Positions 1-64,000 of a DNA stretch of 64,000 bases are shown here, one piece after another (positions within the stretch are counted from its first letter, which is position 1; each line of letters begins with the position of its first letter). Position numbers and translations under genes: made by a program. The notes beneath the pieces are model-generated. The model was given only the letters and a program-made list of their open reading frames with translations, did not search any database and was not told where the DNA came from. Source of the DNA: Streptomyces sp. NBC_01754 (lineage in GTDB: Bacteria; Actinomycetota; Actinomycetes; Streptomycetales; Streptomycetaceae); the NCBI RefSeq assembly GCF_035918015.1, contig NZ_CP109132.1, forward strand, positions 2,170,001 to 2,234,000, given 5' to 3'.

Positions 1-712
1 GGCAGAGGGTGAGCGGCACCCGGTCGGATACCAGCCGTTCCACCAGTTCGGGGTCCTCCATACAGCGCAGTCCGTGGTCGACGCGCTCGACGCCCAGTAC
101 GTCCAGGGCCTCGCGGATGTAGGCGGGCGGGCCCTCCTCGCCCGCGTGGGCGACCTTGCGCAGGCCGAGGGCGGCGGCCGCCTCGTAGACCTCACGGAAC
201 TTCGCCGGCGGGTGGCCGACCTCCGCGGAGTCCAGGCCGACGGCGCTGATGCGGTGCAGGTACGGCTTGGCGGCCTCCAGGGTCGCGAGCGCCGACTCGG
301 CGGACTCGTCACGCAGGAAGCACATGATCAGCTGGGTGGAGACGCCGTGCGTCTCCTCGCTGCGCTCCAGCGCCCTGCCGAGCCCGTCGATCACGGTGCC
401 GATCGGCACGCCCCGGGCGGTGTGGGCCTGCGGGTCGAAGAAGATCTCCGCGTGCCGGACGCCCTGGGCGGCGGCGCGGGCGAGGTAGGCGTCGGCCAGC
501 TCGGCGAAGTCCTCCTCGGTGCGCAGCACGGCCATGAGGGCGTAGTAGAGGTCGAGGAAGCTCTGGAGGTCGTCGAAGAGGTACGCGGTGCGCAACTCCT
601 CGGTGTCCGCGTAGGGCAGGTCGACGCCGTTGCGGGCGGCGAGTGCGAAGGCCAGCTCGGGTTCGAGGGTCCCCTCGATGTGGAGGTGGAGTTCTGCTTT
701 GGGGAGAGGCAC
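1..712 (-). CDS. add: Adenosine deaminase, N-terminal part (3' end lies outside the window)
   Basis: Only the first 237 codons are in the window. The enzyme deaminates adenosine to inosine in purine salvage in the cytoplasm. The N-terminus reads PLPKAELHLHIEGTL, the metal-binding HxH motif typical of the family, and near the window edge the frame reads VDHGLRCMEDPELVERL, which matches the conserved region around a catalytic Asp/His. I chose the GTG at 712 because the stop of the RNase Z gene lies 17 bases upstream, leaving little room for another start; the ribosome binding site is weak (GAG). It appears to be the last of three genes read in the order HIT, rnz, add. An adenosine-deaminase-like or adenine deaminase specificity cannot be excluded without the C-terminus. 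Confidence 0.9.
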   Translation of the reverse strand, partial: MPLPKAELHLHIEGTLEPELAFALAARNGVDLPYADTEELRTAYLFDDLQSFLDLYYALMAVLRTEEDFAELADAYLARAAAQGVRHAEIFFDPQAHTARGVPIGTVIDGLGRALERSEETHGVSTQLIMCFLRDESAESALATLEAAKPYLHRISAVGLDSAEVGHPPAKFREVYEAAAALGLRKVAHAGEEGPPAYIREALDVLGVERVDHGLRCMEDPELVERLVSDRVPLTLC

Positions 713-729
713 GGGGTTCTCACTACTGG

Positions 730-1638
730 TTACGGGTGGCGGGTGGGTACCGGGACCGTGATCAGGTCCTGGGCGATGGTGAGTTCGCCTTCGAAGCCGG
801 CCGCTCTGGCCTGGTCCTCGAAGAGCTGGGGGTCGTGGTAGCGCTGGGAGAAGTGCGTGAGCACGAGGTGCCGTACGCGGGACTCCTTCGCGACCCGGGC
901 CGCCTGGCCGGCGGTGAGGTGTCCGTGGTCGGCGGCGAGTTGTCCGTCCTCGTCGAGGAACGTCGACTCGATGACCAGCATGTCGCATCCCTCGGCGAGC
1001 GCGAAGGCGCCGTCGCAGAGCCTGGTGTCCATGACGAACGCGAACCGCTGGCCGCGGCGGGGCTCGGAGACCTGGTCGAGGGTGACGCCGCGAAGGACCC
1101 CGTCCCGCTGGATCCGTCCGACGTCGGATCCCGCGATGCCGTGCCCGGCGAGCTTCGCGGGGAGCATCCGCCGCCGGTCGGGTTCGGTGAGCCGGTAGCC
1201 GTAGGACTCGACGGGGTGGGAGAGCCTGCGGCCCTCCAGGGTGTACGCGGCGGTGGTGGCGAGGGTTCCGTCGGCGGCGACGGGTGCCTCGGTCAGCTCG
1301 ACGGTCTCGCGGTAGGCGGTGGAGTACCGCAGCCGGTCGAAGAAGCGCTGCCCGCTCGCCGGGTAGTGGGCGGTCACGGGGTGCGGGACCCGGTCGAGGT
1401 TGATCCGCTGGATCACCCCGGCCAGGCCCAGCGAGTGGTCCCCGTGGAAGTGCGTGACGCAGATCCGGTCGATGTCGTGGGCGGCGACACCCGCCCGCAG
1501 CATCTGGCGCTGCGTGCCCTCGCCCGGGTCGAAGAGGATGCCCTCGCCGTCCCAGCGCAGCAGGTAGCCGTTGTGGTTGCGGTGCCGGGTCGGCACCTGG
1601 CTGGCGGTGCCGAGGACGACGAGTTCGCGTACGGACAC
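730..1638 (-). CDS. rnz: Ribonuclease Z (tRNA 3'-processing endonuclease)
   Basis: 302 residues, the usual length for short-form RNase Z (tRNase Z-S), which cuts tRNA precursors after the discriminator base. The zinc motif HFHGDH is at residues 63-68 and the N-terminus has the metallo-beta-lactamase start [15 protein letters not shown]. Further conserved elements are the DTR stretch (VMDTRLCDG) and the C-terminal LTHFSQRY histidine motif. The start is GTG. It follows the HIT gene by 16 bases and precedes add by 17 bases, so the three genes are probably cotranscribed. Two tRNA genes without encoded CCA lie further along the window; RNase Z is the expected processing enzyme for such tRNAs, although that link is only biological context. 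Confidence 0.93.
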
Positions 1639-1654
1639 GGAGGTGCGGGCCGCT

Positions 1655-2014
1655 CTAGCCGGGGGGCCACTGCATGCCGCGTCCGCCCAGGACGTGCGCG
1701 TGCGCGTGGAAGACGGTCTGGCCGGCTCCGGAACCGGTGTTGAGGACGATGCGGTAGCCGCTCTCGACGATCTTCTCGTCGGCGGCGACCAGTCCGGCCT
1801 CGCGCAGCATGTCCGCGGCGATCCGCGGTTCGGCCTCGGCGAGCGAGGCGGCGTCCGGGTAGTGCACCTTGGGGATGACCAGGACGTGGGTGGGCGCCTG
1901 GGGGTTTATGTCGCGGAAGGCGACGGTCGTCCCGCTCTCGCGGACGATGGTCGCCGGGATGTCACCCGTGACGATCTTGCAGAACAGGCAGTCGGACTGC
2001 GGTTCTCCCGCCAT
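1655..2014 (-). CDS. HIT family nucleotide hydrolase
   Basis: 119 residues, typical of small bacterial Hint-type HIT proteins, which hydrolyse adenosine phosphoramidates and related nucleotides. The histidine triad HAHAH is at residues 103-107, followed by [12 protein letters not shown], the usual Hint tail with its near-terminal Trp. The [13 protein letters not shown]-terminus carries two cysteines that may bind zinc together with a downstream His, as in other Hint proteins. It starts with ATG preceded by GGAGG at a good distance. It is first in the apparent HIT-rnz-add transcription unit. The exact physiological substrate cannot be read from sequence. Confidence 0.92.
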
Positions 2015-2121
2015 ACCCGGCCTCCTCGGTCGTAAGGGTGAGCGTGCCCCGTCCGGGGCACCGCTCGGTGGACGTGATCGGTACCCGTCATGCTATCGGG
2101 CCCGGTGGGCGGTGCGGCCGG

Positions 2122-3186
2122 TCAGCGTGTCCGCGGCCGGTCGAACCAGATCGTCAGCGCGATGGGTGTCAGCCCCGTCCAGAAGAGCACCTGGGGAATA
2201 CCGCGCGCGGTCCACGGGACGAGGAGGATCGACAGGGCGCAGAGCGTCCCCCACGTCGCCTGCGCCAGCACGAGCCGGGCCCAGAAGAGCTCACGCACCA
2301 GCTCCCACATGCCCATGCGCACCCCGGTGCGCAGTCGGCGGTAGCGCCGCCAGGCGCCGAAGCCCCAGGCGGCGGCCATCAGGGTCAGGGCCCACAGACG
2401 GGTGGTGAGGGGCAGCGGCATCTCCTTCGCCCCGCCCTCGTCGGGGAAGATGTCCACGGCCAGGGCGGCCATGACCAGGCTGAGCACGGCGAGCCAGCGG
2501 GTGCCGCGCAGCATGCGGAAGACGGATCGGTACAACCCCATACGCAGACCCGTGTCCTCGGGATTCGCCGCGAGGGCCGTGGCGTATCCGTCGGTCACGT
2601 CCCTGAGTGCGGTGTCCGGCCTGAGTTCCCGGGCCGCGGCCTGCCGGGCGAGGGCCCAGGAGTTCCCCGGGTCGATGCGCAGGACCTCGGCGACGGCCCG
2701 GTCGCGTGGCTCGGGCAGGTCGCTGAGGGCGGCGATCCCCCAGAGCGCCTGGTAGGGCCCCACCTCCTCCGGGCTCAGCCGGACCGCCTGCCGGGCCGCC
2801 TCCAGAGACTCCGGCCGGCGTGGCTCCCAGGCGGTCAGGGCGTCGGAGAGCACGGCGTGGGACTGCCAGGCGTCGGGGCGGAGCCGGACGGCTTCCTCGG
2901 CCGCGGCGAGCGCCTCGTCGCAGCGGCCCACGCGCCGCAGCGCGTAGGCGCGCAGCAGCAGCGCGTCCATGTACTCGGGAGCGATGCGCAGCGCCTCTCC
3001 CGTCGTGGTGAGCACCTCGGTGATCTCCCGGGCGTCCCAGTGGCAGTGGGCGAGCCCGCACCAGGCGGCGGAGTCCTCCGGGTCCTCCGCCAGCCGCCGG
3101 GCGAGCAGCTCCTTCGCCCGGTCGACGCGACCGAGGGACCGGAGGGCGTCCGCCTGCTCGGTGAGGGGGTGGTGTCGGGTGGTCAC
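2122..3186 (-). CDS. TPR-repeat protein with C-terminal membrane segments
   Basis: 354 residues from a GTG at 3186. The GTG overlaps the stop of the upstream AAA+ gene in a GTGA junction, which implies translational coupling and decides the start; the frame is open much further upstream but that portion is an antisense-type shadow of the ATPase. Residues 1 to about 200 consist of degenerate tetratricopeptide repeats (motifs such as DEALAAAEEAVRLRPDAW and SLEAARQAVRLSPEEV). The last 150 residues hold about four hydrophobic segments (for example WLAVLSLVMAALAVDIF and LWALTLMAAAWGFGAW). I infer a membrane-anchored scaffold that works with the coupled ATPase. No enzymatic motif is visible and the function is unknown. 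Confidence 0.8.
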   Translation of the reverse strand: MTTRHHPLTEQADALRSLGRVDRAKELLARRLAEDPEDSAAWCGLAHCHWDAREITEVLTTTGEALRIAPEYMDALLLRAYALRRVGRCDEALAAAEEAVRLRPDAWQSHAVLSDALTAWEPRRPESLEAARQAVRLSPEEVGPYQALWGIAALSDLPEPRDRAVAEVLRIDPGNSWALARQAAARELRPDTALRDVTDGYATALAANPEDTGLRMGLYRSVFRMLRGTRWLAVLSLVMAALAVDIFPDEGGAKEMPLPLTTRLWALTLMAAAWGFGAWRRYRRLRTGVRMGMWELVRELFWARLVLAQATWGTLCALSILLVPWTARGIPQVLFWTGLTPIALTIWFDRPRTR

Positions 3187-4583
3187 AGCCGGCGCGTCTT
3201 CTTCAGATAGGCCATCAGGTCGTCGTAGCTCCCGCCGTCGTTGGCGTACATCGCGACGTTGCGCGCGGTCGCGAACCACGGTTCGGTGGAGGGCCGAAGG
3301 GCCTTGGCCGCGGCCAGCAGGTCCTTCATGTTGATCAGGCGGACGGTGCCGGTGCGGGCCGACTCCAGCAGGGCGGTTTCGGAGGCGGACTCGCAGAGGT
3401 GGGCGAGGTCGGCCCCGGAGAATCCGTCGGTCACCTTGACGAGCTTGCCCAGGTCGACCGACTCGATGGGCCGCTCGCTCAGGTGGTACCGCAGGATCGC
3501 CTCGCGGGCGGGGGCGTCGGGCGGCAGCACGAGCAGGGTGCGGTCCAGCCGGCCGGGGCGGCGCAGCGCGTTGTCCACGTCCCAGGGGACGTTGGTGGCC
3601 GCGAGGACGAACACGCCCTCGTTGGCGGCGCCGACGCCGTCGAGCTCGGTGAGGAGCTGGTTCACGGTGTTGCGCATACCGCTGCTCGCCATCCGGCTGC
3701 GCTTGGCGCCCAGGGCGTCGAGTTCGTCCAGGAAGACGACGCACGGTGCCTGCCGGCGCGCGGTCTGGAATATCTCGTGCATGTTGCGCTCGGAGTTGCC
3801 GATCCACATGTCGAGCACGTCGTTGACCGACACCGAGATGAAGCGGGCACCGAGCTCGCCCGCGACCGCCCGGGCGACGAACGTCTTGCCGCAGCCGGGC
3901 GGGCCGTAGAGCAGGAGGCCGCCGCGCAGGCTCTTGCCGTACAGCTTGCGCAGCTCGGGATTGCGCAGCGGGGCGAGGAACGCCGCCTCGAGGCGCTCCT
4001 TGACCTCTTCCATGCCGCCGACGTCGGCCAGGCGCAGCGTGGGCGTCTCGGTCTCCCAGGCCGAGGCGTCCCCGGGGTCTCCGCCGCCGTCCGCGGCGAG
4101 CGGGGCCTCGGGTGTGCCGGTGGTGGCCGGCGGCGTCACGAAACGGGGCGGTACGGCGTCCTTGATCTCGTCCTCGGCGGCCCGCCAGTCGAACCCCCGG
4201 GCGGGGGCCGGGGATCCGCCGGCCCCCTCGTCACCCTGCGGCCGCTGACCGGGATCCGTGCCCGGAGGCGGCGGGTCCGCCGGCGCCACGGGTCGCGGTG
4301 GAGCGGTCACGGCCGCGGGAACCGTCGCCCCCGCGGGTGCCGTCACGACCGCGGGACGTGCCGGGGCGACAGGTTGTTCCGGGGCCATCGCACGGAGCAT
4401 CAGGGCGCGCACCGCCTCGTCCCCCGGGGCGTGCTGGAGCGCCACCGCCGCCTCCGCGACGGCCGCCTCGGGCCGGCCCTCGGCGATCAGGAGACCGGCG
4501 AGGTGCAGCCGCAGGGGTACGTCGTCGGGCGCCGCCTCCACAGCGGTGCGCAGGCTCCGGATCAAGGGGGATTCGTGGGACAT
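3183..4583 (-). CDS. AAA+ ATPase with N-terminal TPR-like region (FtsH/Cdc48-type module)
   Basis: 466 residues. Residues 1-65 look like a TPR helix pair (AVAEAAVALQHAPGDEAV), residues 66-175 are a Pro/Ala-rich linker, and residues 180-440 are a classical AAA module. Walker A GPPGCGKT is at 227-234, Walker B VVFLDELD at 282-289, and the second region of homology reads NALRRPGRLDRTLLV with candidate arginine fingers. There is no protease zinc motif (HEXGH) after the ATPase, so this is not FtsH; it is more like a stand-alone Cdc48/spastin-type remodeller. It is read together with the TPR membrane protein through a 4-base overlap. Substrate unknown; the pair may form a membrane-associated remodelling complex. 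Confidence 0.85.
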   Translation of the reverse strand: MSHESPLIRSLRTAVEAAPDDVPLRLHLAGLLIAEGRPEAAVAEAAVALQHAPGDEAVRALMLRAMAPEQPVAPARPAVVTAPAGATVPAAVTAPPRPVAPADPPPPGTDPGQRPQGDEGAGGSPAPARGFDWRAAEDEIKDAVPPRFVTPPATTGTPEAPLAADGGGDPGDASAWETETPTLRLADVGGMEEVKERLEAAFLAPLRNPELRKLYGKSLRGGLLLYGPPGCGKTFVARAVAGELGARFISVSVNDVLDMWIGNSERNMHEIFQTARRQAPCVVFLDELDALGAKRSRMASSGMRNTVNQLLTELDGVGAANEGVFVLAATNVPWDVDNALRRPGRLDRTLLVLPPDAPAREAILRYHLSERPIESVDLGKLVKVTDGFSGADLAHLCESASETALLESARTGTVRLINMKDLLAAAKALRPSTEPWFATARNVAMYANDGGSYDDLMAYLKKTRRL

Positions 4584-4634
4584 GGGGACACCCTACGGAA
4601 AGGGTCCGACAACAGGCCCCGGGGGCCGCCGACT

Positions 4635-5378
4635 TCAGCTCCAGCGCCCGGTGCGCCCCATCAGCAGCGCCGCCGCCGCCGTCCCCGCGGTCGAGGTGCG
4701 CAGCACGCTCGGGCCGAGCCGGTACGGCGGGGCCCCGGCCTCGGCGAAGGCGGCCAGCTCCTGCGGACAGACGCCGCCCTCCGGGCCCACGACCAGCACG
4801 ATCGAGCCCTGGACCGGGAGTTCGGCGGTGGCCAGCGGGGCGCCGGGGACGTCCCGGTCCTCGTGCAGGACGCCCGCGAAGTCCGCGCCGGCCAGCAGGG
4901 CGGCGACCTGCTTGGTCGTCATCACCGCGGACACCTCGGGGAAGCGGACCCGGCGCGACTGCTTGCCCGCCTCCCGCGCGGTGGTGCGCCACTTGGCCAG
5001 CGACTTGAGCCCGCGGTCGCCCTTCCACTGTGTGATGCACCGCGCGGCCTGCCAGGGCACGATCGCGTCCACGCCGGTCTCGGTCATCGTCTCGACGGCG
5101 ACCTCGCCCCGGTCGCCCTTGGGGAGTGCCTGGACGACGGTGATCCTGGGCAGGGGCGCGGGTTCCTCACGCACCGCCGCGAGGTCGACCACGAGCCGGT
5201 CCTTGCCCTCGGCCGCGCGGACGACGCCGTGCGCCCAGTGGCCGTGTCCGTCGGTGAGGACGACGTCCTCACCCGCCGCCAGCCGCTTCACCGAGACGGC
5301 GTGCCGGCCCTCGGGTCCGTCCAGCACGAACTCCGGCCCGTCAGCCAGGTGTTCGACCACGAAGACAGGTGCCGTCAC
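4635..5378 (-). CDS. rsmE: 16S rRNA (uracil1498-N3)-methyltransferase
   Basis: 247 residues. RsmE methylates N3 of U1498 in the decoding region of 16S rRNA using S-adenosylmethionine. The C-terminal SPOUT knot is recognisable: VLVVGPEGGVCPQELAAF followed by LGPSVLRTSTAGTAAAALL. The N-terminal PUA-like part contains ITVVQALPKGDRGEVAVETMTE, also family-typical. The GTG start at 5378 overlaps the TGA of the upstream flavin oxidoreductase (GTGA) and is preceded by AAGGAGG, a strong ribosome binding site. A longer open frame upstream is the shadow of the oxidoreductase gene. In related genomes rsmE usually sits close to dnaJ, as it does here. Confidence 0.92.
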   Translation of the reverse strand: MTAPVFVVEHLADGPEFVLDGPEGRHAVSVKRLAAGEDVVLTDGHGHWAHGVVRAAEGKDRLVVDLAAVREEPAPLPRITVVQALPKGDRGEVAVETMTETGVDAIVPWQAARCITQWKGDRGLKSLAKWRTTAREAGKQSRRVRFPEVSAVMTTKQVAALLAGADFAGVLHEDRDVPGAPLATAELPVQGSIVLVVGPEGGVCPQELAAFAEAGAPPYRLGPSVLRTSTAGTAAAALLMGRTGRWS

Positions 5379-6448
5379 CGCGTCCTCCTTCCCTTCACCG
5401 CCGCACGCGCGGCGTCCATTTCGGTGGCGAGCAGTTCCACGAGTTCCCCGGCGGGCAGCTCGCGTGCCATCCGGTGGCCCTGGCCCGCCCACAGAGCCAT
5501 GCCCTGGGCGTCCCCGGCCCGGGCGGCGGCCTTGCGCAGCCCGCTGGTCAGCTGGTGCACCTGGGGGTAGGCGGCGGGGGCGTACGGTCCGTGCTCCCGG
5601 ACGAAGCGGTTGACCAGCCCCCGGGCCGGACGGCCGGAGAACGCCCGGGTCAGCGTCGTCGTCACGTACAGCGGGTCGGTCAGGGCCTGCTTGTGCAGCA
5701 GGTGCGCGCCCGACTCGGGGCAGGCCAGGAACGCGGTCCCGAGCTGGGCCGCGTCCGCACCCGCCGCCAGCACCGCGGTGATCTGGGAGCCCCGCATCAG
5801 CCCGCCGGCCGCGACGACCGGCAGCTGGACGCTCTCGCGGACCCCGGCGACGAGGGTGAGCAGGCCGGTGCCGGTGAGTCCGCCCTGCGGGTCGTCGCGG
5901 TGCGTGGACCGGTGGCCGCCCGCCTCGACGCCCTGGACGCAGACCGCGTGGGCGCCCGCCCACTGCGCGTTCCGGGCCTCCTGGACCGAGGTCACGGTCA
6001 CCACGGTGAACGTGCCCGCCCCGGCGAACGCGTCGAGGACCTCACGGGTGGGGCAGCCGAAGGTGAAGGAGACCACGGGCACGGGGTCGTCGAGCAGGGT
6101 GGCGACCTTGGCCTCGTAACCGTCGTCGCCGTCGGCGTCCGGGTCGCCGAGCGGGGTCTCGTACCAGGCGGCCTCACCGGCGAGCTGATGGCGGTACACC
6201 TCGACGGCGCCGGTGTCAGCGAGCCGGGGCTGCGGCATGAAGAGGTTGACGCCGAAGGGCTGGCCGGTCAGCGCGCGCAGCTGCTTGATCTCCTGGTACA
6301 TCCCGTCCGCCGTCTTGTAACCGGCGGCGAGGAAACCGAGCCCCCCGGCCTCGGCGACGGCGGCGGCCAGAGAGGGGCCGGAGACGCCGCCGGCCATCGG
6401 AGCCTGTACGACGGGGTAGCGGCTCAGGTCGGTCAGCGCCAAGGACAT
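5375..6448 (-). CDS. Nitronate monooxygenase family FMN protein
   Basis: 357 residues, TIM-barrel flavoprotein of the 2-nitropropane dioxygenase/nitronate monooxygenase type. Seen in sequence: N-terminal YPVVQAPMAGGVSGPSLAAAVAEAGGLGF, the substrate/FMN-loop GVNLFMPQP, the HAVCVQGVEAGGH segment with the conserved histidine, and the phosphate-binding VVAAGGLMRGSQITAVLAAGADAAQLGTAF. Members oxidise alkyl nitronates such as propionate-3-nitronate; some are enoyl-ACP reductases (FabK), which are related in fold. The gene is translationally coupled to rsmE by a GTGA overlap. It begins just downstream of the strong hairpin that ends the hrcA-dnaJ unit, so it should have its own promoter in the short space 6449-6523, which I could not define. 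Confidence 0.85.
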   Translation of the reverse strand: MSLALTDLSRYPVVQAPMAGGVSGPSLAAAVAEAGGLGFLAAGYKTADGMYQEIKQLRALTGQPFGVNLFMPQPRLADTGAVEVYRHQLAGEAAWYETPLGDPDADGDDGYEAKVATLLDDPVPVVSFTFGCPTREVLDAFAGAGTFTVVTVTSVQEARNAQWAGAHAVCVQGVEAGGHRSTHRDDPQGGLTGTGLLTLVAGVRESVQLPVVAAGGLMRGSQITAVLAAGADAAQLGTAFLACPESGAHLLHKQALTDPLYVTTTLTRAFSGRPARGLVNRFVREHGPYAPAAYPQVHQLTSGLRKAAARAGDAQGMALWAGQGHRMARELPAGELVELLATEMDAARAAVKGRRTR

Positions 6449-6523
6449 GCCCGCATCGTGCCACGTCCCGCCCGACGGGCCGAATCAGCCGTCATCGCCC
6501 CCGCGTGGCCCTCCGGACGTACG

Positions 6524-6562
6524 CCGCACCGCCCGCCGGTACGGGACCGGCGGGCGGTGCGG
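6524..6562 (-). terminator. Terminator hairpin downstream of dnaJ
   Basis: A perfect 17-bp inverted repeat (CCGCACCGCCCGCCGGT and its complement) with a 5-base loop lies 54 bases past the dnaJ stop. Without a T-run it is the usual Streptomyces type. It separates the hrcA-dnaJ unit from the oxidoreductase-rsmE unit. Confidence 0.75.
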
Positions 6563-6615
6563 GACGGCCGCTGACCCGGATCCGGCGGCCGTCGAGGGCG
6601 TCCGCCGAAGCGGGG

Positions 6616-7752
6616 TCAGCGGCCGTTGAAGGCGTCTTTCAGCCGGGAGAACAGGCCCTGCTGACCGGGCTGGAACTGGCCGGTGGGCCGCTCCTCGCCG
6701 CGCAGCTGGGACAGCTCCCGCAGCAACCGCTCCTGCTCGGGATCGAGCTTGGTCGGGGTGATCACCTCGACGTGCACGATCAGGTCGCCGCGTCCGCCCC
6801 CGCGCAGGTGCGTGATGCCCCGGCCGTGCAGCGGGACCGACTGGCCGGACTGGGTGCCCGGCCGGATGTCGATCTCCTCCACGCCGTCCAGCGTCTCCAA
6901 CGGCACCTGGGTACCGAGGGCCGCGGCCGTCATCGGGATGGTGACCGTGCAGTGCAGGTCGTCGCCGCGCCGCTGGAACACGTTGTGCGCCAGCTCGTGG
7001 ATCTCGACGTACAGGTCACCGGCGGGGCCGCCGCCGGGGCCGACCTCGCCCTCGCCCGCGAGCTGGATCCGGGTGCCGTTGTCGACCCCCGCGGGGATCT
7101 TCACCGTCAGGGTGCGCCGCGAGCGAATGCGGCCGTCGCCGGCGCACTCGGGGCACGGGGTCGGCACGACCGTACCGAAGCCCTGGCACTGCGGGCAGGG
7201 ACGCGAGGTCATGACCTGGCCGAGGAAGGACCGGGTGACCTGGGAGACCTCACCGCGGCCGCGGCACATGTCACAGGTCTGAGCGGAGGTGCCGGGCGCG
7301 GCACCCTCGCCGCTACAGGTCGTACAGACGACCGCCGTGTCGACCTGGATGTCCTTGGTCGTACCGAAGGCCGCCTCGTTGAGGTCGATCTCCAGCCGGA
7401 TCATGGCGTCCTGGCCGCGCCGGGTCCGCGAACGGGGCCCGCGCTGCGCGGTGTTGCCGAAGAACGCGTCCATGATGTCGCTGAAGTTGCCGAAGCCGCC
7501 GGCCCCGAAGCCGCCCGCGCCCCCGCCGCCCTGGGAGGACAGCGGGTCGCCGCCGAGGTCGTAGACCTGCTTCTTCTGCGGGTCCGACAGCACCTCGTAG
7601 GCGGCGTTGATCTCCTTGAACCGCTCCTGGGTCTTCGGATCGGGATTGACATCCGGGTGCAGCTCGCGGGCGAGTCTGCGGAATGCCTTCTTGATCTCGT
7701 CCTGGGAAGCGTCGCGGCGCACGCCGAGTACGGCGTAGTAGTCCGTGGCCAC
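6616..7752 (-). CDS. dnaJ: Chaperone DnaJ (second, HrcA-linked copy)
   Basis: 378 residues with full type-I architecture. The J domain occupies residues 1-70 with the HPD triad (ELHPDVNPDPK), followed by a Gly-rich region (GGGGAGGFGAGGFGNFSD), then four zinc-finger CxxCxGxG repeats (CTTCSGEG, CDMCRGRG, CPQCQGFG, CPECAGDG) and the C-terminal peptide-binding domain. It stimulates the DnaK ATPase and holds unfolded proteins. The GTG start directly abuts the hrcA TAA stop with no spacer, so the two genes are one operon. Because it is downstream of the CIRCE operator it should be heat-inducible through HrcA. Streptomyces commonly have another dnaJ in the dnaK operon; this is the copy usually called dnaJ2. 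Confidence 0.96.
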   Translation of the reverse strand: MATDYYAVLGVRRDASQDEIKKAFRRLARELHPDVNPDPKTQERFKEINAAYEVLSDPQKKQVYDLGGDPLSSQGGGGAGGFGAGGFGNFSDIMDAFFGNTAQRGPRSRTRRGQDAMIRLEIDLNEAAFGTTKDIQVDTAVVCTTCSGEGAAPGTSAQTCDMCRGRGEVSQVTRSFLGQVMTSRPCPQCQGFGTVVPTPCPECAGDGRIRSRRTLTVKIPAGVDNGTRIQLAGEGEVGPGGGPAGDLYVEIHELAHNVFQRRGDDLHCTVTIPMTAAALGTQVPLETLDGVEEIDIRPGTQSGQSVPLHGRGITHLRGGGRGDLIVHVEVITPTKLDPEQERLLRELSQLRGEERPTGQFQPGQQGLFSRLKDAFNGR

Positions 7753-8769
7753 TTACGACTCCGCCAGGATCTGTCCGACGTAACGTGCCACTGCGCGTAC
7801 CGCTCCCATCGTTCCGGGGTAGTCCATGCGGGTCGGTCCGACCACGCCGAGTTTGGCGACTGCCTCGTCGCCCGAACCGTAGCCGACCGCGACGACGGAC
7901 GTGGAGTTGAGCCCCTCGTGGGCGTTCTCGTGCCCGATCCGTACGGTCATGCCTGAGTCCGTGGCCTCACCGAGCAGCTTCAGCAGGACGACCTGCTCCT
8001 CCAGTGCCTCCAGCACCGGCCGGATCATCACAGGGAAGTCGTGCCCGAAGCGGGTGAGGTTGGAGGTGCCGCCGATGATCAGCCGCTCCTCCGTCTCTTC
8101 GACCAGAGTTTCGAGAAGGACGGACAGGACCGTGGACACGGTCGCCCGGTCCTCGGCCTCGAAGGACTCCGGAAGGTCCTGCACCAGCTGCGGGACGTCC
8201 GCGAAACGGCGCCCGACGACCCGGCTGTTGAGCCGGGCCCGCAGATCCGCCAGAGCGGTGTCACCGAACGGGGCAGGGCAGTCGATCATACGCTGCTCGA
8301 CGCGGCCCGTGTCCGTGATCAGGACGAGCATCAGCCGGGCGGGAGCCAGCGAGAGCAGCTCCACGTGCCGCACCGTCGAACGGGTCAGCGAGGGGTACTG
8401 CACGACGGCGACCTGCCGGGTCAGCTGCGCCAGCAGCCGGACGGTACGGCCCACCACGTCGTCGAGGTCGACCGCGCCGTCGAGGAAGTTCTGGATCGCG
8501 CGGCGCTCCGGCGACGACAGGGGCTTGACCCCCGCGAGCCTGTCGACGAAGAGCCGGTACCCCTTGTCCGTGGGGATACGCCCCGCACTGGTGTGCGGCT
8601 GGGCGATGAAGCCCTCGTCCTCCAGCACCGCCATGTCGTTGCGGACGGTGGCCGGGGAGACCCCCAGGTTGTGCCGCTCCGTGAGCGCCTTGGAGCCGAC
8701 CGGCTCCTCGGTGCCGACATAGTCCTGGACGATGGCGCGCAGCACTTCGAGTCTGCGTTCGCTGAGCAC
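7753..8769 (-). CDS. hrcA: Heat-inducible transcription repressor HrcA
   Basis: 338 residues. HrcA binds CIRCE operators and represses groE and its own operon; GroEL assists its folding. The N-terminal winged helix is clear ([20 protein letters not shown], then [19 protein letters not shown]), followed by the GAF-like dimerisation domain. I chose the GTG at 8769, preceded by GGAGGTG; an open frame continues to 8982 but it runs through the operator and promoter. The perfect CIRCE element at 8806-8832 lies 37 bases upstream, giving direct evidence for autoregulation. dnaJ follows without a gap. Confidence 0.96.
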
Positions 8770-8805
8770 CGCGCACACCTCCAGCTGTCGGTCTCCGGTC
8801 CCTGC

Positions 8806-8832
8806 CTGGCACTCTGTCCGTTCGAGTGCCAG
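8806..8832 (-). promoter_or_regulatory. CIRCE operator (HrcA-binding site)
   Basis: CTGGCACTC - 9 bases - GAGTGCCAG is a perfect 9-9-9 inverted repeat. It matches the CIRCE consensus (TTAGCACTC-N9-GAGTGCTAA) except at its outer positions, as is common in actinomycetes. It lies between the hrcA promoter and start codon, so HrcA bound here would block early transcription. Confidence 0.93.
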
Positions 8833-8844
8833 CGATCCCCCGTC

Positions 8845-8875
8845 AGTGTACGGGGGCGGGGTGGGCCCGGGGCAA
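8845..8875 (-). promoter_or_regulatory. Probable housekeeping promoter of hrcA-dnaJ
   Basis: On the minus strand TTGCCC (8870-8875) and TACACT (8845-8850) are separated by 19 bases, a slightly long HrdB-type promoter. The -10 ends 12 bases before the CIRCE element, which is where a repressible start is expected. Confidence 0.5.
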
Positions 8876-8932
8876 GGGCGACCGGCCAGGCCGTCGCGCG
8901 AGGTTCCGGGTCGTTGCCGATAGCGTCGCCCC

Positions 8933-9655
8933 ATGGACGTCGCTTGGGAAGACCTCGGCTGGGAGCGGTTGGGCGAGCGCACGGGGCGCCGGCGCCTGCC
9001 CGGCTGGGACGCGACCGCCGCGCTGGTGGCCGGGACCGACCGCGCGCTGCTCTACGACACCGGCTCCACGCTCCGGGAGGGGGCCGCGCTGCGGGCCGGG
9101 GCCGAGGGTCTGCTCGGCCGGAGGGTGACGCATATCGCACTGAGCCACCCGCACTTCGACCATGTGCTGGGCACCGCCGCCTTCGCGGGTGCGGAGGTGT
9201 ACGGCGCGGTCGGCACGGCGGAGCTGCTGTCCCGGGGCGCGGCGGAGCTGCGCGCGGACGCGGTGCGCCACGGGATGGACGAGCGGGACGCCACGGCGGC
9301 GACGGACGCCCTGGTGGTCCCGCGCCACCAGGTGAGCGGCGAGTTGACGCTCGATCTCGGCGGCGGCCTCCAGGTGCTGCTGGCCAACGTGGGGCCGGGC
9401 CACACCGGCCATGATCTGGCGGTGCTGGTGCCGGGCTCCCCGGTCGTGGTGCTCTGCGGCGATCTGGTCGAGGAGTCCGGCGAACCGCAGGCCGGCCCCG
9501 ACGCCGTACCCGCCCACTGGCCGGCCGCACTGGACCGGCTGCTGGAGCTGGGCGGCGAGGACGCGCGGTACGTCCCGGGGCACGGGGCGGTGGTGGACGC
9601 GGCCTTCGTTCGGGCGCAGCGCGCATGGCTGGCGGCCCGGTCCGGCGTGTCGTGA
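8933..9655 (+). CDS. Metallo-beta-lactamase-fold hydrolase
   Basis: 240 residues. The zinc motif HPHFDH is at residues 72-77, with further ligands in the [13 protein letters not shown] segment and VPGHGAVVD near the C-terminus. These are the hallmarks of glyoxalase-II-like MBL hydrolases. The gene starts with ATG at 8933 and is divergent from hrcA, with about 55 bases between this ATG and the hrcA -35 element. It is the first plus-strand gene of the window and is followed 25 bases later by the DUF3097 gene, so these two may be cotranscribed. The substrate is not predictable; thioester or lactone hydrolysis are both possible. Confidence 0.82.
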
Positions 9656-9680
9656 ACGGGCCCCGGCCTATCGTCGGTCC

Positions 9681-10499
9681 ATGCGCAGCTACCAGCCGGA
9701 CCTGACCCCTCCGTGGAAGAGGTCCGCCCCCGTTCCCGAGGTACCCGCCGAGCCCGATCTGGTGGTGGAGGAAGTGTCCACCGGCTTCTGCGGTGCGGTG
9801 ATCCGGTGCGAGAAGACGGCCCAGGGGCCTGTGGTCACCCTGGAGGACCGTTTCGGCAAGCACCGGGTGTTTCCCATGGAGCCGCGTGGCTTCCTGCTGG
9901 AGGGCGAGGTCGTGACGCTGGTCCGCCCGTCGGCGGGCGGACCGGTCCGCCCGGCGCGTACGGCGTCCGGTTCGGTGGCCGTGCCCGGGGCGCGGGCGCG
10001 GGTGGCCCGGGCGGGCCGTATCTACGTGGAGGGGCGGCACGACGCCGAGCTCGTGGAGCGGGTCTGGGGCGACGACCTGCGCGTCGAGGGCGTGGTGGTG
10101 GAGTACCTGGAGGGCATCGACGACCTGCCGGCGATCGTGCGTGAGTTCGCCCCGGGCCCGGATGCCCGGCTCGGGGTGCTGGTCGACCATCTGGTGCCGG
10201 GGTCCAAGGAGTCCCGTATCGCCGCCCAGGTCGACGACGAGCACGTGCTCGTGGTCGGGCATCCGTACATCGACGTCTGGGAGGCCGTGAAGCCGTCGTC
10301 CGTGGGGATCGGCGCGTGGCCGGTGGTGCCGCGCGGCCAGGACTGGAAGACGGGGGTGTGCGGGGCTCTGGGGTGGCCGGAGAACACCGGGGCGGCCTGG
10401 CGGCACATCCTGTCCCGGGTCGGCTCGTACAAGGACCTGGAGCCGCAGCTGCTGGGCCGGGTCGAGGAACTGATCGACTTCGTCACCCTGCCCGGCTGA
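9681..10499 (+). CDS. DUF3097 family protein
   Basis: 272 residues from the ATG at 9681. The frame is open further upstream but that portion overlaps the preceding hydrolase gene. The sequence begins MRSYQPDLTPPWKR and contains RIYVEGRHDAELVERVWGDDLR and GVLVDHLVPGSKESRIA. I recognise this as the actinobacterial DUF3097 family. The EGxxDxxLVE and DxLxxG patterns resemble a Toprim fold, so a nucleic-acid-related role is possible, but this is inference. No membrane segment or signal peptide is seen. It converges on hemW, with a shared hairpin between them at 10508-10541. Confidence 0.8.
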   Translation: MRSYQPDLTPPWKRSAPVPEVPAEPDLVVEEVSTGFCGAVIRCEKTAQGPVVTLEDRFGKHRVFPMEPRGFLLEGEVVTLVRPSAGGPVRPARTASGSVAVPGARARVARAGRIYVEGRHDAELVERVWGDDLRVEGVVVEYLEGIDDLPAIVREFAPGPDARLGVLVDHLVPGSKESRIAAQVDDEHVLVVGHPYIDVWEAVKPSSVGIGAWPVVPRGQDWKTGVCGALGWPENTGAAWRHILSRVGSYKDLEPQLLGRVEELIDFVTLPG

Positions 10500-10507
10500 G
10501 ATCACGC

Positions 10508-10541
10508 GGTGGGGGCGTGCGCCGGAGCGTACGCACCCACC
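10508..10541. terminator. Bidirectional terminator between DUF3097 gene and hemW
   Basis: GGTGGGGGCGTGC pairs with GTACGCACCCACC (13 positions, one mismatch and one G-T) around an 8-base loop. It lies in the short gap between two convergent genes. Confidence 0.6.
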
Positions 10542-10556
10542 CCGGGTGGCCCCCCG

Positions 10557-11798
10557 TCAGTCGACCAGGTCCCGGACCACCGCGTCCGCCAGCAGCCGGC
10601 CCCGCAGGGTGAGGACCGCGCGGCCCTCCCCGTACGGCCCGGCTTCCAGCAGTCCGTCCGTCACCGCCCGGCCCGCCGCGGCGAGCCCGGCCGGGGCGAG
10701 CAGGGACAGCGGGCAGCCCTCCACGAGCCTCAGCTCCAGCAGGATGCGCTCCACCCTCCGGTCCTCGTCACCGAGGACCTCGCGGCCGGCCCCGGGCGAG
10801 CGGCCCTCGGCGAGCGCCTGTGCGTACGCCCCGGGGTGCTTGACGTTCCACCAGCGCACACCGCCGACGTGGCTGTGCGCCCCGGGACCGGCTCCCCACC
10901 AGTCGGCGCCGCGCCAGTAGAGCTCGTTGTGCAGGCACCGCCCCTCGGGTGTGCGGGACCAGTTGGACACCTCGTACCAGGAGAAGCCCGCGGCGGCCAT
11001 CGCCTCGTCGGCGATCAGATAGCGGTCGGCGTGGACGTCGTCGTCGGTCATCGGGACCTCGCCGCGCCGGATCCGGCGGGCCAGCTGGGTGCCCTCCTCG
11101 ACGATCAGCGCGTAGGCCGACACATGGTCGGGGCCCGCGCCGATCGCCGCGTCCAGGGAGGCCCGCCAGTCGTCGTCGGACTCCCCCGGGGTGCCGTAGA
11201 TCAGGTCGAGGTTGACGTGCTCGAAGCCGGCCGCACGCGCCTCGGCCACGCAGGCCTCGGGCCGGCCCGGGGTGTGGGTCCGGTCCAGGATCTTCAGGAC
11301 GTGCTGCCGGGCACTCTGCATCCCGAAGGAGATCCGGTTGAAACCGCCCTCCCGCAGCGCCTCCAGGTAGGCCGGGCCGACGGACTCCGGGTTGGCCTCC
11401 GTGGTGATCTCCGCGTCGTCCGCCAGCCCGAACTCCTCCCGGATCACCGCCAGCATCCTGACGAGGTCGGCGGCGGGCAGCAGCGTCGGCGTACCGCCGC
11501 CGACGAAGACCGTGCGGACCGGGCGCGGGTCGTCGCCGAGCACCTTGCGGGCCTGGCGCACCTCCTCGGTCAGGTGGTCCGCGTAGGTGTCCTGGGAGGC
11601 CGCGGCGCCCCCGGAGCCGCGCAGCTCTGTCGCCGTGTAGGTGTTGAAGTCGCAGTACCCGCAGCGAGTCGCGCAGTAGGGCACGTGCAGGTAGAAGCCG
11701 AGCGGCCGGCCTGCGGCGCCTTCCAGGGCGTGGAGGGGCAGGGCCCCGTCGTCGGGCACGGGTTCACCATCGGGCAGTACGGAGGGCATACCACCCAT
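10557..11798 (-). CDS. hemW: Radical SAM heme chaperone HemW
   Basis: 413 residues. The radical-SAM cluster motif CATRCGYC gives cysteines at 42, 46 and 49, followed by DFNTYT. The glycine-rich VFVGGGTPTLLP and the GMQSARQHVLKILDRTH segments are typical of the HemN/HemW family. The HemN-specific residues needed for coproporphyrinogen dehydrogenation are not obvious, so HemW (heme insertion chaperone) is the better call than the older 'oxygen-independent coproporphyrinogen III oxidase'. Start choices are GTG 11804 (overlapping the upstream phosphatase stop as GTGA), ATG 11798 (with GGGTGA upstream) and ATG 11789; I give 11798. Confidence 0.88.
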   Translation of the reverse strand: MGGMPSVLPDGEPVPDDGALPLHALEGAAGRPLGFYLHVPYCATRCGYCDFNTYTATELRGSGGAAASQDTYADHLTEEVRQARKVLGDDPRPVRTVFVGGGTPTLLPAADLVRMLAVIREEFGLADDAEITTEANPESVGPAYLEALREGGFNRISFGMQSARQHVLKILDRTHTPGRPEACVAEARAAGFEHVNLDLIYGTPGESDDDWRASLDAAIGAGPDHVSAYALIVEEGTQLARRIRRGEVPMTDDDVHADRYLIADEAMAAAGFSWYEVSNWSRTPEGRCLHNELYWRGADWWGAGPGAHSHVGGVRWWNVKHPGAYAQALAEGRSPGAGREVLGDEDRRVERILLELRLVEGCPLSLLAPAGLAAAGRAVTDGLLEAGPYGEGRAVLTLRGRLLADAVVRDLVD

Positions 11799-11800
11799 TG

Positions 11801-13729
11801 TCACCCGTCGCCGGTGCTTTCCCCTCCACGCTCCGGCGGGCAGGACTGGAGCACGAGCAGCGCGAGGTCGTCGTCGGGCGGCTGCTCGGCGAAGGCGTGG
11901 ACGGCCCGCCTGATCCGGTCGGCGATGCCGTCGGCCGACAGTCCCGCGCAGGCCGCCAGGGCGTGCGCGAGCCCGTCGCCGTCGTCGAACATCAGCCGCC
12001 CGGAACGCCGCTCCGTCACTCCGTCGGTGACGCACAGGAGGCTGTCGCCCGGCGCCAGGTCGAAGCTCTGGCTCTCGTACGCGACGTCCTCCACGACGCC
12101 GAGCAGGACCTGCGGCTCGACGGCCGGGCGTACGGATCCGTCGGGGCGCAGCAGCAAGGGCAGCGGGTGTCCGGCGCTGGCCACGGTGCAGCGCACGCCG
12201 CCGCCGGGCAGGGGGACGAGGTCGCCGTAGAGCAGCGAGAGGAAACGCGACTGGGAGCCGTCCTGGATCTGTCGGCCGCCCGCCGCGGCGACCATCAGGG
12301 CGGCGGCCTCGGCCGCCTCCATGGCGTCGTCCAGCAGAAGCCGGTTGAGCCGGTCCAGGACCTCCCCGACGCTGAAGCCCTCCCGGGACAGCAGCCGCAA
12401 CCAGGGCCGGGCGAGGCCGGTGACGACGGCGGCTTCGGGGCCGCTGCCCTGGACGTCGCCGAGCACGAAGCACCAGCGGCCGCCCGGGCAGGGGAAGAGG
12501 TCGTAGAAGTCTCCCCCGACCACCCCGTCGTCGCCCGGCTCGTACACCAGGGCGCTGGTGACACCCGGAATGTCGGCGACCTTGCTGGGCAGCAGACCGC
12601 GCTGGAGGATGCGGCTGATGGTGGCCTGCCGGGTGTAGGCCCGCGCGGCGCCCACGGCGAGGCCGACGCGGCGTACGAAGTCGGCGACGAGCGCGGCGAC
12701 CTCACCCGGGAAGTGCGCGACGCCCTCCCGGCCGACCAGCACGGCACCGAGCGTCCGTCCGCCGGAGGTGATGCCGTGGGCGAGGACGGTGCCGTCGGTG
12801 CCCCCGTACCCGTCCTGGGCGTCGCGGGGCCACGGTACGGCGACGGCGCCCGGGCCGACACCGGCGGGGAGGCGGAACGGCTCCTTCTCCAGTGCCGGGC
12901 GCAGCAGGTCGGCCGCCGTCTCGTCGCGGTGCCAGACCCCTGCGAGCCGCGGGGCCGCCCCGGGGCCGCCGCCCTCGCTCTCCAGCCAGATCGCGCACCA
13001 GTCGGCGAGCCGGTCCACCACCAGCTGTCCCGCTATCGCGGCCACCAGGTCCTCGTCGAGCTGGCCGGCGAGCAGGTCGGAGGCCTCGGCCAGGAAGGAG
13101 AGCGCCCCGCGCCCGGCCAGGCCCGTGTCGCGACCGTCGACCCCCGCCGTGGGCAGGGCGGCCACCGTGCGGGGCCGGGGCGCCGCCTCCCCGGCCGGGA
13201 CGGGGGCGGCGGGCAGGTCCTCCCAGTCGTCGGCGGGCAGCCGGGCCCAGACGGTCTTGAGGCCGGTGCGGTAGGTGATGCCCCAGGACTCGGCGAGGGT
13301 GGCCACGAGCTGGAGCCCCCGGCCGTACTCGGCGGGGTCGGGGCGCTGCTCCGGATCGTCGCGGACCGAACGCGCGGGGTGGTGGTCGGTGATCTCCAGG
13401 ACCAGCGCGGCGGGCTCGGCGCCGGACGCGCCCTCCAGACGGAGGAGCAGCTCCACGGCCGTACCGGCGTGCACGACGGCGTTGGTGACCAGTTCGTTGG
13501 CGACGGTCACCGCGTCGTCGGCGAGCCGGCCTCCGAAGCCCCCGGGCCCGGGCAGGCCGAGCTCGGCCCACTCGGCGAGGGCGGCCCTGACGAACCGGCG
13601 GCCCGCGGAGGGGGCCAGCGGAATGCCGGGCAGGCTCGTACGGGCGACCGAACGAGGGTCGTCGCCCTGACCGGCGACGACACTTCCGGGACGGTGCACG
13701 ATGTCCCGCTGCAAGGGAATGGGCCCCAC
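11801..13729 (-). CDS. SpoIIE-type serine phosphatase with HATPase and GAF domains
   Basis: 642 residues. Domain order: an anti-sigma-type HATPase domain at about 30-165 (DDAVTVANELVTNAVVHAG and EYGRGLQLVATLAESWG), a GAF-like domain at about 210-370, and a PP2C/SpoIIE phosphatase at about 395-630 with metal motifs VGGDFYDLF, GDVQGSGPEAA and TDGVTE. Such proteins dephosphorylate anti-anti-sigma factors and control alternative sigma factors in Streptomyces. The combination of kinase-like and phosphatase modules suggests it acts both on and as an anti-sigma factor. The GTG at 13729 has AGGAG at a 7-base spacing; the frame stays open to 13909 but without a better start. No transmembrane segment is present. 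Confidence 0.87.
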   Translation of the reverse strand: MGPIPLQRDIVHRPGSVVAGQGDDPRSVARTSLPGIPLAPSAGRRFVRAALAEWAELGLPGPGGFGGRLADDAVTVANELVTNAVVHAGTAVELLLRLEGASGAEPAALVLEITDHHPARSVRDDPEQRPDPAEYGRGLQLVATLAESWGITYRTGLKTVWARLPADDWEDLPAAPVPAGEAAPRPRTVAALPTAGVDGRDTGLAGRGALSFLAEASDLLAGQLDEDLVAAIAGQLVVDRLADWCAIWLESEGGGPGAAPRLAGVWHRDETAADLLRPALEKEPFRLPAGVGPGAVAVPWPRDAQDGYGGTDGTVLAHGITSGGRTLGAVLVGREGVAHFPGEVAALVADFVRRVGLAVGAARAYTRQATISRILQRGLLPSKVADIPGVTSALVYEPGDDGVVGGDFYDLFPCPGGRWCFVLGDVQGSGPEAAVVTGLARPWLRLLSREGFSVGEVLDRLNRLLLDDAMEAAEAAALMVAAAGGRQIQDGSQSRFLSLLYGDLVPLPGGGVRCTVASAGHPLPLLLRPDGSVRPAVEPQVLLGVVEDVAYESQSFDLAPGDSLLCVTDGVTERRSGRLMFDDGDGLAHALAACAGLSADGIADRIRRAVHAFAEQPPDDDLALLVLQSCPPERGGESTGDG

Positions 13730-13963
13730 GGTGCGGCTCCTGACGGTCTCGCGATACGCCGCTGACGCTCCGGGGCTTCCGTCCGGACACGGAGGACGAA
13801 AGACCCTAGGACAGAGTGACAGACGGGCCGCACCCATAAGCGCCGAGTGACCAAAACGATCGACGTCGGACAGAAACGGGCCGGGGCCGCCGGATGCCTG
13901 CGCACCCACCGGTCCCGGCCCTGACGTGCGCGTTCGCCGCGCCGCGTCCCGGTTCCCGTGTCC

Positions 13964-15853
<1,890 letters not shown>

Positions 15854-15937
15854 GACGTCCTCCGGGCCTGCGGGATTGCTACGACCGGCTTCTCGGTGCT
15901 GGTGCTTGTCTTCCTGTTTTTCCGTTCCCGCCCAGCC

Positions 15938-15956
15938 GGTTAACTGGCGAGTAACC
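15938..15956. promoter_or_regulatory. Candidate operator upstream of the fatty acyl-CoA ligase gene
   Basis: GGTTAACTGGCGAGTAACC is a near palindrome (GGTT..ACT..AGT..AACC). It lies just downstream of a possible minus-strand promoter, TTACGC-N17-TAGTCT, in the interval 15969-15997. The position fits repression by a TetR-type fatty-acid regulator, but the cognate protein is not in the window. Confidence 0.4.
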
Positions 15957-16030
15957 AACGGGGTGCTGATCAGACTAGAGCGCACCGGTCTGCGGCGTAA
16001 GAGGCAACAGGCCGCCGCTTCATAACGAAC

Positions 16031-16070
16031 GGTCCCCGGGAGCGCGGACGTGTCCGCGCTCCCGGGGACC
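16031..16070 (-). terminator. Second terminator hairpin downstream of lepA
   Basis: A perfect 19-bp inverted repeat with a 2-base loop (arms beginning GGTCCCCGGGAGCGCGGAC). With the hairpin at 16076-16108 it forms a tandem terminator after lepA. Confidence 0.75.
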
Positions 16071-16075
16071 GGTGG

Positions 16076-16108
16076 GGCGCTCCCCGGCGCGGGACGCCGG
16101 GGAGCGCC
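16076..16108 (-). terminator. First terminator hairpin downstream of lepA
   Basis: Perfect 14-bp stem (GGCGCTCCCCGGCG and its complement) with a 5-base loop, only 4 bases after the lepA stop. Confidence 0.75.
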
Positions 16109-16112
16109 GGCG

Positions 16113-17987
16113 CTACTTCTTGGCCTTGCCCTCGCCGGCGGACTCGTCGGTGGACAGGACGGTGATGAACGCGTCCTGCGGCACCTCCACGTTGCCGACC
16201 ATCTTCATCCGCTTCTTGCCTTCCTTCTGCTTCTCCAGCAGCTTCCGCTTACGGGAGATGTCACCGCCGTAGCACTTGGCGAGGACGTCCTTGCGGATGG
16301 CGCGGACGGTCTCACGGGCGATGACCCGGGAGCCGATGGCCGCCTGGATCGGCACCTCGAAGTTCTGCCGGGGGATGAGCTTCTGCAGTTTGGCGACGAG
16401 CCGGACGCCGTACGCGTACGCCTTGTCCTTGTGGGTGACCGCCGAGAAGGCGTCGACCTTGTCGCCGTGCAGCAGGATGTCGACCTTGACGAGCTGGGCC
16501 GACTGCTCGCCCGTGGGCTCGTAGTCGAGCGAGGCGTATCCCCGGGTCTTGGACTTCAGCTGGTCGAAGAAGTCGAAGACGATCTCGGCCAGCGGCAGGG
16601 TGTAGCGGATCTCGACCCGGTCCTCCGAGAGGTAGTCCATGCCGAGCAGGGTGCCGCGTCGGCTCTGGCAGAGCTCCATGATCGCGCCGATGAACTCGCT
16701 GGGCGCCAGGACGGTGGCCCGGACGACCGGCTCGTGCACCTTGTCGATCTTGCCCTCGGGGAACTCGCTCGGGTTGGTGACGATGTGCTCCGTACCGTCC
16801 TCCATGTCGACGCGGTAGACCACGTTGGGGGCGGTGGCGATGAGCTCCAGGCCGAACTCACGCTCCAGCCGCTCGCGGATCACGTCGAGGTGGAGCAGCC
16901 CGAGGAAGCCGACGCGGAAGCCGAAGCCGAGCGCGGCGGAGGTCTCCGGCTCGTACACCAGGGCGGCGTCGTTGAGCTGGAGCTTGTCCAGGGCCTCGCG
17001 CAGGTCCGGATAGTCCGAGCCGTCCAGCGGGTACAGCCCGGAGAACACCATGGGCTTGGGGTCCTTGTAGCCGCCCAGGGCCTCGGTCGCGCCGTTGCTG
17101 AGGCTGGTGATGGTGTCACCGACCTTCGACTGCCGGACGTCCTTCACACCGGTGATGATGTAGCCGACCTCACCGACGCCGATGCCGTCGGCGGGGGTCA
17201 TCTCCGGGGAGGAGACGCCGATCTCCAGCAGCTCGTGGGTGGCGCCCGTCGACATCATCCTGATGCGCTCGCGCTTGTTGAGCTTGCCGTCGACGACCCT
17301 GACGTAGGTGACGACGCCGCGGTAGGGGTCGTACACCGAGTCGAAGATCATCGCGCGGGCAGCGGCGTCGGCGACACCGACCGGGGGCGGCACGTCCTTC
17401 ACCACCCGGTCGAGCAGCGCCTCCACGCCGATCCCGGTCTTCGCGGACACCTTGAGCACGTCGTCGGGCGAGCAGCCGATGAGGTTGGCCAGTTCCTCGG
17501 AGAACTTCTCCGGCTGCGCGGCGGGCAGGTCGATCTTGTTGAGCACCGGCACGATGGTGAGGTCGTTCTCCATCGCCAGGTAGAGGTTGGCGAGGGTCTG
17601 CGCCTCGATCCCCTGGGCCGCGTCGACCAGCAGGACGGTGCCCTCGCATGCGGCGAGGGAGCGGGAGACCTCATAGGTGAAGTCCACGTGGCCAGGGGTG
17701 TCGATCATGTTGAGGACGTGGGTCCTGCCCTCGTCCTCGCCCTCGTTGGGCGCCCACGGCAGACGGACCGCCTGGGACTTGATGGTGATACCGCGCTCGC
17801 GCTCGATGTCCATCCGGTCGAGATACTGAGCACGCATCTGCCGCTGGTCGACCACACCCGTCAGCTGGAGCATCCGGTCGGCAAGCGTCGACTTGCCGTG
17901 GTCGATGTGCGCGATGATGCAGAAGTTACGGATCAGCGCCGGGTCGGTACGGCTCGGCTCGGGCACGTTGGTAGGAGTCGCGGGCAC
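16113..17987 (-). CDS. lepA: Elongation factor 4 (back-translocating GTPase LepA)
   Basis: 624 residues from GTG 17987. The G domain starts [19 protein letters not shown] (P-loop), with switch motifs [10 protein letters not shown] and [21 protein letters not shown], then NKIDLP. The rest has the EF-G-like domains and the LepA-specific C-terminus ending in basic residues ([17 protein letters not shown]). LepA acts on stalled or newly assembled ribosomes. The open frame to 18407 is an artefact that would run over the divergent rpsT gene. Two strong hairpins follow the gene. It is divergent from rpsT, an arrangement conserved in actinomycetes. Confidence 0.96.
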
Positions 17988-18096
17988 GCAGGGTCCTGAT
18001 TCTTGAGACGCCGGACGCCGTGTCTCGGGTCGAGGTCGGTTCGGACGGATCGATACGTAGCTTCCATCGTCCCACGCCTGAGCGGCTGTGAGCGGT

Positions 18097-18126
18097 TTGG
18101 GCCGGTCGGAGGGTGACTGATACCGT
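18097..18126 (+). promoter_or_regulatory. Probable rpsT promoter
   Basis: TTGGGC (18097-18102) and TACCGT (18121-18126) with an 18-base spacer, giving a start near 18133 and a 5' leader of about 70 bases before rpsT. Inferred from consensus likeness only. Confidence 0.45.
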
Positions 18127-18203
18127 GGGCAGCTGTGTCTCGTGGCCCTTCGAGGCGGCGTGGCACTCCAATGAAGATCCAACGAACCTGAAAAGGCTCT
18201 TTC

Positions 18204-18470
18204 GTGGCGAACATCAAGTCCCAGATCAAGCGGAACAAGACGAACGAGAAGGCGCGCCTGCGTAACAAGGCCGTCAAGTCGTCGCTCAAGACCGCGATCC
18301 GCAAGGCCCGTGAGGCAGCCGCCGCCGGTGACGTCGAGAAGGCCACCGTGGCCGCGCGCGACGCGTCGCGCGCGCTCGACAAGGCTGTCTCGAAGGGTGT
18401 CATCCACAAGAACTCCGCCGCCAACAAGAAGTCGGCGCTGGCAGTGAAGGTGGCCGCCCTCCAGGGCTGA
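18204..18470 (+). CDS. rpsT: 30S ribosomal protein S20
   Basis: 88 residues, highly basic, beginning [20 protein letters not shown] and containing the conserved [13 protein letters not shown] helix and [14 protein letters not shown] tail (here [14 protein letters not shown]). S20 binds 16S rRNA and acts early in 30S assembly. GTG start with AAAAGG upstream. It is divergent from lepA and convergent with holA; a strong hairpin at 18590-18634 follows. Confidence 0.97.
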
Positions 18471-18589
18471 GCTTGTGATGTGAACGCCGGAACGGACTCA
18501 GCGGGCCCTCTCTCCCGCTCCTGACCGGCACCCCGCGCCGCACACCGAACCTGCGTTCGCCACGCGGGTGCGGCGCACCGAGCATGAGT

Positions 18590-18634
18590 GCGAAGGCCCC
18601 GGCCCGTCCTCCCCAGGACGGCCGGGGCCTTCGC
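18590..18634. terminator. Bidirectional terminator between rpsT and holA
   Basis: Long inverted repeat: 15-base arms (GCGAAGGCCCCGGCC and complement) enclosing a second 5-bp stem (GTCCT/AGGAC). It lies between convergent genes. Confidence 0.8.
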
Positions 18635-18670
18635 GCTGCCCGAGCCCGGCCGCCTTCGCGCTGCCCGAGC
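18628..18670. repeat. 18-bp direct repeat next to the rpsT/holA terminator
   Basis: CCTTCGCGCTGCCCGAGC occurs at 18628-18645 and again at 18653-18670. The first copy includes the last bases of the terminator arm, so the duplication arose from the terminator edge. Confidence 0.85.
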
Positions 18671-18701
18671 AGGGCCACCGTCCCGGGAAGGACGTGGGGG
18701 C

Positions 18702-19691
18702 TCAGCGGCCACCGGACCGGGCCGCGCGGGCGACCGCGACCACGGCCTTCTCCAGTGCGTACTCGGGATCGTCCCCGCCCCCCTTGACCCCGGCGTCGGC
18801 CAGGGCGACCGCTCGCAGCGCCGCCGACACCCCGTCGGGCGTCCATCCCCGCATCTGCTGGCGCACCCGGTCGATCTTCCAGGGCGGCATGCCGAGCTCG
18901 CGGGCGAGGTCGGCCGGCCTGCCTCCGCGGGCCGAGGACAGCTTGCCGATCGCGCGGACCCCCTGGGCGAGCGCGCTGGTGATCAGCACGGGGGCGACCC
19001 CCGTCGACAAGGACCAGCGCAGCGCCTCCAGGGCGTCCGCAGCCCTGCCCTCGACCGCCCGGTCGGCGACGGTGAAGGAGGACGCCTCCGCGCGGCCCGT
19101 GTAGTAGCGGCCGACGATCGCCTCGTCGATGGTGCCTTCGACGTCTGCGGTCAGCTGGGAGGCGGCGCTCGCCAGCTCGCGCAGATCACTGCCGATGGAG
19201 TCCACGAGCGCCTGGCAGGCCTCGGGGGTGGCCGACCGCCCCAGCGCCCGGAACTCCGACCTGACGAAGGTGAGCCGCTCGGCGGGTTTGGTCGTCCTGG
19301 GGCAGGCGACCTCGCGCGCCCCGGCCTTCCGCGCCGCGTCCAGCAGGCCCTTGCCCCTGGCGCCTCCCGCGTGCAGGAGCACCAGCGTGATCTCCTCGGC
19401 GGGCGCGGTGAGGTACGCCTTGACGTCCTTGACCGTGTCGGCGGGGAGGTCCTGCGCGTTGCGGACGATCACCACCTTGCGTTCCGCGAAGAGCGACGGG
19501 CTGGTCAGCTCGGCGAGCGTGCCGGGCTGCAACTGGTCCGAGGTGAGGTCGCGTACGTCGGTGTCGGCGTCGGACGCGCGGGCCGCCGCCACCACCTGCT
19601 GCACGGCACGGTCCAGGAGCAGGTCCTCCTGGCCCACGGCCAGCGTGACGGGGGCGAGCGGATCGTCGGTGGAATTCCTTCTGGTGGCCAT
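18702..19691 (-). CDS. holA: DNA polymerase III subunit delta
   Basis: 329 residues from ATG 19691. Delta opens the beta clamp in the clamp-loader complex. The sequence has the family's N-terminal features (DPLAPVTLAVGQEDLLLDRAVQQV), the AERKVVIVRNAQDLP strand and the C-terminal collar domain (GRPADLARELGMPPWKIDRVRQQM). An in-frame extension to 19895 has no sensible start and is low-complexity. It converges on rpsT and shares the terminator at 18590-18634. Confidence 0.92.
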   Translation of the reverse strand: MATRRNSTDDPLAPVTLAVGQEDLLLDRAVQQVVAAARASDADTDVRDLTSDQLQPGTLAELTSPSLFAERKVVIVRNAQDLPADTVKDVKAYLTAPAEEITLVLLHAGGARGKGLLDAARKAGAREVACPRTTKPAERLTFVRSEFRALGRSATPEACQALVDSIGSDLRELASAASQLTADVEGTIDEAIVGRYYTGRAEASSFTVADRAVEGRAADALEALRWSLSTGVAPVLITSALAQGVRAIGKLSSARGGRPADLARELGMPPWKIDRVRQQMRGWTPDGVSAALRAVALADAGVKGGGDDPEYALEKAVVAVARAARSGGR

Positions 19692-19851
19692 CGCGGTCCA
19701 GCATCCCACGTGCCTGTGACAAGAGGACCGCGTCCTGTTCCCGCCCTGCCCCTGCCGCTGCCCCGGTTCGGGATCCTGTCCGGAACCGGCCGGGGGCCGG
19801 TCCGGCCGCCGTCCGGCCGGAACAGGGCTGCGAATACCGGAGAATGTCCGG

Positions 19852-20097
19852 GTGAGCGATGTGAGACATGTGCTGGTGCTGCCCGACCGCGACACGGCTC
19901 AGGACGTGGCCGACGAACTCGCCGACCGCTTCGGCGTCACCGAGGAGCCCCAGCTCGTACGGGACGCCCTGGCCGGCGAGGACGACGCCGAGGACGCCCA
20001 GTGGCTGGTGGTCGTGGAGGACCCGGCCGGACGCCTGGACGCCACCGCCCTCGACGCGTTCGCCGCGGAGTACGAGGGGTGGCTGGAGGCCCAGTGA
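19852..20097 (+). CDS. Small conserved acidic protein, function unknown
   Basis: 81 residues from GTG 19852 with GGAG about 9 bases upstream. The sequence is strongly acidic (DTAQDVADELADRFGVTEEP, later AGEDDAEDAQWLVVVEDP), begins with a beta strand (HVLVLPDRD) and has a compact alpha/beta pattern. I know of similar small proteins next to holA in streptomycetes but no function. It is divergent from holA and convergent with the YceI-domain gene. No cysteines, signal peptide or membrane segment. Confidence 0.7.
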   Translation: MSDVRHVLVLPDRDTAQDVADELADRFGVTEEPQLVRDALAGEDDAEDAQWLVVVEDPAGRLDATALDAFAAEYEGWLEAQ

Positions 20098-20147
20098 GGC
20101 CCTGGCCGGCGCGGGCCTCGGCCGGTCGGTGCGCGGCCGCGGCGCGG

Positions 20148-21032
20148 TCAGCCCTTGGGGACGATCTGGATGTCCATGTCGATCTCGATGCTGGACCCGA
20201 CCACCGCGATCCCCCGGGCCAGCATGGTCTGCCAGGTGAGGGTGAAATCCTCCCGGTGCAGCTCCGTGGTGGCACGGCAGGCCGCACGGACCTCGCCCTC
20301 CAGACCGTTGCCGAGGCCGAGATAACGGGTGTCCAGCGTCACCGTGCGGCTCACACCGTGCAGGGTGAGCGCCCCGCTGACCCCCCAGCGGGTGCCGCCC
20401 CGGTGGACGAAACGCTCACTGTAGAACTCCAGGGTCGGATAGCGCCCGACGTCCAGGAAGTCGGAGGAGCGCAGGTGGTCGTCACGCATCTGGACGTTCG
20501 TGTCGATCGACGCGGCGTCGATGACCACGTGCATGGCGGAGTCCTCCATGCGGTCGGCGATCCGGACCGCCCCCGCGAAGGTGTTGAACCTGCCACGGAT
20601 GCGGGCCATACCGATATGACGTGCGGTGAAGCCGATCTGGGAGTGCATCGGCTCGACCTCCCAGTCTCCCGGGGCCGGGAGCTGGGGCGGCTGCGACACC
20701 TGGAGGGTCACGTTTCCGAGCCCGGCGTGACCGCCCTCGGCCACGGTGACCGGGGTGTGGTAGGGCGTGAAGCCCTCCGCGGTGACGGCCAGCCGGTGGT
20801 CGCCCGCGGGGACGGCGGCCACCACGCTTCCGAAGGGATCGGTCTCACCACCCCCGACCTTGCGACCGGCGTCGTCGGTGACGGAGAACTCGGCCTGCCG
20901 CACCGGTTCACCCACGGGGTCCAGCACGCGGCAACTGATCAGACCGGCGGTGCGCGGCACCGGCAGACCGGCTACGACGCTGCTGAACCCGGTGTGGGAC
21001 TTCGCCTTCTTGCCCAGCAAACGACCGAACAT
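20148..21032 (-). CDS. YceI-domain protein with N-terminal carboxypeptidase-regulatory-like domain
   Basis: 294 residues. Residues 30-110 form a beta-sandwich of the carboxypeptidase regulatory type (LISCRVLDPVGEPVRQAEFSV, then GSVVAAVPAGDHRLAVTAEGFTPYH). Residues 118-292 are a YceI lipocalin-like domain (DWEVEPMHSQIGFTARHIGMARIRGRF, DHLRSSDFLDVGRYPTLEF, GALTLHGVSRTV). YceI proteins bind polyisoprenoid or amphiphilic ligands. No secretion signal is evident, which is unusual because many YceI proteins are periplasmic or secreted. The ATG at 21032 has GGGAG 9 bases upstream; the GTG at 21038 is too close to it. Confidence 0.85.
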   Translation of the reverse strand: MFGRLLGKKAKSHTGFSSVVAGLPVPRTAGLISCRVLDPVGEPVRQAEFSVTDDAGRKVGGGETDPFGSVVAAVPAGDHRLAVTAEGFTPYHTPVTVAEGGHAGLGNVTLQVSQPPQLPAPGDWEVEPMHSQIGFTARHIGMARIRGRFNTFAGAVRIADRMEDSAMHVVIDAASIDTNVQMRDDHLRSSDFLDVGRYPTLEFYSERFVHRGGTRWGVSGALTLHGVSRTVTLDTRYLGLGNGLEGEVRAACRATTELHREDFTLTWQTMLARGIAVVGSSIEIDMDIQIVPKG

Positions 21033-21293
21033 GTGCACGTACTCCCAAGGGCGGTTCTCACCTCGGGCCCCTGACAGCTGGACGTCGTTGTCGGAGCAGC
21101 GGCCCGCCGACGAATGAACATTCGATCACTGTTGTGACGTTCGAGGCAAACGTGGCAGGTCGGCGCGGGTTGCGCCGAGTGTTACCGAAGGTCCGAATTA
21201 ACGGTTTCCGCCTGTGCGCGCGTGTGGTGGTGTCTCACGCAGCTCGCCGACTCCACCCGTGCCGTACACCGTCTCCCCTCTCCCCCACTCCAC

Positions 21294-21342
21294 TCCCAGC
21301 TCCCAGCTCCCAGCTCCCAGCTCCCAGCTCCCAGCTCCCAGC
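21294..21342. repeat. 7-bp tandem repeat, seven perfect copies
   Basis: TCCCAGC is repeated seven times without a break, ending 9 bases before the stop codon of the N-acetyltransferase gene as read on the plus strand, i.e. just downstream of that gene. A unit length of 7 is not a codon multiple, in keeping with a non-coding slippage tract. Confidence 0.95.
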
Positions 21343-21351
21343 TCCCGAGCG

Positions 21352-22146
21352 TCACGCGTTCGGGTTCCGGCGGACCACGGGTACGCGGGACAGGCTCAGC
21401 CCGAAGTGCTCGCGGTAGGCGGCCAGCACTTCGGCATCGGTGTCGAGCGGCGTCTCGTGCCGTTCCCCCCGCACAGTGGTCACCAGGGTGCGTCCGCCGA
21501 GCGTCACGCGCCCGGTGGCTGTACACCGCGAGCAGACGAGCGACCGCGTGAAGTGGGAATCGGGTGAGGTGCGGTGATACCAGGCACCGGCCCGGAAGTC
21601 GGCCACCACCCGCGGCCGCAGATCCAGTCGGAACTGCGGCGATCCGTCGCGCACCAGATCCAGGTCCCCGCCCGGAGCCACCTGGAGACGGAACACACCA
21701 CTCGGGTCCCGCTGTTCGGCGCGGTCGTCCAGCGCGAGCGGCCGAAGGGCATGGTCGCCGAATCCGACGTCGGCCAGCCAGGGGCCGGTCCCGTCGTCGG
21801 TCCCCACCCGGATCGCCATGTGGTCGTAGGGGATGCCCAGCAGTCCGCCGTCGCCGAAGACCCTGGCCTGCAACAGCGTGACGCGGAAGCCGAGCCGGCG
21901 CAGCAACGCGGCGAAGGCGCCGTTGAGTTCGTAGCAGAAGCCGCCGCGTCCTCCCGTCACGATCTTGTCGACGAGCTTCTCCTCCTCCAGGACGATGTCC
22001 TCTCCGAGGTGGATCGAGAGGTTCTCGAACGGCACCGTCATCAGGTGACGGAGTTGCAGCTCTCTCAAGGCCTCCGCGTCGGCGCGGGCGGGGCGGCCGG
22101 CGCCGATGCGCTCCAGATAGACGTCTGCCCAGTGGTTCTCCCTCAT
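21352..22146 (-). CDS. nat: Arylamine N-acetyltransferase
   Basis: 264 residues. NAT enzymes transfer an acetyl group from acetyl-CoA to arylamines, hydrazines or, in antibiotic pathways, aminobenzoate units. The catalytic triad is visible: Cys71 in RGGFCYELNG, His109 in PYDHMAIRV and Asp126 in WLADVGFGD. Start ATG 22146 has GGGGAG upstream; the frame remains open to 22347 across the spacer. The first 92 bases plus the upstream spacer are part of the 456-bp repeat, and a second truncated copy of the 5' end lies at 25767-25858. Before the insertion the gene must have followed comEC directly with a 181-bp spacer. Confidence 0.9.
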   Translation of the reverse strand: MRENHWADVYLERIGAGRPARADAEALRELQLRHLMTVPFENLSIHLGEDIVLEEEKLVDKIVTGGRGGFCYELNGAFAALLRRLGFRVTLLQARVFGDGGLLGIPYDHMAIRVGTDDGTGPWLADVGFGDHALRPLALDDRAEQRDPSGVFRLQVAPGGDLDLVRDGSPQFRLDLRPRVVADFRAGAWYHRTSPDSHFTRSLVCSRCTATGRVTLGGRTLVTTVRGERHETPLDTDAEVLAAYREHFGLSLSRVPVVRRNPNA

Positions 22147-22510
22147 GGCCGAATTCTCCCCCGCTGCGGGGGACCACGTCACACGCCCCGCAACGCGCCC
22201 CGGGGTGCGCCCCCGGACCCGGCACGATCCGTCGGCCGGGGTGGCGGCTCGTACCCGGCGGCGAGTGACCGGTACGCGATACAGGAGGGAGACACCGCAC
22301 CGGCCGCCCGCGTGTCCATGAGCGTGTTCACGAGCGGCCCGCCGCACGCAACCCGGCCCCCGCGCCCGCGACGGCGATCGCCCCCTCGGTGTCCGTGCGC
22401 AGCACCTTCGCTCCCCCCGCCCTCAGCGCCTCGAGCGTACGAGGCGCCGGGTGGCCGTACGGATTGTCCGAGCCGCAGCTGATGAGCGCGAGCCGGGGAC
22501 GGGCACCACG
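22055..22510. repeat. 456-bp direct repeat, copy A (comEC 3' end / spacer / nat 5' end)
   Basis: This segment is repeated at 25767-26222 with a constant offset of 3712 bases and about four mismatches (two near 22150, one near 22166, one near 22398). It contains 92 bases of nat, the 181-base spacer and the last 183 bases of comEC. In this copy nat is intact and comEC is only a 3' fragment. Confidence 0.95.
22328..22510 (-). pseudogene. comEC 3' fragment (duplicated tail)
   Basis: The last 60 codons and stop of comEC (beginning GARPRLALISCGSDNPYGH) are duplicated here. The frame continues upstream only into island sequence with no ATG or GTG start, so no functional protein is expected. The full gene is at 26040-28655. 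Confidence 0.92.
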
Positions 22511-22733
22511 GGGCTCAAACGGTGAGTGCGCTTCGTCGCGACGCGCCTGCAAAAGCCGGAGCAACGGCCCCCAGAACGGAAAGAATCACCCACGTGACAA
22601 ACGAGATCTCCGTACGTTTGGAAGCCTCGGACACCAAGGCGAACGAAGGCGCACGTGCCCGCAACGCGTGGTCGCAGCGCTGTAACAGAGGGAGCCGCCT
22701 GCCTACGCGGGAAAGGTCCGTATGAACGCCGAC

Positions 22734-22759
22734 GGCCCGCGCCACTACGGACACGGGCC
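22734..22759 (-). terminator. Possible hairpin downstream of the HD-domain gene
   Basis: GGCCCG and CGGGCC are separated by 14 bases, 18 bases past the HD-gene stop. A short stem; the remaining stretch 22511-22733 holds no gene I can support. Confidence 0.4.
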
Positions 22760-22776
22760 ATCTTGGCGGAGGCCAG

Positions 22777-23361
22777 TCAGCGTAGGTAGGTCTGCTGCCA
22801 CTCGATCGACGACATGTTCAGTGCGGCCTCGGCGAGGGCCTGCGCGCTGGCCGTCTTAAGCTTGTCCTTGGACGTGTCGATCCAGTTCTGGACGTTGCCG
22901 CAGCCTTGTTCCCGGTACTCGACCGCCTGGACGAGACATTCGAGCTTGTCGGCATCACGGGCGCAGATCACTTCGAGGCTGTCGCCGTTCTCGTACTCGC
23001 TGACGACGCGCCCGATGCCGGCGGAAACGGCTGGGTGCGCTTCGGCCAGCTGATCCGCGGTGACCTTCTCGTTCGACGCGGCGTCGAGGTACCGGCGGCC
23101 GATGTGCGGGATGTCAGAGACGCGGGTCTCCTGGGTGTCGTGGAACACGCACATCAGGGCGACCTTTGCAGGGTCGGCGCCCTCCATCATCGCCAGGACG
23201 GATCCGATGACGGCCGTCCGGAAGGAGTGCTCCGCGATCGTCTCGGGGTCTTTGACGCCCGCGATCCACCAGCCGGACCGTTTGGCGCGCTTCAACATGC
23301 CCACCTCCAGCAGGTATCCCGCTGTGCCCTTGGCCTGCTCAGGTGTCGTCTCGTCCGCCAT
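22777..23361 (-). CDS. HD-domain phosphohydrolase (YfbR/HDDC2-like)
   Basis: 194 residues from ATG 23361, which has GGAGGG at 3-4 bases spacing. The metal-binding HD signature is present: His in AEHSFRTAVIGSVLAM, then the HD pair in CVFHDTQETRVSDIPHIGRRYL, and a later Asp in CARDADKLECLVQAVEY. This pattern is that of the small HD family that includes 5'-deoxynucleotidase YfbR, so dephosphorylation of (deoxy)nucleoside monophosphates is the likely activity. It lies inside the repeat-bounded island, read after the IS-interrupted ORF. An alternative GTG at 23418 would overlap the reconstructed stop of that ORF as GTGA, which hints at an ancestral coupled operon. Confidence 0.82.
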   Translation of the reverse strand: MADETTPEQAKGTAGYLLEVGMLKRAKRSGWWIAGVKDPETIAEHSFRTAVIGSVLAMMEGADPAKVALMCVFHDTQETRVSDIPHIGRRYLDAASNEKVTADQLAEAHPAVSAGIGRVVSEYENGDSLEVICARDADKLECLVQAVEYREQGCGNVQNWIDTSKDKLKTASAQALAEAALNMSSIEWQQTYLR

Positions 23362-23448
23362 GGTCCCTCCGGGGTCATTGGTGATCGCGTAGAACGTAAT
23401 GCACGGTCGCAAGGTCACGTCGGCCTTGCGGGGAAAGTCGCCCCTCGT

Positions 23449-23453
23449 CTAGG
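23449..23453. repeat. Target-site duplication of the IS, left copy (CTAGG)
   Basis: CTAGG directly precedes the left inverted repeat and recurs at 25027-25031 directly after the right one. Five bases, perfect. Confidence 0.85.
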
Positions 23454-25026
23454 CTTGAGATTTAACCTCTTCAAGATCGAATCTTGATCGGTTCGCCGGT
23501 TCCCCGGACAGCAGAGCGGCCTTCGCGCGATCATGTCTTCTCGCCAGAGTCAACACCGATCACCCGAAGGCCGTTGAAGTGAGCGTGCTGCATCCGGACG
23601 CCGACGTCGAGGCGCTGCCGTTGTTGTCCCGATTTCGTGAGCGGTTCTACAAGTGCCTGGACCGGCGTGCCGACGCGCTGTTCGAGCTGTCCGACGCGGT
23701 GATGTGCGCCGACCGGCCGGTCACCTCGCTGGTGGAGTTGTCCCTGGAGCCCGTCTTCCGCCGCGGCCATGGCGCGTTGTACGACGCGCTGTCCGAAGGT
23801 CGTGTCGATGAGGAGCGGTTGCGCGACCTCCTGGTCGACCAACTGCCTGCCGACGCCCCGCTGATGTTCGGCATCGACGCGACCACCTTTCCCCGTCCGA
23901 ACGCCGAGTGCTCACCGGATCGAGGTCTGCACTACGCGCCGTGCCGCTGCGACGGCGACCGCAAGGTGGTGCCGGGCTGGGAGTTCCAGTGGGCAACGGC
24001 TCTGGAGTGGGGAAGCTCCTCTTGGACATTGCCGGTCGACGCCCGCCGTCTGCCTGAGGGTTCCTGCCCGGTCGCCGCGACCGCGGCCCAGATCCGCGAC
24101 ATCTCCGACCGCCTGGAACGCCGAGGCCAGGAGGCAGACCGGCCGGCGCCGTTGTTCGTACTGGACCAGGGGTATGCCGCCGCAGCCTTGGTCCACGCTC
24201 TGGACGGGGCGCCAATCCAGACATTGGTGCGCATCGCCGGTGACCGGGTCTTCTATGACGGGCGCCCCGGCCCTCGCAAGCCCGGGCCCGGGCGCAACGG
24301 GGTGCACGGACAGCGTTTCGAACTGGCCGCCCCGGTCAACCTGCGCCGCGCCGACCAGCTGCTGATCGTCCCAGACACACGCCAATATGGACGAGTCGAG
24401 GTGCGGGCCTGGCACCGGATGCACCAGAAGGTGCACCGGACGGGCTACTTCGCGACGCTGGGCGCGAAGCTGTTCTCCCGGCTGCCGATCCTGGAGGGCA
24501 CCGTCATCGAGGTTCGCGTCGAACGCCTGCCGGACGGACGTGCTCCGCACCGCACGATGTGGCTGTGGCATCACGGCCCCGAGCTGCCCGACCTGGACAT
24601 CTGCTGGCGAGCCTACCTGCGGCGCTTCGACATGGAGCACACCTTCAAACTGATGAAGTCCCAGCTCGGCTGGACCGCCGCTCGCCTGCGCCACCCCGAG
24701 CAAGCAGCCCGCTGGACCTGGCTCCTACTCGCCGCCTACGCCCAACTCCGCCTCGCCCGCGGCCTGGTCGGCGACCTGCGACGCCCATGGGAACGCCGGC
24801 CCCGCCCCGGCAAGCCGCTCACCCCCTACCGGGTCCGTCGTGCATTTCGCCACCTCCGAGATCGACTGGGCACCCCCAGCCGCGTGCCGAAAACGAGTCA
24901 CCCCGGCCCTGGCCGCCCGCCGGGCGGCAAGAACGCCCCAGCTCCGCGCCACCGACTCGGATCCGAACTTCGCAAATCGGGTGCACCGGCGACCCAGAAG
25001 CGGAAGAAGAAGGGTTAAATCTCAAG
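23454..25026 (+). mobile_element. Complete insertion sequence, 1,573 bp, DDE transposase
   Basis: Ends are the 14-bp perfect inverted repeats CTTGAGATTTAACC (23454-23467) and its complement (25013-25026), flanked by the 5-bp duplication CTAGG. One transposase ORF fills the element and its TAA stop lies inside the right repeat. Upstream of the ORF an inverted repeat (CGGCCTTCG at 23517-23525 and CGAAGGCCG at 23565-23573) could limit read-through expression. The element looks intact and recent, since both ends and the duplication are perfect. The transposase suggests the IS701/IS4-like group. Confidence 0.92.
23579..25018 (+). CDS. IS transposase (IS701/IS4-like DDE)
   Basis: 479 residues. The RNase-H-like DDE triad can be placed at Asp100 (MFGIDATTFPRP), Asp196 (PLFVLDQGYA) and Glu353 (RRFDMEHTFKLMKSQLGW), with the Y-x-x-x-x-x-R-like helix of IS4-type enzymes following the Glu. 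The C-terminal 60 residues are Pro/Arg/Lys rich, ending KRKKKG. The GTG start has no good ribosome binding site and sits just after a hairpin; an upstream start is not available in frame. I place it in the IS701-like group from memory of similar actinobacterial transposases; the family name needs a database check. Confidence 0.88.
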   Translation: MSVLHPDADVEALPLLSRFRERFYKCLDRRADALFELSDAVMCADRPVTSLVELSLEPVFRRGHGALYDALSEGRVDEERLRDLLVDQLPADAPLMFGIDATTFPRPNAECSPDRGLHYAPCRCDGDRKVVPGWEFQWATALEWGSSSWTLPVDARRLPEGSCPVAATAAQIRDISDRLERRGQEADRPAPLFVLDQGYAAAALVHALDGAPIQTLVRIAGDRVFYDGRPGPRKPGPGRNGVHGQRFELAAPVNLRRADQLLIVPDTRQYGRVEVRAWHRMHQKVHRTGYFATLGAKLFSRLPILEGTVIEVRVERLPDGRAPHRTMWLWHHGPELPDLDICWRAYLRRFDMEHTFKLMKSQLGWTAARLRHPEQAARWTWLLLAAYAQLRLARGLVGDLRRPWERRPRPGKPLTPYRVRRAFRHLRDRLGTPSRVPKTSHPGPGRPPGGKNAPAPRHRLGSELRKSGAPATQKRKKKG

Positions 25027-25310
25027 CTAGGAGTAGCAGGGCTTGGTGACGGAGGCGCTTCGTGAGTTGGGGGGGCGGCCTGCGGTAGCCAGTGGTGCGT
25101 AGCCAGGAGAGCCCACAGGGTGTGTGCGTACAGGTCTACGTATCCGGGGGCTTGGTGGAGTCCTCGGATCAGGTGCCGGAAGAGTGTGACCGGTTCCCAG
25201 TCGGTTCGCTCGCGCATGAACGTGTCGTCGGGCTGAGCTTCGGGAAGGGCTCCGAGCCAGTAGGCCCAGTAGGTCAGGTTCGCGGATTCGGCGGTGTCGT
25301 CGTCGATCAT
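25027..25310 (-). pseudogene. Small island ORF of unknown function, 3' end disrupted by the IS
   Basis: Starts ATG 25310, overlapping the stop of the upstream ORF as ATGA. The sequence begins MIDDDTAESANLTYWAYWLG and includes TLFRHLIRGLHQAPGYVDLY and HTLWALLATHHWLPQ. The IS cuts it near its end: with the IS and one CTAGG removed, the frame continues 13 codons and stops at 23415, giving 105 residues. In the present sequence the frame runs on into the IS to 24819, adding about 70 unrelated residues. The body resembles C-terminal parts of some Streptomyces regulatory proteins as I remember them, but I cannot name a family. Confidence 0.65.
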
Positions 25311-25765
25311 CGCGCGGTGATGAAGTCCGACAGAGGCTGGGTGTCGCCTTGACGGACGAGCGCGGTTGCGGTGGATCGGGCTTCTGCCCAATGAGGGGTC
25401 CAGCCACGGGAGATCAGGGTGTCTCGGCGCGCGTGGAGTGCGTGGGCGCTCAGCCGCAGGACCGGACCCGGGAGCCGGATCGGCGGCGGGGCCGTCTTCA
25501 CGGTCCGCACCAGGGCGACGACCTTCTCCACGGTCATGCGGCTGAGAGCAAGCAGCCGCTTGAACCAGTCGATCGGGGAGTCCACGATCCACACCACCTG
25601 CACCACGCTGTCCAGCACCGCGGCCGGGCGTACACGGCCGAGCTTCAAGGCCATAGCAGCCGCGGTGGTTGGCCGGTCGTGGGCCGGCTTGTCGGTGTAC
25701 CGGGCGAAGTCACGGGAGAGGGCCGCGAAGAACCCGTCGTGGCCGATGAGCTCCAGGCCCGTCAT
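25307..25765 (-). CDS. Island ORF of unknown function, fused in frame to the nat 5' fragment
   Basis: 152 residues from ATG 25765, ending in an ATGA overlap with the next ORF. Helical and basic, with segments FFAALSRDFARYTDKPAHDRP, SPIDWFKRLLALSRMTVEKVVALV and ISRGWTPHWAEARSTATALV. The ATG lies one base outside the 456-bp repeat, and the frame is continuous with the truncated nat gene. Translation could therefore begin at the nat ATG (25858), giving a 183-residue chimera whose first 30 residues are from NAT. Either this is the genuine start or the true N-terminus was lost at the junction. No recognised domain. Confidence 0.55.
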   Translation of the reverse strand: MTGLELIGHDGFFAALSRDFARYTDKPAHDRPTTAAAMALKLGRVRPAAVLDSVVQVVWIVDSPIDWFKRLLALSRMTVEKVVALVRTVKTAPPPIRLPGPVLRLSAHALHARRDTLISRGWTPHWAEARSTATALVRQGDTQPLSDFITAR

Positions 25766-25766
25766 G

Positions 25767-25858
25767 TGCAGCTCTCTCAAGGCCTCCGCGTCGGCGCGGG
25801 CGGGGCGGCCGGCGCCGATGCGCTCCAGATAGACGTCTGCCCAGTGGTTCTCCCTCAT
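25767..25858 (-). pseudogene. nat 5' fragment (first 30 codons)
   Basis: ATG at 25858 and the following codons (MRENHWADVYLERIG...) are the duplicated beginning of the arylamine N-acetyltransferase gene. It keeps the nat ribosome binding site and runs in frame into the island ORF. Confidence 0.9.
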
Positions 25859-26222
25859 GGCCAGATTCTCCCCCGCTGCGAGGGACCACGTCACACGCCC
25901 CGCAACGCGCCCCGGGGTGCGCCCCCGGACCCGGCACGATCCGTCGGCCGGGGTGGCGGCTCGTACCCGGCGGCGAGTGACCGGTACGCGATACAGGAGG
26001 GAGACACCGCACCGGCCGCCCGCGTGTCCATGAGCGTGTTCACGAGCGGCCCGCCGCACGCAACCCGGCCCCCGCGCCCGCGACGGCGATCGCCCCCTCG
26101 GTGTCCGTACGCAGCACCTTCGCTCCCCCCGCCCTCAGCGCCTCGAGCGTACGAGGCGCCGGGTGGCCGTACGGATTGTCCGAGCCGCAGCTGATGAGCG
26201 CGAGCCGGGGACGGGCACCACG
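25767..26222. repeat. 456-bp direct repeat, copy B (comEC 3' end / spacer / nat 5' end)
   Basis: Second copy of the segment at 22055-22510, offset 3712, about 99% identical. Here comEC is intact and nat is only a 5' fragment. Confidence 0.95.
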
Positions 26223-28655
26223 CAGGAGCGCTCCGTCCTGGTAGGCGGATCCGTGGTGCGCCACTTTGAGGACGTCCACCCGGGGCAGTGCCGGGTAGCG
26301 GCGCAGGAGCCCTTGCTGGGCCCGGGGTTCCAGATCGCCCAGGAGCAGTAGGGTCAGCGCGCCGGACCGCACGAACAGGGTGAGGCTGGAGTCGTTGGGC
26401 TCCGTCACGAGGTATGTTCCGGCGCCCGGCTCCTGGGCCGGCGGCCAGAGGACCTGCCAGTCGAGCGGCCCGAACCGGCGACGCTCCCCCTGCACGGCCT
26501 GGACGACGGGGATGTGTGCCGCCGCGGCCGTCCTCCTCACGAACGCCGCCTGCTCGGCCGGTTTCTGCAGCGCCGTCGTCTGGATGGCGCCGATCTCCCG
26601 CCCTCGCAACGCCCCCGGCAGGCCTCGTACATGGTCGGCGTGAAAGTGCGTGAGCAGCAGGAGCGGCACACGCGTGATACCGAGATCGCGCAGGCACCGG
26701 TCGACCGGCCCGGGGTCGGGGCCGGTGTCGACGACGACTCCGGCGCCCTTTCCGGCGGCGAGCACCATGGCGTCCCCCTGCCCCACGTCGCACAGCGCGA
26801 ACGCCCAGCCGGGCGGCGGCCACCCGGTCATGACCCTGGTGAGCGGCGCGGGTCTGAGCACCGCGAGGACCAGGAGGAGCGCGGCGGCCGAGCAGATCCA
26901 GGGGTGACGGGCCAGTCGGCGGGCGGACAGCACCAGCACGGCGGTGACGACGGCCAGCAGTGCGGCGCCCCGCCAGCCGCCGGGCCAGTCGGTCTGGGCC
27001 CCGGGCAGGGACGCTCCGGTGCGGGCGACCGAGGCGATCCACCCGACCGGCCAGCCGGCGACCGCGGCCAGCACCTGGGCCGACGGCATCGACACCGGTG
27101 CCACGGCCAGCGCGGCGAACCCCAGGACGGTGGCGGGCGCCACGGCGAACTCCGCCAGGAGGTTGCACGGGATCGCCACCAGGCTCACCCGGGAGGCGAG
27201 GACCACGATCACCGGGGCGCAGACCGCCTGGGCGGCAGCCGCCGCGGCCAGCACCTCGGCGAGCCTCCTCGGGACCCCGCGCCGCTGCAGTGCGGTGCTC
27301 CATCCCGGGGCGAGGGTCAGCAGGGCCCCGGTGGCCAGCACGGACAGCAGGAAGCCGTAACTGCGGGCCAGCCAGGGGTCGTAGAGCACCAGCAGGAGAA
27401 CCGCCGCGGCCAGGGCGGGGAGCAGTGATCTGCGTCGGCCCGTGCCGATGGCGAGCAGGGTGATCAGTCCGCAGGCCGCGGCGCGCAGAACGCTCGGCTC
27501 GGGACGGCAGACGACCACGAAGGCGAGGGCTACGGCACCCCCGGTCAGCGCGGTCAGACGCAGCGAAATACCCAGGCGCGGCGCCAGGCCCCGGCGTTCG
27601 CTGCGCAGGGCGGTTCCCGGTGGCCCGATGAGAAGGAAGAGCAGGATCGACAGGTTGGCGCCCGAGACCGACAACAGATGAGTGAGGTCGGTGGCCTTGA
27701 AGGCGTCGTGGAGATCGGGCGTGACCTTGGAGGTGTCACCGACCACCAGTCCCGGCAGGAGGGCCCGCGCATCGGCGTCGAGCCCGTCCGTGGCTTTGCG
27801 CAGACCGGCCCGCAGCCGCCCTGCGGCGCGCTGCACCCGGGTCGGCGCCCTGATGACCTGGGGTGGTCCGCCCGCGTCCGCCCGGACCACAGCCGCGATG
27901 CGCTCGCCCGCGTGGCGCGGCGGCGCGAACCGGCCACTGACGCGGAGCCCGGTCGAGGGAAGCAGCCGCTGCCACCGGTCCACGGCCTTGCCCGGCGAGA
28001 CCATGACGAGCACCGGGGTACGCAGCCGGGTGACGGAACCGTCGGGGGCGGTGAGCCGGGTGACTTCGGCGTCCAGCAGCAGGGAGGCGGGCGTGCTGTG
28101 GTCGCCCCGGACCTGAGGCCGGGTCCTGCGAGGGTCGGACGTGACCGTCACTTCCGCCTCGGCACGGGCGAAGCTCTGGGCGAGGCCGGGCACGGGTCCG
28201 CTCCGGGTGTCGGCTCCGTGCAGCCCGGCGGCCGTCGCCCCTGCCGCCGCGCACAGCAGCGCCGCGGCAGCGGCGGTGCCCCGCCACCACGCGTACGGGG
28301 GAACGCCACCACCAGGCCCGGCTCTTCCTGGCGGGCCGCCGCCAGGCCCGGCGGCGGCCGGTGCGCCGCTGCTGGGCCCGGCTCCGCCGGGCCGGACACC
28401 CCGGTTCCGCCTCGTGCGGCCGGCCACCCACGCCCAGCCCGCGATCGCCAGTGCGGCGCCGACGCAGAGGGCGGCACCCGGAGCCACCCACCGGCCCGGT
28501 ACATCCAGGGCGAGCGCCGCGGCAGCCCAGGCCGCGAGAGCGGGCGGGACGAGCCGGAGGTCGAGCGGTCCCTCCCGCTGCGGATCGGCCTCACCCAGCC
28601 GGCGCCCCGAGGCGGCGTGGACATCAGGGGCGTTCATGACCGGGCCGCCGCTCAC
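26040..28655 (-). CDS. comEC: ComEC/Rec2-type DNA-uptake membrane channel with C-terminal MBL domain
   Basis: 871 residues. N-terminal hydrophobic helices and an OB-like region precede the competence core (DLTHLLSVSGANLSILLFLLIG, the signature loop), followed by many transmembrane helices to about residue 590. The C-terminal 270 residues are a metallo-beta-lactamase domain with HFHADH in LLTHFHADHVRGLPGAL, a likely nuclease. ComEC moves single-stranded DNA across the membrane. The GTG start overlaps the comEA stop (GTGA); ATG 28637 is an alternative. It reads on from comEA. Its last 183 bases belong to repeat copy B. Natural competence is not established in Streptomyces, so its role here is open. 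Confidence 0.9.
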   Translation of the reverse strand: MSGGPVMNAPDVHAASGRRLGEADPQREGPLDLRLVPPALAAWAAAALALDVPGRWVAPGAALCVGAALAIAGWAWVAGRTRRNRGVRPGGAGPSSGAPAAAGPGGGPPGRAGPGGGVPPYAWWRGTAAAAALLCAAAGATAAGLHGADTRSGPVPGLAQSFARAEAEVTVTSDPRRTRPQVRGDHSTPASLLLDAEVTRLTAPDGSVTRLRTPVLVMVSPGKAVDRWQRLLPSTGLRVSGRFAPPRHAGERIAAVVRADAGGPPQVIRAPTRVQRAAGRLRAGLRKATDGLDADARALLPGLVVGDTSKVTPDLHDAFKATDLTHLLSVSGANLSILLFLLIGPPGTALRSERRGLAPRLGISLRLTALTGGAVALAFVVVCRPEPSVLRAAACGLITLLAIGTGRRRSLLPALAAAVLLLVLYDPWLARSYGFLLSVLATGALLTLAPGWSTALQRRGVPRRLAEVLAAAAAAQAVCAPVIVVLASRVSLVAIPCNLLAEFAVAPATVLGFAALAVAPVSMPSAQVLAAVAGWPVGWIASVARTGASLPGAQTDWPGGWRGAALLAVVTAVLVLSARRLARHPWICSAAALLLVLAVLRPAPLTRVMTGWPPPGWAFALCDVGQGDAMVLAAGKGAGVVVDTGPDPGPVDRCLRDLGITRVPLLLLTHFHADHVRGLPGALRGREIGAIQTTALQKPAEQAAFVRRTAAAAHIPVVQAVQGERRRFGPLDWQVLWPPAQEPGAGTYLVTEPNDSSLTLFVRSGALTLLLLGDLEPRAQQGLLRRYPALPRVDVLKVAHHGSAYQDGALLRGARPRLALISCGSDNPYGHPAPRTLEALRAGGAKVLRTDTEGAIAVAGAGAGLRAAGRS

Positions 28656-30133
28656 GGACGGACCAGGGGGCGCAGGTCCTCGAACCGGCGATCACCGATG
28701 CCGTCGACCTCACGGAGTTCGTCGACGGAACGGTAACCCCCGTGCTCGGTGCGGTGGGCGACGATGTGCTGGGCGAGCACCGGGCCCACTCCGGGCAGGC
28801 TCTCCAGTTGCTCGGGGGTGGCCGTGTTCAGACTCAGCTGTGCCGTCCCTCCGGCCGGCACAGCCCCCGTGCCGCCGTCGGCCGTCCCTCCTGGGACCGG
28901 CTGCACACCCGGCAGGCCGACCACGACCTGCTCACCGTCCGTCAGGACGCGCGCCCGGTTGAGCCCTGTCGTATCGGCCCCCTCACGCACTCCTCCGGCG
29001 GCGAGCAGGGCGTCGGCGACCCTCGCGCCTGAGGGAAGCCGCTGGATTCCCGGCTTGCGGACCTTGCCACTCACGTCGACGACGATCGGCGCCCCTTCCG
29101 CGGAGGGCCCGGACATGGCGCCGGGGGCGGCGCCGGGGAGCCCGGATGCTTCCGGGTCCGCAGGAGGTACCAGCGCTTCGGCGGCCGCTACTTCCCTCAT
29201 CGGCTCAGGGACGCTCACCGCCTGGGGACGGGCCGACCAGAAGTGCGTGCCGGCGAGGACGGCCGCACCGAGCAGAACGACGGCGAGTGCGGCGAGCGAT
29301 CTCGGCTCCAGAGAGCATCGCAGCTGAAGCCACAGCGGTAACCGGTCGCGGAGCGCGGGGCCCACCGACCGCCACCACCGCGGCCGTACGGGCGGTGCCG
29401 CGGGCCGGGACTCGCGCCCGGGCATCGACCGCCCGCCCTCCCCCGCGGCGGCGGGCCCGGTGCCACGCTCCGGAAGGGACGCCGCGGCCGCAGCCCAGGA
29501 AGGCACCGGGCGCGCTCCCCGGGCCCCCGGGAAGAGCGGCGCACCCGGCGAAGCCGCGAACCCCGTGTGCCCACCCGCCCCCGCGGCCTTGGCCCTGGCA
29601 CCCGGACCTGCTCCTGCTCCTGGCCTTGCCCCCGATTTCACAGGTGCCCGCACGGCCGACGGGGGCCCCGTCGGTGCCGCAGCCAAGGAGCCGAAGGGCA
29701 CCGCCAGGCAATCCTCGGACGCCTTCACCGAGGGACCTGGAGGCCCGGGAAGCACGCCCGTGAAGGACCTACGTGGGTCCCGGGGGCCGGGAGGCTCCGG
29801 GGGCAGGCCCGTAAGGCATGGACGTGGGCCCGCAGGCGTCTCGTTCACCGGTCCCCCGACGGCTCGGCGCCCGGCCATCAGCGCGTCCGCCCGGAGCCGT
29901 GCGGCCGCCGCCTCGGTATCCGGCTCGCGCACCGCGCGTCGTCGGCGGGCATGGCGGCCGCCGGGGCCCGTACCCGCCCCGCCACCGGGGCGGGTACCCG
30001 GTCCCGGCCGTGCTCGCCCGGGGAGCCCGGGCAGACCACGGCCGACGCGATCGGCCGGCCGAGGGGCGGGTCCACCGTGCGGACCGGCGGCGGAGAGGAC
30101 ACGACGGGAGGCGCTGACTGATCGGAAGGTCAT
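28652..30133 (-). CDS. comEA: ComEA-type DNA-binding protein with long N-terminal extension
   Basis: 493 residues from ATG 30133. Residues 1 to about 260 are Pro/Gly/Ala/Arg-rich low complexity and predicted cytoplasmic. One transmembrane helix follows (LAALAVVLLGAAVLAGTHFW), then an SLBB domain (IVVDVSGKVRKPGIQRLPSGARVADALLAAGG) and a C-terminal helix-hairpin-helix pair (LNTATPEQLESLPGVGPVLAQHIVAHR). The exported part would bind double-stranded DNA and pass it to ComEC. The cytoplasmic extension is much longer than in classical ComEA (about 200 residues in total). Coupled to comEC by a GTGA overlap. Confidence 0.87.
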   Translation of the reverse strand: MTFRSVSASRRVLSAAGPHGGPAPRPADRVGRGLPGLPGRARPGPGTRPGGGAGTGPGGRHARRRRAVREPDTEAAAARLRADALMAGRRAVGGPVNETPAGPRPCLTGLPPEPPGPRDPRRSFTGVLPGPPGPSVKASEDCLAVPFGSLAAAPTGPPSAVRAPVKSGARPGAGAGPGARAKAAGAGGHTGFAASPGAPLFPGARGARPVPSWAAAAASLPERGTGPAAAGEGGRSMPGRESRPAAPPVRPRWWRSVGPALRDRLPLWLQLRCSLEPRSLAALAVVLLGAAVLAGTHFWSARPQAVSVPEPMREVAAAEALVPPADPEASGLPGAAPGAMSGPSAEGAPIVVDVSGKVRKPGIQRLPSGARVADALLAAGGVREGADTTGLNRARVLTDGEQVVVGLPGVQPVPGGTADGGTGAVPAGGTAQLSLNTATPEQLESLPGVGPVLAQHIVAHRTEHGGYRSVDELREVDGIGDRRFEDLRPLVRP

Positions 30134-30236
30134 GCCCACCGACGCTAGACACTTCAACCGAAACGCGCTGACCAGCGCTCATTCCTGTGGATAACCTGCC
30201 AGTTGTGGATATTCACCTCACCCACAGGGATGAGGT

Positions 30237-31082
30237 TCAGCGTGGTGACACGACCGCGCCCACCAGCCCCGGCCCCGTGTGCGCACCGATGACGGCACCC
30301 ACCTCGCTCACGTGCAACTCCACCAGGCCGGGCACCCGCGCGCGCAGCCTCTCGGCGAGCCGCTCCGCCCGGTCCGGGGCGGCCAGGTGATGTACGGCGA
30401 TGTCCACCGGGCCTGTTCCGGCCCGCTCGGCGACGATCTCCTCGAGCCGCGCGATCGCTTTGGACGCCGTCCGCACCTTCTCCCGCAGTTCGATACGCCC
30501 GTCGTCCAGCGCGAGCAGCGGCTTCACCGCGAGCGCGGACCCCAGCAACGCCTGCGCGGCGCCTATGCGTCCTCCCCTGCGCAGGTAGTCGAGCGTGTCG
30601 ACGTAGAAGTACGCGGACGTGCCCGCGGCCCGCTTCTCCGCCGCGGCGACCGCGTCGTCCGGATCACCACCCTGCTCGGCCGCCTCGGCCGCGGCCAGCG
30701 CGCAGAAGCCCAGAGCCATGGCGACCATTCCCGTGTCGACGACGCGTACCGGAACCGGCGCGTCCTTCGCGGCGAGCAGCGCGGCATCATACGTACCCGA
30801 GATCTCCGCGGACAGGTGCAGGGAGACGACGCCGTCGGCCCCTGCCTCGGCCGCGGCGCGGTAGGCGGCGGCGAAGACCTCGGGGCTGGGCCGGGACGTG
30901 GTCACGGAGTGGCGTTTCTGCAGCGCCGCGGCCAGCGACCGCGCCGAGATCTCCGTGCCCTCCTCGAAGGACTGATCGCCCAGCACGACGGTGAGCGGCA
31001 CAGCGGTGATGCCGTGCCGTTCCATCGTCTGGCGCGGCAGGTAGGCCGTGGAATCGGTGACGATCGCGACATGGCGGGACAT
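30237..31082 (-). CDS. DegV family fatty-acid-binding protein
   Basis: 281 residues, normal DegV length. The N-terminus HVAIVTDSTAYLPRQTMERHGITAVPL is the family hallmark, followed by TSRPSPEVF and the GADGVVSLHLSAEISGTYDAALLAA lipid-binding segment. DegV/FakB proteins bind a fatty acid for phosphorylation by a FakA-type kinase; no FakA is seen in this window. ATG start at 31082. It is separated by about 150 bases from the preceding gene, which ends in a hairpin, so it is probably transcribed independently. Confidence 0.9.
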   Translation of the reverse strand: MSRHVAIVTDSTAYLPRQTMERHGITAVPLTVVLGDQSFEEGTEISARSLAAALQKRHSVTTSRPSPEVFAAAYRAAAEAGADGVVSLHLSAEISGTYDAALLAAKDAPVPVRVVDTGMVAMALGFCALAAAEAAEQGGDPDDAVAAAEKRAAGTSAYFYVDTLDYLRRGGRIGAAQALLGSALAVKPLLALDDGRIELREKVRTASKAIARLEEIVAERAGTGPVDIAVHHLAAPDRAERLAERLRARVPGLVELHVSEVGAVIGAHTGPGLVGAVVSPR

Positions 31083-31214
31083 GAGCCGGAGATTACCTTC
31101 CGGGGTGAGGACCGGGCAGCCCGGCCTGGTCCGCTGATCTGTTCCGGTCGCTCCGGAACGTACCCTGCCGGCCCCGGCCGTGGTCGGCCGACGTCGGTTC
31201 GTGGTGCCGGGCCC

Positions 31215-31232
31215 GGCGGGCGTCTGCCCGCC
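31215..31232 (-). terminator. Terminator hairpin after the membrane/coiled-coil gene
   Basis: GGCGGGC-GTCT-GCCCGCC, a 7-bp stem and 4-base loop, 5 bases after the stop at 31238. Confidence 0.6.
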
Positions 31233-31237
31233 CGGCG

Positions 31238-31984
31238 TCAGTTCGTGGTCTCGGGCCTGGTGGATTTCTGCCAGGGGTACTTGTCGGCCGGCCGGGGGTC
31301 CTTGGGTGCGAGCGCCTGCGGCACGCCCGCGTCGGCCGGTCCGCGCCCCCGTGCGGTGGCCTCCGGTGCCGGCCCGCCCCTGGCACCCGGCTCCGGCCGG
31401 CGCGCGCCGCCGTCCGGCGCGGACGGCTCGTCCGTCGTCCAGTGGCGCAGGGCGCCCGCTTCCATGTCGATCTGCGCGTTCAGCGCCTCGAGATCGTCGT
31501 CCGCGAACTGCCGCGCCCGGTCACGTGCCGCCCAGCGCAGCGAGTCGGCGGAGTGCGTGATGCGCTCCGTGCGCTCCTTCAGACCGGGCAGCAGGGTGGC
31601 GACCGACGCCCGGTCCGGCTCGCGTTCCAGGCGCTTGAGATCGTCGTCGAGCTCGCGCCCGTGCACGCTCAGCCGCTCGAAGAGCCCCAGTGACTCACGC
31701 AGTGAGGCGTCCTCCGCCACCCCGGCCTCCAACGCGTCCTGAGTGGCCCGCATCGACGTCCGCAGGGCGAGCCGCAGCTGGGCGAGCTCCCCCGGCACGC
31801 CCGGCTGGCCGTAGCTCTTGGCCCGCAGCGTGGTGTCCTCCACCGAGCGGCGGGCCTGGCTGATCGTGCGGTCCACACCCCGCTTGGCCGCTCGGACGGT
31901 CTTGACACCGACATACACCCCGAGCCCGACGAACATGATGAACGCGACGAACAGCAGCGTCAGGATCAACTGCAAGGTTCCCAT
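31238..31984 (-). CDS. Membrane-anchored coiled-coil protein, function unknown
   Basis: 248 residues. One N-terminal transmembrane helix (LQLILTLLFVAFIMFVGLGVYVGV) is followed by a basic stretch and a long helical region (about 35-190) rich in Arg, Glu and Leu with heptad character, then a Pro/Ala/Gly-rich tail. The topology suggests a short outside and a cytoplasmic coiled coil. ATG start at 31984. It sits alone between leuS terminators and the DegV gene. Similar proteins accompany leuS in streptomycetes as I recall, but no function is known to me; a cell-envelope or nucleoid-associated role is speculation. Confidence 0.75.
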   Translation of the reverse strand: MGTLQLILTLLFVAFIMFVGLGVYVGVKTVRAAKRGVDRTISQARRSVEDTTLRAKSYGQPGVPGELAQLRLALRTSMRATQDALEAGVAEDASLRESLGLFERLSVHGRELDDDLKRLEREPDRASVATLLPGLKERTERITHSADSLRWAARDRARQFADDDLEALNAQIDMEAGALRHWTTDEPSAPDGGARRPEPGARGGPAPEATARGRGPADAGVPQALAPKDPRPADKYPWQKSTRPETTN

Positions 31985-32044
31985 GAACGCCCTCTCGGGT
32001 ATCGGCGGCTGCCGGTGTGCGGTCGCTCCTCCACCGTAAACGGA

Positions 32045-32087
32045 ACGGGCAGGCCGAGGGTTCCTCCGGAACCCCCGACCTGCCCGT
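32045..32087 (-). terminator. Second terminator hairpin after leuS
   Basis: ACGGGCAGG pairs with CCTGCCCGT, and inside GGGTTC pairs with GGAACCC. Forms a tandem with the hairpin at 32101-32120. Confidence 0.65.
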
Positions 32088-32100
32088 AGGGGAAAGCCCG

Positions 32101-32120
32101 GGCCGCCGGTGTCGGCGGCC
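32101..32120 (-). terminator. First terminator hairpin after leuS
   Basis: Perfect 8-bp stem GGCCGCCG / CGGCGGCC with a GTGT loop, 11 bases after the leuS stop. Confidence 0.7.
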
Positions 32121-32131
32121 GGAAGGCGCCG

Positions 32132-34999
32132 TTACGCGGGGACGATGTTGACCAGCTTCGGCGCCCGCACGATCACCTTGCGGACCCCGGCTCCGCCCAG
32201 GGCCGCGACGACGTTCTCGTCGGCCAGGGCCAGCGCCTCGAGTTCCTCGTCCGAGATCGACGGGGAGATCTCCAGGCGTGCCCGGACCTTGCCCTTGACC
32301 TGCACCACGCAGGTCACAGCCTCGTCCACGGCATACGCCGGGTCGGCGACCGGGAAGTCCTGGTGCACCACGGAGCCGGTGTGGCCCAGTCGGCGCCACA
32401 GCTCCTCCGCCACGTGCGGGGCCAGTGGCGCGACCAGCAGCACCAGCCGCTCCGCGACCGACCGCGCCAGCGGACCGTTCGCCTTGGTCAGGTGGTTGTT
32501 CAGCTCGGTGACCTTGGCGATGGCCGTGTTGAAGCGCATATGGGCCATGTCCTGGCCGACGCCGTCGATCGCCTTGTGCAGCGCCCGCAGCGTGCCCTCG
32601 TCGGGCTCGGTGTCGACGACGGTGACCTCGCCCGTCTCCTCGTCGACGACATTGCGCCACAGCCGCTGGAGCAGCCGGAACTGACCGACGACCGCGCGCG
32701 TGTCCCACGGGCGTGAGACGTCCAGCGGCCCCATGGCCATCTCGTACAGCCGCAGCGTGTCGGCCCCGTACTCCCCGCAGATCTCGTCGGGCGTGACCGC
32801 GTTCTTCAGGGACTTGCCCATCTTCCCCAGGACGCGGCTGACCTTCTCGCCCTGGTGGTAGTACGCGCCGTCGCGCTCCTCGACCTCGGCCGCCGGGACG
32901 GCGATCCCCCGGCTGTCCCGGTAGACGAAGGCCTGGATCATGCCCTGGTTGTACAGCTTGTGGAACGGCTCCGAGGACGAGATGTGGCCCAGGTCGTGCA
33001 GCACCTTGGACCAGAAACGGGCGTACAGCAGGTGCAGGACGGCGTGCTCGGCACCGCCGATGTACAGGTCGACACCACCGGCGGGCTGTCCCTCCCGCGG
33101 GCCCATCCAGTACCGCTCGACCTCCGGGTCGACCAGCCGCCGCTCGTTGTTCGGGTCCAGGTAGCGCAGCTCGTACCAGCACGAACCGGCCCAGTTGGGC
33201 ATGGTGTTGGTCTCGCGGCGGTACTTCTTCGGCCCGTCGCCCAGGTCCAGGGTGACGTTGACCCAGTCGGCGTTCCGGGACAGCGGGGTCTCGGGCTGGG
33301 TGTCGGCGTCGTCCGGGTCGAAGGTGCGGGGCGAGTAGTCCTCGACCTCGGGCAGCTCCAGGGGCAGCATCGACTCGGGCAGCGGATGGGCGATGCCCTC
33401 CTCGTCGTACACGATCGGGAACGGCTCACCCCAGTAGCGCTGCCGGCTGAACAGCCAGTCGCGCAGCCGGAAGTTGACGGTGCCCTCGCCGACACCACGC
33501 GCCCGCAGCCACTCGGTGATCCTCGCCTTGGCGTCGACGACGCCCAGGCCGTCCAGGGAGACCTCGTCGTTCGCGGAGTTGACCAGCTTCGCCTCGTACG
33601 AGGAGAAGGCGTCCTCCCACGTCGAGGGATCCGTGCCGCGGCCGTCCGACGGCTCGACGACACAGCGCATCGGCAGCTCGAAGGCGCGCGCGAACGCGAA
33701 GTCGCGCGCGTCGTGCGCCGGTACGGCCATGATCGCGCCGGTGCCGTAGCCCATCAGCACGTAGTCGGCGATGAAGACCGGCGCCTTCTCGCCGCTGACC
33801 GGGTTGGTGGCGTACGCGCCGGTGAAGACACCGGTCTTGTCCTTGGCCTCCGCCTGGCGCTCCACGTCGGACTTGGCCGCGGCCTGCTTGCGGTACGCGG
33901 CGACGGCCTCGGCCGGGGAGGCGTGCCCGCCCGTCCACACCGGGTGGGTGCCCTCGGGCCAGGCGGCCGGGGTGATCCGCTCCACCAGATCGTGCTCGGG
34001 CGCCAGAACCATGTAGGTGGCGCCGAACAGGGTGTCCTGCCGGGTGGTGAAAACGGTGATGTCGCCGGCTCCGTCAACCGGGAAGTCGACGCGCGCCCCC
34101 TCGGAACGCCCGATCCAGTTGCGCTGCTGGAGCTTGATGGCCTCGGGCCAGTCCAGGCCGTCCAGGTCGTCCAGCAGGCGGTCGGCGTAGGCAGTGATGC
34201 GCATGTTCCACTGGCGCAGCTTGGCCTTGAAGACCGGGAAATTGCCCCGCTCGGAACGGCCGTCGGCCGTGACCTCCTCGTTGGCCAGCACGGTGCCCAG
34301 CCCGGGAGACCAGTTGACGGGCGCGTCCGAGGCGTACGCCAGGCGGTACCCGCCCAGCAGTTCCGCGCGCTCGACGGCGTCCAGCGCGGTCCATGCCCGG
34401 CCGTCCGGGGTGGCGCGCTCACCGTTCTCGAACTGGGCGACCAGGTCGGCGATCGGACGGGCCCGGCCTGCCTCGGTGTCGTACCAGGAGTTGAAGATCT
34501 GCAGGAAGATCCACTGGGTCCACTTGTAGTACTCCGCGTCGATGGTCGCGAAGGAGCGGCGCTTGTCGTGGCCCAGTCCCAGCCGGCGCAGCTGCGCCTT
34601 CATGTTCTCCATGTTGGCCTCGGTCGAGGCCCGCGGGTGGGTTCCCGTCTGGACCGCGTACTGCTCCGCCGGCAGGCCGAAGGCGTCGAATCCCAGGGTG
34701 TGCAGAACGTTGTGGCCGGTCATCCGCTGGTGGCGGGCGTAGACGTCGGTGGCGATGTACCCCAGCGGGTGACCGACGTGCAGGCCCGAACCCGACGGAT
34801 AGGGGAACATGTCCATGATGAACTTCTTGGGCCTGGCGGCCAGTGCCGGATCACCGGCCAGGTCACCGGTCGGGTTCGGCGCCTCGTAGGTGCCCTCGGC
34901 GTCCCAGAAGTCCTGCCAGCGTGCCTCGATGTCGGCGGCCATCGCTGCCGTATAGCGGTGCGGCGCGGCCACCTCGGCCGCGGTGTTCGTCTCGCTCAT
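32132..34999 (-). CDS. leuS: Leucyl-tRNA synthetase
   Basis: 955 residues from ATG 34999 with GAGG 3-4 bases upstream. Class Ia features: the HIGH-type motif HVGHPLGY near residue 74, the editing domain with [18 protein letters not shown], and the KMSKS-type loop [11 protein letters not shown] (here KMGKS). The C-terminal anticodon-binding and LeuRS-specific domains are complete. The upstream region carries a 12-residue leader peptide with three consecutive Leu codons and a hairpin with T-run, which points to control by leucyl-tRNA charging. Two hairpins follow the gene. Confidence 0.97.
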
Positions 35000-35036
35000 G
35001 ATCCTCAAGCTCCATCGATCGTCATCTGCCGGCGCC

Positions 35037-35062
35037 CACGTCTACGGACACACGTCTACGGA
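35037..35062. repeat. Short direct repeat between the attenuator and leuS
   Basis: CACGTCTACGGA occurs at 35037-35048 and 35051-35062 (14-base period). It lies between the attenuator hairpin and the leuS start. Function unknown. Confidence 0.8.
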
Positions 35063-35066
35063 AACG

Positions 35067-35092
35067 AAAAATCCCCTCGCACAGGAGGGGAT
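35067..35092 (-). terminator. Attenuator terminator in the leuS leader
   Basis: On the minus strand ATCCCCTC and GAGGGGAT form an 8-bp stem with a 6-base loop, directly followed by TTTTTCG. A hairpin with a T-run is rare in this window, and it stands 68 bases before leuS rather than behind any gene, which marks it as an attenuator. Confidence 0.8.
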
Positions 35093-35145
35093 GCCGCGCC
35101 GAGTCCGACCAGGCATGCTCACCGGTCGGAAGTGGTCAGCGCGGC
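35093..35145 (-). promoter_or_regulatory. Nested leader hairpins overlapping the leuS leader peptide
   Basis: GCCGCGC inside the last leader codons (35139-35145) can pair with GCGCGGC (35093-35099), enclosing a second stem TCCGACC/GGTCGGA (35124-35130 with 35104-35110). The outer stem would be blocked by a ribosome on the leader and abuts the terminator, as expected for ribosome-controlled attenuation. Confidence 0.6.
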
Positions 35146-35174
35146 TCGCTAAGCAGAAGGCGTACGGCACGCAT
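35136..35174 (-). CDS. leuS leader peptide, MRAVRLLLSEPR
   Basis: A 12-codon ORF with three consecutive leucine codons (CTT CTG CTT, two of them rare in high-GC streptomycetes), ending in TGA. It is followed by nested hairpins and a hairpin with T-run, then leuS. The design is that of a ribosome-stalling leader peptide: low charged tRNA-Leu would stall the ribosome and let transcription reach leuS. A -10-like TACCCT at 35181-35186 places the transcription start at the A of its ATG, so the leader could be translated from a leaderless mRNA. The peptide itself probably has no other function. Confidence 0.75.
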   Translation of the reverse strand: MRAVRLLLSEPR

Positions 35175-35180
35175 GGCGCC

Positions 35181-35209
35181 AGGGTACCGCACGGGCCCGG
35201 ACCGGCGTC
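35181..35209 (-). promoter_or_regulatory. Possible leuS leader promoter
   Basis: TACCCT (35181-35186) lies 17 bases from a weak GACGCC (35204-35209). The start would fall at the first base of the leader-peptide ATG. Only the -10 is convincing. Confidence 0.4.
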
Positions 35210-35267
35210 CGCGTGTTCGTCGCAGCGCCTCCGCCGCTCAGGGGCCGGCTCGCCCGTCCACGACGAG

Positions 35268-35298
35268 AAGCGGGCCATCCGATTCGGATGGCCCGCTT
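35268..35298 (-). terminator. Terminator hairpin after the first tRNA-Ala
   Basis: A perfect 15-bp inverted repeat (AAGCGGGCCATCCGA and complement) with a single central base, 8 bases after the tRNA 3' end on the minus strand. Confidence 0.75.
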
Positions 35299-35306
35299 CC
35301 TCACTG

Positions 35307-35379
35307 TGGAGCTAAGGAGAATTGAACTCCTGACCTCCTGCATGCCATGCAGGCGCTCTACCAACTGAGCTATAGCCCC
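35307..35379 (-). tRNA. tRNA-Ala(GGC), copy 1
   Basis: 73 bases, beginning GGGGCTATAGCTCAGTTGG. The cloverleaf closes: acceptor GGGGCTA/TAGCTCC with discriminator A, D-arm AGCTCAGTTGGTAGAGC, anticodon stem CCTGC-ATGGCAT-GCAGG with anticodon GGC, T-arm AGGAGTTCAATTCTCCT. CCA is not encoded. Identical to the copy at 36075-36147. Confidence 0.96.
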
Positions 35380-35496
35380 GTGTTTTTGCCACCCGGTTCC
35401 CCTGGCGACATCGAGAACATTACACGGTCCACCCGGTGCAACAAAAATCGTTTCCGTTCTGCCCGGTTCCTCCGCCACGGACTGCCTCTGGGCGCC

Positions 35497-35730
35497 TCAG
35501 GCAGTGGCGAAGGAGTAGAAGCGTTTGAGGGTGCAGTGCTCCTCCAGGAGCCGGCCGTAGATGGGCTCCCCTTCCAGCTCCCGGTAGGTCTCGATGGGAT
35601 CGCCCTTGATGATCAGCGCCCGCGCGCACTCCTCGCACCAGTACTGGTACTGGGCGTTGACCGGGTCCATGTCCCTGACGATGGGCGTACCGGCGCCGCA
35701 CCAGTCGCACTTCCGCCTGTGTGCACCCAT
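35497..35730 (-). CDS. Small zinc-ribbon protein, function unknown
   Basis: 77 residues from ATG 35730. Two CxxC pairs (KCDWCGAG near residue 8 and YWCEECARAL near residue 32) form a likely zinc ribbon; the rest reads IIKGDPIETYRELEGEPIYGRLLEEHCTLKRFYSF. It lies between two identical tRNA-Ala genes on the same strand. A 39-codon ORF ends 4 bases before its start. No known name; a small nucleic-acid- or protein-binding adaptor is possible. Confidence 0.75.
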   Translation of the reverse strand: MGAHRRKCDWCGAGTPIVRDMDPVNAQYQYWCEECARALIIKGDPIETYRELEGEPIYGRLLEEHCTLKRFYSFATA

Positions 35731-35734
35731 CCGG

Positions 35735-35854
35735 TCAGCTCCGGGGGCGGCGGCAGGCCGTGGGGGCGCAGGGGGCCTCCCGCGTGGCGGCCGCGCCCGG
35801 GGACGTCACGGAGGTGAGTGGCCGATCCGGGTTCTCCACGCGGCTCTCAGACAT
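35735..35854 (-). CDS. Possible 39-residue small protein upstream of the zinc-ribbon gene
   Basis: ATG 35854 has GGGAGG about 7 bases upstream, an excellent ribosome binding site, and the TGA lies 4 bases before the next start. The product begins MSESRVENPDRPLTSV and has two cysteines near its end. The spacing suggests an operon with the zinc-ribbon gene. The rest of the interval 35855-36037 shows no other gene. Coding is supported only by the site and context. Confidence 0.4.
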   Translation of the reverse strand: MSESRVENPDRPLTSVTSPGAAATREAPCAPTACRRPRS

Positions 35855-36037
35855 CGCGCTCCCTCCCCGATCGGTCCGTCGCCCCCTCCGGCGCTCCGAT
35901 TCTGCCATGATCCCGCAAGGGGGGCAGCCCGCCGACGGCCCGGCTTCCCCTTTGTCGTAAAGGAACCGCCGGGAACAGGTCGCGGAAGCGGGGGGGAGCA
36001 CGTGTCGCGCCTGCCGGCAGTTTCCGTATCGCACCAA

Positions 36038-36069
36038 AAGATCCCGCCCCCTGCCGGGGACGGGATCTT
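36038..36069 (-). terminator. Terminator hairpin after the second tRNA-Ala
   Basis: AAGATCCCG and CGGGATCTT with an inner CCCC/GGGG stem and one bulged A, 5 bases after the tRNA 3' end. Confidence 0.7.
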
Positions 36070-36074
36070 CACTG

Positions 36075-36147
36075 TGGAGCTAAGGAGAATTGAACTCCTG
36101 ACCTCCTGCATGCCATGCAGGCGCTCTACCAACTGAGCTATAGCCCC
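36075..36147 (-). tRNA. tRNA-Ala(GGC), copy 2
   Basis: Identical over all 73 bases to the copy at 35307-35379, anticodon GGC, no encoded CCA. The immediate 3' flank CACAGTGA is also shared between the two copies, whereas upstream flanks differ. Confidence 0.96.
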
Positions 36148-36263
36148 GCTGTCCGCGATGTTTCCCTGCGTTTCCGCGCTGCGAACAAGAAGAACTTTAG
36201 CCTGGGACCTGCCGGAAAGTGAAATCCGGCCCCGGGGCTCCGGAGACCGGCTCCGGGCACCGG

Positions 36264-36917
36264 CTAGTCGTCGTCACCGAGCACCGGTTCCGGGAGGGTG
36301 CCGGCGTTGTGCTCGAGCAGCCGCCAGCCCCGCGCGCCCTCACCGAGCACGGACCAGCAGCAGTTGGAAAGGCCGCCGAGCCCTTCCCAGTGGTGCGCCT
36401 CGAGGCCGAGCAGACGGCCGATGGTCGTCCGGATCGTGCCGCCGTGGCTGACCACGACCAGCGTGCCGGCGTCGGGCAGCTTGCCGGCGTGCTCCAGCAC
36501 CACGGGGGCCGCCCGGTCGGCGACCTCCGTCTCCAGTTCGCCGCCGCCCCTGCGTACGGGCTCCCCGCGCTTCCACGCGGCGTACTGCTCGCCGTACTGC
36601 CCCCTGATCTCCTCGTGGGTGAGCCCCTGCCAGGCGCCCGCGTAGGTCTCACGCAGGGCCGAGTCGTGGGCGACCTCGAGTCCGGTGATCGCGGCGAGCT
36701 CGGCGGCGGTGTCCGCGGCACGTCGCAGGTCGGAGGCGACGATCGCGTCCGGCCCCAGCGACGCGAGCAGCCGGGCGGCCCGGCGGGCCTGTCCGGCACC
36801 CGTCTCGGTCAGATCGATGTCGGTGGATCCCTGGAAACGGCGTTCCAGGTTCCATGCCGTCTGCCCGTGCCGCCAGAGGACGATCCTGCGGCGCCTGCCG
36901 CTGCTGCCGCCGTTCAG
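36264..36917 (-). CDS. Histidine phosphatase family protein with apparent CTG start
   Basis: 217 residues if translation starts at CTG 36917. The phosphohistidine motif VLWRHGQTAWNLERRFQGSTDIDLTETG is near residue 14-20, and the second catalytic His is in LVVVSHGGTIR. The frame has a TGA three codons before the CTG and no ATG, GTG or TTG before the RHG motif, so a normal start is impossible without losing the active site. The CTG overlaps the rsfS stop as CTGA, the same geometry as the GTGA couplings elsewhere here, and GGAAGGTGAG lies upstream. The family includes phosphoglycerate mutase-like and other phosphatases; the substrate is not known. Confidence 0.85.
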   Translation of the reverse strand: MNGGSSGRRRRIVLWRHGQTAWNLERRFQGSTDIDLTETGAGQARRAARLLASLGPDAIVASDLRRAADTAAELAAITGLEVAHDSALRETYAGAWQGLTHEEIRGQYGEQYAAWKRGEPVRRGGGELETEVADRAAPVVLEHAGKLPDAGTLVVVSHGGTIRTTIGRLLGLEAHHWEGLGGLSNCCWSVLGEGARGWRLLEHNAGTLPEPVLGDDD

Positions 36918-37345
36918 CTCTGCTCACCTTCCGCGCCACCGCTCAGCCGGGCGTGCTCCTCGGCCTTGCCGCGGGTCTTGAGCGCGTCCTCGGGAAGATC
37001 GATCTCGGGGCAGTCCTTCCACAGGCGCTCGAGCGCGTAGAAGACACGCTCCTCGCTGTGCTGGACGTGGATGACGATGTCCACGTAGTCGAGGAGGATC
37101 CAGCGGGCGTCGCGGTCGCCTTCACGGCGTACCGGCTTGGCACCGAGCTCCTTCTGCAGCCGCTCCTCGATCTCGTCGACGATCGACTTGACCTGGCGGT
37201 CGTTGGGGGCCGAGGCCAGCAGGAAGGCGTCGGTGATCGACAGGACGTCACTGACGTCGTAGGCGATGATGTCGTGCGCGAGCTGGTCGGCCGCGGCCTG
37301 GGCGGCGGCGGTGATGAGCTCGATGGAGCGGTCCGTGGCGGTCAC
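36914..37345 (-). CDS. rsfS: Ribosome silencing factor RsfS
   Basis: 143 residues with the RsfS/DUF143 core: DIIAYDVSDVLSITDAFLLASAPNDRQVKSIVDEIEE and GDRDARWILLDYVDIVIHVQHSEERVFYALERLWKDCPEI. RsfS binds L14 and blocks 50S-30S joining when nutrients are low. GTG start. It is followed by the phosphatase in a 4-base overlap and lies downstream of the LytR_C and nadD genes, the usual nadD-LytR_C-rsfS order of actinomycetes. Confidence 0.94.
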   Translation of the reverse strand: MTATDRSIELITAAAQAAADQLAHDIIAYDVSDVLSITDAFLLASAPNDRQVKSIVDEIEERLQKELGAKPVRREGDRDARWILLDYVDIVIHVQHSEERVFYALERLWKDCPEIDLPEDALKTRGKAEEHARLSGGAEGEQS

Positions 37346-37458
37346 ATGCAGGCTTTCGTCGGCGGTCAGATCGACCTCTAGGGTCTCACGGACCGCCGAC
37401 AGCCTGACGACGCCCGGGGTCCACCGTCCGGATCACGCGCGATCCGGGGAGCGGCCCA

Positions 37459-37484
37459 CCGCCGAGCGGCCGGTGTCTCGGCGG
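37459..37484 (-). terminator. Hairpin after the LytR_C protein gene
   Basis: CCGCCGAG / CTCGGCGG, 8-bp stem with a 10-base loop, about 25 bases after the stop at 37509. Confidence 0.55.
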
Positions 37485-37508
37485 CGGCGCGCCTGATCCG
37501 GACGGAGG

Positions 37509-39227
37509 TCACGGTTCGGAGATCTTGTAGTCCTGGCCGAGGACGACCGAGACATCGGCGTTCACGGCGGGTTCGCCCTTCTTCGCCGCACTCGTCGGCA
37601 GGCCCAGGGTCTTGGCGACCTCGACGGCCTCGGCCTTGTCCTCGTCGGTCCGGTAGCGGACCTCGGACAAGGGCTCGGCCTCCGCCGTGCCGCCGTCGAC
37701 GAAGGCGAAGCCGCCGTTGACCAGCCGCACCCGGGCCTCCTGGGTGGCCTTGTCGGCACCCGTGGCGTTCTGGATGCCGACGCGCACCGGGGCTCCCTCC
37801 TCCGGGGCCGTGACCGCGCCGCCCAGGATGTCCTTGACCACGCTCTCCGTCGCCTTCGCCGTGAGGGTGCCGTCCTCCTGCACCGGCAGCAGCACCGTCT
37901 TGTGGTCGCCGACCTTGGCGTGCCCGGCGAGCTTCGCCAGCGAGGCCCCCAGGTCCTTCTCGGGCAGCGACGGGTCGAGGATCTGCGCGAGCGTCTGGAC
38001 GGTGACCGTGGCGGCCTCGGGGTCCTGCGACATCTTGCGCAGCGCACCGCGCAGCACCTCACCGAAGCGCGTCAGCTGCTTGGTCTCCGGCTCGTCCGGG
38101 CCCTGGTAGGTGGCGTAGGCGACAGCCATCTGACCGCTCAGCGTCTGGGTCTCACCCTTCTTCACCAGAGGGTCGTCGCCCTTCTTGGCATCGGGCACGT
38201 CGGTGTCGGTGTCGATCTCGATGCCGCCGACGAGTTCGACGAGATTCTCCAGGTAGGGGGTGTCGAGCCGCCAGGTCCCGCCGATCCGGGTGCCGAGCAG
38301 GGTGTCGATCGCCTCGCGTGTGCCCGTGGACCCGTCGTCGTCGACGGACTCACCGAGCGTGGTGGTGGATCCGTCGTCCGCGGCCACGGCGAGCGAGTTG
38401 GGCAGCAGGACGGTGGTGCCCTGCTTCGTGGTGGTGTTGTCGACGAGCAGCGCCGTGGAGGTGCCGCCCTTCTTCGTGTTGTGCAGGTGGACGATGATGA
38501 CGTCCCGCTTCTGCGGGCCGGCGGCCGTGCCCTTCCCCTCGTCCTGACCCGAGACGCCGGGGATCTTGCCCGCGTACCAGAGGTATCCGGCCCCGCCGAC
38601 CACCACGAGAGCGGCGACGACCATCAGCGCGACGAACCGGTTGCGCCCGCGGCGCCGGGCCTCCTCGCGCCGTTCACTGCGGCTCTCGGTGAACTTCAGC
38701 CAGTCGATGACGTCTTCGGAGTCCTCGTCGGGCTCCTCGATGAAGGAGAACTGCTCGGTGCGGTAGTCGCGGTCGGCACGTCGCTGTTCGGGGACGACGG
38801 GGTCGGGTGCCGACCGGGACTCCGGCTCCGGCGGGGCGGTGGCCGGGGCGGCGGGCGCCTGCGCCTCCCACTGCTGAGCGGTGTCCACGGCGGGCTGCCG
38901 GCCGGCGTCGTGGCCGTAGGTGCCGTAGGTGCCGTCGTCGTAGCCCTGTCCGGGCTGCGCCTGCGGGGGCCCGGGCTGCTGCTGGGCGTACGGGTCGTAC
39001 TGCTGCTGCGTGTTCCCGTACGGGTCGTACCCGTAGTCGTAGCCCTGTGCCGTTCCGTAGCCCTGCTGAGTCGGCCCCTCCTGCGCGGGCTGCTGGGGCT
39101 GCTGGGCGTACGGGTCGTACTGCTGCTGCGCCTGCTGCTGATAGACCGGCTGACCGTACTCGTCGTAACCGATGATCTGCGGCTGCTGCTGGTAGTACGG
39201 ATCGTACGGGTTTGGTCGGTCGTTCAC
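37509..39227 (-). CDS. LCP/LytR_C-type membrane protein with Gln/Tyr/Pro-rich N-terminus
   Basis: 572 residues from GTG 39227 (GAGAGGG upstream). Residues 1-120 are low-complexity, with repeated YDPYAQQ and QQQ runs. One transmembrane helix lies near 208-228 (FVALMVVAALVVVGGAGYLWY). The exported part begins with a divergent LytR-CpsA-Psr-like region (RDVIIVHLHNTKKGGTSTALLVDNT, later LDTPYLENLVELVGGIEID) and ends in a LytR_C domain (APVRVGIQNATGADKATQEARVRLVNGGF). LCP proteins attach glycopolymers to peptidoglycan, which fits the glycopolymer genes at 47-64 kb, but key LCP arginines are not obvious, so catalysis is doubtful. Confidence 0.82.
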   Translation of the reverse strand: MNDRPNPYDPYYQQQPQIIGYDEYGQPVYQQQAQQQYDPYAQQPQQPAQEGPTQQGYGTAQGYDYGYDPYGNTQQQYDPYAQQQPGPPQAQPGQGYDDGTYGTYGHDAGRQPAVDTAQQWEAQAPAAPATAPPEPESRSAPDPVVPEQRRADRDYRTEQFSFIEEPDEDSEDVIDWLKFTESRSERREEARRRGRNRFVALMVVAALVVVGGAGYLWYAGKIPGVSGQDEGKGTAAGPQKRDVIIVHLHNTKKGGTSTALLVDNTTTKQGTTVLLPNSLAVAADDGSTTTLGESVDDDGSTGTREAIDTLLGTRIGGTWRLDTPYLENLVELVGGIEIDTDTDVPDAKKGDDPLVKKGETQTLSGQMAVAYATYQGPDEPETKQLTRFGEVLRGALRKMSQDPEAATVTVQTLAQILDPSLPEKDLGASLAKLAGHAKVGDHKTVLLPVQEDGTLTAKATESVVKDILGGAVTAPEEGAPVRVGIQNATGADKATQEARVRLVNGGFAFVDGGTAEAEPLSEVRYRTDEDKAEAVEVAKTLGLPTSAAKKGEPAVNADVSVVLGQDYKISEP

Positions 39228-39246
39228 CGGTGTCCCTCTCCGTGGC

Positions 39247-39864
39247 TCATTCGCCGCGGTACAACTGGCGCTTGTCGATGTAGCGGACCACACCGTCCGG
39301 CACCAGATACCAGACCGGCTCCCCCTGCGCGACCCTGGCTCGGCAGTCCGAGGACGAGATCGCCAGCGCGGGTACCTCGACGAGTGAGACCCCGCCCTTC
39401 GGCAGCCCGTCGTCCGTCAGCAGGTGTCCCGGCCGGGTCACACCGATGAAGTGGGAGAGCGAGAACAGCTCCTCGGCGTCCCGCCAGGTGAGGATCTGGG
39501 AGAGCGCGTCGGCGCCGGTGATGAAGAAGAGGTCCGCGTCGCCGTGCAGGTCGCGCAGGTCCCGCAGTGTATCGATCGTGTACGTGGGCCCGGCGCGGTC
39601 GATGTCGCTCCGGCTCACCGAGAACTGCGGGTTGGACGCCGTGGCGATGACCGTCATCAGGTAGCGGTCCTCCGCCGGGGACACCGTCTTGTGGCTCTTC
39701 TGCCACGGCTGCCCGGTCGGGACGAAGACGACCTCGTCGAGGTGGAACTGGGCGGCCACTTCGCTGGCCGCCACCAGGTGTCCATGGTGGATCGGGTCGA
39801 ACGTCCCGCCCATCACGCCGAGTCTGCGCTTGCCACCGCCGGTAGGCACTTCCTGCTCTCCCAT
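39247..39864 (-). CDS. nadD: Nicotinate-nucleotide adenylyltransferase
   Basis: 205 residues from ATG 39864. The nucleotidyltransferase signature [18 protein letters not shown] and the C-terminal [13 protein letters not shown] (variant of ISST-xx-R) are both present. NadD converts nicotinate mononucleotide to deamido-NAD. An in-frame extension to 39936 has no ribosome binding site. The LytR_C gene starts 20 bases downstream, and rsfS follows, so the three form a probable operon. Confidence 0.94.
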
Positions 39865-39902
39865 GCGTGCAGACCCTACTGGCACTGCTGTTCGCCTCCG
39901 CC

Positions 39903-40049
39903 TCAGCGGTCTCGGTTGAAACGCGTGGTGATCCACAGCAGAAGGGCCAGCACGATGAACGCGCCCCCTCCGGTGACGTAGGGGTTGAGGCTTTCGTGGT
40001 TGCCGCCCCCGCCTTCGGCGAGGGTGACCAGCTGCTGTGCGGTGCTCAT
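39903..40049 (-). CDS. Small single-span membrane protein, 48 residues
   Basis: Translated by hand: [20 protein letters not shown] at the N-terminus, then a hydrophobic helix ([16 protein letters not shown]) and NRDR at the end, stop TGA. ATG start at 40049. One transmembrane segment with a positively charged tail suggests N-out/C-in topology. It is placed just upstream of nadD on the same strand (38-base gap). No known function; tiny membrane proteins like this are easily missed. Confidence 0.7.
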
Positions 40050-40142
40050 GGGGCTCATCTTCAACGGGACCTATCGATCGGGAGTCGTAAGGGAGACGTC
40101 GCCCACATCGTATGCGGGCGCCATGGGCACGCTCACGCCGAC

Positions 40143-40295
40143 TCAGTCGTTGCTGTCGTCGTTGCGGTATCCGCGCAGCAGGAACCAGGCGAGCAGGCCC
40201 GCCCCGAGGAGCGAGACGAGCAGCACGACGCGGAGCGTGTCACCCGGTCCCTGGTCGTCGGACGCGGCGGCGAGCAGTGCGGCGGTGTGCGGCAT
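40143..40295 (-). CDS. Small single-span membrane protein, 50 residues
   Basis: Translated by hand: [20 protein letters not shown], then the hydrophobic helix [20 protein letters not shown] and a polar tail [13 protein letters not shown] 40295 with GAGGAG about 9 bases upstream. Similar in layout to the small protein at 39903-40049, and on the same strand, about 90 bases upstream of it. Divergent from the M48 protease gene, with 111 bases between. Confidence 0.72.
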
Positions 40296-40406
40296 TTCGG
40301 GCGCTCCTCAAAGTTATCCACAGCCCCCCGCACACCGTAGCGCCAGCGCCTACGCTGGCATCAGTCAGGGGGACGAGCAACGTCTCGTACGAACAGGGGG
40401 CCATTC

Positions 40407-41543
40407 ATGACCGACAACAGTCACGAGAGCGTGCCGAGCAGGCAGCGCAGGCGCTATCCGGGAATCTCCTCCCGGGCCTACGAGCACCCGGCGGACCGTT
40501 CGGCCCTCGTGGCCCTGCGCAAGCTGAGCGGTTTCGACACCGTGTTCAAGGCCCTCAGCGGGCTGCTGCCCGAGCGCAGTCTGCGTCTGCTCTTCCTGTC
40601 GGACTCCGTCCGGGTGAGCGACGCCCAGTTCGCGCACCTGAACGACATGCTGCGCGACGCCTGTTACATCCTGGACCTGGAGAAGGTCCCGCCGATGTAC
40701 GTCAACCAGGACCCGCAGCCCAACGCGATGTGCATCGGCCTCGACGAGCCGATCATCGTGGTGACCACCGGGCTCGTCGAGCTGCTCGACGAGGAGGAGA
40801 TGCGGGCCGTCGTGGGCCACGAGGTGGGCCACGCGCTCTCCGGGCACGCGGTGTACCGGACGATACTGCTCTTCCTCACCAACCTCGCTCTGAAGGTGGC
40901 GTGGATCCCGCTCGGCAACGTCGCCGTCATGGGGATAGTGATGGCGCTGCGCGAGTGGTTCCGCAAGTCGGAGCTGTCTGCGGACCGGGCGGGGCTGCTG
41001 GTCGGCCAGGACCTGAAGGCCTCGATGCGCGGCCTGATGAAGATCGCTGGAGGCAACCACCTGCACGAGATGAACGTGGACGCCTTCCTCGCCCAGGCCG
41101 AGGAGTACGAGAAGGCCGGCGACCTCCGGGACTCCGTGCTCAAGATCCTCAACGTGCTGCCCCGGTCGCACCCGTTCACCACGGTGCGGGCGGCGGAGTT
41201 GAAGAAGTGGTCCGAGACCCGGGACTACCAGCGCATCGTGGACGGCCACTACCCGAAGCGCGGCGAGGACAACGACGCCTCGGTGACGGACTCCTTCCGG
41301 GAGTCCGCCGCCCACTACGCCGACACGGTGCGCACCAGCACGGACCCGCTGATGAAGCTCGTCGGCGACATCGCCGGCGGCGCCGGCGACCTGGGAGGCA
41401 AGCTCCGCGACAAGTTCACCGGTGCGGCCGGCGGCAACGGCGGTGCCACGCGCAAGGGCGGAAAGGCCACGGACGCTACGGACGGCCCTGAGGGGACGTG
41501 GCGGCGTCCGGGCCCGGAGGAGGGGTCGGGGACGGAGAGCTGA
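40407..41543 (+). CDS. M48-family zinc metallopeptidase
   Basis: 378 residues. The zinc motif HEVGH is at residues 138-142 followed by ALSGH, with a downstream Glu ligand likely in SELSADRAG. Hydrophobic stretches around the motif (TILLFLTNLALKVAWIPLG, VAVMGIVMALREWF) suggest one or two membrane segments, as in HtpX-like proteases. Residues 300-378 are Gly-rich. ATG start at 40407. The last 68 bases overlap the 3' end of the convergent membrane-protein gene, so antisense effects between the two are possible. Substrates unknown; membrane-protein quality control is the usual role of the family. Confidence 0.87.
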   Translation: MTDNSHESVPSRQRRRYPGISSRAYEHPADRSALVALRKLSGFDTVFKALSGLLPERSLRLLFLSDSVRVSDAQFAHLNDMLRDACYILDLEKVPPMYVNQDPQPNAMCIGLDEPIIVVTTGLVELLDEEEMRAVVGHEVGHALSGHAVYRTILLFLTNLALKVAWIPLGNVAVMGIVMALREWFRKSELSADRAGLLVGQDLKASMRGLMKIAGGNHLHEMNVDAFLAQAEEYEKAGDLRDSVLKILNVLPRSHPFTTVRAAELKKWSETRDYQRIVDGHYPKRGEDNDASVTDSFRESAAHYADTVRTSTDPLMKLVGDIAGGAGDLGGKLRDKFTGAAGGNGGATRKGGKATDATDGPEGTWRRPGPEEGSGTES

Positions 41544-42597
41544 CCGCCAGGGTCCCGCACAGTTCCGCCTTGGGCGGCCCGGTGGCGTACGGGTCGGTCC
41601 CGCCCGGTCCTCCCGCGTCCGCGCGCTCCCCGGCGAGCAGCGGCCGCAGGACGCCCGTGGCGTCGGCCGAGCAGGACTGCGGGCCGGCCTGGACGTAGGC
41701 GCTGCGCACCTCCAGCCGGCGCAGCCTGATGTCCTCCCGGTCGACGACGAAGTGCAGCTCACGCCGGACGGTGAACAGCGAGGCGTCGTCGTGCGGGCCG
41801 GCACCCGCCGGGCGCAGCGCGTACGTGAAGGTGTGGTCGGACACCACTTCCAGGGTGTCCGACCCCGTCTCCGCGTAGGACAGGGTGCCCTGGACCCGGA
41901 TGCCGGTGTCGGCCAGTTCCACGTCGGCCGGGTCGAAACGCACCAGCCAGCCGGTCGCGGCGTGCTCCCCGTCGTCCGCCGGTTCGCTCACACTCCGGTC
42001 GAACTGTCCGGCCTGGTCGGGGTCGAGGAGCCGTTCCACCGGCCGGACCATCCGGCCGGCGAGGACGTCGGGGTCGATCGAGGACGCCACCAGGTAGTCC
42101 TTGACCGTGGTCAGAGCGGCGGTGACCTGGCTGTTCGAGAAGTTCTCGGTCCGCCGGACCGGCGGCAGGTTGATGCCGGAGGCACCGGTCGAGAACTGCG
42201 CGGCCGGGCCGCCGGAGAACAGGGCTTTCGGTGTGCCCCCGGGCACGGCGGCCCGGGGAGCCAGGGGGACCAGGGTGGTCCGCAGCGGCTCGGCGTGCCG
42301 GCCTACGGGCTTCGGATAGGGGCTGCGGAAGCCGATGTACACGGCAGTGACGAAGGCCAGGGTGATCAGCAGGACGAGGATGACGGCGGCCCTGGAGCGC
42401 CGCCGGGTGCTCCGGACGGTGAGGGCACCCACGGAGCGCACGGCGCGGGCCGGTTCGCCCATCCGTTCCTGCGCGGAGAACTCCTGTAGCCGGGCAGCGC
42501 GAATGAACGATTCGTCGAAGACGAGTGAGCGGTACTCGTCCTCGCCTCCCGGCGGATTCTCCGGGGGCCCTTCCGGCGGTTCTCCGCGGCCTGTCAT
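41476..42597 (-). CDS. Membrane-anchored protein of unknown function (paralogue 1)
   Basis: 373 residues from ATG 42597 (GGGAGAAG upstream). A short cytoplasmic N-terminus with EYRSLVFDESFIRAARLQEF precedes one transmembrane helix (AAVILVLLITLAFVTAVYIGF). The exported part of about 270 residues is beta-rich (TGWLVRFDPADVELADTGIRVQGTL). It has one Cys pair near the end (SCSAD and ELCGTL) and a Pro-rich tail. The SLVFDExFIRAA motif recurs in the gene at 43050-43820. No enzymatic motif. It converges with the M48 protease, overlapping it by 68 bases. Confidence 0.78.
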   Translation of the reverse strand: MTGRGEPPEGPPENPPGGEDEYRSLVFDESFIRAARLQEFSAQERMGEPARAVRSVGALTVRSTRRRSRAAVILVLLITLAFVTAVYIGFRSPYPKPVGRHAEPLRTTLVPLAPRAAVPGGTPKALFSGGPAAQFSTGASGINLPPVRRTENFSNSQVTAALTTVKDYLVASSIDPDVLAGRMVRPVERLLDPDQAGQFDRSVSEPADDGEHAATGWLVRFDPADVELADTGIRVQGTLSYAETGSDTLEVVSDHTFTYALRPAGAGPHDDASLFTVRRELHFVVDREDIRLRRLEVRSAYVQAGPQSCSADATGVLRPLLAGERADAGGPGGTDPYATGPPKAELCGTLAVSSPSPTPPPGPDAATSPQGRP

Positions 42598-43049
42598 GGC
42601 TTCTCCCGATCTGCGTGCCACCGGCGAGGGGCGGGCGGAGGGCCTCCTCCACCACCGCCCCGGCCGAAAGGCGTCGAGCGGACCTGTCCGTCACGGGTTT
42701 CGACGCAGGGGCAGGGGATTGCAGGGACGTTCGGTCACTGGTCGCTCCCGTGCTGGAGCGGTCACGTACGTACCGGGTCGGTCGGGTGCTGAAGGGACAC
42801 GTGTGCCGGTCACGTGCCGGAGGAGTCACGTGCGGGGCTTCGACGGTGCGAGGGCAGGTATGGCATGTGGGGCGGTGAGCGAGGAGCGGCGGGTAAGGGA
42901 GCGGGCCCTCTCCCTGGTGACGACAGGGACGGAAGGAGGGGACCACAGGGTCATACCTTCAGAGTGGGTCGATCGCCCTCAAGGTAAACGCCGGGCAGGT
43001 GGGAGCGCAGTCGGGAGAGCGCCGGGTTAGGCCACCGGACTGGTAATGC
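42598..43049. other. 452-base intergenic stretch without a supported gene
   Basis: I see no gene here. GTCACGT occurs at 42761, 42809 and 42825, with CACGTG palindromes around 42799, 42811 and 42828. The interval probably holds the promoter of the gene at 41476-42597. The start of the downstream stretch is G-rich. Confidence 0.5.
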
Positions 43050-43820
43050 TCACGGTGTGCGGGTAACGGCCGAGACCGCCGGACGGGAGTAGTCGGCCGA
43101 GGCGGAAGGGCTCACGCCCGGCCTGTCCACACCCGCTTCGCCCAGGCCCGCTACACCTGTGCCCGATTCGTCCCCATGCGTCTCGTCGGCACGCGTCTCG
43201 TCGGCACGCGTCTCGTCGGCACGCTCTTCGTTCCCTGGCGACGCGGGCAGCCCCGCTTCGTCCGCTCCCGGCTCGTCCGCGCCGGGAGCGCCCGTCCCGG
43301 TCTTGTCCGCGCCGCTCGAGACCGGTGACGGGGCCTGCTCCTGCCGGTTCCCGGAAGCACTGCGGTAGACGGCGCTGAAGGCCAGCGCGACCATCCCGAT
43401 CCCCATCAGCAGAGCGAGCAGCCAGGCGATCGGCCGGTGCCAGCGCGCGGTGCTGCGATACGGGCGCAGGGCACCGCCGTGGCGGCCGTACGGGCCGTCG
43501 TCGTCCTCGTCCGCGCCGTACGGGTCGAAGTCGCCCGCCGGCTGCCTCCTGCGCCCGTACAGGCCGTCCGGCCCGTAGCCGTCCCCGTACGGGTCGTCGT
43601 CCACGGCACCGCCACCGGAACCCGCGCTGCCGCTCTCGGCGTCGGCGCGTGCCTCCGCGGCGGCCAGCAGGCGCTCCACAGCGGTGGGTTCATGGATCTC
43701 GGCGGCGCGTACGAAGTCCTCGTCGAACACCACGGAGGCGAAGTCCTCGCTCGCGCCCCCGCGGTCGTCGTCGGGCTCCCAGCCGTCCTGGAACGGCCTG
43801 CCCCCCACGTCGTCCGGCAC
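43050..43820 (-). CDS. Membrane-anchored protein of unknown function (paralogue 2)
   Basis: 256 residues. The N-terminus carries ASVVFDEDFVRAAEIHEPTAVERLL, clearly related to the SLVFDESFIRAARLQEF segment of the neighbouring gene. A Gly/Asp/Tyr-rich cytoplasmic region follows, then one transmembrane helix (IAWLLALLMGIGMVALAFSAVY), and an exported tail of acidic low complexity with the repeat ADETR encoded by three 15-bp units. The tail has no domain and probably extends into the wall. The start codon is GTG or ATG near 43820. The pair may have arisen by duplication followed by loss of the beta-rich domain in this copy. Confidence 0.72.
   Translation of the reverse strand: MPDDVGGRPFQDGWEPDDDRGGASEDFASVVFDEDFVRAAEIHEPTAVERLLAAAEARADAESGSAGSGGGAVDDDPYGDGYGPDGLYGRRRQPAGDFDPYGADEDDDGPYGRHGGALRPYRSTARWHRPIAWLLALLMGIGMVALAFSAVYRSASGNRQEQAPSPVSSGADKTGTGAPGADEPGADEAGLPASPGNEERADETRADETRADETHGDESGTGVAGLGEAGVDRPGVSPSASADYSRPAVSAVTRTP
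43178..43222. repeat. 15-bp tandem repeat, three perfect copies
   Basis: GCGTCTCGTCGGCAC three times, in frame in the minus-strand gene and encoding repeated ADETR. Confidence 0.9.
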
Positions 43821-44043
43821 AGCTTCAGCGTAGCCCCGGCGGGGAGATTTCGGCAGAGAGCCCGCAAACTCGCCCGGCCTGTCACCAACCGCCCTGTCAC
43901 CGGCCGGCCTGTCACCGGTCGGCCGGTCTCCCCACGGCCGGTGGCCGGTGACCGAACGGCGCCGTTCACCCCGGAGCCCGCGACCGGCGGCTCCGCGGCG
44001 GGCCGACAGGGCCCCCTGGCCGCCGGCCCGCCGCGGCTCCGCC

Positions 44044-45327
44044 CTACCGGATGTGGCCGTCGCCCGTGACGATGTACTTCGTCGACGTCAGCTCGGGCAG
44101 CCCCATCGGCCCGCGGGCGTGCAGCTTCTGCGTGGAGATGCCGATCTCCGCGCCGAATCCGAACTGACCGCCGTCCGTGAAGCGCGTGGACGTGTTCACG
44201 GCGACCGTGGTGGAATCCACCAACTGGGTGAACCGGCGGGCCGCCGCCTGCGAGGTGGTGACGATCGCCTCGGTGTGACCGGAGGACCACAGCCGGATGT
44301 GCGCGACGGCGGCGTCCAGCGATTCCACGACCGCGGCCGCGATGTCGTACGAGAGGTACTCGGTCTCCCAGTCCTCCGGAACCGCCGCCACCACGGTGGC
44401 TTCCGCCCCCTCGGCGTACTTCAGAACCCGCTCGTCGCCGTGCACCGTCACCCCCGCCTTGGCCAGCGCGTCCAGCGCCCGGGGCAGGAAGTCGGCAGCG
44501 ACCTCCTGGTGGACCAGGAGGGTTTCCGCCGCGTTGCAGACGCTCGGCCGCTGCGCCTTGGAGTTGACCAGGATGTCGACGGCCATGTCCAGATCGGTCT
44601 GTGCGTCCACGTACACATGGCAGTTCCCCGTGCCGGTCTCGATCACGGGGACGGTGGACTCCTCCACCACGGTCCGGATCAGCGAGGCGCCGCCACGCGG
44701 GATCAGTACGTCGACCAGCCCCCGGGCCCGCATCAGTTCGCGTACGGAGTCACGGCTCTCACCGGGCACCAGCTGCACCGAGTCGGCGGGGAGACCGGAT
44801 CCCCCCACCGCGTCGCGCAGCACGCGCACGAGCGCGGTGTTGGAGGCGTAGGCCGAGGACGAACCGCGCAGCAGCACCGCGTTGCCGGACTTCAGGCACA
44901 GGACGGCGGCGTCCACCGTGACGTTCGGCCGGGCCTCGTAGATGATGCCGACCACGCCGAGCGGCACCCTCACCTGGCGCAGGTCGATGCCGTTGGGCAG
45001 GGTCGAGCCGCGGACCACCTCGCCCACCGGGTCGGGCAGCCCCGCGACGTCCCGCACATCGGCCGCGATCGCACGGATGCGCTCCGGGGTGAGCGTCAGC
45101 CGGTCCACGATCGACTCGCTCGTCCCGGCCTCCCGGGCACGCGCGACGTCCTCGGCGTTGGCCGTGACGATCTCGCCGGTGCGCACCTCGAGTGCGTCCG
45201 CGATCGCCAGCAGCGCGTCGTCCTTCACCGCGCGCGGAAGTGGCGCGATCTCGGCGGCGGCGGAGCGGGCCCGGTAGGCGGCCTGGACGACGGGGGACAT
45301 GTTGTCGTACGGCGAGAGCGTGGTCAT
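44044..45327 (-). CDS. proA: Glutamate-5-semialdehyde dehydrogenase (gamma-glutamyl phosphate reductase)
   Basis: 427 residues from ATG 45327. ProA reduces gamma-glutamyl phosphate to the semialdehyde in proline synthesis. The aldehyde-dehydrogenase fold shows [22 protein letters not shown], and the catalytic Cys lies in [18 protein letters not shown]. The C-terminus has [28 protein letters not shown]. It follows proB with one small gene between. The upstream frame extension to 45456 is not coding. Separated from its upstream neighbour by a 393-base interval with a tandem repeat. Confidence 0.96.
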
Positions 45328-45651
45328 GCCCGCAGGGTAGTGCGCCCGCGGCGGACGTCCGACTCGCATTTCGTGATGCGAGACGGGCGTACCGCCGGCC
45401 GGACACGTGCCCCGCCCTCCCTGGCCCCGGCGCCCGGCCTCCGGCCTCGGCCGCACACGGCGTCACACCGCGCCGCTCCCCGTCACACCACCGCTCCCCT
45501 GCCCGCACGGCGCCGCAGCGGACCGCTCCCTCGCCCCACCCGGCCTCCCCCGCCGAACCCCGGCGCACACCTGGCCGGACGGGCGGTCGGTCCGGGCGGT
45601 CAGCCAGGCCGGCCCGTCGACACAGGCCGACCCGTCCGCACCGGCCGGACC
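45328..45651. other. 324-base intergenic stretch upstream of proA
   Basis: C-rich, low in coding character. No gene, hairpin or promoter that I can defend. It is followed by the 17-bp tandem repeat. Confidence 0.5.
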
Positions 45652-45736
45652 GTCAGCACGGGTGGACTGTCAGTACGGGTGGACTGTCAGTACGGGTGGA
45701 CCGTCAGTACGGGTGGACCGTCAGTACGGGTGGACC
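45652..45736. repeat. 17-bp tandem repeat, five copies, covering a stop codon
   Basis: GTCAGTACGGGTGGAC(C/T) occurs five times in a row (first copy has one change). On the minus strand each unit reads GGTCCACCCGTACTGAC; the unit furthest upstream ends the neighbouring gene as VHPY-stop, and the others repeat that ending downstream of it. Confidence 0.93.
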
Positions 45737-46206
45737 CCGACCGGGGCCGCCGGCGGCGGTCCGTATCCCTCGGCGACGCGCTGGTGGTACGTCTCCCGGT
45801 CGATGACCTCCAGACCGACGATCTCCCACGGAGGCAGACCCGCACTGGACCGGTGCTCACCCCACAGCCGCAGCGCCACCGCCGCGGCGTCGTGGAGGTC
45901 GCGAGCCTCCTCCCAGTAGCGGATCTCCGCATGGTCGTTGGCATACCGGCTGGTCAGCAGGAATGGATGATCATGCGCCAACTGCTCAAGTCCCCGTCTG
46001 ACCTCCTGGAGCGGGATCTCACCGCCGGAGACGCTGAGGGTGATGTGCCACAGCTTGGACCGGATCCGTTGCTCCTCCGCCACCACCGGTTCCCGTTGCA
46101 GGGTCTGGTCGGCGGGCGGGCCGGCGAAGTCGCCTCCCGCTCCGACGCTGGTCAGGGCACGGCTGCCCGTTCCGCGGGGCGGCGCCCCCGGGCGCGCTCG
46201 TCTCAC
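45721..46206 (-). CDS. Conserved protein of unknown function between proB and proA
   Basis: 161 residues from GTG 46206, which has AGGAGG at 6 bases. The core begins EEQRIRSKLWHITLSVSGGEIPLQEVRRGLEQLAHDHPFLLTSRYANDHAEIRYWEEARDLHDAAAVALRLW and ends in a Pro-rich tail and VHPY. It looks like a compact alpha/beta protein without membrane segment. The first 35 residues are Arg/Gly/Pro-rich and may not be translated in all relatives. Its last codons are the source of a 17-bp tandem repeat. It is conserved beside the proline genes in streptomycetes as I recall, but the function is unknown. Confidence 0.75.
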   Translation of the reverse strand: MRRARPGAPPRGTGSRALTSVGAGGDFAGPPADQTLQREPVVAEEQRIRSKLWHITLSVSGGEIPLQEVRRGLEQLAHDHPFLLTSRYANDHAEIRYWEEARDLHDAAAVALRLWGEHRSSAGLPPWEIVGLEVIDRETYHQRVAEGYGPPPAAPVGVHPY

Positions 46207-46335
46207 CGGCGGCCTCCTGTGAATGTCTCGCTGTGCTGACCCCTTGTGTCCCCCTGACAAAGTTGACCAGTCCCAGGCCCGGCTTGGGGCGGTTTTCGTG
46301 AAGGTCTCCGCCCGAAGGCTGGACTTTCAGCCGTT

Positions 46336-47475
46336 TCAGGGGGCCGGGCGGGACGTGAGGACGACAAGGTCGTCCCTGTGTACGACCTCACGCTCGTACG
46401 CGGGGCCGAGTTCACGCGCCAGGTCACGGGTGGAACGGCCGAGCAGCTGAGGGATCTCCTTGGCGTCGAAGTTGACGAGCCCCCGGGCGACCGCCCGGCC
46501 CGCGAGGTCCCGCAGCTCCACCGGATCGCCCGCCGAGAACTCGCCCTCCACCCCGCAGATCCCGGCGGGCAGCAGCGAGGTGCGCCGCTCGACGACCGCC
46601 TGCACGGCACCGTCGTCCAGGGTGAGCGCGCCCTGTGGGGTCGACGCGTGGGCCAGCCAGAGCAGCCGGTCGGCCGAGCGCCGCCCGGTGGGGTGGAAGT
46701 AAGTACCCGTGTCACGGCCGGCCAGGGCGTCGGCGGCGCGGCTGGCGGAGGTCAGGACGACCGGGACTCCGGCGGCGGTGGCGATCCGGGCCGCCTCCAC
46801 CTTGGTGACCATGCCACCGGTGCCGACACCGGCCTTTCCGGCGCTGCCGATGGTGACGCCGCGGAGGTCCCGCTCCCCGTTCACCTCGGCGAGGCGGGAG
46901 GTGCCGGGGGTGCTCGGGTCGCCGTCGTACAGGCCGTCGACGTCCGAGAGCAGGACGAGGAGATCGGCGTGGACGAGGTGGGCGACGAGGGCGGCGAGCC
47001 GGTCGTTGTCACCGAAGCGGATCTCGTCGGTGGCCACCGTGTCGTTCTCGTTGACGACCGGGAACGCGCCCATCTCCAGGAGCTGGTCGAGGGTGCTGTA
47101 GGCGTTGCGGTAATGGGCCCGTCTGCTGGTGTCGTCGGAGGTGAGGAGCACCTGCCCGACCCGTACGCCGTAGCGCGCGAAGGACGCCGTGTAGCGGGCG
47201 ACCAGCAGTCCCTGCCCGACGCTGGCGGCCGCCTGCTGACGGGCCAGGTCCTTGGGCCGGCGGACGAGGCCGAGTGGGGCGAGCCCGGCCGCGATGGCAC
47301 CGCTGGAGACGAGGACGATCTCGCGCTCCCCACCGCCTCTGACCTTGGCGAGCACGTCCACGAGGGCGTCCACCCGGTCGGCGTCGAGGCCGCCCGCCGC
47401 AGTGGTGAGCGAGGAGGACCCGATCTTGACGACGATCCTGCGGGCACCGGTCACGCCCGGCCTGGCAGCTGACAC
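46336..47475 (-). CDS. proB: Glutamate 5-kinase with C-terminal PUA domain
   Basis: 379 residues from GTG 47475 (GAGGAAG upstream); GTG 47487 is an alternative and the open frame extends to 47598. The amino-acid kinase domain reads RRIVVKIGSSSLTT, then IVLVSSGAIAAGL, FPVVNENDTVATDEIRFGDNDRLAALVA and VGTGGMVTKVEAARIAT. The PUA domain follows at about 285-365 (GALTLDDGAVQAVVERRTSLLPAGICGVEG). ProB makes gamma-glutamyl phosphate and is normally inhibited by proline. It precedes the small gene and proA. Confidence 0.95.
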   Translation of the reverse strand: MSAARPGVTGARRIVVKIGSSSLTTAAGGLDADRVDALVDVLAKVRGGGEREIVLVSSGAIAAGLAPLGLVRRPKDLARQQAAASVGQGLLVARYTASFARYGVRVGQVLLTSDDTSRRAHYRNAYSTLDQLLEMGAFPVVNENDTVATDEIRFGDNDRLAALVAHLVHADLLVLLSDVDGLYDGDPSTPGTSRLAEVNGERDLRGVTIGSAGKAGVGTGGMVTKVEAARIATAAGVPVVLTSASRAADALAGRDTGTYFHPTGRRSADRLLWLAHASTPQGALTLDDGAVQAVVERRTSLLPAGICGVEGEFSAGDPVELRDLAGRAVARGLVNFDAKEIPQLLGRSTRDLARELGPAYEREVVHRDDLVVLTSRPAP

Positions 47476-47657
47476 GTACTTCCTCACACTCTGGCTCGCC
47501 GGAGCTTCCCTGGAGGGGAGATCCGTCACACGCCGGCCCGGCGGCGAGCGGGTGCCCTCGTCAGATCCGGGTCCCACGCCATAGGACCGCTTCCACATCC
47601 CGAATCAACTTTCAACCCGGCCGAGCACATTACGCGAACGGCCCCGTACGGCGCCTT

Positions 47658-47687
47658 CCTGTTCCGCTCGGTGGACAGCGGAACAGG
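47658..47687 (-). terminator. Terminator hairpin after the CDP-glycerol transferase-like gene
   Basis: CCTGTTCCGCT and its complement form an 11-bp stem with an 8-base loop, about 58 bases after the stop at 47745. Confidence 0.7.
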
Positions 47688-47744
47688 GGCACCGGACCGG
47701 ACCGGCCCGAGCGGACTCGGACGGGTTACCAGGCGCGCAGCCGG

Positions 47745-50510
47745 TCAGTCCTCGCGGAGCGCCAGCATCCGGTCCACCACGCGCGCCGACGCCCGCCCGT
47801 CCGAAGGCTCGCAGAAGTCGGCCTTGAACCGGTCGTACTTCTCCTTGTACTTCTCGGTGACGTCGTCGATGTTCACGATCGCGTCGACGAGTTCGTCGGA
47901 CGTCCTGAGCAGCGGCCCCGGCGCCCGCGTGGTGAAGTCGAAGTAGAAGCCGCGCAGGGTGTCCCGGTAGTGCTCCAGGTCGTACGTGAAGAAGAGCATC
48001 GGCCGACCGGAGTGCGCGAAGTCGAACAGCACGGAGGAGTAGTCCGTGACGAGCACGTCGGCGATCAGGTAGAGATCGGCGATGTCCGGGTAGTACGTGA
48101 CGTCCCGGACGAAGCCCTGGCCCGCCCCTGGGATGCTGTCGAGGACCTTGTGGTGCTTGCGGTAGAGCAGTACGTGGTCTTCGCCCAGCCGCTTGCGCGC
48201 CGCGTCGACGTCGATCCGGTTGTCCAGCTTGAAGCGCCGGCCTCCGTAGCGCTGGTCGTCGCGCCAGGTCGGCGCGTACAGGACGACCTTCTTGTCCCCC
48301 GGGATGCCGAGCTTCTCCCGGATCGCCGCCGCCCGCTCGGCCCTGTCCGGGGCGTGGAAGACGTCGTTGCGCGGATATCCCGCTTCCAGCACCTCGCACC
48401 GGAGCCGGAAGGCGTGGGTCATGATCGGCGTGGTGAACGCGTTGGGCGTGACGAACAGGCTGTACTGCCGGGAGCGCTGCGGCAGGCTCCCGATGTAGGC
48501 GAGGTTGGCCTGCGGGGTACCGAGCAGGTCGGCGCCGATCCGCTTGAGCGGGGTGCCGTGCCAGGTCTGGACGACGACCTGTCCCTCGCGCCGGACGAAC
48601 CACTCGCGGATGCCGCCGTTGGTGACGATGTACCGGCTGCGGGCCAGGGCCTCGTACCACTCCGCGCTGCCCCACTCCACGCCGCGTACACCGGGCGGCA
48701 GGACGACCTGCTGGTCGTGGACCATGGCGATGTGCTCGACCTCGGCACCGCGCCGCACCAGCTCCTCGTAGACCGCGCGCGGGGAGTCGGAGAACTGCTT
48801 TCCGCCGAAGCTGTTGTAGAGCACGGCCTCGCGCAGCGGGAGCGTGCGCTGTTCGGCGGTGAACTGCTCGCGCATCAGCGCCTGCCGGTAGACCCCCCGG
48901 AGCCCAGGGTCCAGGACCGGGCCCGACTCCAGGAAGATCCGGTCGTACTCGAACCGCTCCACGGTGTACGTGCGGTGCGCGCCCTGGTGGGTCAGCGGCA
49001 GGGTCCCGACGAGGTCGGGGCGGATCGTCACGGGTACGTCGTGCCGGTGGTCCCACTCGTCCCGGGCCCGCAGGAAGGGCAGCCAGCGTCCGGCACGGAG
49101 GGGAAGTGTCCCCTCGTGCGCCGGCATGACGTCCGGGGTCACGCGTGCGGTGAAACGTCCGTCCGCGAACTCGACCGGAAACGGCTTGTCCTCGTTGCGG
49201 CCGCTGTGCCGCAGGACGAACTTCATCGACTCGGCCGGCCCGGCGTACGTGCCGGAGAGCACCAGTTCGCCGGCCTCGGACCACTCGGCGCGGTCGACGA
49301 GGGGCTGGGGGACGCGGATCTGCGGGGAGAAGTTGCCCGCCCCGTCGGTGCGTACGGCGAACTCCAGGCCGCCCGCCATCTGCCGGACCCCGGTGCGCAG
49401 GCCCTGGCCGATGGTGGCCCGGCGCTTCGTCCCGTCGGCGAAGACGATGAACGCGCGGCAGGTCCGGGCCTTGCCGCGGACGACTCCGTCGACCGGCAGC
49501 CCCGCGAAGGGCACCCGTCCAGCGAACCGTATCCAGCCGTCGGCACCGGGGCCGGTCTCCTGGAGCGGGAAGTCCGCGGCGTACTCGGTGGGCTCGTGGT
49601 CCAGGCGCAGCGCCACGGGCTTCCCGCCCCCGGTGGCCTGTGCTCGGGAACGCAGGGTCACGGCCATGCCGTCGGCGTCCGTCTCCTGCGACTCGACCTC
49701 GGCCGGGACGACGTCCACCGTGAGCTTCAGCCGGTTGCGGTCGAATCCCGTGACCACCCTCACACCGTCGTCGACGACGCGGACCGAGCTGTGCCCGGTC
49801 TCGCCCGCGTTGCCCTTGAGCACACTGCCCACGGACATCCCGCCGGGCCGGGGGATGGCGATGCCCAGCCGCCAGGTGCCCGGTTGCCACTGGCCTCGGG
49901 TCCGCAGACGGGCCGGGTCGATGCCGAGTTCGAAGCCCGACCAGTCGTAGTGGTGGTGCGCGCTCTTGGCCTCGGCGGTCGCCAGGGGCTCCAGGACGGT
50001 GCGCAGCCGTACCGGAACGGTGCTCCTGCTTCCCTGGCGCCGCAGTACGGCGACGCGGAGCGACCGCTTGCCCGTGGCGGAGGGCACGTTGGGGATGTAG
50101 GCGTACCCGCGGACCTCCAGGCGCCCGTTCCGCCAGGCCAGGCCGAGCAGCTTGCTGCGGACGGGGAGTTCCTTGCGGGAGAAGTTGCGCACCTCCGGAG
50201 GCAGGGAGGAACTGTCTATGCCGGGGAGCTCGATACGGGCCCGCCGCAGGCCCCGCACGGCGAAGGACCCCGGGTTCGCCCGCTCGTACTCCAGCAGCCG
50301 GACGAGCTCGTCACCGCGTCCGGCGGCCGCGAGGTGCCACTTGACCCGGGCTGTCGGAGAGAACTTCCGGACCAGCTTGGGGGCGGCCTGCGCCAGGAAC
50401 TCCTTGGCCGCGCTGTGGAAGGCGGGGCGCTCCTCGACCGGCGTCTCGGGGAAGTACTTCATGAGCCGGTCGAGCTCTTCAGGGATGGTTTCCACGGTTC
50501 GGGACGCCAC
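47745..50510 (-). CDS. CDP-glycerol glycerophosphotransferase family protein (teichoic-acid type)
   Basis: 921 residues from GTG 50510. The C-terminal 360 residues are a Glyphos_transf domain: VVQTWHGTPLKRIGADLLG, YIGSLPQRSRQYSLFVTPNAF, KKVVLYAPTWRDDQ and DVLVTDYSSVLFDFAHSGRPMLFF. The first 550 residues contain a helical start and several beta-rich sandwich-like units. The family polymerises glycerol- or ribitol-phosphate units, or related polyols, from CDP-linked donors. Many Streptomyces homologues have an N-terminal GT2 domain; here the GT2 is a separate gene just upstream (50692-51912). It acts at the cytoplasmic membrane face. Donor identity is not settled by sequence. Confidence 0.87.
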   Translation of the reverse strand: MASRTVETIPEELDRLMKYFPETPVEERPAFHSAAKEFLAQAAPKLVRKFSPTARVKWHLAAAGRGDELVRLLEYERANPGSFAVRGLRRARIELPGIDSSSLPPEVRNFSRKELPVRSKLLGLAWRNGRLEVRGYAYIPNVPSATGKRSLRVAVLRRQGSRSTVPVRLRTVLEPLATAEAKSAHHHYDWSGFELGIDPARLRTRGQWQPGTWRLGIAIPRPGGMSVGSVLKGNAGETGHSSVRVVDDGVRVVTGFDRNRLKLTVDVVPAEVESQETDADGMAVTLRSRAQATGGGKPVALRLDHEPTEYAADFPLQETGPGADGWIRFAGRVPFAGLPVDGVVRGKARTCRAFIVFADGTKRRATIGQGLRTGVRQMAGGLEFAVRTDGAGNFSPQIRVPQPLVDRAEWSEAGELVLSGTYAGPAESMKFVLRHSGRNEDKPFPVEFADGRFTARVTPDVMPAHEGTLPLRAGRWLPFLRARDEWDHRHDVPVTIRPDLVGTLPLTHQGAHRTYTVERFEYDRIFLESGPVLDPGLRGVYRQALMREQFTAEQRTLPLREAVLYNSFGGKQFSDSPRAVYEELVRRGAEVEHIAMVHDQQVVLPPGVRGVEWGSAEWYEALARSRYIVTNGGIREWFVRREGQVVVQTWHGTPLKRIGADLLGTPQANLAYIGSLPQRSRQYSLFVTPNAFTTPIMTHAFRLRCEVLEAGYPRNDVFHAPDRAERAAAIREKLGIPGDKKVVLYAPTWRDDQRYGGRRFKLDNRIDVDAARKRLGEDHVLLYRKHHKVLDSIPGAGQGFVRDVTYYPDIADLYLIADVLVTDYSSVLFDFAHSGRPMLFFTYDLEHYRDTLRGFYFDFTTRAPGPLLRTSDELVDAIVNIDDVTEKYKEKYDRFKADFCEPSDGRASARVVDRMLALRED

Positions 50511-50691
50511 AGCGAGAGGGCCTTTCCGAGGGGACTACGGAGATCGGCCCCAGGGGAAGGGGCATGGATGAGACGCATACTAGGGCCTCGTCGTCGCTCC
50601 ACAGTAAGCCGCGATCTCCCTCATGTGGTACGCGCCCTCCGTGCGTGATCAGCCGCCCGGGGGGATCCGCGGCGTACCCCCGCCCGCCTCC

Positions 50692-51912
50692 TCAGGCCCG
50701 CCCCGCCGGCGGTAGGGGCCGCGCCGCCCGGACCGTCCTGCGGGCCTTGCGGACGACTCGGCGCAGTAAGGACGAAGCCACCGGAACGAGTGGTTCGATC
50801 TTCTTGCCGCCCACCCGTTCGGTCACCATCACCCGGTACGCCGACTCGGGCAGCGCGGAGTCCTCGCCGAAGTGGGGATACGCCAGGTGGAGCCGGGCCG
50901 GACGCTCCCTGCGCACGACCTCGGGCTGTTTCCCCTCCTTCATGAACCGCAGGATGTCCAGGAGCAGGTCCGGCCTCCCCTTCGCCACGCAGATCAGGCG
51001 CAGCCTCTCGTTGACCTTGAGGGAGGCGGCCAGTCCGTGTGTCCAGTACGCGGCCATGAGAGGAGCGGCCAGCTCCATCTTCCTGGCGCGTACCGCCGCC
51101 GACTGCTTCAGGAGTCCGGGGCCGAACTGGGGAAGCAGAGTGATCACGAACGGCCGCACCATCAGGGCGTCCCGCTTCGGACCGGACGGTACGTACTCGG
51201 CGATGAGCCCCGTCAGCGCACGGGCCGAATCGAAACGGAGTTCGTAGCTTCCGCTCTTGGTCACGTGTTTGCCGTCGTCGCGGCCGACCAGGTAGTAGCA
51301 GGTGTAGTCGGCGACGACCGAGACGCCGTCGCCCCGCAGATAGGCCTCCAGCGTGAAGAGGGCGTCCTCACCCGTCTTCAGTTCCTCGTCGAACGACATC
51401 CCGAGCCGGACGAGCAGCTCGCGCCGGAAGAGCTTCTGGGCGCTCAGCGTGAACTTGACCTGCGAGAAGTAGATGTCGGCACGTTCGACGGTCTGCTTCC
51501 ACATCGACTTGGCCGCGCCACGGTTGACACCGACGACCTTGCCGAGCACCACGTCCGTGCCGGCCCGGTCGCCCATGGCGACCATCCGTTCGAGGGCCTC
51601 TTCGCCCAAGTAGTCGTCGGCGTCCAGGAAGAAGACGTACCGGCCGCGGGCGAGACCGAGACCGGTGTTGCGGGGGCCGCTCGGGCCCCCGGAGTTGGCC
51701 TGGTGGACGACTCGCGTGTCGACGGCGGTCCGGGCGGCGAACTCCTCCAGGTACTCCCCCGTGCCGTCGGTCGATCCGTCGTCGACGGCGACGATCTCGA
51801 TGCGCCCCGCGCCGAGCGTCTGCGCCTCGACGGATTCGAGGCAGCGGATCAGATAGGGCATCGCTTGGTAGGCGCCGATGACGACGCTGACATCCGGTGC
51901 GTTGCTGCTCAT
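50692..51912 (-). CDS. Family 2 glycosyltransferase
   Basis: 406 residues from ATG 51912. The GT-A fold starts DVSVVIGAYQAMPYLIRCLESV and has VDDGSTDGTGEYL, NSGGPSGPRNTGL and the DxD-type metal motif in FFLDADDYLGEEAL; TGEDALFTLEAYL follows at the acceptor side. No transmembrane segment. It is very similar in its first 170 residues to the GT2 at 60780-62402. It lies between two CDP-glycerol-transferase-like genes and probably adds a sugar to the linkage unit or the polymer. Sugar specificity is unknown. Confidence 0.9.
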   Translation of the reverse strand: MSSNAPDVSVVIGAYQAMPYLIRCLESVEAQTLGAGRIEIVAVDDGSTDGTGEYLEEFAARTAVDTRVVHQANSGGPSGPRNTGLGLARGRYVFFLDADDYLGEEALERMVAMGDRAGTDVVLGKVVGVNRGAAKSMWKQTVERADIYFSQVKFTLSAQKLFRRELLVRLGMSFDEELKTGEDALFTLEAYLRGDGVSVVADYTCYYLVGRDDGKHVTKSGSYELRFDSARALTGLIAEYVPSGPKRDALMVRPFVITLLPQFGPGLLKQSAAVRARKMELAAPLMAAYWTHGLAASLKVNERLRLICVAKGRPDLLLDILRFMKEGKQPEVVRRERPARLHLAYPHFGEDSALPESAYRVMVTERVGGKKIEPLVPVASSLLRRVVRKARRTVRAARPLPPAGRA

Positions 51913-51999
51913 CGTTCCCCGGTCCGTAATTGCCATATTGATCAGGAGAAACGATGGAACGACAATTCGCGTCACAGCTTGCGGACAGACACGCGAAAC

Positions 52000-52040
52000 G
52001 GCCCGTACGTTCCCCTCTCGCAGGAGGAGACGGACGGGCC
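52000..52040 (-). terminator. Hairpin between the polymerase and GT2 genes
   Basis: GGCCCGT at 52000-52006 pairs with ACGGGCC at 52034-52040; inner bases pair partly. Positioned downstream of the polymerase gene ending at 52123 and upstream of the GT2 start. Confidence 0.55.
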
Positions 52041-52052
52041 ACATCGAGGGTT

Positions 52053-52074
52053 GTCTCGCATTCGAGACGTTTTT
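52053..52074 (+). terminator. Hairpin with T-run, plus-strand orientation
   Basis: GTCTCG-CATT-CGAGAC followed by GTTTTT. No plus-strand gene reads into it, so it may act against antisense transcription, or it may be part of the leader of the GT2 gene. Confidence 0.5.
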
Positions 52075-52122
52075 CGGACATCTGCCCGACAGTCGATATC
52101 AGGACAGGAGAATTTTCCGGGA

Positions 52123-54309
52123 TCAGCGCACCGACTGGGTCTCTCTGCCGGTACCCGCCTCCGTCTGCGGCGCCAACGCGTCTGGGTCGGCCGCCGCCGC
52201 GGCCGCGCTCTCCGCGTCCTCGTCGCCCGCCCCGCTGGAGGACGCCTCCGGGTCGGGAGCCGGGCCCGGCGTGGCCAGCTCCCCGATCCGCTGCGCGACG
52301 CCCGCGTTGCGTGCCTCGGCCCTTTCGGTCAGCGCCCGCACGGCGGCGTCGAAACGCTCCATGGAGGTCGGCTCGTCCGGGCCCAGCAGGTAGCGCTTCA
52401 GTTCCCGGCGCGGCCCGGCCAGCGGGTCCGCGGCGGGGTCGCCGACGGCGTCCAGCAGCTCCCCCATCTCCTCGGCGCCGTTGGAGAGGATGACGGCGGC
52501 CCGTACCGCGGTGTTCTGCCGCTTGAACTCCTCCGCCCCGAGCTGGGCGGAGTCCGTGACGGCGTACGGCTTGCCGCTGGCGATGAAGTCGGACACCACG
52601 CTGGAGACGTCCGAGACCATGGCGTCGGACTCGTTGAAGCAGTCGTACAGCTTGGGCTGCACACCGGTCACCGTCCGGTGCTCCCACCAGCCGAAGGTAC
52701 GCCAGTAGGTCTCGTTCCACGCGGCGCGCAGCGTGGCGAGCTCGGCCTGCCGCGCGGGGTCGGCGAGCGAGACGCGTGATTCCTCCGCGTCGTCGCCGCC
52801 CGCCCGGCCCGGCTTCACCAGTTCGTCCAGCCGGGCCTCGAGACCGGCCAGTTCGGACTGGGCGGCGCGGAGCCCGGCCGCGGCGGTGGACGCCTCCTTC
52901 ATCCAGCGGGGGTCGGCCGCGCGTTCCTGGGCCGCCCTGCCGATCATGGCCTTGATCCTGGAGTCGACGGCCTTCGCCCTGGCGCTGCGGATACCGGTGA
53001 ACGGGTGCGGCTTGTAGATCACCCGGACGGGCCGGTCCGCGTACAGCAGTCCGCGCACGATGTTCTCGCCGGCCAGCAGCAGGGAGGTGTTGCCGGGGTC
53101 GTCGTCCCAGCCCTCCCAGGTGGGGGCGTACAGCACCGTGGGGACGGGGTTCTTCGTGGTTCCGGTCCAGCTCTCGATGGGCGCCAGTTGCGGGCGTCCG
53201 ACCTCCACGATGTTCTCGTCGGGGACGCCCACGTCGGCCAGGGCGTACCGGTCGCGGCCCGCACGGCCGGCCGTCCAGACCTCGTCGTACACCTTGGAGA
53301 ACGGGTTGACGCTGGCGATCTTGTCGCTGTCGCCGTGTCCGATGAAGACGTGCTTCATGGTCGGGACGCGCAGCATGTGGATGTTCTTGCCGACGTTGGC
53401 CGGATAGAGACAGACCCGGACGGTGGACAGGTCCAGGTTCATCAGGTGGGTCCCGGCGGGGACGCAGACGACGGGCACGGAGGTGTCGGCGAGCTGGGGT
53501 ACGAGGTTGCGCTCCCGCATGACGATCAGCGGACGTCCCTCGACGGCGGCCATGGTCTCCAGCCACATGTTGCCCTGGTAGGCCGACTCGGGTGATCCGG
53601 AGAAGTAGAGCACGACGGTCGGCCGGTACTCGCGCAGCCAGATGTCCAGCGCGTTCAGCACCGCGGGGGCCGGGGGTGCCAGACGGCCGCGGCGTACGTA
53701 CGGCAGGAGAGCGGCGTTGTACGCGAGCGCCAGGACAAGCGTGAGGCCCGCGCCGGCGTACCCGAAGCCCACCCGCCCCGTCTGCGCGGCGACGACGACG
53801 CCGGCCATCGCGGGGATGTCGAGGTGGAGCATCTTCTCCGCGGACCGGTGCAGGAGGCTCGGCGGCGGGGCGTCGGGGATGCGGACGGCGTGCAGATCCA
53901 CGTTGCGGGTGACGATCGGCATGGTGCGGCGGAGCCGGATCAGGGTCGTCAGCGCGCCGTGCGGGACCTGGAGCCCGTAGAAGACCAGGAAACACGCCAC
54001 CGCGACGAAGAAGAGCGGCTCCTCGGCGAGCCCCATCCGGGCCAGCAGCAGGACGGCCGTCAGCTGACGGAGCAGGAAGCGGATCGACAGGCCGGCCCGC
54101 ACTTTGCCCAGCCGGTTGACGAGATAGCTGCCGCGCTGGTGCAGATACCAGTCGGTGACGTACGTGACAGCCGTGGCCGCCGCGAAGAACCAGATGTCGG
54201 GAAGAAGCGCCGCGATCACGATGCAGGGGTAGCCCAGCATCATCGATACCGCCGCCGCGAGTTCTGACCGACTGCCCACACGGGCCAGGCGAATGGCTGT
54301 CGAAATCAC
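52123..54309 (-). CDS. CDP-glycerol glycerophosphotransferase-like protein with N-terminal membrane domain
   Basis: 728 residues from GTG 54309. Residues 1-205 carry five to six hydrophobic helices (CIVIAALLPDIWFFAAATAV, LFFVAVACFLVFYGLQV, AGAGLTLVLALAYNAALL). Residues 210-640 are a Glyphos_transf-like domain: KHVFIGHGDSDKIASVNPF, VPTVLYAPTWEGWDDDPGNTSLLL, RVIYKPHPFTG and SDAMVSDVSSVVSDFIASGKPYAV. A charged, probably coiled-coil insertion of about 70 residues splits the domain after the PHPF motif. The C-terminal 45 residues are Ala/Glu/Pro-rich. It is likely an integral-membrane polymerase or primase of a polyol-phosphate polymer; such an N-terminal membrane fusion is not the standard TagF layout. 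Confidence 0.82.
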   Translation of the reverse strand: MISTAIRLARVGSRSELAAAVSMMLGYPCIVIAALLPDIWFFAAATAVTYVTDWYLHQRGSYLVNRLGKVRAGLSIRFLLRQLTAVLLLARMGLAEEPLFFVAVACFLVFYGLQVPHGALTTLIRLRRTMPIVTRNVDLHAVRIPDAPPPSLLHRSAEKMLHLDIPAMAGVVVAAQTGRVGFGYAGAGLTLVLALAYNAALLPYVRRGRLAPPAPAVLNALDIWLREYRPTVVLYFSGSPESAYQGNMWLETMAAVEGRPLIVMRERNLVPQLADTSVPVVCVPAGTHLMNLDLSTVRVCLYPANVGKNIHMLRVPTMKHVFIGHGDSDKIASVNPFSKVYDEVWTAGRAGRDRYALADVGVPDENIVEVGRPQLAPIESWTGTTKNPVPTVLYAPTWEGWDDDPGNTSLLLAGENIVRGLLYADRPVRVIYKPHPFTGIRSARAKAVDSRIKAMIGRAAQERAADPRWMKEASTAAAGLRAAQSELAGLEARLDELVKPGRAGGDDAEESRVSLADPARQAELATLRAAWNETYWRTFGWWEHRTVTGVQPKLYDCFNESDAMVSDVSSVVSDFIASGKPYAVTDSAQLGAEEFKRQNTAVRAAVILSNGAEEMGELLDAVGDPAADPLAGPRRELKRYLLGPDEPTSMERFDAAVRALTERAEARNAGVAQRIGELATPGPAPDPEASSSGAGDEDAESAAAAAADPDALAPQTEAGTGRETQSVR

Positions 54310-54469
54310 GAAGAACCTGCTCCAGTGGGTGCCGGTTGTTTCACGTGTTCAAGCTATTGCGGATATTGAAGGAAATGTGAAGGTACCGCTTCACGCACAC
54401 GGGCCCCCGCGCTCACCTTTCGATGACCGCAGAGGCCCGTGAATACACCTGTACATGGGTCAGGAATTG

Positions 54470-55969
54470 TTACACATCTTCCTGACGGTCCAGCACCGAG
54501 GCCAGGGCCTGCTCGAATCCGGAGGATCCTGCGGCACCACGCGTCGGGTCCTGCTGCCGCACGTCGATGACATGGCCCGTCATGGCGGACAGGAGCACGT
54601 CCAGCGAGGTGCGCGCCACGGCCTCGGAGGAGAGCAGTGAGCCCTCGGGCTCCTTGCCGAACGCCTTGGTGCGCATCGGGGTCGCGGTGCGCTCCGGGTT
54701 CACACAGTTGACCCGGATCCCGTCCCCCGCCCACTCGTCCGCGAGCGCCTGCGTGAGGTTCACCATGGCGGCCTTGGTGGAGGAGTAGAGGCTGTACTCG
54801 GCGCGGCCCCGCGTGTAGCTGCTGGACGTGTAGAGCAGCAGCTGCCCCTTGGTCTCGGCGAGGTACTTGTACGAGGCGCGGGCGATCTGGACGGGCGCCA
54901 GGTAGTTGACGTTCAGCGCCTCCTGGATCGTCGTGCTGTCCGTCTCGGCCAGCTTGCCGATGCGCAGCACGCCCGCGGTGTTGATGACGTAGTCGACCCG
55001 TCCGGTCTCCGCGTACGCCTTGGAGAGGGCCTCTTCGACGTGCTCCGGGTTCTCCACGTGCGTCCCGGTGGTGGAGCGGCCCAGCGCGTACACCTTCGCG
55101 CCGTAGCCCTCGGCCAGGGCCGCGATGTCGGCGCCGATGCCGTACGAGCCGCCGAAGACGACGAGCGTCCTGCCGGAGAGCAGATCGCGGTAGGCGGCTT
55201 CGTCGGCCTGCTGCGGGGCGGCGGTGGAGGCCAGCTGGAAGAGCTTGTCGGTGATGAAGACGTCGACCGGCTGGGTCACCTTCATGTTGTACTCGTCGCC
55301 CGCGACCACGTGGATCGGCACGTCGGGGAGGTACTTGAGGACGACCGAACAGTCGTCGGTGGCCTGGAAGTTCGGGTCGCCGGCCGCGACCTGGTACGCC
55401 CGGCGGATCGTGGAGAGCTTGAACGCCTGCGGGGTCTGGCCGCGGCGCAGCCGGGACCGGTCCGGGACGTCGGTGATGAACTCTCCGTCCTCGCCGTGGG
55501 TGCGGGTCACGATGATCGTGTCCGCGGACGGGATGGCGACGTCGACCGCCTGGTAGCGGTCCAGGGCCTCCACACAGTCCTTGATGACACGCTGCGACAG
55601 CAGCGGACGCACCGCGTCGTGGAAGAGGACGTTGCGCTCCTCCCCCTCCGCGAGGCCCTCGCCGAGGGCCTGGATGGCGCGCTCCGTGGTCTCGTTCCGC
55701 GTGCTGCCTCCCTCGATGACCTTGACGACCTTGGCCAGACCGGCCTTGGCCACGATCTTCTCGACGTCCGGCACGAAGCCGGGCGCCATCAGCACGATGA
55801 CATCGTCGATGTCCTCGGCGTTCTCGAAGATGGTGAGCGTGTGCTCGATGACGGCCTTGCCGGCGATCTTCAGCAACTGCTTCGGGATCGACAGCCCCAC
55901 GCGCTGACCGGTTCCACCGGCGAGCACGACCGCTGTGGTGCGGGGCTTGGCTTCATGAGGCACAGACAC
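54470..55969 (-). CDS. Bifunctional cytidylyltransferase / short-chain reductase (CDP-ribitol synthase-like)
   Basis: 499 residues. Residues 8-235 are an IspD/TarI-type cytidylyltransferase (TTAVVLAGGTGQRVGLSIPKQLLKIAGKAVIEHTL, then FHDAVRPLLSQRVI and TPQAF). Residues 255-490 are a short-chain dehydrogenase (LVVFGGSYGIGADIAALAEGYGAKVYALGRS, catalytic Y-x-x-x-K in LYSSTKAAMVN). The same fusion is known from Haemophilus capsule genes (Acs1/Bcs1), where it reduces ribulose 5-phosphate and makes CDP-ribitol. The role here is inferred from that architecture and from the polymerases next to it. GTG 55969 or 55963. The 5' leader contains an 11-bp inverted repeat that overlaps the ribosome binding site. 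Confidence 0.85.
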   Translation of the reverse strand: MSVPHEAKPRTTAVVLAGGTGQRVGLSIPKQLLKIAGKAVIEHTLTIFENAEDIDDVIVLMAPGFVPDVEKIVAKAGLAKVVKVIEGGSTRNETTERAIQALGEGLAEGEERNVLFHDAVRPLLSQRVIKDCVEALDRYQAVDVAIPSADTIIVTRTHGEDGEFITDVPDRSRLRRGQTPQAFKLSTIRRAYQVAAGDPNFQATDDCSVVLKYLPDVPIHVVAGDEYNMKVTQPVDVFITDKLFQLASTAAPQQADEAAYRDLLSGRTLVVFGGSYGIGADIAALAEGYGAKVYALGRSTTGTHVENPEHVEEALSKAYAETGRVDYVINTAGVLRIGKLAETDSTTIQEALNVNYLAPVQIARASYKYLAETKGQLLLYTSSSYTRGRAEYSLYSSTKAAMVNLTQALADEWAGDGIRVNCVNPERTATPMRTKAFGKEPEGSLLSSEAVARTSLDVLLSAMTGHVIDVRQQDPTRGAAGSSGFEQALASVLDRQEDV

Positions 55970-55979
55970 AGACGACCTA

Positions 55980-56038
55980 CCTTGCGAGACAGGGGGAGAC
56001 AGTGTGATGGTCGCACTCTCCGTGACCGTCTCGCAAGG
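55980..56038 (-). promoter_or_regulatory. Inverted repeat in the leader of the CDP-ribitol synthase gene
   Basis: CCTTGCGAGAC (55980-55990) and GTCTCGCAAGG (56028-56038) form a perfect 11-bp stem around 37 bases. On the mRNA the 3' arm ends in AAGG, part of the likely ribosome binding site 10 bases before the GTG, so folding could reduce translation. Confidence 0.55.
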
Positions 56039-56234
56039 TGGACGTTTAGCGCCGCTCACCCCGGGGAACCCCGGGGTCCACCGGCTGGCCAGGCAGGTTG
56101 GCCCGCTCCGCCCGCGCACGGGGAGTGAGGCACCCCACACACGTGTTACGCAATCCGCACATCCGGGCCCGCCGAACCGGCCTCCAGCTGGGATTTTCCG
56201 GTGGAAGCGGCCCGGGGCCCCAGGACGGGAGCGG

Positions 56235-56262
56235 GGTGTCCGGCCCCACGGGACCGGACACC
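56235..56262 (-). terminator. Terminator hairpin after obgE
   Basis: GGTGTCCGG / CCGGACACC, 9-bp perfect stem extended by partial pairing in a 10-base loop, 7 bases past the obgE stop. Confidence 0.75.
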
Positions 56263-56269
56263 GGCGCCC

Positions 56270-57706
56270 CTAGAACGGGTCGAACTCGTCGTACGCGCGC
56301 GCCGCGTCGTCGCGCTCGGACTCGCGGTCCCGCCGCCGCTGCTCGGCGGGGCGCGGCGCCTCCAGACGGTGGTCCTCGCCACGGCGGCCCAGCATCTCGG
56401 CGCCGGCCGTCACGCTCGGCTCCCAGTCGAAGACGACCGCGTTCTCCTCAGGTCCGATCGCCACGCCGTCGCCGGGCCTGGCACCCGCCTTGCGCAGCGC
56501 GTCCTCCACCCCGAGGCGGTTGAGACGGTCGGCGAGGTAGCCCACGGCCTCGTCGTTGTTGAAGTCGGTCTGCCGGATCCAGCGCTCGGGCTTGCCACCG
56601 CGTACGCGGTAGATACCGTCGTCCTCCACCGTCACGGTGAACCCGGCGTCGTCGACGGCCTTGGGCCGGATGACGACCCGCGTCGACTTCTCCTGGGGCT
56701 TCACCGCCCGCGCCTCGGCGATGATCCCGGCGAGTGCGTACGAGAGCTCGTTGAGCCCCTTGTGCGCGATGGCCGAGACCTCGAAGACGCGGTAGCCGCG
56801 CGCCTCCAGGTCGGGGCGGATCATGTCGGCGAGGTCCTGGCCGTCCGGGATGTCGACCTTGTTCAGGGCGACGACGCGGGGGCGGTTCTCCAGCCCGCCG
56901 TACAGCCGCAGCTCCTCCTCGATCATGTCGAGGTCGGAGACGGGGTCGCGGTCCGACTCCAGCGTCGCGGTGTCCAGGACGTGCACGAGGACGGAGCAGC
57001 GCTCGACGTGTCGCAGGAACTCCAGCCCCAGCCCCTTGCCCTGGCTGGCGCCCGGGATGAGCCCGGGGACGTCCGCGACGGTGTAGACGGTCGAACCGGC
57101 GGTCACGACACCGAGGTTGGGCACGAGGGTCGTGAACGGGTAGTCGGCGATCTTCGGCTTGGCCGCGGAGAGCACCGAGATCAGGGAGGACTTGCCCGCG
57201 CTCGGGTAGCCGACGAGGGCGACGTCGGCGACGGTCTTGAGCTCCAGGACGATGTCGCGGTTCTCGCCCGGCTCGCCGAGCAGCGCGAAGCCGGGCGCCT
57301 TGCGGCGGGCCGAGGCCAGCGCGGCGTTGCCGAGGCCGCCGCGGCCGCCCTGGCCGGCGACGAAGGTGGTGCCCTGGCCGACCATGTCCGCCAGGACGTT
57401 GCCGGCCTTGTCGAGGACGACGGTGCCGTCCGGGACGGGCAGCACGAGGTCCTGGCCGTCCTTGCCGGAACGGTTGTCGCCCGCGCCGGGCTGGCCGTTG
57501 GTGGCCTTGCGGTGGGGGCTGTGGTGGTAGTCCAGCAGCGTGGTGACGGCCTGCTCGACGACGAGGATCACATCGCCGCCACGCCCGCCGTTACCCCCGT
57601 CGGGGCCGCCCAGCGGCTTGAACTTCTCACGGTGGACGGAGGCGCAGCCGTGGCCCCCGTTACCCGCGGCGGCATGCAGCTCGACGCGGTCCACGAAGGT
57701 GGTCAT
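56270..57706 (-). CDS. obgE: GTPase ObgE/CgtA
   Basis: 478 residues. The Gly-rich Obg domain (1-158) reads [26 protein letters not shown] and [14 protein letters not shown]. The G domain has the P-loop [10 protein letters not shown], then [29 protein letters not shown] and NKVDIPD. A C-terminal OCT-type domain and an acidic, low-complexity tail follow. Obg binds the 50S subunit and, in Streptomyces, influences the onset of differentiation. ATG start with GGAGG upstream. It follows rplU-rpmA in the conserved order. Confidence 0.96.
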
Positions 57707-57771
57707 GGTGGGTGCCTCCAGGTACTGCGGAAAAAAACGGGATTGTCTCTGACGTCTCTAGATGTAACGCG

Positions 57772-57824
57772 CCGAGGGCGGACCCGCTTCCCCGGTCATC
57801 GGGAAAGCTGGGATCCGCCCTCGG
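57772..57824 (-). terminator. Hairpin between rpmA and obgE
   Basis: CCGAGGGCGGA and TCCGCCCTCGG form an 11-bp stem enclosing a smaller TTCCC/GGGAA stem. It is 31 bases past the rpmA stop and may partly terminate or process the transcript before obgE. Confidence 0.6.
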
Positions 57825-57855
57825 AAGGTGCTGTGTCGTTCGGCCGGCGCCTGGG

Positions 57856-58113
57856 TCAGGCGGCGACGGGAACGATGTTCACGACCTTGCGGCCACGGTG
57901 CGTACCGAACTCCACCGCACCGGCGGTCAGCGCGAACAGCGTGTCGTCGCCGCCACGGCCGACGCCCGCGCCCGGGTGGAAGTGGGTGCCGCGCTGGCGG
58001 ACCAGGATCTCACCGGCGTTGACGGCCTGACCGCCGAAGCGCTTCACGCCGAGCCGCTGAGCATTGGAATCGCGCCCGTTCCGAGTGGACGATGCGCCCT
58101 TCTTGTGTGCCAT
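57856..58113 (-). CDS. rpmA: 50S ribosomal protein L27
   Basis: 85 residues. [47 protein letters not shown] is the L27 signature. L27 sits near the peptidyl-transferase centre. It starts with AHKKG after Met, so no N-terminal cleavage motif of the Firmicutes type is present. It follows rplU by 14 bases. Confidence 0.98.
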
Positions 58114-58127
58114 GTGTCCTCAGTCCC

Positions 58128-58448
58128 TTACTTCGCAGCCGCGGGAATGCCGGTGACCTTGATCGCCGTGTACTGCTGGCGGTGACCCTGGCGGCGGCGG
58201 TAACCGGTCTTGTTCTTGTAGCGAAGGATGTCGATCTTCGCGCCCTTGTGGTGGTCCACGATCTCGGCCTGGACCTTGATGCCGTCCAGGACCCACGGGT
58301 CGCTGGTCACGGCGTCGCCGTCGACGACGAGCAGGGTCGAGAGCTCGACCGTGTCGCCAACCTTGGCGGTGGGAATCTTGTCAACCTCAACGATGTCGCC
58401 GACAGCAACCTTGTGCTGGCGACCACCGCTGCGCACGATGGCGTACAC
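58128..58448 (-). CDS. rplU: 50S ribosomal protein L21
   Basis: 106 residues from GTG 58448. [25 protein letters not shown] at the N-terminus and [21 protein letters not shown] at the C-terminus are diagnostic. The frame is open to 58607 but that portion is the 5' leader. A good HrdB-like promoter at 58607-58636 gives an unusually long leader of about 150 bases. Confidence 0.97.
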
Positions 58449-58606
58449 GCGGATCTCTCTCTCACTCGGAACGGATCCCCTGATGCCAGCCGCACGCACG
58501 GGTCGGGGCCCGCGACAGTCCGGAAGGATGAGCGGCCTCCCCCGGGGACGGATCACCGGGAGGGATGTGCTCAGGGGGTAGGCGCACACAGACACGCCGG
58601 GGGGCA

Positions 58607-58636
58607 AGGTTACGGGGGTTGTGTGCGAGGGGTCAA
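58607..58636 (-). promoter_or_regulatory. Probable rplU-rpmA promoter
   Basis: TTGACC (58631-58636) and TAACCT (58607-58612) on the minus strand with an 18-base spacer, the best consensus match I noticed in the window. Start near 58600, about 150 bases before rplU. Confidence 0.65.
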
Positions 58637-58737
58637 ACCGGGCTGCCCCCGCCGCACTGCGGACGGGTGGGCGCCACCGCGGTCGGGGCCTCCCGGGATC
58701 GTATGCTCTCCGTAAATCCTTGCCCGGAAGGCGCGAC

Positions 58738-59340
58738 GTGAACTACAGAGTCCAGCCCACCGCCCAGGTCGACGACAGCGCCGAGCTCGGGGACGGCAGC
58801 AGCGTCTGGGAGCTCGCTCAGATCCGTGAGGGCGCCCGGCTCGGCAAGGGATGTGTGGTCGGCCGCGGTGCCTACGTGGGCACCGGCGTGCGGATAGGGG
58901 ACAACGTCAAGCTCCAGAACTACGCGCTCGTGTACGAACCGGCCGAGCTCGGCGACGGAGTGTTCGTCGGCCCCGCCGTCGTGCTCACCAACGACCACAA
59001 TCCCCGCTCGGTCGACCCGGAAGGCAGGCAGAAGCGCGGCGGCGACTGGGAGGCCGTAGGCGTGCGGGTCGCCGAGGGCGCCTCCCTCGGTGCGCGGTCC
59101 GTCTGCGTCGCCCCGCTGCGGATCGGGCGCTGGGCGATGGTGGCCGCCGGCGCCGTGGTCACCAAGGACGTGCCCGACTTCGCTCTGGTCGTGGGTGTTC
59201 CCGCCCGGCGTGTCGGCTGGGTCGGCCGGTCCGGGGTCAAGCTCGCGGAGCGGACGGACGAGCCGGGCGTCTGGGAGTGCCCGCAGACCGGTGCCCTGCA
59301 CGACGAGAGCGACGGTGTCCTGACCGAGCGCGCCGGCTGA
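58738..59340 (+). CDS. Hexapeptide-repeat acyltransferase (WbpD/WlbB-like N-acetyltransferase)
   Basis: 200 residues from GTG 58738 with GGAAGG upstream. The left-handed beta-helix shows as repeated hexads ([50 protein letters not shown]). NDHNPRS holds the catalytic-type His/Asn region, and [27 protein letters not shown] ends the helix. The pattern is close to UDP-2-acetamido-3-amino-glucuronate N-acetyltransferases, which work after a WbpA-type dehydrogenase; such a dehydrogenase is encoded next door. It is the only plus-strand gene in this part and is divergent from rplU. Confidence 0.83.
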
Positions 59341-59491
59341 GCCGGACGTCCGCCGTCCGGCCCCGAGGACGCGGCGCCCTGTTCCACCGCCACGGCCCCG
59401 CTGTCCGCCCGCACCACTCGGCTCAGGGGCCGTCCTGCGCGTGGGCCCCTGGGCCAGGCCGCCGGTCGTTCACCTCACGGCGACCGGCCGG

Positions 59492-60775
59492 TCAGCCGCC
59501 GATGACCACGCGGCGCACGCCCACCCACCGGGCCGGGTCCGTGGTACGGCGTCCGTCGACCAGGACGCGGACGTCCGGCAGGTCGGCGGCGGCCAGTTCG
59601 CGGTACTCGGCGTGGTCGGCCTGGAGGACGGCGGCGGTGACCGTCTGGCCCTCGTGGGGCACCAGGCCGTGCGCGGTCAGCTCGTCGGCCGTGTACATCG
59701 GGTCCGAGACGAACGGCACCGCGCCGCGGGCCTTCAGCGCCTCGACCACGCCGAAGACACCGGAGAAGGCGGTCTCCTTGACACCACCGCGGTAGGCGGC
59801 GCCGAGCACCAGGACGCCGGCGCCGTCGAGGTCACCGTAGGCGGCGGCCAGCAGGTCCACGGCGTACGCGGGCATGGCGGCGTTGGCCTCACGGGCCGAA
59901 CGCACCACGGTCGCCTCCGGGTCGTTCCACAGGTACATCCGCGGGTAGACCGGGATGCAGTGGCCGCCGACGGCGATGCCGGGCTGGTGGATGTGGCTGT
60001 AGGGCTGGCTGTTGCAGGCCTCGATGACCTTCTTGACGTCGATGCCGTGCCGGTCGGCGAACCGGGCGAACTGGTTGGCCAGGCCGATGTTGACGTCGCG
60101 GTAGGTGGTCTCGGCGAGCTTGGCCAGCTCCGAGGCCTCCGCGGTGCCGAGGTCCCAGACTCCGTTCGGACGCGGCAGGTCCTCGCGCGCGTCGAAGTCG
60201 AGCACGGTCTCGTAGAACTCCACACCGCGCCGCGCCGACTCCTCGTCGACACCGCCCACGAGCTTGGGGTAGCGGCGCAGGTCGGCGAAGACGCGGCCGG
60301 TCAGGACGCGCTCCGGAGAGAAGACCAGGTGGAAGTCGCGGCCCGGCGTCAGGCCCGAGCCCTCCGCGAGCATCGGCGCCCAGCGGGTACGGGTGGTGCC
60401 GACCGGCAGGGTCGTCTCGTACGAGACCAGCGTGCCGGGCCTGAGACCCGCGGCGACGGCCTTCGTCGCCGAGTCCATCCAGCCGAAGTCGGGGCTCCCC
60501 TCGGCGTCGACGAAGAGCGGTACGACGACCACGACGGCGTCGGACGCGGCGACCGCGGCCGTGGTGTCCGTCGTCGCGGAGAGCAGGCCGGCGCCCACGG
60601 TCTCCTTGAGCCTGACGTCCAGGTCGTGCTCACCGGGGAACGGCTCGGTGGCCGCGTTGACCAGCTCCACGACCTTCTCGTCGACGTCCGCGCCGATGAC
60701 CTTGTGGCCCTTGGCGGCGAACTGCACGGCGAGCGGAAGGCCGATCTTGCCGAGCGCGACTACACAGATGTTCAT
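59492..60775 (-). CDS. UDP-sugar 6-dehydrogenase family protein (WbpA/WecC type)
   Basis: 427 residues. The N-terminal Rossmann fold reads MNICVVALGKIGLPLAVQFAAKGHKVIG. The middle has VSYETTLPVGTT and SPERVLTG, and the catalytic Cys is in IAVGGHCIPVYPRMYL. The C-terminal NAD-binding domain has VLVLGAAYRGGVKETAFSG. These enzymes oxidise C6 of a UDP-sugar to the uronate, using NAD twice. It starts 4 bases after the GT2 stop and is the last gene of the GT4-GT2-dehydrogenase unit. UDP-GlcNAc or UDP-ManNAc is the likely substrate, judged from the acetyltransferase neighbour. Confidence 0.9.
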   Translation of the reverse strand: MNICVVALGKIGLPLAVQFAAKGHKVIGADVDEKVVELVNAATEPFPGEHDLDVRLKETVGAGLLSATTDTTAAVAASDAVVVVVPLFVDAEGSPDFGWMDSATKAVAAGLRPGTLVSYETTLPVGTTRTRWAPMLAEGSGLTPGRDFHLVFSPERVLTGRVFADLRRYPKLVGGVDEESARRGVEFYETVLDFDAREDLPRPNGVWDLGTAEASELAKLAETTYRDVNIGLANQFARFADRHGIDVKKVIEACNSQPYSHIHQPGIAVGGHCIPVYPRMYLWNDPEATVVRSAREANAAMPAYAVDLLAAAYGDLDGAGVLVLGAAYRGGVKETAFSGVFGVVEALKARGAVPFVSDPMYTADELTAHGLVPHEGQTVTAAVLQADHAEYRELAAADLPDVRVLVDGRRTTDPARWVGVRRVVIGG

Positions 60776-60779
60776 CGGG

Positions 60780-62402
60780 TTACTTCCTCTTCGACCTGGA
60801 GATCTTGGAGCGCAGGCGCTTGAACACGCTGGTCCTGGTCTCCCACAGGGGTGCCGTCGTGAGGACGAGGCGCCCCTTGGAGTTCACGTTGACCGAGGCA
60901 CGGTAGGGAACCGTCCGGCCCCAGCGGCGGGCCAGCGGCATGGCGGTCCCGTCGGCCCGGACGGGGATCTCGTACGCCGAGCCGGCCACGTCCACGTAGA
61001 CGCGGACACCGGCCTTCGTCCTCACGGGCTGGACCGGAATCCGGCCGCGCAGTTCCGTGGCACGGCCGTCCTCGGTCTCGGAGCGGGTGAAGTCCCCAGC
61101 GAGCGGCGGGAGTTCATACTCGGGAGGCAGTCTGCGCGCCCCGGGGCCGTCCGCGCTCTTCGGCATGGCTCTCGCGGCCAGCCGCACGGTCAGGGAATCC
61201 GTGTCCCCGAGGACGCCGACCCGTACCGTGAGGACCAGGTACAGGTCGTCGTCGGCCTGGTCCCATTCGGCGGCGACCAGTTCCGTCCCCTGGGCGAGTC
61301 GGCCGGGTACGGCTTCCCCGATCAGTTCGTGGTTCCGGTCGGGAAGGCCGGTCGCGTCGTCCCGGAACCCCGGATACCGGGCGAAGGCCCGCCCGTCCTC
61401 CAGTCGGAAGGGCGGAGCCCCGTGCGTGGCCTCATCGGTGATCGCCGTGACCAGTTCGTCGACCGCGCCCGCCTGCGCGAGAGAGAGCCGCACCCGGCGC
61501 TTGACGTCCAGGGAGTTCCTGAGCTCGTCGGTGAGGTACTCGTCGGCGAGCGCCGCGATACCGGCGCAGACCTCTCGCCGGGTCCCGGCGTCCAGGGCGG
61601 GAAAGTCGTCCTGGACCAGCTTGGCGAGCTCCCAGGTGAAGTGGCGCTTGAAGAGCGCGTCCCTGTCGGGCCCCGCCTCCACGAGAGAGGCCGCGTGCTT
61701 CATGATCGCGGCAGTGCAGCGCAGCCGGGACAGGTGGTCGGCCCGGTAGGTGATGTTGCTCGCGTCGCCGCGCTTCACCGCGTAGTAGAAGGTGTAGTCC
61801 GAGAGCACCGAGATCTTCCGGGCCCGGACGCACGCCTCGATGGTGAACGGCTGGTCGCTGCCGACCGGCAGGTCCTCCGGGAAGCGCAACCTGTGGTTCT
61901 CGACCAGTTCACGGCGGAAGAGCTTGGTGTTCGCCAGTGTGAACGGCAGGCTCGAGCGGAAGAGGCCGAGGTCCGGATCGTTCTTGACGTACAGCTTCTG
62001 GTGCACGTACCGGCCGTTGGTTCCGACCATCTTGCCGACTACCACGTCGGACTCGTGCTCGTCCGCGTAGGCCACCATCCGTTCCAGAGCTTCCTCGCCC
62101 AGACGGTCGTCGGAACCGACGAAGTACACGAACCGGCCGGTGGCCACGTCCAGCGCCCTGTTGCTGGGAGCCGCAGGACCACCGGAGTTGGCCTGGTGGA
62201 TGACCTTGACCGTGCCGGGGTACCGCTCGGCGAACCGGTCGAGTTCCTCGCCGCTCCCGTCCGTCGACCCGTCGTCCACCGCGACGACCTCGAGGCGGTC
62301 GAGGCCGATGCTCTGGCCGACGAGTGAGTCCAGGCATTCCGTCAGGTAGGGCATCGTGTTGTAGACGGCTACGACGACGGTGACGTCAGGCTTCTCGCTC
62401 AT
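60780..62402 (-). CDS. Family 2 glycosyltransferase with C-terminal beta-rich domain
   Basis: 540 residues from ATG 62402, which overlaps the stop of the GT4 gene as ATGA. The GT-A domain begins DVTVVVAVYNTMPYLTECLDSL, with VDDGSTDGSGEELDRF, NSGGPAAPSNRAL and FVGSDDRLGEEAL (the DxD position reads SDD). GSDQPFTIEAC marks the acceptor side. Residues 340-500 are beta-rich and resemble the accessory sandwich units seen in the 921-residue polymerase, followed by a basic C-terminus (RLRSKISRSKRK). No membrane helix. Sugar specificity unknown. Confidence 0.88.
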   Translation of the reverse strand: MSEKPDVTVVVAVYNTMPYLTECLDSLVGQSIGLDRLEVVAVDDGSTDGSGEELDRFAERYPGTVKVIHQANSGGPAAPSNRALDVATGRFVYFVGSDDRLGEEALERMVAYADEHESDVVVGKMVGTNGRYVHQKLYVKNDPDLGLFRSSLPFTLANTKLFRRELVENHRLRFPEDLPVGSDQPFTIEACVRARKISVLSDYTFYYAVKRGDASNITYRADHLSRLRCTAAIMKHAASLVEAGPDRDALFKRHFTWELAKLVQDDFPALDAGTRREVCAGIAALADEYLTDELRNSLDVKRRVRLSLAQAGAVDELVTAITDEATHGAPPFRLEDGRAFARYPGFRDDATGLPDRNHELIGEAVPGRLAQGTELVAAEWDQADDDLYLVLTVRVGVLGDTDSLTVRLAARAMPKSADGPGARRLPPEYELPPLAGDFTRSETEDGRATELRGRIPVQPVRTKAGVRVYVDVAGSAYEIPVRADGTAMPLARRWGRTVPYRASVNVNSKGRLVLTTAPLWETRTSVFKRLRSKISRSKRK

Positions 62403-63982
62403 GCCGGCACCTCGGCAACCGGCTCGCCGGCTCCACTCCGGTCGTCTCCGTCCAGTAGGCGGGTGTAGACGCCGTCGAGCACCTCCGCCTGCGCCTCCCA
62501 GGTCCACTCCTCGAGCAGCCCCTCGGAAGCGTAGGCGTCGCGGTACTTCTTCGGATCGGCGAGCACGGCCCTGACCGCACGGACGTAGTCCGCCACGTCC
62601 TGTGCCGTGAACACCTCGCCCTGCCCGGTCCGCTCGACCATCTCGCCCATCGTCCTGACGTCGCTCACGACCACCGGGAGGTGGGCGTGCGAGTACTCGA
62701 AGAACTTGGTGATCAGGGCGATCTCATGATTCGGCCAGTGGTGGATCGGGATCACACCGATATCGGCCGCGGCGAGGTACGGCACGACCTGGTGGTGCGG
62801 CACGTACGGCAGGATGTGCAGCCTCTGCGACACACCGAGTTCCATGGCCCGGGCCGTCAGCTGTCTCACGTGGTCCGACGTGGCCCGCAGCACCACGAAC
62901 GCGGTATGAGTGTCGGGCAGTTGCGGCAGCGACTCGACCATGACGTCGAGTCCACGCTGCGGGGCGGCAGATCCGCTGTACACGACGAGCGGTACGTCCG
63001 GACCGATCCCGCACAGTTCCCGCAGGTCCGGTACGGGCTCGGCACCCTGCTCGGGCGAAGTCTCCGCGCCGGGCGCGTTCAGCACGACCGCCGGCCTGTC
63101 CTTCAGCCCGTGGCGCTCGGCCAGCATGTCGGCGAGCGTCTCGGAGACGGTGATCACCGCGTCGGCGTACGGGGAGAACTCCCGCTCGTAGGCACACTGC
63201 GCGACGTGCCACCGGGGGTGCGGGTCCCAGGGCTTGATGCCCGGCAGGTACTCGTGGGCGTCCCAGACGAGCTTCACCCGGCGGCCCCTGGCGCTCGCCC
63301 GCAGTTTGGCCCGCGCGCCGACGCCGAGCATCCTGAAGTCGTTGGCATGGATCAGGTCGGGCTCGAGGGAGTCGATGACCTTGCCGTAGGCCAGTTCCAT
63401 GTCCCACAGCGCCGGATCGAGCCGGCGCCAGGCGCGATCCCCCATGGTGCGCAGCCAGAACGCGGTGGAGAACCGGTCGAGGGGTGAGGTCATGTCCTTG
63501 CGGCGCTGTTCCAGGGCGGTCGTCCGGCCGGCGCGCACCCCCACCCACTTGCTCATGACCTTGGACAGCGCGCGTGGCGGCAGCAGCCCGATCTTGCGGA
63601 CGGCCGACTTCCCGTGCCCGGCCTGGATGAGCTGAATGTTCAGCTCGGTCCGCCACGCCTTCATCCGCTGTCGGCGATAGGCGGCCAGCGGTCCCGGTCT
63701 GTACGCGAGGGGCGCCCGCAGGACGGCACGGCGGTACTCGTGCCGCCTGCGGTGCAAGGGCGTCGGCACGTGCAGCAGCCTGACCTCCGCATCGCCGACC
63801 TTCCAGCACTGTTCCCTCTTGCTCGGTGACTTGCCCAGCAGCACGACGTCCCAGCCCGCGGCAGCCGCGGATCGGGCCTCCTTCTGGACACGCGAGTCAC
63901 CGTTCACACCGTTGTCCACGAGCATGACGATCTTGCCGCGGGAGCCACGCCGTGCTCCCACCACCGAACTGTCAACCGCCAT
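62399..63982 (-). CDS. Family 4 (GT-B) glycosyltransferase
   Basis: 527 residues from ATG 63982, with CAGGAGA upstream at the window edge. The N-terminal domain starts GKIVMLVDNGVNGDSRVQKEARSAAAAGWDVVLLG. The C-terminal domain has PLVVYSGSAAPQRGLDVMVESLPQL, and the E-x7-E-like donor motif lies in EIALITKFFEYSHAHLPVVVSDV. A 120-residue basic insertion after the first strands is unusual. It heads the visible GT4-GT2-dehydrogenase unit, which probably continues beyond the window. Retaining hexosyl or hexosaminyl transfer is likely. Confidence 0.88.
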   Translation of the reverse strand: MAVDSSVVGARRGSRGKIVMLVDNGVNGDSRVQKEARSAAAAGWDVVLLGKSPSKREQCWKVGDAEVRLLHVPTPLHRRRHEYRRAVLRAPLAYRPGPLAAYRRQRMKAWRTELNIQLIQAGHGKSAVRKIGLLPPRALSKVMSKWVGVRAGRTTALEQRRKDMTSPLDRFSTAFWLRTMGDRAWRRLDPALWDMELAYGKVIDSLEPDLIHANDFRMLGVGARAKLRASARGRRVKLVWDAHEYLPGIKPWDPHPRWHVAQCAYEREFSPYADAVITVSETLADMLAERHGLKDRPAVVLNAPGAETSPEQGAEPVPDLRELCGIGPDVPLVVYSGSAAPQRGLDVMVESLPQLPDTHTAFVVLRATSDHVRQLTARAMELGVSQRLHILPYVPHHQVVPYLAAADIGVIPIHHWPNHEIALITKFFEYSHAHLPVVVSDVRTMGEMVERTGQGEVFTAQDVADYVRAVRAVLADPKKYRDAYASEGLLEEWTWEAQAEVLDGVYTRLLDGDDRSGAGEPVAEVPA

Positions 63983-64000
63983 GATGAGCGGGTTCTCCTG

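Follow-up and report, generated by a model that had tools for sequence, protein, structure and literature searches.

Integration of a circle that carries chromosomal homology by a single, Campbell-type crossover leaves this homology on both sides of the incoming DNA, and genes remain whole if the homology spans their boundary. Foreign genes lying between long direct repeats of target sequence are also the hallmark of a described class, 'insertion with long target duplication', reported for restriction-modification genes of H. pylori (Nobusato et al. 2000, Gene 259:99-108; excerpts of PMC1643837, PMC4978471 and PMC3031569). A restriction-modification unit is often associated with such insertions but does not strictly define them, according to the excerpt of one of these papers (PMC1643837). 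In S. ambofaciens, five insertions ranging from 30 bp to 18.8 kb have been reported at healed double-strand breaks; the inserts were endogenous DNA, and the excerpt of that paper describes no target duplication (PMC5869714). Searches of the literature for 'long target duplication' gave no paper with Streptomyces in its title, none was found that joins Streptomyces, comEC and arylamine N-acetyltransferase, and broader searches gave nothing relevant among the matches listed.

The structure described here lies in a 64-kb window, by which we mean the whole stretch of Streptomyces DNA that was analysed, and its sequence anatomy appears to fit the known class of insertions with long target duplication. 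As in the excerpted H. pylori accounts, the insert is located between long direct repeats, here of probable target sequence. It differs from them in the Streptomyces host and in its cargo, a broken XRE-HD pair instead of a restriction-modification unit; only the HD gene, an XRE remnant and an insertion sequence (IS) are recognised in the island. Moreover, the excerpts define the class by comparison with the empty site, whereas the nearest junctions available here are only about 81-86% identical. The features of the locus are as follows.

21352 to 22146, minus strand: nat, arylamine N-acetyltransferase, intact, 264 aa (PF00797, E = 2.4e-62)
22055 to 22510, minus strand: repeat copy 1, made up of the 5' end of the intact nat, a 182-bp spacer and a vestigial comEC 3' end; 452/456 identical to copy 2
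22328 to 22510, minus strand: vestigial comEC 3' fragment in copy 1, 183 bp, 61 codons including the stop
22511 to 22776, unstranded: left end of the island, 266 bp, 65% GC, without convincing relative
22777 to 23364, minus strand: HD-domain (HD_3, YfbR-like) gene, 195 codons from ATG (PF13023, E = 2.5e-25)
23378 to 23452, minus strand: last ~25 codons of an XRE-type regulator, separated from the rest by the IS (placed by tblastn, the queries being three XRE proteins from plasmids)
23453 to 25026, plus strand: IS assigned to the NF041680 family, with a distant likeness to IS701; its transposase ORF is at 23579-25018
25071 to 25452, minus strand: C-terminal half of the XRE-type regulator, frameshift near 25319 (tblastn, three intact Streptomyces plasmid regulators)
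25453 to 25766, minus strand: right end of the island, 314 bp, 70% GC, without convincing relative
25767 to 25858, minus strand: vestigial nat 5' fragment in copy 2, 92 bp, about 31 codons
25767 to 26222, minus strand: repeat copy 2, made up of the vestigial nat 5' end, the spacer and the 3' end of the intact comEC; 452/456 identical to copy 1
26040 to 28655, minus strand: comEC, intact, 871 aa (PF03772, E = 1.3e-38, and a metallo-beta-lactamase domain)

The original prediction of a 456-bp segment repeated at an offset of 3712 with about four mismatches is matched exactly by BLASTN within the window, which aligns 22055-22510 with 25767-26222 at 452/456 identical positions without gaps (E = 0.0). 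The mismatches fall at 22151, 22152, 22169 and 22397. Such a match is far above chance, and at 456 bp, 452 of them identical, the duplication is indeed much larger than a transposon target repeat, as had also been claimed. It is the longest repeat of the window in a self-comparison by BLASTN and occurs twice in the assembly (2 contigs, chromosome of 7,738,802 bp), where the other hits cover 46 and 33 bases. Read along the minus strand, the intact comEC (28655-26040) is followed by the 182-bp spacer, the first 31 nat codons and the island (25766-22511); after the island come the last 61 comEC codons with their stop, the 182-bp spacer again and the intact nat (22146-21352). Both neighbour genes are whole because the 456-base junction is present on both sides of the island. 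Protein domains and coordinates agree with the proposed division, in which copy 1 belongs to an intact nat with a comEC tail and copy 2 to an intact comEC with a nat 5' fragment. Residues 1-263 of nat align at 81% with those of the nearest relative, Streptomyces sp. SirexAA-E (L118), and comEC is 85% identical to its counterpart there over amino acids 2-859. The GC content of the repeats is 75%, that of the whole window 71%.

A close-relative scan of 84,980 species genomes yielded 25 nat loci, 24 of them from Streptomyces and one from [Kitasatospora] papulosa. The predicted ancestral order comEC-nat stands in so far as comEC precedes nat in the same orientation at 22 of the 25 loci (the exceptions being L132, L137 and L141), but it needs qualification, as a PNPOx-like gene lies between the two, antisense (convergent), at 15/25 loci, including that of SirexAA-E. 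The remaining spacers among the 22 comEC-nat loci are short in six cases and hold a BKACE gene in one (L138); five of the short ones measure 132-183 bp, and the sixth (L140) about 88 bp, taken as the 88-bp distance from the end of the comEC match to nat. The PNPOx-like gene is missing from both copies in the window, and its absence therefore predates the duplication; the immediate ancestor was a comEC-nat junction that already lacked it. The gene was also not found elsewhere in the genome, in a search that had no positive control and whose query matches 15 of the 25 relatives. A doubled junction is found at none of the 22 comEC-nat loci of relatives, which are at best about 81-86% identical there; each has a single junction. 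No HD or transposase match was detected at any of the 25 nat loci. In a junction search of 199 genus genomes, with at most three candidates scored per genome, only the own genome shows one and the same junction part in two places among the matches listed. Outside the own genome, nat matched at 82% at best in the 392 genus genomes, in a search with an E limit of 1e-100 that is unable to reveal doubled junctions, and these genomes included no sister strain whose site is empty.

The two copies differ at 4 of 456 sites (0.9%, 95% CI 0.2-2.2%), compared to about 14-19% for the nearest relatives at the locus, and the duplication is therefore either young or homogenised. On the scale of the relatives it appears to be recent, unless gene conversion has kept the copies alike. 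At the three differences in the spacer, SirexAA-E, read by eye, matches copy 1, the one joined to the intact nat; relative to this strain the three changes would be derived in copy 2, beside the dead nat fragment. At the fourth difference, a third codon position in the comEC tail, SirexAA-E matches copy 2, joined to the intact comEC, which would assign the change to copy 1 and its dead comEC tail. The polarity at this site is unsure, however, because 15 of the 22 relatives carry the base of copy 1 (six have that of copy 2 and one has neither). The same polarity pattern would be expected from decay of the redundant halves as from a crossover with a donor that differed slightly.

The 3,256 bp between the copies (22511-25766) are a degraded, plasmid-like XRE-HD fragment with an IS inside and hold no coherent cargo. 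The HD gene, whose ORF can be extended to 23418 and whose homologues in other genomes of the genus reach 85% amino acid identity, is the sole whole gene of the pair; the XRE regulator lacks its N-terminal ~190 residues, is frameshifted and is split by the IS. Strong DNA matches in relatives end at about 25451. The transposase scores 510 bits against NF041680 (cut-off 440) and also matches PF13546. CTAG stands on both sides of the IS (23449-23452 and 25027-25030, the ends being read from the sequence), and the pair represents probable target repeats. No second close copy of the IS was found in the genome, where 67-71% partial matches occur in one place, and the parts of the island likewise have no second copy there, only short or distant matches. 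A composite transposon was rejected, given that the single IS is internal, that the genome holds no other close copy of it and that the repeats consist of comEC/nat sequence.

The HD and XRE parts and the left end have a GC content of 63-66%, against 68% for the IS, 70% for the right end and 71% for the window, and the low values of the former uphold the description of the intervening DNA as foreign-looking. An open frame in the right end has an ATG at 25766-25764 and shares its reading frame with the nat fragment. Neither end has a Pfam match or a convincing relative in the 392 genus genomes, three other genomes giving short matches; plasmids gave one 37-base match only, and among 320 candidates from a protein collection the right end matched only the window's own protein. 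Also as predicted, there is no integrase (nor a resolvase) in the seven island ORFs scanned and no tRNA, the latter result leading to the rejection of a tRNA-linked element. Replication, transfer and partition genes are equally lacking from these seven ORFs. PADLOC gave no match for the HD protein or for two intact XRE relatives, and the HD protein gave no hit when searched against phages. An RNA element at the locus was rejected, the search lending no support, and 18 bp that L130 and the HD gene have exactly in common were set aside as chance.

Elsewhere, the XRE-HD pair is ordinary Streptomyces accessory DNA and is found on plasmids too: relatives of the HD gene occur in 52 plasmid records, 30 of them from Streptomyces, and an XRE gene adjoins HD in three of the four regions read. 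Other XRE-HD loci were compared at 24 places, comprising 20 of the 29 loci in genomes other than the own and 4 of the 52 plasmid records. The regulator directly upstream of the HD gene is nearly full-length at 18 of them (one of which supplied the query), partial at three and missing at three. None of the 24 is bracketed by direct repeats of at least 100 bp and at least 90% identity within flanks that reached at most about 8 kb on either side, and less near some contig ends, repeats farther out being missed; weaker bracketing repeats (68-109 bp, 75-83%) are seen at four, L150, L152, L162 and L163. Judged by these flanks, target doubling does not seem to be a property of the cassette.

Repair-linked duplication and integration of a circle, the two sources initially put forward, would both give this product directly. 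We lean, with somewhat less than even confidence, towards a single repair- or replication-coupled capture event rather than single-crossover integration of a circle. By the repair route and sequence of events that we infer, a replication end that had broken or stalled in the comEC/nat region would have been extended on a sister chromosome and joined to one or more captured fragments. Rejoining, or a polymerase switching back, about 456 bp upstream of the departure point would then have copied the junction twice and kept both genes whole; the IS would have split the regulator remnant at the locus or before its arrival. This route is preferred because one event suffices, because the cargo is a patchwork cut mid-gene (the interrupted XRE gene runs into 314 bp for which no convincing relatives were found), a pattern that captured fragments should show, because two Ku-family genes are present in the genome, and because DNA integration at healed breaks is reported in S. 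ambofaciens (excerpt of PMC5869714). The latter case shares with ours the genus, the capture of DNA at breaks and the presence of Ku, but differs in its endogenous inserts and, as far as the excerpt goes, in lacking a described target duplication (PMC5869714). The exact register, without gaps over 456 bp and with 4 differences, was counted for capture as well, as were the single junctions of the 22 relatives, the PNPOx-less spacer of both copies, the agreement of SirexAA-E with copy 1 at the three spacer sites and the low GC content of the HD/XRE parts and the left end. Against it, further end extension or template switching would be required to duplicate 456 bp, the composition of the right end of the island (70% GC) and of the IS (68%) does not mark them clearly as foreign, and the polarity of the copies is equally predicted by a single-crossover circle from a close strain.

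Such a circle would have carried a comEC-nat junction of at least 456 bp, from a near-identical strain, together with XRE-HD plasmid DNA, and the greater part of the plasmid may since have been lost by deletion. We regard this as rather unlikely, although it yields the exact layout, with both genes intact and the homology directly repeated, although HD relatives with adjoining XRE genes reside on plasmids, and although a donor diverged by about 1% would account for the four differences, whose polarity with respect to SirexAA-E fits too. The product is the same as in Campbell integration, with homology on both sides, but no plasmid functions were found in the seven island ORFs scanned and no circle is known. 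Moreover, the plasmid must first have captured a junction without the PNPOx-like gene, and the junction occurs in 0 of 72,556 plasmid records (PLSDB), with one 71-bp nat match at 76%; a plasmid search limited to near matches likewise gave none. Considerably less probable is a larger tandem duplication of comEC-nat in which a stretch comprising the 3' part of the inner nat and reaching through the 5' part of the inner comEC was deleted and replaced by the island. Large duplications and amplifications do occur in Streptomyces (excerpt of PMC5869714), and the variability of the spacer among the 22 loci speaks in its favour, yet more steps are needed and, within the sensitivity of comparing the window with itself, the island shows no residual nat 3' or comEC 5' sequence. 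Direct repeats at the flanks and a restored gene end recall a site-specific integrative element (an actinomycete ICE, prophage or satellite); with neither integrase nor resolvase in the seven island ORFs scanned, with no tRNA, and with a repeat that spans two gene ends and the spacer, where two Streptomyces ICE/AICE repeats measure 42 and 43 nt (excerpt of PMC6722414), such an origin is barely credible. An assembly artefact is every bit as improbable: there is one assembly only, but the genome is near-complete in 2 contigs, and the copies differ at four sites and have unique flanks on both sides of each.

The layout had further been proposed as a neutral-site insertion mechanism, a claim that finds no support here, since the junction is doubled at none of the 22 comEC-nat loci and the cassette is without long near-identical repeats at 24 loci. 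The insertion at comEC-nat has the look of an isolated accident, and other bacteria have already furnished examples of the kind. That it reflects a recurrent Ku- or replication-dependent acquisition route of Streptomyces, doubling a few hundred target bases at gene boundaries, is highly doubtful. If true, this route would admit foreign DNA without breaking either neighbour, and would be comparable to the restriction-modification insertions of H. pylori, yet independent of such genes. As a single case, the locus is mainly a well-dated scar, and it provides a clean example of DNA arriving without a visible integrase, with its neighbours unharmed, in a host with end-joining genes. Should scars of this type prove recurrent, they would account for some of the gene flux in Streptomyces that proceeds without integrases, and simply scanning genomes could yield their number.

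At one of the relatives' nat loci, that of Streptomyces sp. or43 (L132, 9291–9935), an inverted nat fragment lies opposite the nat start, as does a perfect inverted repeat of 146 bp, and comEC was not found in this locus. This layout reflects either a further rearrangement at the nat site or an assembly error. At another such locus (L138, 8255–9980), a BKACE-family gene is located between comEC and nat, a position that is held in other relatives by a PNPOx-like gene.

In the window itself, an island ORF runs in frame with the nat 5' fragment, which yields a predicted fusion protein of 183 aa (P0004; 25307–25858) that is probably spurious. Immediately 3' of the intact nat gene, CTCCCAG heptamers form a tandem array (21293–21346). 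Elsewhere in the window, an 83-bp direct repeat (98.8 % identity, copies 768 bp apart) contains both tRNA-Ala genes:

35306–35379, tRNA-Ala(GGC), first of two
36074–36147, tRNA-Ala(GGC), second of two

Among the other XRE-HD loci compared, L152 carries a degraded cassette flanked within about 1.4 kb (6863–8312) by an 84-bp direct repeat of 81 % identity, which perhaps represents an older event or else a dispersed repeat.

The HD gene also adjoins RiPP-type clusters on two plasmids (regions L114 and L115). On the S. angustmyceticus plasmid it is next to a lanthipeptide-type cluster, and no XRE match was found with it there; on the S. chartreusis plasmid, the XRE-HD pair stands next to the ATP-grasp genes tgmA/B/C.
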